Below are positions 1 through 46,751 of a stretch of 46,751 nucleotides of DNA, piece by piece. Every line of letters begins with the position of its first letter. The stretch's first letter is position 1. A model generated the notes under the pieces. It saw only the letters and a program-made list of their open reading frames with translations, did no database searches and was not told where the DNA came from. The translations under genes and the position numbers were made by a program. Origin of the DNA: Nannochloropsis oceanica (lineage: Eukaryota > Sar > Eustigmatophyceae > Eustigmatales > Monodopsidaceae); the NCBI GenBank assembly GCA_004519485.1, contig CP038135.1:1127501-1174251 (forward strand), given 5' to 3'.

Positions 1-74
1 TTTATCGATGCCCCCTCCCTCTATCCCTCCCTCCCTCCCTCTTTCCCTCTTTTCCTTCCTCACTCCACCGCCAC

Positions 75-1105
75 ATGAAAGGGCGCCTTATTCTTACCTT
101 CTACGAGCGACGGCGGACACAGTCGTTCTTCCGGTTAATCCAAAACGAGGAGCGGGTTGTGTTCGAGGAGTGGGTCATTCCCTTCCTCATCGACAACATC
201 GGTATGTATCCCTATATCTCTCCCTCTCCCTCACCCTCTCCCCAAACCTTGCCTGCTTTTCTTCACTCCCCGCCCTGAGACTTTTCTTACTCATGGGCTG
301 AGCGATAAAGGACTCGGCTAATCCGCATTTTAGCCTCTCATACGCCTTCGCTTCAACCCCTCCTCTATTCCCTCCCTTTATCCCACCCAGGCACCACCAG
401 CCCCATCTCTTCCTCCCTCTCTCACTCTGACGAAGGTTTTGTGGGCGTGGACGCCGGCGACTTTTTCTCCCCTCCCCGCCCGCCCTCCTCCTCTTCCACC
501 CTCACCCCGGCCTCTTCATGCGACGGGAGAGAAGAGGATGCTGCGAGAGGTGCATTTCTTTCTAGCCCTCCCTCCCTCCCACCCTCTTTTTCTCCGCTGG
601 CAAAGTAATGATACGCTCAACCCTCCCTCCGTCCCCGCCCCCCTCTCCCCCTCCCTCCCTCGCCAGTCGTGGAGCAGCAACGGGTGCAAGCTCGGACAGA
701 AGCCCTTCTTCGATCCCGCCTTATGGATGTCTTCACCCTCGTGAATGGTAGCATCGATCACATCCCGCCTGTCAGCTACTTGTTCGAGGTAGGGGAGGGC
801 AGGGAGGGAGCAGGGAGGGAGGGTGGAAGGGAGGAGGAGATGTTGTGTCCGTGCGGCTCTTGGCTGGAGGCCCCCGGCCTGTGCTGCCACTGGTGCTGTC
901 ATTGGTGCTGTCGCTTAAGCTGCTTGGGTAACACCATTTTTTATTCCAACGACCCTCCCTCCCTCCCTCCCTCCCTCCCTCCCTCCTTCCCTCCCTCCCT
1001 CTTTTTTTCCAGATCTCTCACGGCGCGGCTTCCCGCCGAGACCGAGCCCAAGACCTGACCACAAAAATCAGAAACAGTCCAGCACTGATCAACAACAGCC
1101 TCTAA
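75..1105 (+). CDS. ATG101: Autophagy-related protein 101 (ATG101), 3' part; 5' exons lie outside the window
   Basis: HORMA-fold subunit of the ATG1/ULK1 autophagy-initiation complex, where it binds and stabilises ATG13 in the cytosol. Four exons join in frame: 75(or 80)-201, 391-549, 667-788 and 1013-1105, stop TAA. The first exon gives a K-G-R-L-I-L-T-F-Y-E-R-R-R stretch followed by an F-E-E-W motif, matching the F-Y-x-K-K and W-E-x-W-T positions of ATG101. The third exon ends in D-H-I-P-P-V, the conserved region near the end of the family. The second exon encodes ~53 Ser/Pro/Asp-rich residues with no counterpart I remember in the animal protein, so it may be a lineage insertion. The ATG at 75 is internal: the family needs about 90 more N-terminal residues, which are upstream of the window. 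Introns carry long TCCC or GGGA tracts. The assignment rests on remembered family motifs and is reasonably firm. Confidence 0.72.
951..1000. repeat. (CCCT)n tract at the 3' end of ATG101 intron 3
   Basis: About 50 bases of tandem CCTC units run up to the T-rich acceptor of the last ATG101 exon. The same intron begins with a GGGA-rich stretch just after its donor (789-830). This is one of the dispersed TCCC/GGGA tracts that pervade introns throughout the left 14 kb. Confidence 0.9.
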
Positions 1106-1712
1106 AGAAGGGAGGGAGGGAGGGAGAGAGGGAAGAAGGACACGGCTCAAGAATTTGCTGTACAAATATGTGAAGAAGGAGGAGGAAGGGATGAGAGGAA
1201 GGAGGAGGAATTAGGGTTGTATAAAGGGCAGTGAGGAGGAGCAGGAACAAGAACAGAGGAAGAATGAGGAGGAGGAGGAGGAGGAGGGGTGTACAGGCAA
1301 GATCAATGATGTATATGATTTGATTGAAACAATCGATATTCCACAACCATGAAGAAGTACGGAATTGGGGAGAAGGTGCTCTTTCTCGATATATTTTCCT
1401 CTTGCTTGACTATTTTGGTCGGGGTTATGCTTACTGATACAAGGCAAATATTTTTCAAATGTGCCCCTCTCAGAGATGCACATCGAGGTTCCCATTAAAA
1501 ATGCAATGTCCTTTTGTTTCTGGCACTAAGTTATATGAAATCATCCACTGCTTTTTGATTTCTGTGCTATCACCTTCCACTTTGCTCGCCTGGAGCCCCC
1601 ATTTTAACCCTCCCAACACGTATTTACTTGTTGGCTTCTGAAGACACGATATGTGACATTGTGCACGGACACATACACATACCCACACACACACACACCA
1701 CTCGCTCCACGC
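1106..1712. other. Intergenic region between convergent genes, both 3' ends
   Basis: Lies between the ATG101 stop and the stop of the minus-strand membrane gene. It is GGAGGA-rich at 1170-1290, then AT-richer. No frame here shows recognisable coding signal, and it probably holds the two 3' UTRs. Confidence 0.6.
1669..1700. repeat. (CA)n microsatellite
   Basis: A run of ACACAT and CACACA units just 3' of the minus-strand membrane gene. Simple-sequence repeat only. Confidence 0.85.
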
Positions 1713-3715
1713 TTACTTCACACATATAGACTGAGAGCTTGCACGGGAGGAGACGGGGCTGCGGCTCTTCACCGAAAACACACGCCTAAGATTCCAGTAA
1801 AAATTGTTTACCTTGGTACAAGTCACGTCCCCCTTTTTCAACGTAGAACAGGCATCGCCCACCAGCGCTCCCGCCCCGTCCACGTCGATGGTGGAGGAAG
1901 AAGCGCCGCGGGAGAAGACTGACTCGCTCCGGAGGCGGCCAAATCGGGCGGAAGACGTCGTGGATGTAGATGAAGGGACGCCTCGCTGGCAGCGCACCGA
2001 TAAGGTGATGCCGAGAACACGGGCCAGATTCCAACGCTGCTTGGTGATCTTAATCATAGTGAAAGGCGTCACAGCCTCCGCCCCCTCCGCGTTCTTAGCC
2101 AGCAGTCCACCAACAACTGTCCCACCGAGCTCTTCAAAGAACGTCGAATAGATGGGGCTCCGGGCTGCCTCGCCCTCCGCCTCCTGGCTAAAGAGGTCAG
2201 CCAAAACGCTGCCGATCAAACCCTCGTCTTTAATTAGCTCGTTGTCGCCCATCCTACCCCATTCTTTGGCCATGAAGGTATCGACAAAATCCCAATTCTC
2301 ATATTCACGCAGTATCGGCACCAGAAATGTGCGGCCTAAAAAAGTGGGATACAAGGCTCGCTGCTCCTTATACTGGCGCTTGTTCTTCCCGTTGGTGCCC
2401 TTCGAAAGGTCAATGGCGGTCTTGACGTCTTGCTCGTCCACATACTTGCGAGTTAGCGTGGCCGCCATCAACATGGACCCCACATCGTACGTTCCGATTG
2501 TGTAAAGTATCGAGCTGACCAGCAGGCAGGCCATGCACGATTACAAAGAGGATCGAGAGCTCCATCAACAAGCTTTTCATCCTGGCAAACATCGCCTTCT
2601 TAGCGTTCTCTTCCTCCAGTCTCGCCGCCTGCGTCACAGTCCAGAGGGGCACCACCGCAATCACGCCCGCGGTCGGCTGATCCAGCCCAGTCCCCACTAT
2701 GGTGCCAATAACGGCCTCGGGGTCGTCTTCTTTCGGAGAATGCTTGCTAGAACTGTAGAATTCCACCACCATATACCCCGTAGTCGAGAAGACAATTATG
2801 CACACAATGATAAAGTGGACCCAGTAACCATCGCAGGGTTTAGGGGACCCGGGGGGAAGAAGGTTGTTCTCCATGATTGCTTCCAATTCTTCCCATTTTA
2901 CAAGTAGATGACTTCCATAGGCTGCCAGGCTGACAAAGGTTTTGGTAAGGAAAGCAGAAACCCGAAGAGGTCGTGGGCCCTTGAAAGCGTAGGGAGGGGG
3001 ACGGACGGACTCTACAGCGTGTCGTGGGCTTAGGAGAGAAAGATTGTAGGCCTGGGAGAGGAGTAAGGGAGGAAGGGGGAGAGGGAGGGAGATGGAAGGC
3101 GAAAGGGTGATTAAAATTCGAAGGAAGGGGGTATTTTCAGTTTGAATCAGGGAAAAAACACTATTCTTACTAGCCTCTAACCATTTATCGCTATTGCTAA
3201 CTACGGCGACATGGAGCTCTTCCCCTGAGGTTAAGAGGGAAGCAGTCGAACAGTCCCACAGGCTTGATTGGTGAGGATCGTACACCTGGAAGGAAGGAGG
3301 ACGAAAGAAAGGTTACGAGGAGGGCATTTCGAGGAATAGAGAAGATGGGGATAGTACCAGGACAGCTTATCGCTACAGCAAGGGGCTGGGTGATGTGAGA
3401 AGAAGATGTGTGGAGAAGGGAAGAAGCACGCACTCTGTGTCAAGCCATGGGGAGGAGGAAGATGGCACCTATCTACCTACGTACATCGACAGAGTACAGG
3501 CCCGTGCCAGTCAGTAGGATGAGTGCAGACATAATGACAATCTGGTTCTTGTATGTGTTGTTGTCTCGGAGCTTGGACAGCTCCCAGGTCTCGTTTCCTG
3601 GGGGACAGACGGAGGTGGGGTAAGACAGGCGGGCCCTCGTGACTGTGGCGGGGCCAAGGCACAGGGTCAAGGTGCCGAACGCAGCAGCGACAGCTTGGGT
3701 TTTACGACTAAACAT
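1713..3715 (-). CDS. Unknown multi-pass membrane protein with signal peptide; reading frame broken once
   Basis: I do not recognise the family. Exon 1 (3485-3715, ATG at 3715) encodes a signal-like N-terminus, a short Cys-containing segment and a hydrophobic helix. Exon 2 is 3171-3285 (donor GTAAG, acceptor CAG). Exon 3 starts near 3011, acceptor less certain. It encodes a helix following P-K-P-C-D-G-Y-W, an acidic loop with K-E-D-D-P, and a third hydrophobic segment. At ~2520-2540 that segment runs out of frame and continues one base over, where the open frame extends ~270 residues to 1713. The join lies inside one continuous transmembrane helix, so the two frames belong to one protein. A 30-base GT...AG stretch there does not repair the frame. 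Either a one-base assembly error or a genuine break would explain it. The last ~30 residues may be removed by an intron starting at a GTAAAC near 1810. Confidence 0.5.
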
Positions 3716-4791
3716 TTTTTCGGTGGTGGCGGTGAATGGAGAAGAAAGTGGTTTTGGGGCGACCTACATAATGTGTGTACAGAGGGGATTGAGGGAAAGG
3801 AAGAAGGGGCGTGAGAAAGGGTGCGACGATGGGAAGCAAGCACGTAAGACATGAGGGGTAAAATTACTAGAGGTGGCCTGCAAGTGACTCGCATAGCCCA
3901 TACCTTGCGTAAATTTCCACGGTCACCAAGCGGCTGGAATATTTTCGCAGATTTGGCCCATTGGGCATTGCTCGAGTAGGTGCCTCACCAAGCAAGGCAA
4001 GCAAGCAAGCTTGCGGAGGCGCACATGCCCGGAGACGCTGGCGGGCCGGAGCAGGCTTTTCATATGCTGTTCTTAGATGTCTTCGAAGGGGGCACAAGGA
4101 CCACAAGAAAGGAAAGATGTACTAGACACGCAAGTTCAAAATGCACACTCCTGATTAGACATCGGTTCCAATCTCAACAACGTCGTCTGCGATCAGAGGG
4201 ACGTCAACTTGAGCTCTGACGCCATGTCCCTCCGCCATCCCTCGATTTCATCTTTTCGTACTTTTCGCATGGGTAAATTTTCACGGGCTCTTTCTAAGCG
4301 CGATAATATAGCCGGAAATATGGCAATCTGGACAGGTCCACCCTAACTGCATCGTATGATTTTCATTGAGGCCAACAATGATTGTGATCGCCCTTCTTCG
4401 TTTTTTTGTTTGTATTTTTAAAAAAGCCGTTTAAAGTCATTGCTTGCGCATGAAAGGTGTCAGGGGAGGAAAAGGGGAGCAAGGCGAGGTCCCTTTGACA
4501 AAGGAGAAAAAGCACAGAAGAGATGTGTACGTGTACCAACGAAATTAGCGCAAAGCAACAAGACAGAGACAAACGTATATGAGCCGGCCTGTCCCATTTC
4601 CTAGTTGTTACTGCCATTCTAACGACAACAACTTTTCGTCCTTCTAATTGGAGTGATCGATATTCTTTTCCGCCTCCTATTTCCTTTCCTGCCTTACGTA
4701 CATGTAGATACACTTTCACCCGCCACCTTTCTCATGAGCAACTCTCTTCGTCTTCTCTCTCTGCCCCTTATCCTTTCATCAAATTAAACTA
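3716..4791. other. Intergenic region: 5' flank of the membrane gene and 3' flank of CSN2
   Basis: Both neighbours are on the minus strand. This ~1.1 kb holds the promoter side of the membrane protein gene and the 3' side of CSN2. The open frames present are short, lack family resemblance and cannot be joined into a convincing gene. Confidence 0.55.
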
Positions 4792-7700
4792 TTACGACGT
4801 TTGGGCTGTGGTGCTCCCGAAGGCCACGGGCGCGGCAGAAGACGAGTAGCATCCTGTTCAAGGTATGGCATAGAAAGGAGGACGAGGGAGGAAGGGAGAG
4901 CCAGTTAGAGCCAGGGAGAGTCAGGGAGGACATAAAGTAAGATTCTTAACACTTTGACATTTCAGATACATTCTGCCTCCCTACCCTCTCTCAACCCTTG
5001 TGGAAAACTTACCCTGTCTTGCCCCTCCTCCCGTGACAGAGTGTAGCGTGTCAGCCCATCGTGATAGAGCCCCGTGCTTAGTTGACGAGGACCCTCCCTC
5101 GGGCCGGAGGAGGAGGTAGCCGTCGATCTGAAGAAGGGGAGGGAGGGAGGGGGGGTAAGTACGTGAGTGGGTAAGCCAAGTCCATCTTTCTTTTTTCTAT
5201 GAAAGGATCAAAACGCGAGAATCAAATTAAATGTTAATCACCTCCCTTTCTCCATCCCTCCCTCCATTACCTGGTCGATCTGGCCCTTGATCCGCTTGTC
5301 TAAGATGAGGTCCACCAAGAGGGATTCGATCTCCTCGGGGGTGAGACGTAGCTCCTGGGAGGGAGGAGAGTAGGTAGGGACCGGGGAGAAGTGTTAAATA
5401 GGTGGTTGGTAAAGCCAAATGTGGGCTTGAAAACGTCGCCGGCAGAGGGGGAGGGGGAGGGGATGCACAAGACCGAGTCTCCTATCCCTTCGGAGGCGTT
5501 TAAATGTTGCTGCTTTTGTGCATATATGCGGAGGTAGGGTAATGGTAATAATAGCGTAATGATGAACGATTGAACAAATAACATAAAAGCAAAAAATAAA
5601 ACCAAAAAAATGCGCTTCATCAAACGCACCTTTGCGGCCCATGTCAGAGTCATCTTGGCGTATGGCTGGGCGATACTCAGCAATACCTACAAATAAGCGA
5701 GGGAGGGAGGGAGGGAAGGAAGGAGGAGTGAGCGAGCGAAAATTAGAAAAATGGAGGGAGGGAGGGGAGGAGGGAGGGGAGGAGGGGAGAGCCTGCCTAC
5801 CTGTTCCCGCATGCGACGGCGGAGTTCCTCGATGTAGACGGCCATGAATGAGTCGTCCAAGATGTGGTTCGGCTTGTGCTGCAACGCCTGGAGGGAGGGG
5901 GGGAGGGAGGAAGAAAGGGAGGGCATGGTATGCTTGTAAATGCCTTAGTCTGAATCACCGTGCAATCTTTCTCTCTCCTTCCTTTCTGCCCTCCCTCCCT
6001 CCCTCCCTCCCTCCCTCCCTTGCCTTCTCGAAGCGCGGCAGGTCGTTGGCGTCGTAGGCGATGCGAAGCTCCATCATCGCCATCACCTCCCGGTCGTCCT
6101 GGAGGAGGGAGGGAGGAAGGGTGACGGAAGAGGGAGGGGGGGAATGAGTAAACTTTGAGCAAGAAACGCGAACTGAGAAAACATAGGCAGGCGAGTAAGG
6201 AGGGAAGGAGAGAGGGAGGGAGAGCGAGCCGGAAGAAGGAAAGGAAGGAGACCTCTCACCTGGTAGACCTTTGCCTCGGTGGCGGCGAAGGGATTGATGC
6301 TGCTGTTGGCCAGGATATTGGAGAGGGCGGCGTACTTGAGGCACTGCTTGGCCCGGCTGTTGCCTGCCTCCTGTGGAGGATGGGAGGGAAGGAGGGAAAG
6401 AGGGAGAGAGGGGGGGAGGGAGGGGGGGAGGGAAGGGAAAAGGCGGAAGTTGTGAGTAATGAAGACAGTAAGATGAATTGAAGTCCCGAAAAAAAAGGTC
6501 GAGGCCAGCCTTATTCCTCCCTCCCTCTCTCCCTCCCTCCCTTCCTCCTTCACTTCTTCCCTCCCTCGTTGCATCTCTCCCTCCCTCCCTACCTGATGAG
6601 CACGGAAGCCCTCATTAAACTCCGAGTAGGCCTCGGACCACTGCCGTTGCAGCATGTGAAGCTTCCCGCCTTCCTCGTGGATGATACCTAGGGAGGGAGG
6701 GAGGGAGGGAGGGAGGGAGGAGTCGGGCCATTGGCATGTGGGATGAGCATGAGCAGTTTCCCGCCTTCCTCGCGGCTGATTAGTTGGAGGGGAGGGAGGG
6801 ATAAAGAAAGGGATAGATGTGACTGCACCGCACGGAAAAAGGAAGGAAGGGAGGGAGGGAGGGAGGGAGGGAGGGAGGGAGGGAGGGAGGGAGGGACACG
6901 CACCCATGATTCGAGGGTCGGAGACGGCGGCGTTGAGCTTTAGAGTCTTAGGGAAAATCGACTGTGCAGAAGAGGGAGGGGGGAGGGAAATAGTCAGAGA
7001 GAAAGAGAAAGGAATGGCGGATGAGGGAAAGTGTTGTAAGATACCTCCTCTCGTCCCCTCCCTCCCTCCCTCCCTCCCTCCTACCCTCCCTGCTTACCTT
7101 CATCCGAACCGAGTCGCTAGTTCGGGTGCAGAGAGCGATTTCGAGGGCGTAGACTGGTTGGGGGGAGGGAGGAAAGGAGGGTTGGTGGGAGAGATTCATG
7201 GAGGGAGGAGGGAGGGAGGGAGGGAGGGAGGGAGGGAGGGTAGGCTGACGTACCTTCCATGAGGTAGGTGGCTTTGGACTCGTCGTCGCTGCCGTCGGGG
7301 TGCTGGCAGAGCCGATGGAGGCGCTCGATCACCTGGGCTGCCGCCTAGGGAGGGAGGAAGGGAAGGAGGGAGGGAGGGAGGGAGGGAGGAACGGTAGGAG
7401 ATGAATGGGAGATGGGCCATGAAAGAATGATAGGTTATCCCTGCCAAAGGCCATAAGACATGCTCTCTCCCTCCTTCCCTCCCTCCTTCTCTCCCATCCT
7501 CTCTTCCTCCCCCCTCCACAAGGAAACCCTGTCGTGCCTCACACATCTCCGCCTTCGATTAAAAAGAAAGTGAGTTGCACGAAATCCCTTTCTCCTTTCC
7601 CCCCTTCCTCCCTCCCTCCCTCCCTACCTGCGGATCTTCTTGTGCGAGGAGCGTCTTAGCTTGACGAATCATGGTGGTGAAGTGCAGCCGTTCGTTGTCC

Positions 7701-9172
7701 TCGGTGAAAGCCAGTGTCTTGGCGTATGTCTGGGACAAGGAAGGGAGGGAGGGAGAGAAAGGGAGGGAGGGGAGGGGTTGAGATAGCGGGTGAGGGCCCG
7801 GGGGAGGGACGCCAGTATATCTCCTCTATTTCATCCACGGCCACCCTCGCTCCAATCCATACACCCATTCACCTGTCCCTCCCTCCCTCCCTCCCTCCCT
7901 CCCTCCTTCCCTTCCTCCCTACCTGCGAGACGATGCTCCCCGAGGCCGTGGCGAGGGAGTCCAGGACGTGGTTGATAGCGTCCGTGCACTCATTCCGAGT
8001 CACGGCGGTAGTGTACGACAAGAGGCGCTCGTAGGCCGCCAGCATCTTGCTGGTGTGTGTGGGAGGGAGGGAGGGAGGGAAGGAAGGAGAGAGGAAGGGA
8101 GGGAGGGAGGGAACGGTGCGAATCAGATAAGCCCAACGACCGAGGTTATGCAGTGATAACATGAGGGGTAAGGTTAAGCAGGTAGTCTCCCTCCCTCCCG
8201 CTCTCCCGCTCTCCTTCTCTCCAGCACTTTCTACGCACTCATATTCCCCTAGCTTGAACAGCAGCGTAACACAGCATTCCAAGCCCTTAAAGCACCACTT
8301 CAAGTCGTCCCCCCCCCGCTCCTCCGCCACTGCCACCACGCGCTCCATCTTCGTCAGGGCCTCGGGCAGCTGGTTTTGCTGTAGTGATAGGAGGAAGAGA
8401 ATTGGGAAAGGAAGGAGGAGGGGGTGGGTGGGATGCCGGATATGTCTCTGTCCATCCCAGGGGAAAAGGAACCATCGTGTCTTCTCATCCTTCCTCCACC
8501 ACTGCCACCACCACCTCTCCGCCACCCTCGGCAGTTTGATATAAGTATGACATAAACATGAATGAGACAAGTGCACATGTGCGTGGCGTGAGCGCGTGAA
8601 AGCTGGGGTGTCATTCATCCGAGGACGTAGTAGAATATCCCTCCATCTCTCCCCTTTCTCCCCCCCCTTCCCATCCTTCCACTCTCATCATGTACCTGCA
8701 TGAACTCCTCGCCCTCGAAGTAGGAGTTGACGATCTCGTGGTCCTGCTCGTCTTGGTCCTTGAGGAAAGAAAGAGGAGGACGGAAGAGAAGGAGGGGGAA
8801 AGTGAGGGAGGGAAGGGTGGGAGAAATGGCTTCGCTCGGGGCCCTGGGAACGTGAGGCTGACATGTTTTAATATTACTATGGACAAGCGGCTGACAAAGC
8901 CTACTATTAATACAGAGCATGGCATAATATTCAGAGGGAACGACAAAAAGAGACCTTATCAAGGACAGAGCACGACTTACGCGTACAAGTGGCAACAACC
9001 CTGCACTGACCAACATCCTAAGACGGAGGAGGGACACAGCATCTCCTCCTCCATCCACATCCAGCTTATCATCTTATACTCCCAGACTAACCTCATCACT
9101 TCCGTATGCATAGTCGACATCACTGCCCCCGTCATCGCTGTAAGCATACACCTCGCCTTCGTCGTCCGACAT
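4792..9172 (-). CDS. CSN2: COP9 signalosome complex subunit 2
   Basis: PCI-domain scaffold subunit of the COP9 signalosome, which removes NEDD8 from cullin-RING ubiquitin ligases in nucleus and cytosol. Sixteen exons join in frame: 9092-9172, 8696-8758, 8235-8378, 7923-8045, 7628-7729, 7254-7344, 7098-7153, 6904-6937, 6593-6687, 6260-6370, 6024-6098, 5801-5887, 5630-5686, 5271-5354, 5013-5127, 4792-4853. They give ~459 aa (human 443). The start is an acidic M-S-D-D-E-G-E segment, as in the family. Diagnostic matches include R-I-M-G-I-I-H-E-E-G-G-K, the S-S-I-N-P-F-A-A-T-E-A-K block, F-E-K with the following H-I-L-D-D-S-F, and the PCI segment ending K-G-Q-I-D-Q. The C-terminal tail is Ser/Ala-rich and unlike the animal end. 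The 6024/5887 intron is GC-AG. It is transcribed away from the mutase gene, so the two share a 943-bp upstream region. Confidence 0.93.
6848..6894. repeat. (GGGA)n tract in CSN2 intron 8
   Basis: About twelve uninterrupted GGGA units on the plus strand, hence TCCC in the gene sense. The tract sits just downstream of the R-I-M-G exon (6904-6937) in the gene direction, so it is donor-side and an exception to the usual polarity of these tracts. Confidence 0.88.
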
Positions 9173-10115
9173 GCCTGGGGCTGCCCGCAATTGATCGTGA
9201 GGTTGAGAGAGAAGAGAGAGGGAGGCTTGCTCCCCTTGGTTGGCTAAATGAGAATGGACACGCCCGTCAGCTGCCCCTAGTCCGTCGACGTCTCGATGAC
9301 AGTAAGAAATGTGTGTCTGTGCATGTAGCATAAGGTGCGTATGTGAGAGGGAAGGTGTGCGACGAAGCAGTGCATGTTGCAACACTATCAGGCGCCTCGT
9401 CTTTCGTACGCAGCAAAAAGCAATCAAGGCCGATGCCACCGCCTCTTCCCTTAAAAAGCTCTCACCACACCTCTTTGTTCTCGGAGCATGTGTATGCTGA
9501 TATGCCTGCCTAGCATTTTGGGTTTGGCTTCTCGCGTTTTTAGCTGGAGAGGTTCATCGCTGAGCTGAGCGACTCGGAGCGACTCGCTGATAACCGCTGA
9601 TGACCCAAATCCCCGACCTCATTAGTGCAAACGCCCTCGACTTGCCCGTGGTAACCTGTATGCCACTATCAAATGAAGTTGTACTAAAAGTAGATGGGTG
9701 CGAGCGTTCGGGTTTTCACGCCCTGGAAATACCAATTGATAGATTGGCGTCAAGCCACAAGCACTACCAAGAAGTACCCAGGAGGTACCAGTTCCGCCCC
9801 TGCTTGTACCTCTACTGGATGCTGAAAACCTTCTTCTATCCTGTACATACCCCACCATCATCATCACCTCACCATCTATCGGCTGTGCTCGAAAGGGGAA
9901 TTTTGGGGCAGAGGTAATCACGAAAGAATACCGTCTTTTCGCTCGTGCATCTGAAGGGACATCGCTCGAAGAAGAAACAAACGTGCTTCTTCAAATCGCT
10001 TAAGCCCATGCGACTCATCACGCAAAATACATGATCTCAACTGCGCCGACACACCGGTATATACACAGCATCATCCCCCTCGTCACCACCAGCACTCTTC
10101 CCGGAAGCAGCAGCC
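9173..10115. promoter_or_regulatory. Shared upstream region of divergent CSN2 and PGM3 genes
   Basis: Head-to-head spacing of 943 bases between the two ATGs. It contains a GAGCTGAGCGACTC-type short imperfect repeat at ~9565-9595 and no supportable gene. A TATATA stretch lies at ~10060, about 55 bases before the PGM3 ATG. Promoter function follows from position only. Confidence 0.5.
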
Positions 10116-13100
10116 ATGTCGTCTTCAACCCCGTCGTCTGAATTCCCAGCGTTGCCCCCTGGCCTCGTCGCTGCCCTTCTTGCCCTCCCTCCGCCCCCTG
10201 GCAAGACATTGGCGTTTGGCACCGCAGGTAAAGCCAGTTAATAAGTGGATGAAAATGGATAGAGAAGAGAGTGGGAAGGGGAATAAAGTGGTTAAACACA
10301 TTTTAAAGTTTGTTGTTGTTCTCCCAAGTGATGAGACCAAGAATTTATCCATTTATTGTAAACCCTTCATCCTTCCTCCCTACCCACCTAGGCTTCCGCG
10401 ACAAGGCTGTATTGCTCGAGTCAACATTCATGCGGATGGGTGTCCTGGCTGCGTTGCGTTCCATGGCGCGTGGGGGGCAAGTGATCGGTAATGGATGGAA
10501 AGAGTGGGAGCAAAAGGGTGTTTGGAGATGAAGACATGGCATCTGCCTCGTTGTTTCCTTTCGCGCAATGCTTACTGCCATTCTCCCCCTTCATCCCGGA
10601 AACAGGTCTGATGGTCACAGCTTCTCATAACTCCGTGGAGGATAACGGAGTCAAGATTGTTGATCCCGAGGGAGGGATGCTGGCCATGGATTGGGAGAAA
10701 CACGCAGCCGCCCTGGCTAATGCCACGTCGGAGCAGGTGAGGAAGCGAAGGCAGGGAGAGAGGGGGATGGCAAAATTTTGACGATGAGATAGTCTATTTA
10801 ATAATTTCTTGGTCCTAATATCAGCTTCCTCCCTCCTCCCTACACGAAAAACAGGAGCTCGTCACCGTCCTTACCTCCCTCCTGCCCTCCTCGTCTTCCT
10901 CCTCCTCTTCCTCCTCGCCCCGCGTTTGGATCGCCCGTGACACCCGCCCACACTCCCTCCATCTCTCTTCCCTCGCCATCGAAGGCGCCCTCTTGCTCGT
11001 CAGTGACGGAAGAGGGGAGGGAGGGAGGGAGGGAGGGCAGGGCGCAGTGCTGGACCTGGGGCTGCTCACTACCCCACAGCTCCATCATTGCATACGCATG
11101 GAAAATGGTCGCTTCGAAGGAGGGAAGAAGGGCGGGAAGGAAGGCGCCTTCCTCGTCCCGGGAGGCACGCCGGCCTGGCAGGGTGAGGGCGGGTATATCC
11201 ACCTCCTCTCTTCCGCCTACCTCACACTCCTCTCCACCGCGGCTGGTGCCAGCCCTTCCTCCGTCCCTCTCTCCCTCCCTCCCTCTTCAGCCTTGTGGGT
11301 GGATTGCGCTCATGGTATTGGTGCGCTCAAGCTACCGGCTGTGCTGGCGGCGATTAATGAGGCGGCGACGAGCGAAGGTGAGGGAGGGAGGGAGGGAGGG
11401 AGGGAGGGAGGCGGAGTCACCGTGGCCGGGGGTTGAGTGCTGTTGAGGTCTTCGAGCTGGCGGTGGTTCTCGAGGAGGTGGCAACGAGAGGTATTGGGGA
11501 AGACGGGGAGCGAGGGTGTGAGGGAGGGAGGGAGGGAAGGGAGGGGTGCCGTAACCTCACTAGATGCCTCCTTCACGTCTCTCCCCACCTCCCTTTCCGT
11601 TCGCTTCCATCCCAGCCGCTAAGCTGGACGTGACGCTGGTCAACACGGCTGAGGAGGAGAACGCCATCCTTCTCAACGACGCCTGTGGCGCTGAGTTTGT
11701 GCAGAAGGGGCAGAAGCCGCCGAAGGGAATGGAGAAGGAGAAGGGTAGGTGGGAAGGGAGGGAGGGAGGGAGGGAGGGAGGGAGGGAGTGTGGGAGGGAT
11801 AAGAGTATGAGGCCTGCCTTTCATTTATGTTACTAATGAGGATGGAATAAAAACCTTGCCTTTACTGGAGGGTGAGAGGGAGGGAGAGAGGGAGGGAGAG
11901 AGGGAGGGAGGGAGGGAGGGAGGGAGGGAGGGAGGGAGGGAAGGAGGGAGGGAGGGTTTGAATTCCATCCTCATGTATGAAATCAATGAAAGGCAGGCCT
12001 CGTATTCCCGTCCATCCCCTCCTCCTATCCCTCCCTCCCCCCCCCTCCTTCCTCCAGACAAGGGCAAGCGGTGGGCGAGCTTGGACGGGGACGCCGACCG
12101 CCTCGTATACCATTATTTCGACCAGGATGGTACGACCCGCCCGCCTCCCCCCTCCCCTCCCCCTCCCTTTATATTTATTAATTTGTTTGTGTTAAGTTTT
12201 TTTATGCGTATTTGCAAGAGTGAAGGCAAGGCATGGCGCATGACGCTCTCCTCCTCTGTCCCTCCCGCTTTCCCTCCTGCCCTCCCTCTTCAAGGCCACT
12301 GGCACCTCCTCGATGGCGATAAGATGGCTGTGCTCGCCGCCGATTTCCTCATGGACGCGCTCAGGGAGTCTGGACTGCCGCCTCCCGAGGGTAGGGAGGG
12401 AGGCATGGAGGGAGGTATGGAGGGAGGTATGGAGGTATGGAGGGAGGGAGGGTAGCTCATCTCGTTGCTCATGTCCATTCCTTGTCCTCACAGTATCCAC
12501 AGGAGGCGACGGAGGACCCGGCGGGGAGTGGAGGGTCGCGGTTGTCCAGACAGCCTACGCCAATGGGGCCTCCACACGTACGTGCACCATGCCCTTTATC
12601 CCTTCCTCCCTTCCTCCCTCCCTCCCTCCTTCCTTGTGCTGTACTTTGCCTCGTCTTTCAGCTCGCCCTTATCCACATCCCTGCCTTCCTCCTCCTCCCC
12701 CCCCCCCCCCCTTCCTTCTTTCTCCCCCACCCATTCACTCCCCTTGTCCCACCGATACTCCTCTCCCTCTCACCTTCCTCCTTCCTTCCCTCCCTTTGTC
12801 TGTCAGGCTACCTCCGCGAGAAGGGCGTCCCTGTGGCTTTTGCCAAGACGGGCGTTAAATTTGTGCACCATGAGGCGGAGAAGTACGACCTGGGCATCTA
12901 CTTCGAGGTCAGGGAGGGGGCGAGGGAGGGAGGGGGGGAGAGAGGGAGGGAAGGAGGGAGTTTCACAGCCGTCTCTCACCGAAACTCACTTTGAGCTGTG
13001 CTGGAGGAGAGGAGAATACAGCCTACCTTCAATTCCATTACGCTCACTCACTCCCTCAGTGACCCACTCAGACAAACACTACTCTCTCTCTCTCCCCCCC

Positions 13101-14606
13101 TCCCTCTCTGCCTCTCTCCCCCCCCCTCTCTCTCTCCACTCTTCCCCTACCCCATCTCGCTTACACACGCCAACACACACGCCAGCCACCTGTCTCCCCC
13201 CCTGTCTCCCTGCACACCCACATACACACCATACACTCACCCCTCCCTGCCTCACACACATCTACCCGCCCACCGTGCCCTCCTCGTCCCGCACCCTCCC
13301 ACTTCCCCTCAGGCCAATGGACATGGCACCGTCCTCTTCAGCGAGGCCCTGTCCCTTGCCCTCCTGGCCCACCACGCGTCTTTCGCGGAGGGAGGGGCAG
13401 AGGAGTGGGTGGAGGAAAAGCTGAAGCAGAAGGTAGCAACCACCCGCCTGATCAGTGCACAGCAGCTCATCAACCAGGTGAGGCTCACCTCTCCTTCTGC
13501 TCCACATTTTCTTCTTTCCCTCTCTCTTTCCCCGGCCCTTTGCTCATCTCATCTCAGTCGCCTCTTTCGTCGTTCTTCCCTCCTTCACTACCTCCCTCCC
13601 TTTCTCCAACCACAATCTTTTGCATGCCCTCACCAGGCGGTCGGCGACGCCATAAGCGACTTGCTCTTTATCGAGGCCGTGCTACGGTAAGCACTCCAAC
13701 CTCTCTCCACCCTTCCGCCCTCCCCTTGCTTCCTCCTTCCTGCCTCCTTCTCAGATTCCCACTCTCGCCCGACTCTTGCCTTTCCTCATTCCCTTCTTCC
13801 CTCCCTCCTTCCCTCCCTCCCTCCCCTCCCTCCTTCCCTCGTCCCTAGCCTGAAAGGGTGGGACGTGTCCGCCTGGGCGCAGGGGCTGTACACGGACTTG
13901 CCCTCGAAGCAGCTCAAGCTCCAGGTGCCAGATAGGACAGTAGTGAGGTAGGACGGGAGGGAGGGAGGGAAGGAGGGAGGGAAAAAGGGAAGGAAGGAGG
14001 AGGCGTTGATTTCTTTCAGCCGAAAGGGATTAAGCTCCAGGTGCTGGACGGGTACGAGGTAGCAAAGGAGGAAGGGAGGGAGGGGAGGAAGGGATGAATA
14101 CCGAGAATTAAAAAAGTAAAGAAGGCTTAGAGAGAAAAGCAGACTCGCAAATCCATCGCAAGACAGAAGACAAAACTTCATCATTCATGTCCTTCTTTCC
14201 TTCCTTCCTCCCTCCTCCCCTCCTTTCCCCCAGCTGCAACGCCGACGAGACCCGCGCCCTCACCCCACCCAGTCTCCAAGAGAGGCTCGATGCCCTGATG
14301 GCCGCCCCGGCAGTGGCCCCTCACGGCCGTGTCTTTGTCCGTCCTTCGGGGACGGAGGACGTGGTCAGGGTGTATGCAGGTGAGCACGGAGGGAGTGGAA
14401 TGAGGGGACGGTGAGGGAGGAGGACAGGCCATCCGCTCATCCATGTTTTGGGCCCATTATAATAATTATTATTACGCACAGAGGCGGACACACCAGATGC
14501 GGCGGCAGAGCTGGCCACGGAGGCGGCGCGCATCGTGCAGGAGATGGTTGGGACACCGCCCAAGCAAGAGGGGAACGGAGGGAGGACAGGAGGCGGAATG
14601 GAATAG
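10116..14606 (+). CDS. PGM3: Phosphoacetylglucosamine mutase
   Basis: Converts GlcNAc-6-phosphate to GlcNAc-1-phosphate on the cytosolic route to UDP-GlcNAc. Fourteen exons join in phase: 10116-10227, 10392-10487, 10606-10736, 10855-11377, 11616-11744, 12058-12129, 12295-12390, 12494-12577, 12807-12907, 13313-13477, 13637-13686, 13849-13947, 14234-14379, 14482-14606, giving 642 aa (human 542). The catalytic phosphoserine loop T-A-S-H-N-S has Ser76. The metal loop D-G-D-A-D-R is at ~340-345. The phosphate-binding loop R-P-S-G-T-E-D is at ~589-595. The motifs [16 protein letters not shown] and [11 protein letters not shown] match the family closely. The extra length is mostly low-complexity sequence in exon 4: a serine run, a GGGA-repeat-encoded G-R-E-G-G segment at ~164-177, and Pro/Ser stretches. 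A decayed copy of exon 9 plus intron 9 lies in the array at 18023 and 21338. Confidence 0.96.
11871..11956. repeat. (GGGA)n tract in PGM3 intron 5
   Basis: Long run of GGGAGAGAGGGA then pure GGGA units inside the intron between 11745 and 12057. The intron ends in a C-rich TCCCTCCC stretch before its CAG acceptor, so the two blocks are mutually complementary in the transcript. Confidence 0.88.
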
Positions 14607-15126
14607 ATAGCTTTTCTCTTATTTTGCGAAGGAGAATGACGATTGAGTTATGGATACAAATAAACCGGATTCATGCGCTTCGTATTGCCTCTCCTCCTGG
14701 TTCGATTCCCTTTGACGTGGGACGTCCCATTGGGCCTGTGAATAGTGAATAGTGAATGAATAAATAGTGGGGAGGGACGAGATCGGAAAAGCAGAGGGAA
14801 AGTAAATGGTGAATATATTACGTTTGCTTTGTTTTAAAATTTCTCCTGCCTTTTCTTGATTTATATATATATTGAAATTCGTGGGAGAATGATATGCTAG
14901 CCTTGTTCTAATACCTCGTGACAAGACTTGCGCCCACTGAGATGGAAAATGTGGATCTGGGCCGAAAAACTAATCGTGACCCTGACTTTTTGGGTCGCAT
15001 GTGGTAAATTGTGTTTTCCCAGATCGCGGAATGCGTATCTAGAGCCATGACGATGGACATTCCATCAAGTGCAGCAATACTCTCTTTGTGGTTTCAGTGA
15101 TGACCATAGCGTGAAGCATGGTCTGC
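14607..15126. other. PGM3 3' flank up to the array edge
   Basis: Contains the PGM3 3' UTR and AT-rich sequence, including a TATATATAT stretch near 14865. No gene seen. Unique sequence stops at 15126, where the repeat unit starts. Confidence 0.6.
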
Positions 15127-15140
15127 TCATTCTTTTTTGG

Positions 15141-15169
15141 TAGTTTCCTACAATCCTAAAATTATCGCG
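15141..15169 (+). repeat. 29-bp inverted repeat, left arm (unit 1)
   Basis: Begins TAGTTTCCTACAATCC and ends TTATCGCG. Its exact reverse complement is at 17832-17860, 2.7 kb away, with the secreted-protein gene between. The arms recur in unit 2 (18456-18484 and 21147-21175). In unit 3 the left arm is at 21771-21799 and the right arm near 26588-26616. It could be the terminal inverted repeat of a mobile element, but I see no clear target-site duplication or transposase. Confidence 0.85.
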
Positions 15170-16198
15170 TGCAGTCTATCCCCAGACAAATGCAAACACA
15201 GGTGCTTACAGAAGCATGCCACCTCTCGGGATTACACACGAGGGGAAGCCTAAAATGCTGTCGTATGAGCAGTTGTCATGTAGAGAAGGAAAAGCGTGTG
15301 CTCATGAGGAACATGAAAGGGGTATTAAACATCATCGTGCACAAGATGAGTGCAGCAAAACCATCTTCTGGTGCAAGTACACCAAGCTAGAGCAGACAAT
15401 AGTACAGATAACATGGACAAGGCGAACCAGCTCGAGTCGAAACATTCATAATACCAAGGAGTGGCCAACGGACGCGTCGGAACATAATTGCCTTCTTTCT
15501 CCAAGAGACAATCTTCGTCTTCCTTGATGACTCCACTGCCTACACATGCCAAGTACACACGCATAGGACATTAAACATAACCATACCTATCTCCAATATA
15601 AGGCGAGAGACATCAAGACAACGCGTAAGAGAAGTGCGTCGTACCAGACGCACAGGAAGCAAACCAGCCAGCCAATGGCGTCACAATTTATGGTGATGTA
15701 GCTTCGGTTTTAAACCCCAAAAAAACAAAAACCAGTTTATGGTTTGAAACCAAAAACCAGTTTATTTGGTGGTTTTTGGTTTTCTTTTCTTGGATTGAAT
15801 CTCAATGTTTCATACACTTGGTTGCTTGTGCTCTTGCATTATTGTATTTCAGTTGCTTGCTTCCTTGTATGCGTACCGTCAGCCTGCATGGTAGCACCAT
15901 CGATGGGCTACTTGCCTGTTTGCCACATCTGATCTGGTTGGTTGCCTCCTTGGGAAAGCAATGGAATCCCTTGGAATACCGCACAGACATACTCTGTGTC
16001 TCACAGATAAAGTGTCTGTGACACCCCGAGATACTCGCACCTACCCACATGTCCATGTCCACACGCACACGCACATGCATCCCTCCCCCGCTCTCAACCC
16101 ACCCAGCCCCACAATGTATATCAATCGTTCTTAACCCTCCCCACCCACACCTCACGCACTCTGTTTCATCCATACGTGGCAACACAAGCAAGCCAACA

Positions 16199-16627
16199 AT
16201 GTTCATCAAGAAGCTGCCCTCGCTCCTTGTGCTTGCTTTATGCGCCAGTAATGCGGCCGCCGGTTACACCAAGACGGTCAACGCCTCCACCTACGCTCTG
16301 ACAACGTATGATGCCGCCGCTGACAAGCCCCTCCAGGTGAAGCCCAACACCGTCTACACCATCGACAAGTTTCTCGACGAAGACTACCACATTGTAATCC
16401 AGTGCCCGCAGCCCAAGAATGGTCGCATGAAGAAGAAGGGTTTCATCACCTATTTGAGCTATTACGAAGGCTTTAATGACAGTGGTCTCGAAGTCTATGG
16501 GGACGGCAGCGACGATGTACAAGGTGAAATATGGAGTGCCGTTGGTGATCCTGGGTACGGATCTTTCCTTGCGCTGTTCTGCACCAATGGCAAGCTTACC
16601 TTTGGCTTTAATTATGAAGGCTCATGA
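16199..16627 (+). CDS. Small secreted protein, array copy 1 (unknown function)
   Basis: 142 aa with no family I recognise. The start is set at the ATG at 16199 because it opens a typical signal peptide: M-F-I-K-K, then a Leu/Val/Ala core, with a likely A-A-A-G cleavage region around residue 22. The frame is open further upstream to 16049, but that extension is low-complexity and would bury the signal peptide. The mature part has two cysteines, in I-Q-C-P-Q-P and L-F-C-T-N-G, which could form one disulphide. It also has two N-glycosylation sequons (N-A-S and N-D-S) and many Gly, Tyr and Asp residues. The predicted compact, possibly beta-rich exported domain is inference. There is no intron. 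Two identical copies follow at 19514 and 22829. Confidence 0.78.
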   Translation: MFIKKLPSLLVLALCASNAAAGYTKTVNASTYALTTYDAAADKPLQVKPNTVYTIDKFLDEDYHIVIQCPQPKNGRMKKKGFITYLSYYEGFNDSGLEVYGDGSDDVQGEIWSAVGDPGYGSFLALFCTNGKLTFGFNYEGS

Positions 16628-17117
16628 TAGCGTGTCGTACTGAATATTATGATTGAATGACCGGACCAGCTTCTCATTCCAATCTCTATTTGTTTGCTGT
16701 GATGTGTTGCCGAGACGCGTGTATCTTTGACGACGTCCTGTCATTTCTACTCTTGCACGAGGATGTGAGCATAATTCAGGGACCGATGAAAGCCCGGCAA
16801 CCCCATCAGAAGCCTTGGTGGATGAATAATCACATGGTACGGAGTGGAGAAGTAGCTAAAGAATCAAAAGCAAGGCGCCAAAATCGAAACTTTGACGGCT
16901 CTGTTTTCTTTCCCCCCCTTTCGGGTCTTTTTTGTTTTTGTGCATGCGCAAAGTGCGAGTCTGACAGAGTATTAAAAAACAAGGACCGTTAACGACCAAG
17001 CAATTCAGAAGAGAGCACATTTCACTCCTGAACATCATCATACAGCCCTCTTAGATCCCTAAACCAAGCAAAAGCTCGAAGCGCGTAATAACAACACCAC
17101 AAATAATATAAACCGTA

Positions 17118-17535
17118 CGGACTATACATAATTCTGTGTACGTTTTTTGCTCTTTTTATTTTTTTTTTAGTTTTAATCACCATAACGTGCAGAAGCAAAG
17201 CCACCGGCATGATGGCATCTGCTTCTATCTTAATGTTAGCACCGAACTAATCCTGCCCCGCATGACGGGGTAGATGCCGGTATCCGTTCTACTCGGGCCG
17301 TGGGATGACCGGCAGTCAAAGGAGCGGCCTTCTCAGAGCGGAATGCGTCATCGTCCCGTACCATCGAGTGGGACTGATGCCGGCACCTATCCCGTCATGT
17401 GGGGCGGGCTTAATTTGGTGCTCGCATTAAGATAGAAGTAGATGTCATCATGCCAGTGGCAAAGCACGTGATGGTGAATTAAACCCAGAAAAAATTAAAA
17501 GAGCAAAAAACTTATATAACTTTCTGTATAGTCCG
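17118..17535. mobile_element. MITE-like fold-back element in unit 1
   Basis: About 418 bp beginning CGGACTATACA and ending with the reverse complement TGTATAGTCCG. Inside, T-rich TTTTTTGCTCTTTTTA near the left end mirrors AAAAGAGCAAAAAACTTA near the right. The central part pairs through CCCGCATGACGGG-type and ATGCCGG-type blocks. No coding capacity is seen, so it would be non-autonomous. Related copies sit at 20433, 23954 and 25874. Confidence 0.75.
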
Positions 17536-17831
17536 TGAAGAAGTGAGCGAAGTGAAGCGCAACTGTTGCTTCTTTCTCTTCGCACCACAGATGCGGACAC
17601 TGTATAAAATGCTTCCCCTCTGACCTCCTCTTCCCCCACCCCTTCTCCTAGCCCTGTATGGGCCGTCCGAGGGCTTTGCTGGTATAGTTAAAAACCTGTC
17701 AAAGCCACAAAAAAATATTTGGCAAAATAAGGGGAAAATTACTGTTGGAGGGCTTATGCTCGTTTGTAGTCCTGGTGACGTGGCGGACTTGTGCTCGGGT
17801 AGGTAGCATTTGTTTGCGGGTATGGGTTGCG

Positions 17832-17860
17832 CGCGATAATTTTAGGATTGTAGGAAACTA
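17832..17860 (-). repeat. 29-bp inverted repeat, right arm (unit 1)
   Basis: Exact reverse complement of 15141-15169. The sequence between the two arms is 2.66 kb and encloses the secreted-protein gene and the fold-back element. Confidence 0.85.
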
Positions 17861-18022
17861 CAGCTCACTTTTGCCACCAAATCTTATGAGCCTGAGGGTC
17901 TCCGATTTCTTCTTTTCCAAGCAAGGCGGGCAGGAAATCAAGCGGACATCCACCAAGGCATACTCAAGCAAATAATTGACCTTTTTTACTCAACAATGCT
18001 GTGACAATTTATAGCTTCATGA

Positions 18023-18440
18023 GGCGAGGAAGTAGGACCTGGGCATTTACTTTGAGGTCAGAGAGGGGTGGAGGGAGGGAGGGGGGGGAAGGAGGGGTGG
18101 AAAGAGGGAGGCAAGGAGGGAGGTTCACGGCCGTGTCTACCGAAACTCAACTTGAGCTGTGCCAGAGAGGAGAAGAATACGGCCCACCTTCAATCTTATT
18201 ACGCCCACTCATTCACTAAGTGACCGACTCAGACAAACAATACTCTCTCTCTCCCTCCAACTCTGCCGCTCTCCACCACCCCTCTCTGTCTCCACTCTTC
18301 CCCTACCCGGCGATCTCGCTTACATTCACCAACAAACATGCCAGCCATCTGTCTCTCCCCCCGTCCCCCTGCACACCCACATCAGCACCATACACTTATC
18401 CATCCCCGCCTCACACACATCTACCCGCCCACCGAGCCGT
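18023..18440 (+). pseudogene. Decayed PGM3 exon 9 / intron 9 fragment (unit 1)
   Basis: Diverged duplicate of ~12,883-13,290: the end of PGM3 exon 9, its donor and most of intron 9. The exon part retains D-L-G-I-Y-F-E followed by a GTCAGAG donor, but the Tyr codon before it has become TAG and the sequence upstream is scrambled. The intron part follows the parent through the GGGA tract, an ACCGAAACTCA block, an ACTCAGACAAACA block and the CACACACATCTACCCGCCCACCG end. Many substitutions and small indels show it is not recent. No coding function is expected. Confidence 0.85.
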
Positions 18441-19513
18441 GTCATTCTTTTTTGGTAGTTTCCTACAATCCTAAAATTATCGCGTGCAGTCTATCCCCAG
18501 ACAAATGCAAACACAGGTGCTTACAGAAGCATGCCACCTCTCGGGATTACACACGAGGGGAAGCCTAAAATGCTGTCGTATGAGCAGTTGTCATGTAGAG
18601 AAGGAAAAGCGTGTGCTCATGAGGAACATGAAAGGGGTATTAAACATCATCGTGCACAAGATGAGTGCAGCAAAACCATCTTCTGGTGCAAGTACACCAA
18701 GCTAGAGCAGACAATAGTACAGATAACATGGACAAGGCGAACCAGCTCGAGTCGAAACATTCATAATACCAAGGAGTGGCCAACGGACGCGTCGGAACAT
18801 AATTGCCTTCTTTCTCCAAGAGACAATCTTCGTCTTCCTTGATGACTCCACTGCCTACACATGCCAAGTACACACGCATAGGACATTAAACATAACCATA
18901 CCTATCTCCAATATAAGGCGAGAGACATCAAGACAACGCGTAAGAGAAGTGCGTCGTACCAGACGCACAGGAAGCAAACCAGCCAGCCAATGGCGTCACA
19001 ATTTATGGTGATGTAGCTTCGGTTTTAAACCCCAAAAAAACAAAAACCAGTTTATGGTTTGAAACCAAAAACCAGTTTATTTGGTGGTTTTTGGTTTTCT
19101 TTTCTTGGATTGAATCTCAATGTTTCATACACTTGGTTGCTTGTGCTCTTGCATTATTGTATTTCAGTTGCTTGCTTCCTTGTATGCGTACCGTCAGCCT
19201 GCATGGTAGCACCATCGATGGGCTACTTGCCTGTTTGCCACATCTGATCTGGTTGGTTGCCTCCTTGGGAAAGCAATGGAATCCCTTGGAATACCGCACA
19301 GACATACTCTGTGTCTCACAGATAAAGTGTCTGTGACACCCCGAGATACTCGCACCTACCCACATGTCCATGTCCACACGCACACGCACATGCATCCCTC
19401 CCCCGCTCTCAACCCACCCAGCCCCACAATGTATATCAATCGTTCTTAACCCTCCCCACCCACACCTCACGCACTCTGTTTCATCCATACGTGGCAACAC
19501 AAGCAAGCCAACA

Positions 19514-19942
19514 ATGTTCATCAAGAAGCTGCCCTCGCTCCTTGTGCTTGCTTTATGCGCCAGTAATGCGGCCGCCGGTTACACCAAGACGGTCAACGCC
19601 TCCACCTACGCTCTGACAACGTATGATGCCGCCGCTGACAAGCCCCTCCAGGTGAAGCCCAACACCGTCTACACCATCGACAAGTTTCTCGACGAAGACT
19701 ACCACATTGTAATCCAGTGCCCGCAGCCCAAGAATGGTCGCATGAAGAAGAAGGGTTTCATCACCTATTTGAGCTATTACGAAGGCTTTAATGACAGTGG
19801 TCTCGAAGTCTATGGGGACGGCAGCGACGATGTACAAGGTGAAATATGGAGTGCCGTTGGTGATCCTGGGTACGGATCTTTCCTTGCGCTGTTCTGCACC
19901 AATGGCAAGCTTACCTTTGGCTTTAATTATGAAGGCTCATGA
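19514..19942 (+). CDS. Small secreted protein, array copy 2
   Basis: Same 142-aa product as the gene at 16199, shifted by exactly 3,315 bases, with the same signal peptide, two cysteines and two sequons. Its upstream and downstream sequence is also the same, so it should share whatever promoter copy 1 has. Confidence 0.78.
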   Translation: MFIKKLPSLLVLALCASNAAAGYTKTVNASTYALTTYDAAADKPLQVKPNTVYTIDKFLDEDYHIVIQCPQPKNGRMKKKGFITYLSYYEGFNDSGLEVYGDGSDDVQGEIWSAVGDPGYGSFLALFCTNGKLTFGFNYEGS

Positions 19943-20432
19943 TAGCGTGTCGTACTGAATATTATGATTGAATGACCGGACCAGCTTCTCATTCCAATCT
20001 CTATTTGTTTGCTGTGATGTGTTGCCGAGACGCGTGTATCTTTGACGACGTCCTGTCATTTCTACTCTTGCACGAGGATGTGAGCATAATTCAGGGACCG
20101 ATGAAAGCCCGGCAACCCCATCAGAAGCCTTGGTGGATGAATAATCACATGGTACGGAGTGGAGAAGTAGCTAAAGAATCAAAAGCAAGGCGCCAAAATC
20201 GAAACTTTGACGGCTCTGTTTTCTTTCCCCCCCTTTCGGGTCTTTTTTGTTTTTGTGCATGCGCAAAGTGCGAGTCTGACAGAGTATTAAAAAACAAGGA
20301 CCGTTAACGACCAAGCAATTCAGAAGAGAGCACATTTCACTCCTGAACATCATCATACAGCCCTCTTAGATCCCTAAACCAAGCAAAAGCTCGAAGCGCG
20401 TAATAACAACACCACAAATAATATAAACCGTA

Positions 20433-20850
20433 CGGACTATACATAATTCTGTGTACGTTTTTTGCTCTTTTTATTTTTTTTTTAGTTTTAATCACCATAA
20501 CGTGCAGAAGCAAAGCCACCGGCATGATGGCATCTGCTTCTATCTTAATGTTAGCACCGAACTAATCCTGCCCCGCATGACGGGGTAGATGCCGGTATCC
20601 GTTCTACTCGGGCCGTGGGATGACCGGCAGTCAAAGGAGCGGCCTTCTCAGAGCGGAATGCGTCATCGTCCCGTACCATCGAGTGGGACTGATGCCGGCA
20701 CCTATCCCGTCATGTGGGGCGGGCTTAATTTGGTGCTCGCATTAAGATAGAAGTAGATGTCATCATGCCAGTGGCAAAGCACGTGATGGTGAATTAAACC
20801 CAGAAAAAATTAAAAGAGCAAAAAACTTATATAACTTTCTGTATAGTCCG
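20433..20850. mobile_element. MITE-like fold-back element in unit 2
   Basis: Same element as 17118-17535, duplicated as part of the array unit rather than inserted independently. Confidence 0.75.
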
Positions 20851-21337
20851 TGAAGAAGTGAGCGAAGTGAAGCGCAACTGTTGCTTCTTTCTCTTCGCAC
20901 CACAGATGCGGACACTGTATAAAATGCTTCCCCTCTGACCTCCTCTTCCCCCACCCCTTCTCCTAGCCCTGTATGGGCCGTCCGAGGGCTTTGCTGGTAT
21001 AGTTAAAAACCTGTCAAAGCCACAAAAAAATATTTGGCAAAATAAGGGGAAAATTACTGTTGGAGGGCTTATGCTCGTTTGTAGTCCTGGTGACGTGGCG
21101 GACTTGTGCTCGGGTAGGTAGCATTTGTTTGCGGGTATGGGTTGCGCGCGATAATTTTAGGATTGTAGGAAACTACAGCTCACTTTTGCCACCAAATCTT
21201 ATGAGCCTGAGGGTCTCCGATTTCTTCTTTTCCAAGCAAGGCGGGCAGGAAATCAAGCGGACATCCACCAAGGCATACTCAAGCAAATAATTGACCTTTT
21301 TTACTCAACAATGCTGTGACAATTTATAGCTTCATGA

Positions 21338-21755
21338 GGCGAGGAAGTAGGACCTGGGCATTTACTTTGAGGTCAGAGAGGGGTGGAGGGAGGGAGGGGG
21401 GGGAAGGAGGGGTGGAAAGAGGGAGGCAAGGAGGGAGGTTCACGGCCGTGTCTACCGAAACTCAACTTGAGCTGTGCCAGAGAGGAGAAGAATACGGCCC
21501 ACCTTCAATCTTATTACGCCCACTCATTCACTAAGTGACCGACTCAGACAAACAATACTCTCTCTCTCCCTCCAACTCTGCCGCTCTCCACCACCCCTCT
21601 CTGTCTCCACTCTTCCCCTACCCGGCGATCTCGCTTACATTCACCAACAAACATGCCAGCCATCTGTCTCTCCCCCCGTCCCCCTGCACACCCACATCAG
21701 CACCATACACTTATCCATCCCCGCCTCACACACATCTACCCGCCCACCGAGCCGT
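21338..21755 (+). pseudogene. Decayed PGM3 exon 9 / intron 9 fragment (unit 2)
   Basis: Same fragment as at 18023, with the same in-frame TAG, at the end of unit 2. It is absent from the end of unit 3, where sequence after 26763 is unrelated. Confidence 0.85.
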
Positions 21756-21756
21756 G

Positions 21757-23644
21757 TCATTCTTTTTTGGTAGTTTCCTACAATCCTAAAATTATCGCGT
21801 GCAGTCTATCCCCAGACAAATGCAAACACAGGTGCTTACAGAAGCATGCCACCTCTCGGGATTACACACGAGGGGAAGCCTAAAATGCTGTCGTATGAGC
21901 AGTTGTCATGTAGAGAAGGAAAAGCGTGTGCTCATGAGGAACATGAAAGGGGTATTAAACATCATCGTGCACAAGATGAGTGCAGCAAAACCATCTTCTG
22001 GTGCAAGTACACCAAGCTAGAGCAGACAATAGTACAGATAACATGGACAAGGCGAACCAGCTCGAGTCGAAACATTCATAATACCAAGGAGTGGCCAACG
22101 GACGCGTCGGAACATAATTGCCTTCTTTCTCCAAGAGACAATCTTCGTCTTCCTTGATGACTCCACTGCCTACACATGCCAAGTACACACGCATAGGACA
22201 TTAAACATAACCATACCTATCTCCAATATAAGGCGAGAGACATCAAGACAACGCGTAAGAGAAGTGCGTCGTACCAGACGCACAGGAAGCAAACCAGCCA
22301 GCCAATGGCGTCACAATTTATGGTGATGTAGCTTCGGTTTTAAACCCCAAAAAAACAAAAACCAGTTTATGGTTTGAAACCAAAAACCAGTTTATTTGGT
22401 GGTTTTTGGTTTTCTTTTCTTGGATTGAATCTCAATGTTTCATACACTTGGTTGCTTGTGCTCTTGCATTATTGTATTTCAGTTGCTTGCTTCCTTGTAT
22501 GCGTACCGTCAGCCTGCATGGTAGCACCATCGATGGGCTACTTGCCTGTTTGCCACATCTGATCTGGTTGGTTGCCTCCTTGGGAAAGCAATGGAATCCC
22601 TTGGAATACCGCACAGACATACTCTGTGTCTCACAGATAAAGTGTCTGTGACACCCCGAGATACTCGCACCTACCCACATGTCCATGTCCACACGCACAC
22701 GCACATGCATCCCTCCCCCGCTCTCAACCCACCCAGCCCCACAATGTATATCAATCGTTCTTAACCCTCCCCACCCACACCTCACGCACTCTGTTTCATC
22801 CATACGTGGCAACACAAGCAAGCCAACAATGTTCATCAAGAAGCTGCCCTCGCTCCTTGTGCTTGCTTTATGCGCCAGTAATGCGGCCGCCGGTTACACC
22901 AAGACGGTCAACGCCTCCACCTACGCTCTGACAACGTATGATGCCGCCGCTGACAAGCCCCTCCAGGTGAAGCCCAACACCGTCTACACCATCGACAAGT
23001 TTCTCGACGAAGACTACCACATTGTAATCCAGTGCCCGCAGCCCAAGAATGGTCGCATGAAGAAGAAGGGTTTCATCACCTATTTGAGCTATTACGAAGG
23101 CTTTAATGACAGTGGTCTCGAAGTCTATGGGGACGGCAGCGACGATGTACAAGGTGAAATATGGAGTGCCGTTGGTGATCCTGGGTACGGATCTTTCCTT
23201 GCGCTGTTCTGCACCAATGGCAAGCTTACCTTTGGCTTTAATTATGAAGGCTCATGATAGCGTGTCGTACTGAATATTATGATTGAATGACCGGACCAGC
23301 TTCTCATTCCAATCTCTATTTGTTTGCTGTGATGTGTTGCCGAGACGCGTGTATCTTTGACGACGTCCTGTCATTTCTACTCTTGCACGAGGATGTGAGC
23401 ATAATTCAGGGACCGATGAAAGCCCGGCAACCCCATCAGAAGCCTTGGTGGATGAATAATCACATGGTACGGAGTGGAGAAGTAGCTAAAGAATCAAAAG
23501 CAAGGCGCCAAAATCGAAACTTTGACGGCTCTGTTTTCTTTCCCCCCCTTTCGGGTCTTTTTTGTTTTTGTGCATGCGCAAAGTGCGAGTCTGACAGAGT
23601 ATTAAAAAACAAGGACCGTTAACGACCAAGCAATTCAGAAGAGC
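21757..23644. repeat. Tandem array unit 3, left part
   Basis: Identical in sampled lines to the first 1,888 bases of units 1 and 2, then breaks off after CAGAAGAG. The corresponding continuation (AGCACATTTCACTCC) resumes at ~25766 after foreign, repeat-rich sequence. Confidence 0.9.
22829..23257 (+). CDS. Small secreted protein, array copy 3
   Basis: Third identical 142-aa copy. Its coding region and near flanks are intact even though unit 3 is broken ~390 bases downstream of the stop, so it may be expressed. Confidence 0.77.
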   Translation: MFIKKLPSLLVLALCASNAAAGYTKTVNASTYALTTYDAAADKPLQVKPNTVYTIDKFLDEDYHIVIQCPQPKNGRMKKKGFITYLSYYEGFNDSGLEVYGDGSDDVQGEIWSAVGDPGYGSFLALFCTNGKLTFGFNYEGS

Positions 23645-25767
23645 CTTAGTGCCCTTTGTCTGAGGAAAGATTTTCATATAAAACTTCTCATAGAAGTTTC
23701 TAAAAGAGTCTAACGGACCACTTCATGATTATGTAAACTACATATATACAATTAAATGTCGTAGTAAACGATCCAGATTGATTTTTCCCGTCGCCCGTAT
23801 CCGAACTGCCATGAGAAAGAAAGGGCGTTCTGGAGTTACTGATGCAGTGGATGTCCATATGGCGGCAGCAAAAAGTAACTGGCAGTCAATGTTATCGACT
23901 TTTGTGAGCAGGAAATATAGTTCGAGTCCAATGATAACTGTTGAGATGATTAACGGACTATACAGAAAAATATATACGTTTTTTGCTCTTTTTACTTTTT
24001 TAGTGTTTTAATCACCATTATGAGCCTTGCCACCGACATGATGGCATCTACTTCTATCATAATGTGAGCACCAAAATAAATTCGCCCTAGGTCGCGGGGT
24101 AGTACACATGGCGCGGGATGACCGGCAGCCAAAGGAGTGACTTGTGCGATCCTACGATATAGATGCTAGTTTTTTCATGGCGCTGCAAAAAATGTCTATA
24201 AAAAGAGTGACGTCCATCAATGGAGATGACATAAATTCACACTTGACAAGGCTCGTAATGGTGATTTAAACCCCACAGGTAACTGGCGGTATGGTGAAAG
24301 AACCAAAACTCTGGGAACCAAAAGCCTTTTGGCCATGGGAACCAAAAGCTTTAGCCTTGGCCACAAGCCTTGACCTTTGGGAACCAAACGCCTTAGCCAT
24401 CATCACTTGGGAATCAAACTTCCTGACAACCCATATTTTAGTCCTGAATCATCAAAGCGCGAAGCGCGTTAATCAATACAAAAAACACCAAAAATAACAG
24501 AAACCGTACGGACTATACAGAAAGTTATGTAAGTTTTTTGCTCTTTTTACTTTTTGGAGTTTTAATCACCATTACGAGCCTTGTCACCGGCATAGTGACA
24601 TTTCCTTCTATCATATTTTGAGCACCAAAAGAAGCCCGCCACGCATGACGGGGAAGCTGCCGGCATCAGTCCCACACGTTGGCGCGGGATGACCGACAGC
24701 CAAAGGAGCGGCTTGTTTAGAGCGGGATGGCGTAATCGTCCCGCGCCAACGTGTGGGACTGATGCCGGCAGCTTCCCCGTCATGCGTGGCGGGCTTCTTT
24801 TGGTGCTCAAAATATGATAGAAGGAAATGTCACTATGCCGGTGACAAGGCTCGTAATGGTGATTAAAACCCCAAAAAGCGGGACGATGACGCCATCCCGC
24901 TCTGAACAAGCCGCTCCTTTGGCTGCCGGTCATCCCGCGCCAACGAGTGGGACTGATGCCGGCAGCTTTCCCGTCATGCGGGGCGGGCTTATTTTTGTGG
25001 CAATAATTAATCAATAATTTTATAATTACGCCGGTAAAATTTTCTAGTCATCAGCATGACGAATATAGGCACCAATTTTGTTGGTGCCTTAAATATGAAA
25101 GTGGCCACGTGAATAGATCTGCTTACGCTATATATGAAGTCTTTATATACGATAATTTGTGTGTTTCTTTTTTTAATTTCCTTCTCAATAAATGTACTTT
25201 TTCTGACTCCGTTTGGACATCACACACCAAGTCTCCCGACAAGACGGGCAAAAAACTTACATAACTTTCTGTATAGTCCGTACGGTTTCTGTTATTTTTG
25301 GTGTTTTTTGTATTGATTAACGCGCTTCGCGTTTTGATGATTCAGGACTAAAATATGGGTTGTCAGGAAGTTTGATTCCCAAGTGATGATGGCTAAGGCG
25401 TTTGGTTCCCAAAGGTCAAGGCTTGTGGCCAAGGCTAAAGCTTTTGGTTCCCATGGCCAAGGCTTTTGGTTCCCAGAGTTTTGGTTCTTTCACCATACCG
25501 CCAGTTACCTGACAAGGCGACAAGGCTCGTAATGGTGATTAAAACCCCAAAACAGTAGAAAGAGCAAAAAACTTACATAACTTTCTGAATAGTCCGTAAA
25601 AAGAGCAAAAATCGTATATGTTTTCTGTATAGTCCGTGTCATCAGCATGACGAGTATAGGCATCAACAAAACTGGTGCCTAAAACAAGAAAGTGGCCCCG
25701 TGAATAGATACGATTGTATTATCCTTCGCGCCCAGAATTAATTGAACCCCGATCTGAAGAACTATAA
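23645..25767. mobile_element. Nested fold-back element insertion interrupting unit 3
   Basis: About 2.1 kb absent from units 1 and 2. An outer element runs from CGGACTATACAG at 23954 to TGTATAGTCCG at 25637. Inside it, arms 24276-24541 and 25249-25511 are near-perfect reverse complements, including an odd run of AACCAAAAGCCTT-like units. Between those arms is a long palindrome (24551-24877) and another partial copy (24886-25000). A direct repeat starting GTCATCAGCATGACGA occurs at ~25048 and ~25638. No transposase or other coding region is visible. The flanks share at most two bases, so a target-site duplication is not evident. Confidence 0.8.
24551..24877. repeat. Long near-perfect palindrome
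   Basis: Arms ~24551-24698 and ~24738-24877 are reverse complements with only a few mismatches, separated by ~40 bases. The left arm starts TTTTTGGAGTTTTAATCACC and the right ends GGTGATTAAAACCCCAAAAA. Such a structure can extrude as a cruciform or be transcribed into a long hairpin. Confidence 0.88.
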
Positions 25768-26763
25768 AGAGCACATTTCACTCCTGAACATCATTATACA
25801 GCCCTCTTAGATCCCTGAACCAACAAAAAGCTCGATGCGCGTAATAACAACACCACAAATAACATAAACCGTACGGACTATACATAATTCTGTGTACGTT
25901 TTTTGCTCTTTTTATTTTTTTGGGGTTTTATATAACGTGCAGAAGCAACGCCACCGGCATGATGGCATCTGCTTCTATCTTAATGTGAGCACCAAATTAA
26001 GCTCGCCCCGCATGACGGGCTAGATGCCGGCATCAGGCCACAGGCGTTTTCGCGGGACGATGACGCCATACCGCTCTAAACAAACCGCTGCTTTATGTCT
26101 GCCGGTCATCCCGCGCCATCGAGTGGGACTGATGCCGGCACCTATCCCGTCATGAGGTGCGGGCTTAGTTTGGTGCTCACATTAAGATAGAAGTAGATGC
26201 CATCATGTCGGTGAAAAAGCACGTGATGGTGATTAAAAGCCCAAATAAATAAAAAGAGAAAAAAACTTATATAACTTTCTGTATAGTCCGTGAAGAAGTG
26301 AGCGAAGTGAAGCGCAACTGTTTCTTTTTTTCCTTCGCACCACAGATGCGGACGCTGTATAAAATGCTTCCCCTCTGACCTCCTCTTTCCCCTCCACCTT
26401 CTTCTAGCCCTGTATGGGCCATCCGAGGGCTTTGCTGGTATAGTTAAAAACCTGTCAAAGCCACAAAAAAATATTTGGCAAAATAAGGGGAAAATTACTG
26501 TTGGAGGGCTTATGCTCGTTTGTAGTCCTGGTGACGTGGCGGACTTGTGCTCGGGTAGGTAGCATTTGTTTGCGGGTATGGGTTGCGCGCGATAATTTTA
26601 GGATTGTAGGAAACTACAGCTCACTTTTGCCACCAAATCTTATGAGCCTGAGGGTCTCCGATTTCTTCTTCAAGCAAGGCGGGCAGGAAATCAAGCGGAC
26701 ATCCACCAAGGCGTACTCAAGCAAATAATCGACCTTTTTTACTCAACAATGCTGTGACAATGT
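25766..26763. repeat. Tandem array unit 3, right part (diverged)
   Basis: Corresponds to ~17026-18010 of unit 1 but with many substitutions and indels in its first ~600 bases, while ~26410-26755 is almost identical to units 1 and 2. Similarity ends after GCTGTGACAAT, where units 1 and 2 continue into the PGM3 fragment and this copy runs into unique sequence. It looks like the older, ancestral right edge. Confidence 0.85.
25874..26290. mobile_element. MITE-like fold-back element, diverged copy
   Basis: Starts CGGACTATACATAATTC and ends TATAGTCCG. It differs clearly from the copies at 17118 and 20433 in its centre, where a CGCGGGACGATGACGCC block replaces theirs. Confidence 0.72.
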
Positions 26764-27181
26764 ATGGATTCACGCATTGCAGGAGTCAGTTCCAGGGTCT
26801 CGTCCAATCCAGGCGAGCAAGAAGCGAAGTCGGGGCAAGTGGAGGAGCGAGGTGCAAGCAAGCGCTCTCCGAGCAGAAACAAGCTTCATCTTGTTCTTTC
26901 CCTGGCTTCTAGATTCACACGCCCGGGCTAAAACATGGTGATGCGCACCGAATTCAGCCAGGAATGGATATGGAAGTTAATCAAATCATCATTCATGCAG
27001 CGACTAAATGTGCCGGCATGTTAGGGAGATTTTGCCTCTCTCCGCTCCGTGCAGTTAACTGCAGTCATGCGGAGGCGTGCTTGGACGCGGCATATAATGT
27101 TTCATGGCATTCCAGATCTCACTTACTAACCCACTGCCAAAACACACTCCGCGGCACATTAGCACAGTGATTTGGGGAGGT
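26764..27181. other. Unique spacer and 5' flank of the repeat membrane protein gene
   Basis: No array similarity and no supportable gene. It holds the presumed promoter of the gene starting at 27182. Confidence 0.55.
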
Positions 27182-29809
27182 ATGACGTATCAATCTGCTC
27201 ACGATGTTACGGGTAGCGGCAGTGTGAGATATGACGAGGCAAACAGCGTCTTGGCCGCCGGCGGAGCAGGAGAAGACTTTGACGACCAGCCCACGATACT
27301 CCACCTGAACGAAGACGCCAGTAGCCGCCGTCATCGGTGGTGGGTGCGGATGGCCGTGGGCGTAGTCATAGTCTCGTGTCTAGCGCTGACCACTGCCCTG
27401 GCCATAAGCAATACGACGGGCGGGAGGTCGGCCTTGCTTCGTGGGGTCACGCCGGGATCTGCAGCGTTAGCTACCGCCACGAGTGCGGTGGAAGGGTACG
27501 TACTGTTGTCAGGATATGCTTGAAAAAGATGTGTGCTTTGGCTGTGAAGGGCGACTATGATAAGTGTGTCTGGTGCCATGAATCGAATCGTACACCCCTT
27601 TACTTGCTCATTCATATCTCCAATCCAAGATTCACTTACACTCATACTTCCCCTTACCGTACTACTTCCTCACACAACAGTTCTCCCTCGCCCTGTGGCT
27701 GCTCCTGCGGATGTGAAAGCAGTGGTAGCTGTGGTTGTGGCTCCTCATGTTCGGGCTGCGGCTCCCCCCAGGACCCCAGCACGATCGCCCTCTCTCTACC
27801 TTCCTCCTCCCTGCCTCGGGAAGGGGGTTGCGAAGGCAGCTGTAAGTGCGGGAAGGGATGTAATGGCTGTGGCAAAGGCGAGGAGATGATGTCGATGGAT
27901 CCCGACACGGATGGTAGTAGAGGCTGTGGCTGCGGCGAGAAGACCAAGGGTGGCAAGAAGAAGGCGGTGGCGTTTTCGGAGGTTGATGACGAGACTGAGG
28001 ACGAAGACGGGGCCGACGTGACAGCGCCGATGTCTCCCCTTGAGCGGGTTGCCTCGCCCTTGCCTCCTTCTATGGTGGAGCTGGCCCGGAAGAAGAAGCA
28101 CGAGAAAAACCCGCCGAAGCATCACCACCACAAGCACCACCACCAGGCCGAGGACAAAGCCAAGCCCAAATCGACTACTACTACCACCACCACCACCAAG
28201 ACCACCACCACCACAACCACAGATGCCTCGGCTTCTCCTTCTTCTACGGCCATGGAGAGCAACGGCACTACCGCGGCTGAAAACACCACCGCACCCTTTG
28301 ACTGGCAAAAGTACGTCCCTGGTGGCGTGGGTGGTGCCGGTACAGGAGGAGGGGCAGGCGTCGGCGGCGCTTCTCCCTCCTCATCCTCCTCTCCTTCTTC
28401 CTCCTCGACGGGGGGTTTTGACTGGTCTAAGTACGTTCCGCCCGGCGTCAACGTAACGACCAATACCAACAACGCCACCACTATCTCGTCCTCTCCCGCG
28501 CCCTCCCCCTCCTCCCCTGCTTCGGGCGCCCAGCCAGGTGGACAAGCGCCGTTCGACTGGTCCAAATACGTCCCACCCGGCGTAAATATCACCATCAACA
28601 CGAACAACGGGACAGTCCCGCCATCCCACCCTTCGAACTTGAACAGAACAACGGCTGTAGATGCCCTAGACACTGCCACGGCGGGCACTGTCGTCCTCGG
28701 TTCTTCCTCGGCTGCCACTGCTACGGCCTCCCCTCCCTCCCCCGGTGGCTTCGACTGGAGCAAGTACACCAACGGCGGAGGCGCCAGTGGAGGAAGCCCT
28801 GCTGCTGGGGGCGGCAGTCACCCCTCCGGCCCTCCCTCCAGCCCTCCCTCCGGCTCCCCCTCCTCCTCCTCGGGAGGTGGTGGCCCCGGCGGCTTCGATT
28901 GGGGCAAGTACACCAACGGCGGTGGTGGTGGAGCTCCTTCTGCTGCTCCTTCTGCTGCTCCTGCTGCTCCTGCTGCTCCTGCTGCGACTCCCAAGAAGTC
29001 GAAGAAGGGAGACAAAAAGAAGGAATCCGCACTAGCAGCACCAGCAGCACCAGCAGCGTCTGCTCCCGCGGCGGGTCCGGGCGGTGACTGGTCTCACTAC
29101 ATTCCTAGCAGCGCCGGCGGGAGCAGCGCGCCCACCAAGCTCTTCGAGATGACCCCTTCCTCCCTTTCTCCCTCCCCCGACAAAGTCCCTCCCCCCCCCC
29201 CCGTCGAGATGGAGGGCCCTCCCCAGCCCGACAGCCCGTCCTCTCTCCATTCGTCGCCCTCAATGCACTTCCCCTCGCCCGAGATGCCCGAGCAACCGGC
29301 GCAGAGGGAGCAGCCGGAACAACAGCCGCAACAGCCTGGAGGAGGAGGAGGGGTGAGTCTTTAAGACGAGGGGCAGGAGGAAGGGAAAGAACGAGGGGCA
29401 TTTGACTGACTGTTCGTCTTGACCCAAACAATCAACAGAGCTGGTGGCCCTGGTACAACAGCCAGAACTCGGCCAAGGAGGAACAGCAGGTAAAGAGGAA
29501 GGGATGAAGGGCAGCCCTGAACTAGGGGGTTGGTGATATGGATGCCAAGGACTCGTTATCTCTTCTCTGCACTGACGCCCACACACACCCCGTCTCCTCT
29601 CCTGACTCCCTTCCTCCCTTCCACAGCTGGGCTCGGCGACGGACGCCCACCTGGGGACTGACTGGTACGACTGGCGTGGCTGGCGACAGGGCACAACGCA
29701 GGACGAGGGCGAGAGGGAGGGAGCGGGAGAGGGAGCGACGACGGGTGTGGTGGTTGCGGCGGTGAAGGGAGAGCAGCCAGAGCAACCGGAGCAGAAGCAG
29801 CAGCCGTAG
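27182..29809 (+). CDS. Single-pass membrane protein with Cys-rich, His-rich and F-D-W-x-K-Y repeat ectodomain
   Basis: 739 aa from four exons in phase: 27182-27495, 27681-29352, 29439-29489, 29627-29809. Residues 1-54 are hydrophilic and acidic. Residues ~55-75 form one transmembrane helix with flanking Arg and no cleavage site, so a type II topology is likely. Residues 110-189 hold 15 cysteines in C-G-C, S-C-S-G-C and C-K-C-G-K-G-C arrangements, like metallothioneins. At ~255-265 is a run of seven His among Lys, then a poly-Thr stretch. From ~28290 to 29100 six copies of an F-D-W-(S/Q/G)-K-Y-type motif, often followed by P-P-G-V-N, alternate with Ser/Pro/Gly/Thr linkers carrying N-glycosylation sequons. 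The C-terminus is Trp-rich, then Gln/Glu/Pro-rich. I know no named family. A wall-associated or metal-binding surface protein is inference. Confidence 0.72.
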
Positions 29810-30593
29810 GAGAGATTGGGAGATGACAAGATGTGTGTTGTCTGTGTGCATGCACATCGCTTTTGTGTAGTAGTGGCTGATTGATTTCAGTTTCTTTGTT
29901 GTGTGTCTTGCCATAGATATGGACGGAAAGGAAAGACGAGACGGTTGAGGGTTGGAGATAGAGAAGATAGAGAGGGGGGTTGAAGATGACGGAGAGAGGG
30001 AGGGGGATAGGAGGGGGGGGTAGCGTGGCTTGTGGGAGTTGAGTGAGTGCCGTGACTATGAGAAGACAGGAGGGAGGGGGAACAGCCGAGAGAAAGCCAT
30101 GACGGAAAGAAACGGGAGCTACAGACACCACGAAAAGCAGGGAAAGGGAGTGGCTCTTGTGCATGGATGCCAGTTGCCAAGGCCAGGCGAAAGATGCGGT
30201 CATTCGACAGACTTCATGACCCGACAAAGAGAAAGAATGATGGACTAGGGAAACTCCCACGACGACGACGACCGCGCGCGTCTCTTTCGTTTCCTTCTTC
30301 CCTTTCCGACGACCTGGGGCAGCAATTGCTTAACGTTTAATTACATCTGCATTCGCTGGCGCTTGTCATTTTATGCATTCGTCGTTTGTATTCTACTTCC
30401 CTTTCATGTATATACACATTGCCGGCCATCGTCCCGAGTGTTTTCTTCATCTGAGGCCAGCGTGAAGCGCTGCAACCAGCCTCTTACTCGTTCAATCAGA
30501 CCATGCTTAGTCTGGTGGCCCTCAATCGCTCGCTCTACTTGCTCGCCCTGGAGCTAGGCCTCCCTCCCTCCCTCCCACCCCTCCTCCCTTTCT
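29810..30593. other. Intergenic region between convergent genes
   Basis: 3' flanks of the repeat membrane gene and the fatty acid hydroxylase gene. The minus-strand stretch ~30418-30560 is open and could be an alternative last exon of the hydroxylase (see that entry). Otherwise nothing recognisable. Confidence 0.5.
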
Positions 30594-31631
30594 TCACCCT
30601 CCCTCCCTCCCTGGAACCGTCCCCATCACGGTGTCGATCCATGGCCAAGAAAAGGCGAACCAAAGGCCGTCACACTTCAGGTGGTGCTTGGTGTGGTGGG
30701 CTTTGACTGCCTTGCCGAGAGCAGTGCGGGGTCGAACGCGAGTGTGCACGCTGAAGTGTGCCCACTCGTACAACAGTCCCATGAGCCAGTAGGTCTGGGG
30801 AGGGAGGGAGGGAGGGAGGGAGGGAGGGAGGGAATGAGGCGGACAATGATGACTGATCCTTTCAAGATCATGCAAATATCAAATTATTGTTTCCTTCCCT
30901 CGCTCGTCTCCCCCTCTCGTTGCCCTCTCCTTTCCTTTCTCCCTCCCTGAACTGACCCCCAGCACGGTCCAAACCCACGGCTGGGGCAGCATGAGCCAGC
31001 CCGCCCCACACGCTACTGCGCCCCATACCGCCACCAGAAGGGGAGGGTCGATCGAGACGTGGTAGAAGGGGAGGGCGTGATGCTGTGCATGGATTTCCCG
31101 GCCAGGCCAGGGGAGAGAGCTGTGGAGCAGGAAGCGGTGGAGAGACCATTCTTGGAGCATCCAGCCTGCCACGGTCAAGGGGATGAGGGTCAGCTCGAAG
31201 AGGAGGTGAGGAAGGGAGGGAGGAAGGAGGGGTGAGGAGAGGAGGCGGCCGGTGGAGAGGGAGGCGATGCCAACAAGGATGAGGATGATAGACGGGTGGC
31301 TGAAGAAAATGAAGAGGGCGGAGGGCAGGGTGGTGGGGACTGCGAAATCGGCGGATGGGAAACGGAGAGTTGCGTCTTCTGAGGACAGCTGACGGACGTC
31401 GACCAGTGGCTTGCTTGTTGTAGAGCTTGGAACAGGAGAGGGGAAGGAGGGGGAGGAAGAGGAAGATGAGCGGTGGGGCGGGAAAAGAGGAGCTGGGCCG
31501 GGAGCGAGCCAGGTCTGTATGGCCTGAGGGTGGGGTCGGGTGGGGGAAGTGGGAGGAACGAAGAGAGTGGGCAGAAGGAGATGACAGCGGCAGGTTCGAA
31601 AAAGGGAATAAGCGAATATGAGAAAATGCAT
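30594..31631 (-). CDS. Fatty acid hydroxylase superfamily membrane enzyme
   Basis: Di-iron, membrane-bound oxygenase of the fatty acid 2-hydroxylase/sterol desaturase superfamily, probably in the ER. Exons 30957-31631 and 30594-30794 give 291 aa. The His clusters are H-R-F-L-L-H (165-170), H-A-Q-H-H (181-185), H-F-S-V-H (238-242) and H-H-T-K-H-H (258-263), in the order and spacing of this superfamily. Hydrophobic helices lie at ~105-125, 143-160, 198-218 and 226-236. The end, W-I-D-T-V-M-G-T, matches the D-x-x-F-G-T close of the domain. There is no cytochrome b5 domain. Residues 1-100 are Ser/Pro-rich and the ATG choice is the least sure point. An alternative splice (donor after the M-G-T codons, acceptor CCTAG near 30560) would replace the last residues with ~50 others. 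Exact substrate cannot be told. Confidence 0.82.
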
Positions 31632-32812
31632 GGCTTGCTTTCAATAATTTTTCATCAAGGCTCCGGCCCGGCATGCGCGGGAAAGATGAAGGCAGATATC
31701 AGGGTTGGCGACGAACATACCTGCAATGGCCCCATTCGGCCCCGCCGTTCTTCTGGTAGTGGCTGTCTTTCTGGGTGTCGATGTACATACTTATGCTGGG
31801 AGAGCGGGGAGACTGTGAAAGGTGGTGGTGATGGTGCTGCTGCAGCTGGCGGTGGTGATGAAGGCCTACGATCGAAGTATTGCCTTGGGATCGAGGCCGG
31901 CGACGGCAAGAGGGGTGTTGACGGAAGGACAAAACATGCCCTGCTTATGAGAGCGCCTCCAGCAGCTGCTGCTGCTGCTGCTGCTGCTGTGGTGCAACAG
32001 GCAATGTTAGCCATCCTGTGTGTTCATGTAGATGTACGTATTGAGTTGGCAATAAATGCGTAAAGGCGAGCTGCTGCCTGTTGTGGGATAAAATGGGGTA
32101 TGGACTCGGAGTCATCAATCGAGCCGTTGATTTCTCACAACATTCTTGTAGACGAAGTTATTATTACTATATATATATACCCTCCTTCTCTCTCGCTCTA
32201 TAACTACAGGTGAATTGTCTTTCTCTGTTCAATATTTCCTGCTCTGTTCATTCTTGGAGGAGCCATGCTGGCTTTTCTTTCCCTGAGGAGTACTGACGAG
32301 CCCTTTCGCATTCAATCAAGAGACTTGTGTACCATAGCGTTACGACACTCGGCCAACCGTGCTTACACGTTCTGTGTCTGTGTGTGTGTCTGGTTCGGAT
32401 CCGGCACCTACTCGAGGCTCGGAACACTCAGGCGTACAGAAGGGCGCCCGAGAAGGGGTCATTGTCGTCGTCTCATTGCTGGCTGCAATACCAAAGTTAT
32501 GTCAGAACCTCTCGTCGACAGAGAGCATGCTTTGCTTGATTGCCTCGTACGTTTCTCGTGTGCTTACCACACATGCGCCGTGCTCTTCAGGCATGTTCCA
32601 ATCATGCCAATTGCTCTAGCCTGCGACAACGAATAAACAGGCGCCATGATGACGTGGGGGCTGTATGAGTGCAAAGGCGAGCTAAAGCCTTAGTGTATGT
32701 GTTGTCAGTGTGATTGTCGTGCCCCATCACACGACGTCGCTTCGCTTGGCAATTTTCTTATTATCCATCCCTCCCCTTCCGTTCCCTCATAGAGCACAGG
32801 CCCCCCACCGAG
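31632..32812. other. Intergenic region between divergent hydroxylase and ferredoxin-like genes
   Basis: Shared 5' region of 1.2 kb. It contains a (CTG)n run at ~31968-31990 and a TATATATATATA stretch at ~32168-32180. Several open frames exist but none shows family resemblance or splice support. Confidence 0.5.
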
Positions 32813-33829
32813 ATGCCAGCCATCAGCCACGTCTCTACCTGGTCACCAGGCTTTCTCCTACTCCTTGTCCTTCTACTTGTGCTTCCATTCCCCTACGCTT
32901 TTCTTGTTCCCTCCCCCTTTTATCCGAACAGGAGCACCAGACGGCACGCGTCAGACATTGGCCCTGCCCCTGGCCCTGCCCCTGGCCCTGCTTCTGGCCC
33001 ACCCGACCTTCCCCCTCCTCCAAGGTACGTACATGCTTGCAATCACTGCGTGGTGACGAGTGCTTCAAGAAGGGCCTCAGAGTGGATGTGCGATCGGTAG
33101 GGTAGAGTGGGAGAGGGATGTCAAAGCGCGCAGCGTGAAGCATGCGTACAAATATGCCTGCCGGCATTGGGAGGGTGACGACGACAACATAATGGTACCA
33201 CAGCGGAACTTCTGTCCCCTCACGGGTTAGCCATTGATGTGACAGTCACCGCAAAGCCATATGCCTCCATCCCTCCCGTCACCGCTCCCTTCTCCCCTCC
33301 CCAGCAAGGGCATTCTAACCATTGTTGGCCCAGACGGGAAGGAGCTCTCAGTGCTCGAGGCCCAGCCGGGCGCCAACCTGAGGAAGACGCTGCAGGCGGC
33401 CAAGGTGGACGTATACGACTTGATAAGTAAAATGACCAACTGCAATGGGTGAGGAGAGGGGAGGAAGGCGGGTGGATGTCAGGGAAGAAGCAGGGGATGA
33501 TGTCCCGCTGACCCATATTACTGTGTTGGTGCGTCCCCTGTCTCTTCCTCAAGTCGTCATCTTTTACGGTCGCGAGTTAATGCGTCTCTGACCCCTCATC
33601 CCTCCTCATCTCCCTTTCTCATTTCTCATCCTTCAGGGCGGGCCAGTGCGGCACCTGCGTGGTGAAAGTAACTAGCCCCTCGTGGGGCATCCGCAGCGAG
33701 TACGAGGCGGCCAAGATCCTCAAAGGGCGCAAATTCGGCGACGAAGAGGAGTACCGGCTGGCGTGCCAAACCTCCGTAGAGGCGGGGGAGGCAACAATCA
33801 TGGTGAGGCCGCCCAAGAAGGGGAAGTAA
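32813..33829 (+). CDS. Plastid-targeted 2Fe-2S ferredoxin-like protein
   Basis: 182 aa from exons 32813-33024, 33305-33448 and 33637-33829. Residues ~11-28 are a leucine-rich signal peptide ending in Y-A-F at 28-30. This phenylalanine-at-cleavage motif directs proteins through the ER into secondary red plastids, and a Ser/Arg/Pro-rich transit-like stretch follows. A small tandem repeat encodes G-P-A-P units at ~50-62. The mature domain is ferredoxin-fold: I-V-G-P-D-G-K, then C117-x5-C123-x2-C126 and the fourth ligand in L-A-C162-Q-T. The first spacing is five, not the usual four of photosynthetic ferredoxin. The Y-D-L-I-S-K-M-T-N-C-N-G-A-G-Q-C segment recalls the NDH-associated PnsB3/NDF4 proteins as I remember them. 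A role in stromal or thylakoid electron transfer is likely; the partner is unknown. Confidence 0.85.
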
Positions 33830-34278
33830 GGGGAAGAGGGGAGGGAGGGAGGGAGGGAGGGGTGGAGGGATGGAGAGAGGGAAGGAATGCCACCGGGCCG
33901 TTTTGGTACAAAGGTTCTTGGATGGTGGAATGCGAGGGCAGGAGGAAAGGGGAGGGGGAGGAGGGAGGGAGGAAGCGTGATATTAAAAAGAATGAACGAA
34001 TGCTGCGAAGTAAGCAAGCCGTGACTGACGTTGAGCCAAGGTGTGGATCTTGTTTCACAGACTGTGAGTACGTGTCCCTCTCTTATGTAGGTGCACGACG
34101 CTCTCCCCCGAAGCCATCGCCCTCTTCCTCTCCCTCATGGCTTTGCGACCCTCTCCCTGCCCTCTCACTCAACACTCTCCTTTGCCCTTTTAGAAAGCCC
34201 TTTCCCGTGCCAAAGCCTCCATGCTCCCTACCTTCTTGCATCCCTCCCTCCTTCCCTTTCTCTTGTCTTCCCTCACTG
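33830..34278. other. Intergenic region between convergent genes
   Basis: 3' flanks of the ferredoxin-like gene and the minus-strand membrane gene. GGGA tract at 33838-33865. Nothing else recognised. Confidence 0.5.
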
Positions 34279-35357
34279 CTACTCCGCCAGCCTCCCGCCC
34301 TGGATCTGCAGCATGCTCCACCCCTCCAGGATCAGCCCCTCTGCCACGGTATTGCAGGGAGGGCCTGCGTCGCCCAGCAAGGCCTCGATGTTTACGCCGG
34401 TATTATTGATGTACCGGGAGAAAGCCTCACGGTCGAGTCTGTCGTTGGCAAGGGAGGAGAGGATGCGAAGGGAGCAGGCACAGTCGTCTGAAGGAGGAAA
34501 GGAATGAGAAGAGGGAGGGAGGGAGGGAGGGAGGGAGGGGTAGTAGATGAGTGGAAAGAGGCAGGGAGGAAGAGGGATGTAGTGTAGGAGGGGAAGGGAA
34601 AGGGGAAGATCAAGCAGAGCTTATATCACTTGAATACGTACATGCGCATTCGTCCGAGACGTGGCTGCTGTTGTAACTATTGAGGCCGAACAAGCCTGTA
34701 AGTGGTTGGATCAGTTATGTCAATCAACAGGTATGCTATATTCCTCGCCCTTTATCTTACCCCACCTCCTTATCTCACTTCCGTCAATTATGACAAGGGA
34801 TTACAAGTCATCTCCTTTCTCGAATGTCTTACGACTCCTCTTTCCACTCCCTTGTGTTTGGGTCACAACGTACCTCTGTTCGTGCTCCTATCTGCCAGTG
34901 TTGCCTTGGCGTAGCACCGCAATTCCGAGGCCCCTTTAGCAAAAGCGAGAGCTTGATTGCACTGTGGAAGGAAGCCACCATTCTCAAACCTGATCGATAA
35001 ATATGTAGGGGAGGGGATAGCGTCGGAGGGGGGAAGAGGGCGGGAGGGAATCGTGCAGAGCAGCAGTCTGTCAGCTTTCCCGCTCTCTCACTTCTCTCAG
35101 AGCGATCCTCGTACATGACTTGTAACCCTTCTTTTTAGTCCCTACTTACTACATACGTACCATTGCCTTGCAAATTGCTCCGGAGAGAGTGGCTGCCAAA
35201 GGGAGATGACCACGCAAAAGGCAAGGGACAGGAGGCCCATTACTACGGCACCAGGGTACTTGAGAAGAAGTGACGACCACAAGGACCCTTTGCCCTTTCG
35301 GACCTTTTTCAACGAGGCAGCTACGGCGGCTGAGGATCCCATGCTAGGGCGCACCAT
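34279..35357 (-). CDS. Unknown four-exon single-pass membrane protein, Cys-containing
   Basis: 191 aa assembled only by splicing: exons 35161-35357, 34874-34989, 34642-34695 and 34279-34487, all with GTACGT-type donors, CAG acceptors and matching phases 2, 1, 1. The ATG at 35357 is the first in frame. An acceptor-like site just upstream leaves room for a 5' UTR intron. Residues 1-33 are basic, ~34-54 are one hydrophobic helix, and the rest is soluble. The soluble part has clustered cysteines (Q-C-N, R-C-Y, E-C-A-Y-D-C-A-C, P-C-N), two N-linked sequons and a well-formed helix, L-R-I-L-S-S-L-A-N-D-R-L-D-R-E-A-F. Type II orientation with a luminal domain is inferred from charge. I recognise no family. 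The perfect phase agreement across three introns is the main support. Confidence 0.65.
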
Positions 35358-35859
35358 GGCTTCTCTGCCTGCAGTCAAGGGTTTGTGTGAGGCAGATGGG
35401 TAGCATGGCCGAGCAAGTTGCAGTTTTTATGGGCGAGTTGGCGACGAAGTGTGGTCATACCTAGAAACTCAAGTACTCCTGTTGTATTAACTGTAGCCAT
35501 ACTTGACAGGTAAGTGCATGACTCTTGTATGCATGTGCTTAGTCAGCGTGGAAGTTGCGAGCGCCTTTTCCTGGTAATTTCCTGTCTAACATTTTACATT
35601 GCTTTGAGGCATTCCAACCCCGCCATGTCCTTATTTTACCGTGCCTCAGGCACAAAAGGTTTCACACCATCACGACGACGACAGGGAGGTGGAGGTCTGC
35701 AAGGCACAATATGTGGACATAGCTGCTGTTTGTGCACGAAATGAACTTTGTCTTTTATTTCAGGAAGGAAAGACTCCTACGAAAGCCGCGCATGGACGTC
35801 GTGTCAAGGCTGACGCTCACTCCTCCCTCGCTCCAATTCACAAACACAGAGCAGGCAAG
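35358..35859. promoter_or_regulatory. Region between divergent small membrane protein genes
   Basis: Separates the minus-strand gene starting at 35357 from the tentative plus-strand gene at 35860. A GTAAGT after TTGACAG at ~35510 could be the donor of a 5' UTR exon. No coding content is supported. Confidence 0.4.
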
Positions 35860-36242
35860 ATGGAAATTATTATGTATTTTATCTGGGGAATCATATACAT
35901 AATCTCAGGCTTTGGTGTCCTGGCCTGTGCCTCTATCGTTCTTGTGTACGTATTTCGGGTTTGCGCCCTCCCCGTCCTCCTCCTTGTTGTCCCTTCTTGC
36001 TAGCTACGCCATGCCCCTTCTCACTGCCACCTATTGGTTGTGCAATTCCCTGGCAAGCAACTCTGTTAAATATTGCCCATGTCTTAACAGTTCCTTTATT
36101 ACCTCCCAACCCTCTCCTCCCCAACCAGCATGGCCCGAGCCTGCCTCTCCTCGGGTAAGCATATCCTTGCCGGCCTCCCTCCTCGCTTCGGAGACATCGA
36201 GGCCGCCAAGACTACCGAGCGCTTGCGCGGAAAAAAAAAAAA

Positions 36243-36322
<80 letters not shown>

Positions 36323-36549
36323 GAGGGAGGGGAGAAGGAAGGACGGAGGAAGAGGCGGACACGCCGTCGTCGCTGGGGATGGAGGACACAGGGTTTGTGG
36401 ATGTAGAGATTGGGCCGGAGGAGGAGAAGGAAGAAGGAAGGGAGGGTAGGGAGAGGAGGGAGGGAGATAGGGGAGTGGAGCCTAGCAGCGGCGGGATGGT
36501 GGTGGAGTTGTCGGTCATGGCGAGTGGAAGCAAGGTGCTGGCGCAGTAG
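35860..36549 (+). CDS. Tentative small membrane protein with CAG/CAA-encoded homopolymer
   Basis: Exon 1 (35860-35945) encodes a short amphipathic start and a strongly hydrophobic helix containing Y-F-I-W-G-I-I-Y-I-I. It ends in a GTACGT donor at phase 2. Exon 2 starts at 36004 in phase (V-Y-A-M-P-L-L-T-A-T-Y-W). Beyond this the structure is uncertain. One model splices near 36045-36070 into the frame opening M-A-R-A-C-L-S-S-G-K at 36130, ending at 36549, where the repeat reads as Ala/Thr. Reading straight on instead gives a poly-Gln run and a stop near 36406. The acidic tail of the first model looks more protein-like. I do not recognise the family. Confidence 0.35.
36243..36323. repeat. (CAG/CAA)n trinucleotide repeat
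   Basis: About 27 units, CAGCAA-interspersed on the left and pure CAG on the right, probably inside the coding region of the tentative gene at 35860. It encodes Gln, Ala or Ser depending on frame. Confidence 0.92.
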
Positions 36550-37550
36550 GGGGAGGGAGGGAGAGTGGGGAGAAAGGGAGAGAGTGGAGGGAGGGAGAGA
36601 CATATGGAGAGAGAGAGGAAGGAAGGGAAGGAGAAAGATTGACGAAGAAGAAGGTTTTGTAAGGCGGGTTGGCGGTGTCAACGTGATGAGGGAGGAAGGA
36701 GGGAGGGACAGAAAGAGGAGGAGCAGCAGTAAGATCATTCAAGCAAAAGACATGTTAGAAAAAGTGAGACTTGGAAAGAGAGTAAGACGCTGTTTGACCA
36801 CTGAGTGCAAGAATACAAATATAAGAGGAAGTCAGGAGAGAGGGGGGAATGGAGTGAGCGAGGCAGGGGAAGGAAAGTGAATTCGGAAAAAGAGCAGTCG
36901 GAGGAGGTTATTGGATTAGAAATGGCGCTGGCCGGAACGTTCTTTCTTAGAAATTTGACGATCAGTCAGACAGTCAGGCAGTCAACCAATCAATCAATCA
37001 GTCAGCCAGCCAGTCAGTGAGGAAGTACGCAATTCAGTCACTCATCTATCTAAGTATCTTTCAGTCTGTGGGGGTCTATTATGTCCAGCGTTCTGCGAGT
37101 GCGAGACGCTGTCACAGGGACGGGACGAAGAGGCAAACAAAGTAAAGAAGGAGAAAGAGAGGGCCCGAGAGAACATAGGAGCAGAGGGAGGGCAGGAGGG
37201 AGGTGACGGGTGACTTGAGCACTACCATCATTAAATGAAGAATTTGAACCACTCTGAGAGTAGCACATCCACATCCGTCAGGCAAACTGACCCAGAGGGA
37301 TAGGAATTAAGAGAGAGAAAGAGAGAGGGACGGTGAAAGAATAAGAGGAGAGACTGAAGGGCAAAGGTACAAGAAGCAAGTCAAGTAAAAACGAGCATGT
37401 AAATCGACATATAATTAATGTCCCTACCTCTTCATCCTTCTACCTCCGATCGCCTAAAAGAAGCAAAACAAACCCACCATACACACACTCACACTTTCCG
37501 TTAGTGACATACATTCATTCTTTTGGCTTTCCTTATGAATTTCTTCCAAT
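36550..37550. other. Intergenic region
   Basis: GGGA- and GAGA-rich purine sequence at 36550-36720 and a degenerate tetranucleotide CAGT/CAAT repeat at 36961-37020. No supportable gene. Confidence 0.5.
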
Positions 37551-38303
37551 CTACCACCACTTGATGAATTTTTTCCATCCTTTCACCCCTTCCTGTCTTC
37601 CTGCCTCTCCTCCCCCATCCCCCACAGGCGGAAGGGGGGGGTCTGTAACTGCTGCTGCTGCAGCTGCTGCCACTGATGCGACCCGCGCTCGTTCCTCCCC
37701 TTCTTGAGAAGGTGCGAGGCTGAGGGTGGGGGTCTTGAGCCGACGGGCAATCTCGCTTTCGACTCCGAGCAGAGCGTCCACCTGGTCCGTGTACCAGCGC
37801 TGGATCTGAAGATAGGGAGGGAGGGAAGCAGGGAGAGGATGGCGGTGCTCTAGGTCAGGATAAGGCGAGGGGATGAAATGATGGTGGTCTAGCGAGGAGA
37901 CAGACTATGATGGTGCGCGGTTACGGCAGGCGAGAAGGGGTTGTGACTGATGGAGGTCGGCGGGAGCATGGTTGTGACTGGCTCCCGTGGCTCCCATCGC
38001 ATCATTCCTCCCTACTCGATAATCCCTCCAACGGACCGGTGTGAAGACGTGCTCCCGCTCCCCGTAGTCTGTCCGGAACAGGAGCTGAAAGCCCGTGAAA
38101 AATGTTGCCACACCCGTGGTCACCTTCCTATGTGCAATATGATTAACGTGGAGAGAGAAATTTGGGGAGGAAGGGAGGGAGGAGGTCAAAGGGGATGGGG
38201 GAAGGGCAAACTGTATCTTGATCAAGGACGGGTCCTCACGTGTCAGAACCGCACAAGCCTCGGGATGAAATATGGGACCTTGACATTGCCACCGCATGTT
38301 CTG
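37551..38303 (-). CDS. Tentative unknown protein (three or more exons)
   Basis: Partial model without a confident start. The last exon 37551-37805 begins I-Q-R-W-Y-T-D-Q-V-D-A-L-L-G-V and ends in an Ala-rich, Pro/Gly-rich tail. The exon before, 38037-38127, reads K-V-T-T-G-V-A-T-F-F-T-G-F-Q-L-L-F-R and ends E-H-V-F-T-P at a GTCCGT donor, in phase. A further exon ending at 38250 encodes N-V-K-V-P-Y-F-I-P-R-L-V. The hydrophobic and amphipathic segments suggest a small organellar membrane protein. The first exon may start near the ATG at ~38475, but its junction would create a stop in the obvious phase, so the 5' structure is unresolved. Family not recognised. Confidence 0.4.
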
Positions 38304-39349
38304 CAAGGTACAGTGTCAGCCTGCTTCGGCAGGCGCCATGATAATGACCTCTCTGAGGGTACACTCAGAAGGTGCAAGACAAGACAGGACAAGACAGGAT
38401 AAAGACATGAAAGAGGGTACAAACCAGGCCCGCAGCGTGGAGGGTTTCAGGACGGGGCCGCCTCCTGACATAGCGCGTTGGTGATCGTGGCTGTGTGTGG
38501 GACCTGTAGAGGGATGAGCAGTGACTTGGAGAGGCAGTAGAGATAAGGATAATAGGAGGCCCTGATCAGAGAGTGAGTGCGAATACGCCGATTGCAAGAG
38601 CAGTCCTGATCAAGAGCTGAGCAGTGCAATGAGTGTGGGTGGGCGTTGATTGAGGGAGTTGTGGACGCTGTGGGTTTGCTTGCATGTTTGCTGGTAAATT
38701 AATTGCCTTGCCCCTTCCACCGCCCCACATGCACTTCCCGTCACATGGAGGGCAACGTAACACGTATGTTCCCAACTACTTGTCTTGTTCGTCTGTTGCT
38801 TTTGTTTCTTTTGTCAAGCAAGGATTTTTGTAGATAAATACCCCATAGCATCAAGCATCGATGCTCGAAAACCATTCTACATGACAATTTTACCCATTTT
38901 CCTGCACGCCACTTTTGCTTTAGCTGCTTTTGTTATGTATGCACACCCAAGCCCTTCCCGCATTCTCACCTCATGCAATTCCTCTCAATCATCAATGTTG
39001 TCACCACTGATGCTGTATTTAGGGCCGTGTGCGTCGTGCTCTCTCCCATATCCTTCTCACCTTCCACCTCTTCTCAAAGATGGCCGCTCGCCTCCTCGAC
39101 GACAGCCTTTTCTCACCCACAAAGCACGTTTCCACTCTGTCAATTCTGATACCCGACTTTCATATACATGCATCCGCTTCTCAACGACATATGCCTCTCT
39201 TACTTTCTTCGATCAACTTTTTAAATCTCCTTTCGCATTTGTCTTCCCTCACCTGTTCGCCTCCGCACCGCCAGATTCTCTTCCTCCGCCCTGATTGAGT
39301 TCCTGAATCCCTTTCTTCGCTGAGAAGTGCTACTTCCCACCATCCATGG
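38304..39349. other. Region with possible 5' exon of the preceding gene, otherwise unassigned
   Basis: 38380-38480 has a minus-strand ATG and a short P-V-L-K-P-S-T-L-R-A-W frame that may be the first exon of the gene at 37551. Tandem AGACA units lie at 38380-38402. From 38500 to 39349 I see no supported feature. Confidence 0.4.
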
Positions 39350-42325
39350 TTAGCTTTCTCCTTTTCCCCCTCCTCCCACTGCCGCTTCGACCTCACAAAA
39401 CACTTTCTCCCCCCCTCCTTCATTTCCTCTTCCTCCTTCCTGCCCCCCCCGCACCACCGTCCCTCCTCCTCCCTCGCTCCCGCCCTCCTTCCCTCCTTCC
39501 CTCTGCAGAAACTGGCCCGCCTCCTCCATGATGCCCGTGGCCACCTTGTCCAGCCCAAACAAGCCGAAGAAGCCGTGTGGCAAGTCGCGCCCCAGCTGGA
39601 GGGAGGGAGAGAGAAAGGGAGGGAGGGTGTGTGTGCGATTGAGAGACCCAAAGCAAACCAGGCAAGCAAGCGCCACGCTGCAGCGTCACTAAAACTCTCT
39701 TCCTCCCTCCTTCCTTCCTTACCCTCAAAGTACTCGTCACGCCCACATGTCGCAGCCGGCAGTCAAAGTCCACGGTGTCGTCCAACAGCGGGTCGAAGCC
39801 ACCCACACCGATGAAGGTGGGGGGGAAGCGGCTGAGGGAGGGGGGAAGGGGCCCAGAAGAGGGAGGAGGAAGAGTTGGTTAGCGTGTGGAGAGGGGAAGC
39901 AAGTATGGTTGTGAAAAAACAGAATTGGACGAGAATGCGAACGAGAACTTAGAGGGAGGTAAGGTGATGGTCATTGGCAGTACCTGAGAAGCTTGTCGTG
40001 CGCAAAGTAAGGAGATATGAGCGGGTCTCTCGAAGGGTCGGTGGTGAGTGAGGGCATGTAGCCGTCGGCCACTGCAGTGAAGACGCCCAGTGGGAGGATG
40101 GGATCCGCCATGTGGACCGAGCGGGAGGGGGACGGGGTCAAGCAAAAGTTCAGCACTAGGGAGGGAGGGAAGGATGGAGGGAGGGAGGAAGCATGAAAGT
40201 CAATGTGAGTCAAAACGCCAAGCCAGCAAGCTCGTAATCATGATCAAATGTACACGCACTACTCCCTTCCCATGTATGTGCCGGTTCCCATCTGCCCTCC
40301 CTCTCTCCCTCCCTGCCTCCCTCCCTCCTCACCGGGATAGAACAAGACCAAGGCATCCGGCATGCGCACCCATGACGGAGTGGCTACCGTAGACCCTTCC
40401 CCCTCCCCCTCCTTCTTCTCTTCCTCATCACCCTCCGTATCCGAAGATGAACCCGCTTCGGAGGACGTATGGCTGGCCACTCCGCCCTCCCGCCCTCTCT
40501 CCCTCCCTCGGGCCCCCCGCTCTCCCTCCGCCACGACTCCTCCTTCCAGTCCCGGCAGACCCAATACAAACGAAGCGGCGCGAGTTATCTGTTTCTGCTC
40601 TTCCTCCCTCTCCGTCTGTTGTTGTTGTTGCTGCTGCTGCTGCTGCCGCTGCTGCTGCTGCTCACCTCCCTGGCCCCCTTCTCCACTCCCTACGTGTGCA
40701 GGTACGTCCACCGACACAAGATGCGGATGCGCCTCACAGGACCGCAGTGGCTGGTGCCTCCCCTCTTGCTCTCCTTCATTCCCTCCCACCACTCTCAGCC
40801 CCCGACTACTATCCTTTCCCCCTCCTTTCCTCCCCTCTCCCTCCACCACCGCCCCAGCCAGAGCCACACATAGGGAGCCAGCCAGATTCCCGCCCGCCGA
40901 CTCCCCCGCGATCGCCACCCACGACGGCACAAACCCCAGCCCACCCTCGCTATCCCCCTCTCTGACGTCCTTGTACACGGCCAGCAGCTCTTGAGTGGGC
41001 TTGGGGAAGCGGGCGTGGGGCACGAGGGAGTACTCGGGGATGAGGAGAACGGCCGTGGGGCCGAGGGAGCGCGTCCAGGACACCAACACCGGCATGTCAG
41101 CGAGGAAGAGGTGCGAGACGAAACCCCCGCCGTGCACGAAGAACAGGAGGGGCCGATATAGGCAGGCGTTGAGGGAGGGGTCGGACTGCGCGAGCATGTA
41201 ACAAGAGACGCCGGCGATGATGACTCGTTTTTGCCAGACGAGGCCCTGGTGCCGGGCGAGGCGGAGGGCAACCCACTCGGTGATAGGGTTGTGCAACGAG
41301 GTCCACGCGCGCTGCAGCAACTCGATGGGCGCGGGACTCATGTAAGCGCAAGCATCTCGCGAGGCGATCCCAGGCCGCAGACCGTAATAGAGGAAAGAGG
41401 CAGCTGTCACTGGAGCTCCAAGCAAGCGCCACCGCCAGGGGCTCTGGGGGGGAAACGCCGTGTTGCTCACCCCACTCACCGCGACACCGTTCCCGAACGA
41501 GGCGTAGACCACATTCATAAACCGGCGCAGAGCAGCCGCGACGGGCGAGGCCTCGTACCAGAAGGCCGTTTCGGGGGGTGGAGGGACGGCCTCGAGCAGC
41601 TGCCGAGAGAGCCAGCGTTGAGCCTTGACATCGTCTTGGAAGGGCCGTGCGATCAACGTGTGGTGCGCGACGTTGCGGTCTTTGCAATTCTCCGTATATA
41701 CCATTACGCAGTCCATAATTACCCACAGCCGGAGAAGTGTCAGGAGGCGGCGGTGGGAGGTGTCCACGCTTCGTTGTAGAGTCCAAAAGTGCACCTTGCG
41801 GGCGGCGTAGCTCAAGCCGAGCAACCAGAGCGCAAGACTCCGCCCATTTCGCTTCTTCTTCCATATCGCCGCAAGAAGGATCAAGGCAGCGAATCGTAGG
41901 CGGGTTCGGAAAATCTCGCGGGCCCGGGTAACTTGCCGCAAGCCTTCCAAGCACTTGACGAGGGTGGCGAGGGCATGGGAGAGATAGAGGAGGATAGAGT
42001 CGGCGCCCCCGTACCCGCCATGAGGATGATTGATGGGGCCGCCAGCTTGCTTCAGGGCTTGGACAGCATGCTGTAGGCAGTGATACGTAACCTTGTTCGG
42101 GTCGTTTCCTACCTCCTTCATCCCCGGGATCATGTTGTGCACGCGGAAGGTCAAGGAGAGGTCGAGGGCAGCAAGGGTAAGGCTGGTCTCGTGGAGGGGT
42201 ACAGGACTTCGAAGCCCACCCATAGCTTTTGTCAGATTCATAGCCTCATGCAGCAACGCTGAGGTTTCTTCCAAGGCTTGCAAGGTCAGGTTGGATGGTG
42301 GGGGAAGCGAGACGCGATGTGGCAT
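39350..42325 (-). CDS. Hormone-sensitive-lipase family alpha/beta hydrolase
   Basis: Ester hydrolase of the HSL family, likely acting on neutral lipids or other esters. Exons: 40333 to 42325 or higher, then 39984-40155, 39723-39831, 39350-39595. From the first in-frame ATG (42325) this gives ~839 aa, but the frame stays open upstream to an acceptor at ~42574, so another 5' exon is likely. Family marks: oxyanion motif H-G-G-G-F (~396), nucleophile elbow G-E-S-A-G-G-N (Ser ~474), acid Asp in F-D-P-L-L-D-D (~735) and His in L-P-H-G-F (~765), so the triad is complete. The N-terminal ~350 residues are mostly helical, as in HSL, with hydrophobic stretches near W-L-L-G-L-S-Y. Between nucleophile and acid lies a long disordered insert with poly-Gln and acidic/Ser sequence, a place where animal HSL also carries a regulatory insert. 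The tail is Gly/Glu-rich. Confidence 0.88.
40616..40662. repeat. Poly-Gln-encoding CAG/CAA repeat inside the lipase gene
   Basis: On the minus strand it reads CAG and CAA codons, giving four Gln, one Arg, then about ten Gln in the regulatory-insert region of the lipase. Confidence 0.9.
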
Positions 42326-43088
42326 GATTGATATGTTGAGGTTGATATGGTGCGGGGGGCTGTCTTGAGGTGAAGGATTCTTCTTACTGCCTTGAGGCTG
42401 ACCAGACGCGGGGACTTGTTCCACCAGAAGTACGTCTTGGATGTTGCAATGGTGGTCGTGGCAGGGTGACGATGTAGTGTATTCTGGCTGAGAGGAGAGA
42501 AGGGATGATCTGCAGCCTGGAGGCGATTCTTGAACTTGTTGAACAAAAACGGGCCGGGACAGGGACCTGAAAACCCAGGAGGCCTGTTGTTGCCTATTAT
42601 GAAAGTGAAAGAGTGTGAGACGGTGTTTTAGTTTAAGCGTAGACGCATGCAGAAAGGGTGTGAGCGTGTCAACTTTTCAGTGGTCTGGCTCTTATGATGC
42701 AAAAACGCCGAGCTAATAATAGCTGTGACCAGAGAGACCGACGAAAGCTAGGACGACGCCAAGGAACGAAGCTTAGGAGAGTTTTTCTTGGTAGGAATTT
42801 GTAATGTGATGGATCAAACAATCAAGCAATGAAGCACTGTGTAACTGTCTGTCTCTGCATCGCAGTGTCCCAACATTCCCTCCCCTCCCTGTTTCCCCAC
42901 CCGCAGTTCTCGAAGGCTACATCGTCAGCACAGAAGAAAGAGTAGCTACAGAGTCGACAGCCCAAGCCCCTTCCCGTGAGATAACACCACAATGCAAGAA
43001 TAATATAGTTCTTTCATCGTCTCCTTCTCTCTCCTACTCCCACCCGACCCAGACAGCTCTTGAACGAACCCTTCGCATTATAAGTAAC
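42326..43088. promoter_or_regulatory. Region between divergent lipase and peroxiredoxin genes
   Basis: Includes the open lipase frame up to the acceptor at ~42574 and the probable intron behind it, then AT-richer sequence up to the peroxiredoxin ATG. No other gene is seen; any promoter role follows from position. Confidence 0.45.
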
Positions 43089-43938
43089 ATGACCAAGATT
43101 GCGGAAGGTCACTCCCTGCCTCTCGACCAGATCAAGTTTAAGATACTCAAGGAGGGAAACGCTACGGATGTGACGGGCACAGACTTGTTCGGGTCGGGTA
43201 AGAAGGTTGTGCTCTTTGGCGTACCGGGTGCCTTTACTCCCACGTGGTGAGTGCTTGTACCAGAGAGAAAATGCTTCGAAGCGGTGGTGTCCTGGGGAAA
43301 GAAATTAGATGCTAGAAGGCAAGGGGAGGATAGTAGGGCGCGGTGTGTAGGATAGCTTTCTCACGAAAAGTTTCTTACCCGCACTTTCTTTTTCGTCCTA
43401 CTTGCCGCCCGAACCCTCCACCCTACCCACCCATCTCCAGCACCAATACCCATGCCCCGGAGTACCTTGCCAAATACGATGCTTTCAAGGCCAAGGTAGA
43501 ACAAAGTGTCCTTGTCCCAATGACCCGGAACCGCCCAAAATGCCTCCTCTTCTTTCCATCCTTCGATTTTTATGCCTCCTCCCTCCCACCGCATCCTCGC
43601 TCCTTAATCACTTATCTTACAACGCTCTTTCTACCTTTCGTTCCCACTCCCAGGGCGTCGACGCCATCTACTGCGCGGCGAGCAACGACTGCTTTGTCAC
43701 TTCCGCCTGGGCTAAGAGTCTTAACGCCGGTGAGAAGATGACGATCCTCGCAGATGGTGATTGCGCGTTTGCCAAACTCATGGGGCTGACTGTGGAGACG
43801 GAAGGGTTTGGAGGGCTGCGTTTGAGCCGTTTCTCGGCTTTAATAGAGGATGGTGTGGTGACAAAGCTGCATTTGGAGGAGGGCGGAGGATACTCGGGCG
43901 CGAGTGGGGCAGACCAGATGCTGAAAGACTTGGAGTAG
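43089..43938 (+). CDS. Type II (Prx5-like) peroxiredoxin
   Basis: Thiol peroxidase that reduces hydrogen and alkyl peroxides. No targeting sequence is visible, so it is probably cytosolic. Exons 43089-43246, 43441-43495 and 43654-43938 give 165 aa, the usual length of the family. The active site G-V-P-G-A-F-T-P-T-C has peroxidatic Cys53, whose codon is split TG|C by intron 1. A second cysteine, Cys78 in A-I-Y-C-A-A-S-N-D, is 25 residues on, the spacing of the resolving Cys of plant type II enzymes. Two further cysteines (84 and 108) fall in N-D-C-F-V-T and A-D-G-D-C-A-F, where the family normally has other residues. The downstream F-V-T-S-A-W and S-R-F-S-A-L-I-E-D-G-V-V motifs fit. The upstream region is shared with the lipase gene. 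Confidence 0.94.
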
Positions 43939-44606
43939 AGCGAATGAGGGAGGTGAGGGAGGGGAAGTACGAATGTAGTCGAGTCGTGGGGTTCCGTTTA
44001 ATGTCTTTTCTTGGGAAATAAAGGTGGGTCGGTATGGAAGCGATGAGGAGGTTTGGAAAGCGAAATTTACAGCGATTGTGTGGCCCGTTCTGCCAGACGG
44101 AGACGACGCCGGCTTCACTCTCGGCCGCGTTTTTTTTTGGGTCCTGCCGCCACAATGATGGAGACGACGCTGTCTTCTCTAGGGCGCGGGAATCCTGCCG
44201 CAACAACAAAAGATGAGAGTATGAAAAATCGATGATAATCAATATGAGAGAGAGAAAAGGAGTACATGGGAAGCAGGAATATATACATTCACTCGTGTTC
44301 CAGCGTTGTGTGCCATACGGTTATACCGCTTCGCATGTCCTTACGTTTCACCTGATGACATAACATGCCTTTTGTGCTCCTTCTTCGATCGTAAATTCCT
44401 TCATTTCACCATCAAGAATTCACACTCTACTTGATGCTGTACCATCTCCATCGCCTTGCACGTTCACACCGCCCTCCGTAACAATTTGCCACCAGAGGCG
44501 GCCCCCCTTACCAGAGCCATGAACTCGGAATGATGAAGCCGTCAGAACAAGCCCATGCCCGCAGTCGTATTGCTCTCTGTCTGTGTGTAGGTATCGCCGG
44601 CCAACT
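43939..44606. other. Intergenic region between convergent genes
   Basis: 3' flanks of the peroxiredoxin and methyltransferase genes. Short open frames only; nothing supported. Confidence 0.5.
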
Positions 44607-46374
44607 CTAACATCTCTTATGCATCGCTTCCGAGATTCCCCGCACCAGCACCGTGGATGCCGGCACAAGCCTCAAGACGAGAAGAAGGAAAAGGCCGAGG
44701 AAGGGCAGGACGGTGGCACACACGCCGATTGCGAACAAGGTAGCTACACCGAGCCGTTCTTGCAGCTGGAGAATACGCCACCGCCTGTGGTACCAGCGGG
44801 GCATGTTGCCCTCGGTGTCGTCGCCGCTCTGCTCGCGGTGCTCGATGACTTACTCTCTCCAGCTGCAGCCCCCCCTTTCCATTCCCCACCGCTGGTGCTT
44901 TCCCCTCCTTCTCTGTCTCTAAACGCCTTCTTCTTTCCTCCTTCCGCTCGGCTGCCTCCTTAACCAACAGCTGCAAAAACTGTCGTGTATACACAACTTC
45001 ACAAGCCTTCCCCCCAGCCTCCCCTCCTCTTCCCCCCTTCCACCTCTCTGGCAAGCCCACAAGCACAATATTCTTCTCGCTGCAGCTCAAAGGGCTAAGG
45101 TGTGTGAGATAAACCGAATAGCCTGGAAAATCCTCCCGCGCCGCTTGCTGTCGGTCCAACTCCAGCAGGTGCTTTGTGATCCTGTCCTCTGCATGGTGTT
45201 GGCTGTGATGGTCGGCCGCCGACGCCAAAATGGCATAGGACGAAAAGAAGAAAGTGTTGAGGTCACCAATTGCATGAAAGGCAGGACTGTGAGCCTGGTT
45301 GCTTCTTTCCGAGGTGCTGACGGTATTATTAGTCGTGCTAGCGGTGGTGACGGTACACGCAAGAGCCACGCCTGCTTCCTCGTCCTCATTTCGCTCATTC
45401 TTTTCACCTCTATCGTCTTTCTCCCCGTTGCCCCCTCCCCTACGATGTCCATCTTCCTTTTCATCACTTTCATCGTCGATATCATTCTCAACCACACCAG
45501 AAGCAGCACCTCCGCCACCACAACCACGGGCAGTTTTCGTATCATCAACCCTTTCACCATTTCCATCATGACACGTCACCCCTACTGCCGCCATCTTGGC
45601 ACTAAGATCATCAAGCACCCACGCCTTGACGCCACACCGCATCCATGCCGATCGTGGGTAAATAACCCCCCCCGGGGAACGGGCAATCTTCCCCAGACAG
45701 CACGGGGCCAGGATGTAGGCGGCCTCTCGCGCTAAACATTGCAGCTGTATCCGGTCCGTGAGACAACCGCAGCAATGTACGCCTATCCCAAGATCGAAGG
45801 GATCTTCCCAGGCATCCGCTTCCCCGACAAAAAAGGAGACATTCGTCAAGCCGGCCTCCCTGACGCGTTGCTCCGCCAAAGCAATTGCAGTGGGCTTTAC
45901 GTCGAGAAGCGTAAAGTGGCAATGGGGAAAGAGGGCAGCGAGAGCCAAAGAGGAGTTGCCGCTCCCACAGCCGAAATCAACAATCCGGATGGGAGGGGAA
46001 GACGTTGATGGAAGTAGGGACGCTAGAAGTACGTAGAGGGACTCGAGCTGTTGCCGCTTGTGCAGGCCTCGTGGTGAGTGGTGGAGCTTTCCCCCTTGCA
46101 GTGGGTCAAGTGCTGAAGCCATTGTTGTCCAGTCGATGCGGATAGGCAGGGAAGGAGCGAGTTCCGCGCTTCTGCTCGACCCTGTGCCCACCACAAGGAG
46201 AGTATCAAGTGGTGAGGTACTGCCTTTGTCCGCGTCGTGATGGAGCAGATATTGCGTCATGGCAGTGCGTTGCGTTGTGAGGGTTTCGCGTCGCCGCTGG
46301 CGCTGCCGTTGCTTATGCTGCTTATTTTTCATGTGTATGTGATGGTCATGGTCCTCACCTAATGGATGGTCCAT
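44607..46374 (-). CDS. GSTCD-type methyltransferase with C-terminal membrane segment
   Basis: Class I SAM-dependent methyltransferase resembling the methyltransferase domain of animal GSTCD. The ATG at 46374 opens a His/Arg/Gln-rich leader. The domain starts with L-D-P-L-Q-G-G-K and R-G-L-H-K-R-Q-Q, then motif I V-D-F-G-C-G-S-G-N (~132-140), an acidic ligand in L-L-D-V-K, the G-V-H-C-C-G-C-L-T-D segment and A-P-C-C-L-G-K-I (~220). Those paired cysteines typify this subgroup. A Gly/Asp/Glu-rich insert follows, then a second folded part (F-P-G-Y-S-V-Y-L-T-H-L). The exon ends at 44854 with a perfect GTAAGT donor. Splicing to 44828 (25-nt intron) or to 44765 (88-nt intron) restores a frame carrying a ~25-residue hydrophobic helix and ending at 44607, ~580 aa in the longer form. 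Unspliced, the frame runs into unpatterned Arg/Ala-rich sequence. Substrate unknown. Confidence 0.85.
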
Positions 46375-46485
46375 GGTTTTGGCGCGCTGTGGAGTAGGGC
46401 GGTGTGCAGGGGGGGTGGCAGAACCCCAACGTCAGCGAACTGTTACCGGATTCAACCCCGGTGGAAGCGAAGGGTTGGGAAACAT
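46375..46485. promoter_or_regulatory. Subtelomeric gap between the methyltransferase ATG and the telomere
   Basis: Only ~110 bases separate the start codon from telomeric repeats, so any promoter is extremely short or overlaps the telomere. No tRNA or other element could be supported here. Confidence 0.5.
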
Positions 46486-46751
46486 GGTTAGGGTTAGGGT
46501 TAGGGTTAGGGTTAGGGTTAGGGTTAGGGTTAGGGTTAGGGTTAGGGTTAGGGTTAGGGTTAGGGTTAGGGTTAGGGTAGTTAGGGTCTCGTTTAGGGTT
46601 AGTGTTAGGGTTAGGGTTAGGGTTAGGGTTAGGGTTAGGGTTGAGGGGTTAGGTAGGGTAGGGTTAGGGTTAGGGTTAGGGTTAGGGTTAGGGTTTAGGG
46701 GTTAGGGTTAGGGTTAGGGTTAGGGTTAGGGTTAGGGTTAGGGTTAGGGTT
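46486..46751 (+). repeat. Telomeric (TTAGGG)n repeat, chromosome end
   Basis: About forty TTAGGG units, G-rich strand running 5' to 3' toward the window end, as at a right-hand chromosome end. Variant units break it near 46578-46600 (TAGTTAGGGTCTCG and TTAGTG), at ~46642-46662 (GAGGGGTTAGGTAGGG) and at ~46693 (TTTAGGGG). The variants show slippage or sequencing noise; the last ~50 bases are regular. Confidence 0.97.

What the first reader, a model, noticed from the sequence alone, without database searches (positions are those of the whole stretch)
15127..26763. Tandem array amplifying a secreted-protein gene in identical 3,315-bp units
Three identical genes for a 142-aa exported two-Cys protein sit in direct repeats of exactly 3,315 bp, within a window where every other gene is single copy. 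Recent amplification of a secreted protein suggests dosage selection, or an element that replicates itself with a cargo gene.
Basis: partly seen in the sequence, partly recalled or inferred. Interest (0 to 1): 0.72.

Follow-up and report, generated by a model that had tools for sequence, protein, structure and literature searches.

The report
Recent tandem amplification of algal gene
Near one chromosome end of an oil-producing alga, a small gene for a probably exported protein of unknown function sits in three identical head-to-tail copies, most likely made by ordinary recombination in an already duplicated, transposon-littered stretch.

Summary
The repeat is real in the sequence. Positions i and i+3315 match without a break from 15127 to 20328, so the array is 15127-23643 and holds 2.57 units, not three, though it contains three identical copies of the 142-aa gene. 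The genome fits the N. oceanica assembly of PMC6610115. The array lies about 22.8-31.4 kb from a telomere. Each unit is layered: G (gene block, 1887 bp, 0 differences), M (homologue M' beyond the third copy, 97% outside its fold-back repeat) and U (87% to an exon-intron piece of the upstream phosphoacetylglucosamine mutase-like gene). This gradient, and a deletion joining G to M, point to an older duplicated locus that recently gained a copy, most simply by unequal exchange within G. The unit begins at the 3' end of an inverted relic of a dispersed, 5'-truncated, probably TnpB/Fanzor-type element, so a transposon end marks one breakpoint. A self-copying cargo element is not supported: the only other relative found in the genome (contig C7, 75% aa identity) lacks these ends. 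Copy number is uncertain because that assembly's PacBio reads averaged 4.3 kb. Protein function is unknown: no Pfam hit, and the fold model is too poor to use.

The parts
15127..18441 (+). Unit A of the array (3315 bp)
   Evidence: Exact self-match at offset 3315 from 15127 to 20328
18442..21756 (+). Unit B, identical to unit A
21757..23643 (+). Third copy, only the first 1887 bp of the unit (block G)
16199..16627 (+). Gene copy 1, 142 aa, probably exported
19514..19942 (+). Gene copy 2, identical
22829..23257 (+). Gene copy 3, identical
15127..15251 (-). Inverted 3'-end relic of the dispersed TnpB/Fanzor-like family; 15127 is its last base and the unit's first. The same relic starts units B and C.
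   Evidence: 84% to L082 over 127 columns; 3' end pattern
17014..18019 (+). Segment M of the unit: fold-back repeat (about 17014-17540), then the second relic and flank
17590..17863 (+). Second 3'-end relic of the same dispersed family, direct orientation
18018..18441 (+). Segment U: fragment of the upstream mutase-like gene
   Evidence: 51 differences in 403 aligned positions to 12869-13279
12869..13279 (+). U': source-like stretch inside the upstream phosphoacetylglucosamine mutase-like gene
   Evidence: neighbouring exons match AMG1_III (below cut-off) and PGM_PMM_IV (above cut-off)
23644..25767 (+). 2.1-kb nest of dispersed repeats between the third G and M'; missing between G and M in the units
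25768..26772 (+). M', older homologue of M
   Evidence: 89% by BLAST; 14 differences in 476 outside the fold-back part
46486..46751 (+). Telomere repeats at the contig end

Best explanation
A subtelomeric locus was duplicated in steps and has recently gained a copy. Inferred order: the ancestral arrangement was mutase gene - spacer - relic terminus - G - 2.1-kb repeat nest - M'. An old duplication put M next to a mutase fragment (U). The nest was lost between G and M in one copy, and the mutase tail plus spacer were lost up to the relic terminus in the other, leaving G-M-U-G-nest-M'. Exchange between the two G blocks kept them alike. An unequal crossover (or equivalent break repair) between them then gave G-M-U-G-M-U-G, which is exactly the 2.57-unit array seen. 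Shown: the anatomy, the breakpoints and the divergence gradient. Inferred: the order of events and the mechanism of the last step. The product is probably a secreted protein of unknown function; a benefit of higher dosage is possible but untested.
For: Both ends of the array are ends of G, as exchange inside G predicts. Divergence rises outward: G 0, M/M' 14 of 476, U/U' 51 of 403. The G|M joint is a deletion joint: in M' and in four other genomic copies (L002, L003, L006, L012) the repeat runs on to the left of the joint. M and M' share an exactly identical 249-bp tract although they differ around it (16 events in about 480 positions; a gap of 240 or more arises by chance with P 0.00025, a test chosen after seeing the data), as conversion would leave.
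Against: U/U' is much more diverged than M/M' (0.139 against 0.030), so one duplication without later conversion cannot explain both. The left edge falls exactly on a transposon terminus, which exchange alone does not explain. No reads, strains or relatives could be compared. The copy number may be an assembly error (PMC6610115 passages).
Confidence: 0.55

Rival explanations
1. Assembly error in copy number: the organism has a different number of units, and the assembler expanded or collapsed an unresolved repeat.
For: The 8.5-kb array is exactly identical, while the PacBio reads of the matching assembly averaged 4.3 kb and were assembled with Canu and polished (PMC6610115 passages).
Against: The joint U|G and the joint to the 2.1-kb nest are specific and cannot come from a single-copy locus by mere collapse; depth was about 113-fold and templates were size-selected near 20 kb. 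At least two G copies are needed to explain the two different left flanks, unless the contig is misjoined.
Confidence: 0.22
2. Transposon run-on: one-ended, rolling-circle-like copying or breakage that starts at the relic's 3' terminus copied the neighbouring gene and inserted a multimer that begins exactly at the terminus and ends at a chance point.
For: The unit begins at the terminus base, and the array ends part-way through a unit. The family is 5'-truncated with a shared 3' end that has a small hairpin. Chlamydomonas Fanzor1 families behave in a similar way (PMC3627910 passages), and tandem Helitron arrays are reported (PMC5876387 passage).
Against: The other array edge coincides with an older deletion joint, which run-on leaves to chance. 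No consistent target-site duplication was seen at the 20 loci examined (5' ends are uncertain). No Helitron Rep domain was found, but the control rang nowhere. All copies looked at are relics.
Confidence: 0.12
3. The gene is cargo of a mobile element bounded by the two inverted relics, which spreads by transposition.
For: The gene lies between two relics in inverted orientation.
Against: The two relics resemble different family members best (left L082 at 84%, right L072 at 74%) and both are 3' ends. Among the 34 terminus hits in the genome (up to 3 mismatches), the 28 outside this locus include no inward-facing pair within 6 kb. The C7 gene has no such ends, and the protein search found no further copy.
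Confidence: 0.03

Closest known systems
Tandem gene arrays grown by unequal exchange with concerted evolution (general kind, recalled)
   Same: Exact head-to-tail period, homogenised genes, older duplicates at the edges, position near a telomere
   Different: The left edge sits on a transposon terminus; the protein family has no known function
Fanzor1 families CRe-1, 2, 3 of Chlamydomonas (PMC3627910, passages)
   Same: Dispersed copies truncated at the 5' side with a shared 3' end; TnpB/Fanzor-like coding end (probable here)
   Different: No target-site duplications recognised here; no link to a Helitron shown; copies seen are relics; no member passed the Pfam cut-off within the shared stretch
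Tandem Helitron arrays (PMC5876387, passage)
   Same: Head-to-tail units that begin at an element end
   Different: The unit is not an element, and both array ends can be explained by older joints
Photorhabdus PLL-type lectins (PDB 6rfz, 5mxe)
   Same: A weak summed similarity to repeated blades
   Different: No single stretch is significant; rejected as chance

Membership tests
Tandem amplification by unequal exchange | Direct copies at an exact period with no or few differences | tested here: met
   0 differences, period 3315
Tandem amplification by unequal exchange | Array edges coincide with edges of the shared homology | tested here: met
   Array starts and ends with G
Tandem amplification by unequal exchange | Copy number varies between strains at a fixed site | not testable with these tools
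   No other Nannochloropsis genome or reads were available in the collections used
Cargo-carrying transposon | Same unit found at other places in the genome | tested here: not met
   4 protein matches: 3 in the array and 1 C7 relative without the ends
Cargo-carrying transposon | Matching terminal inverted repeats, also seen elsewhere as pairs | tested here: not met
   Two different 3' relics; no inward pair within 6 kb among the 28 terminus hits outside the locus
TnpB/Fanzor-type element (for the dispersed relic family) | C-terminal zinc-ribbon/RuvC motif recognised by PF07282 | tested here: inconclusive
   15 PF07282 places, 5 above cut-off; the 6 whose match lies inside the shared family DNA have E 0.015-0.88, below cut-off; the motif reading is recalled
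Helitron2-linked Fanzor family (CRe type) | 5' truncation with a shared 3' end | tested here: met
Helitron2-linked Fanzor family (CRe type) | Rep/helicase partner in the genome | tested here: inconclusive
   PF14214: 0 matches, but nothing rang in the 14 controls either
Helitron2-linked Fanzor family (CRe type) | Target-site duplications of 7-19 bp | tested here: inconclusive
   2 of 20 loci had a shared word of 8-9 bp, not placed at both edges; 5' ends are uncertain
PLL-type lectin | Significant match of a single stretch | tested here: not met
   0 stretches pass on their own

The most novel reading that the evidence does not exclude
The terminus of a TnpB/Fanzor-type element is the active cause: breakage or one-ended copying that starts at that terminus picked up a neighbouring secreted-protein gene and laid it down as a multimer, i.e. 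a Fanzor-linked route to gene amplification in an alga.
Probability: 0.08. Interest if true: 0.6.

Novelty: new member of a known kind. Interest (0 to 1): 0.27.

Why it matters
If the copy number holds in long reads, this is a clean, recent gene amplification in a biotechnologically used alga described as asexual (PMC6610115 abstract passage), with its older steps still readable beside it. The protein family is small (one unlinked relative found here) and had no match in the collections searched, so the effect of its dosage could be tested directly by deletion. The dispersed 5'-truncated, probably TnpB/Fanzor-type family may be worth annotating: a 2014 study of six Nannochloropsis strains stressed how few mobile elements they have (PMC3886936 passage), while PMC6610115 counts 2354 transposons in 1030 genes (passage).

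Tried and rejected
Protein function: Pfam 0 families, NCBIfam 1 chance match (E 0.23, far below its cut-off), PHROGs 0; phage tblastn no match; viral contigs 112 and genome contigs 83 pattern stretches, none confirmed; the PDB lectin sum score was rejected. The AlphaFold model from 2 sequences has mean pLDDT 43.4, so no fold search was run. Rfam: 0 at gathering score in the window; 9 matches below gathering score in 15100-18500, taken as chance. I first read the G|M joint as the left end of a repeat; the flanks of other copies showed a deletion joint, and I dropped that. I first read the two relics as a terminal inverted repeat; one search showed two 3' ends of different members. Print: the papers listed (20, 15 and 12 of many) show nothing on this array in title or abstract start; this does not prove absence. 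Passages were read of PMC3886936, PMC8570151, PMC6610115, PMC3627910, PMC10711439 and PMC5876387, and the whole text of PMC6883114; other papers were seen as listings only.

Full report
What is there. The window is the end of contig C9 (1127501-1174251) of a 29,264,788-base genome in 32 contigs and ends in TTAGGG-type repeats (46486-46751). Contig C1 of this genome is 1,670,642 bp long, the same as the longest pseudochromosome of the published Nannochloropsis oceanica assembly of 29.3 Mb in 32 pseudochromosomes (PMC6610115, passages); the totals differ by 38,485 bases. A light-harvesting protein of this genome matches the PDB molecule VCPI-2 at 370 bits over 169 residues; that VCP points to a eustigmatophyte is recalled.

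The array. The sequence equals itself at offset 3315 without a break from 15127 to 20328, so the array is 15127-23643: A (3315), B (3315) and 1887 bp of a third unit. Each copy carries one single-exon ORF for the same 142-aa protein. No other exact direct repeat of 60 bp or more exists in the window apart from pieces of M/M' and the telomere. The rule-of-three upper limit on divergence is about 0.0006 per site (3/5202; the compared sites are not all independent).

Layers of the unit. G (15127-17013) holds the gene. M (17014-18019) holds a fold-back repeat with inverted ends and a relic of a second dispersed family. U (18018-18441) is a piece of the upstream gene; two exon stretches of that gene match AMG1_III (E 1.8e-4, below cut-off) and PGM_PMM_IV (E 5.4e-8, above cut-off), i.e. 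a phosphoacetylglucosamine mutase-like gene. After the third G come 2.1 kb of nested repeats and then M' (25768-26772). Differences: G 0; M/M' outside the fold-back repeat 14 of 476; fold-back part 42 of 499 with 55 gap columns; U/U' 51 of 403 with 26 gap columns. The C7 relative of the gene is 75% identical in protein, with dN 0.13-0.14 and dS 0.31-0.35 by three methods, so it is much older and looks constrained. Similarity runs from about 300 bp before the start codon through the 3' side.

Joints. Left edge: 15127 is the last base of the 3' terminus of an inverted relic (15127-15251). In one search, 29 family 3' ends outside the window were anchored; by my count the tail ends in GAATTA in 9, differs from it by one letter in 6, and does not show it in 14. 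The window's version reads GAATGA and then continues differently before copy 1 and before copy 2. Right edge of G: in M' and in four other genomic copies (L002, L003, L006, L012) the repeat continues to the left of the joint with similar sequence, so the G|M joint is a deletion that removed the nest. The M|U joint shows about 2 bp of shared sequence (my reading).

The relic family. The stretch 17590-17863 has 38 further matches in the genome at 67-88% identity (40 of 132 candidates scored, two of the 38 lie side by side on C6). Copies are truncated at different 5' points but share the 3' end. Three longer copies show the end of a reading frame with RDGNxARNIL, which I recall as a TnpB/Fanzor C-terminal motif. 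PF07282 finds 15 places, 5 above cut-off. Eight of the 15 loci share DNA with the family references, one of them over 43 bp only; the six whose PF07282 match lies within the shared stretch are all below cut-off. The name is therefore probable, not proven.

How it arose. Best reading: an old duplicated locus, trimmed by two deletions to G-M-U-G-nest-M', kept alike by exchange, then one unequal exchange within G giving three G. This explains why both array ends are G ends, why divergence rises outward, and the 249-bp identical tract between M and M'. It does not by itself explain why U is more diverged than M, nor why one breakpoint sits on a transposon terminus. Transposon run-on explains the left edge only. 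A cargo element is contradicted by the lack of any other copy found between such ends.

Limits. The assembly's reads averaged 4.3 kb, shorter than the identical 8.5 kb, so the number three is the least secure part. Expression, export and benefit are untested. The signal peptide is read by eye. The protein had no relative in the collections searched, but those cover mainly bacteria, archaea and viruses, apart from Pfam; other algal genomes were not available.

Verdict. A real, recent and ordinary kind of gene amplification (subject to copy-number proof), with an interesting but unproven transposon involvement. Interest 0.27.

Noticed in passing
Window 17590-17863, 15127-15251 and 38 other matches in the genome (e.g. 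L033-L052, L068-L087): Dispersed, variably 5'-truncated repeat family with a shared 3' end (small hairpin, then an A-rich tail) and a probably TnpB/Fanzor-like coding end.
   Followed up: partly
Window 17014-17540 and 23950-26294; many copies genome-wide: Abundant fold-back/MITE-like repeat with ends ACGGACTATACA; several copies nest in one another after the third gene copy.
   Followed up: partly
Window 17666-17914 against 26422-26670: 249 bp exactly identical between M and M' although the surrounding sequence differs by about 3% or more; looks like a conversion tract.
   Followed up: partly
L006 and L012 (C30:338233 and C30:342034, about 3.8 kb apart): Two copies of the fold-back repeat share near-identical flanks on both sides, which suggests another tandem duplication.
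   Followed up: no
L005 (near C7:1061700): Short internal stretch of telomere-type repeat beside a copy of the fold-back repeat, about 250 kb from the contig end.
   Followed up: no
C7:526200-526619 (L001, L016): Single relative of the amplified gene, 75% identical in protein, with promoter-side and 3' similarity; looks like the older, unamplified locus.
   Followed up: yes
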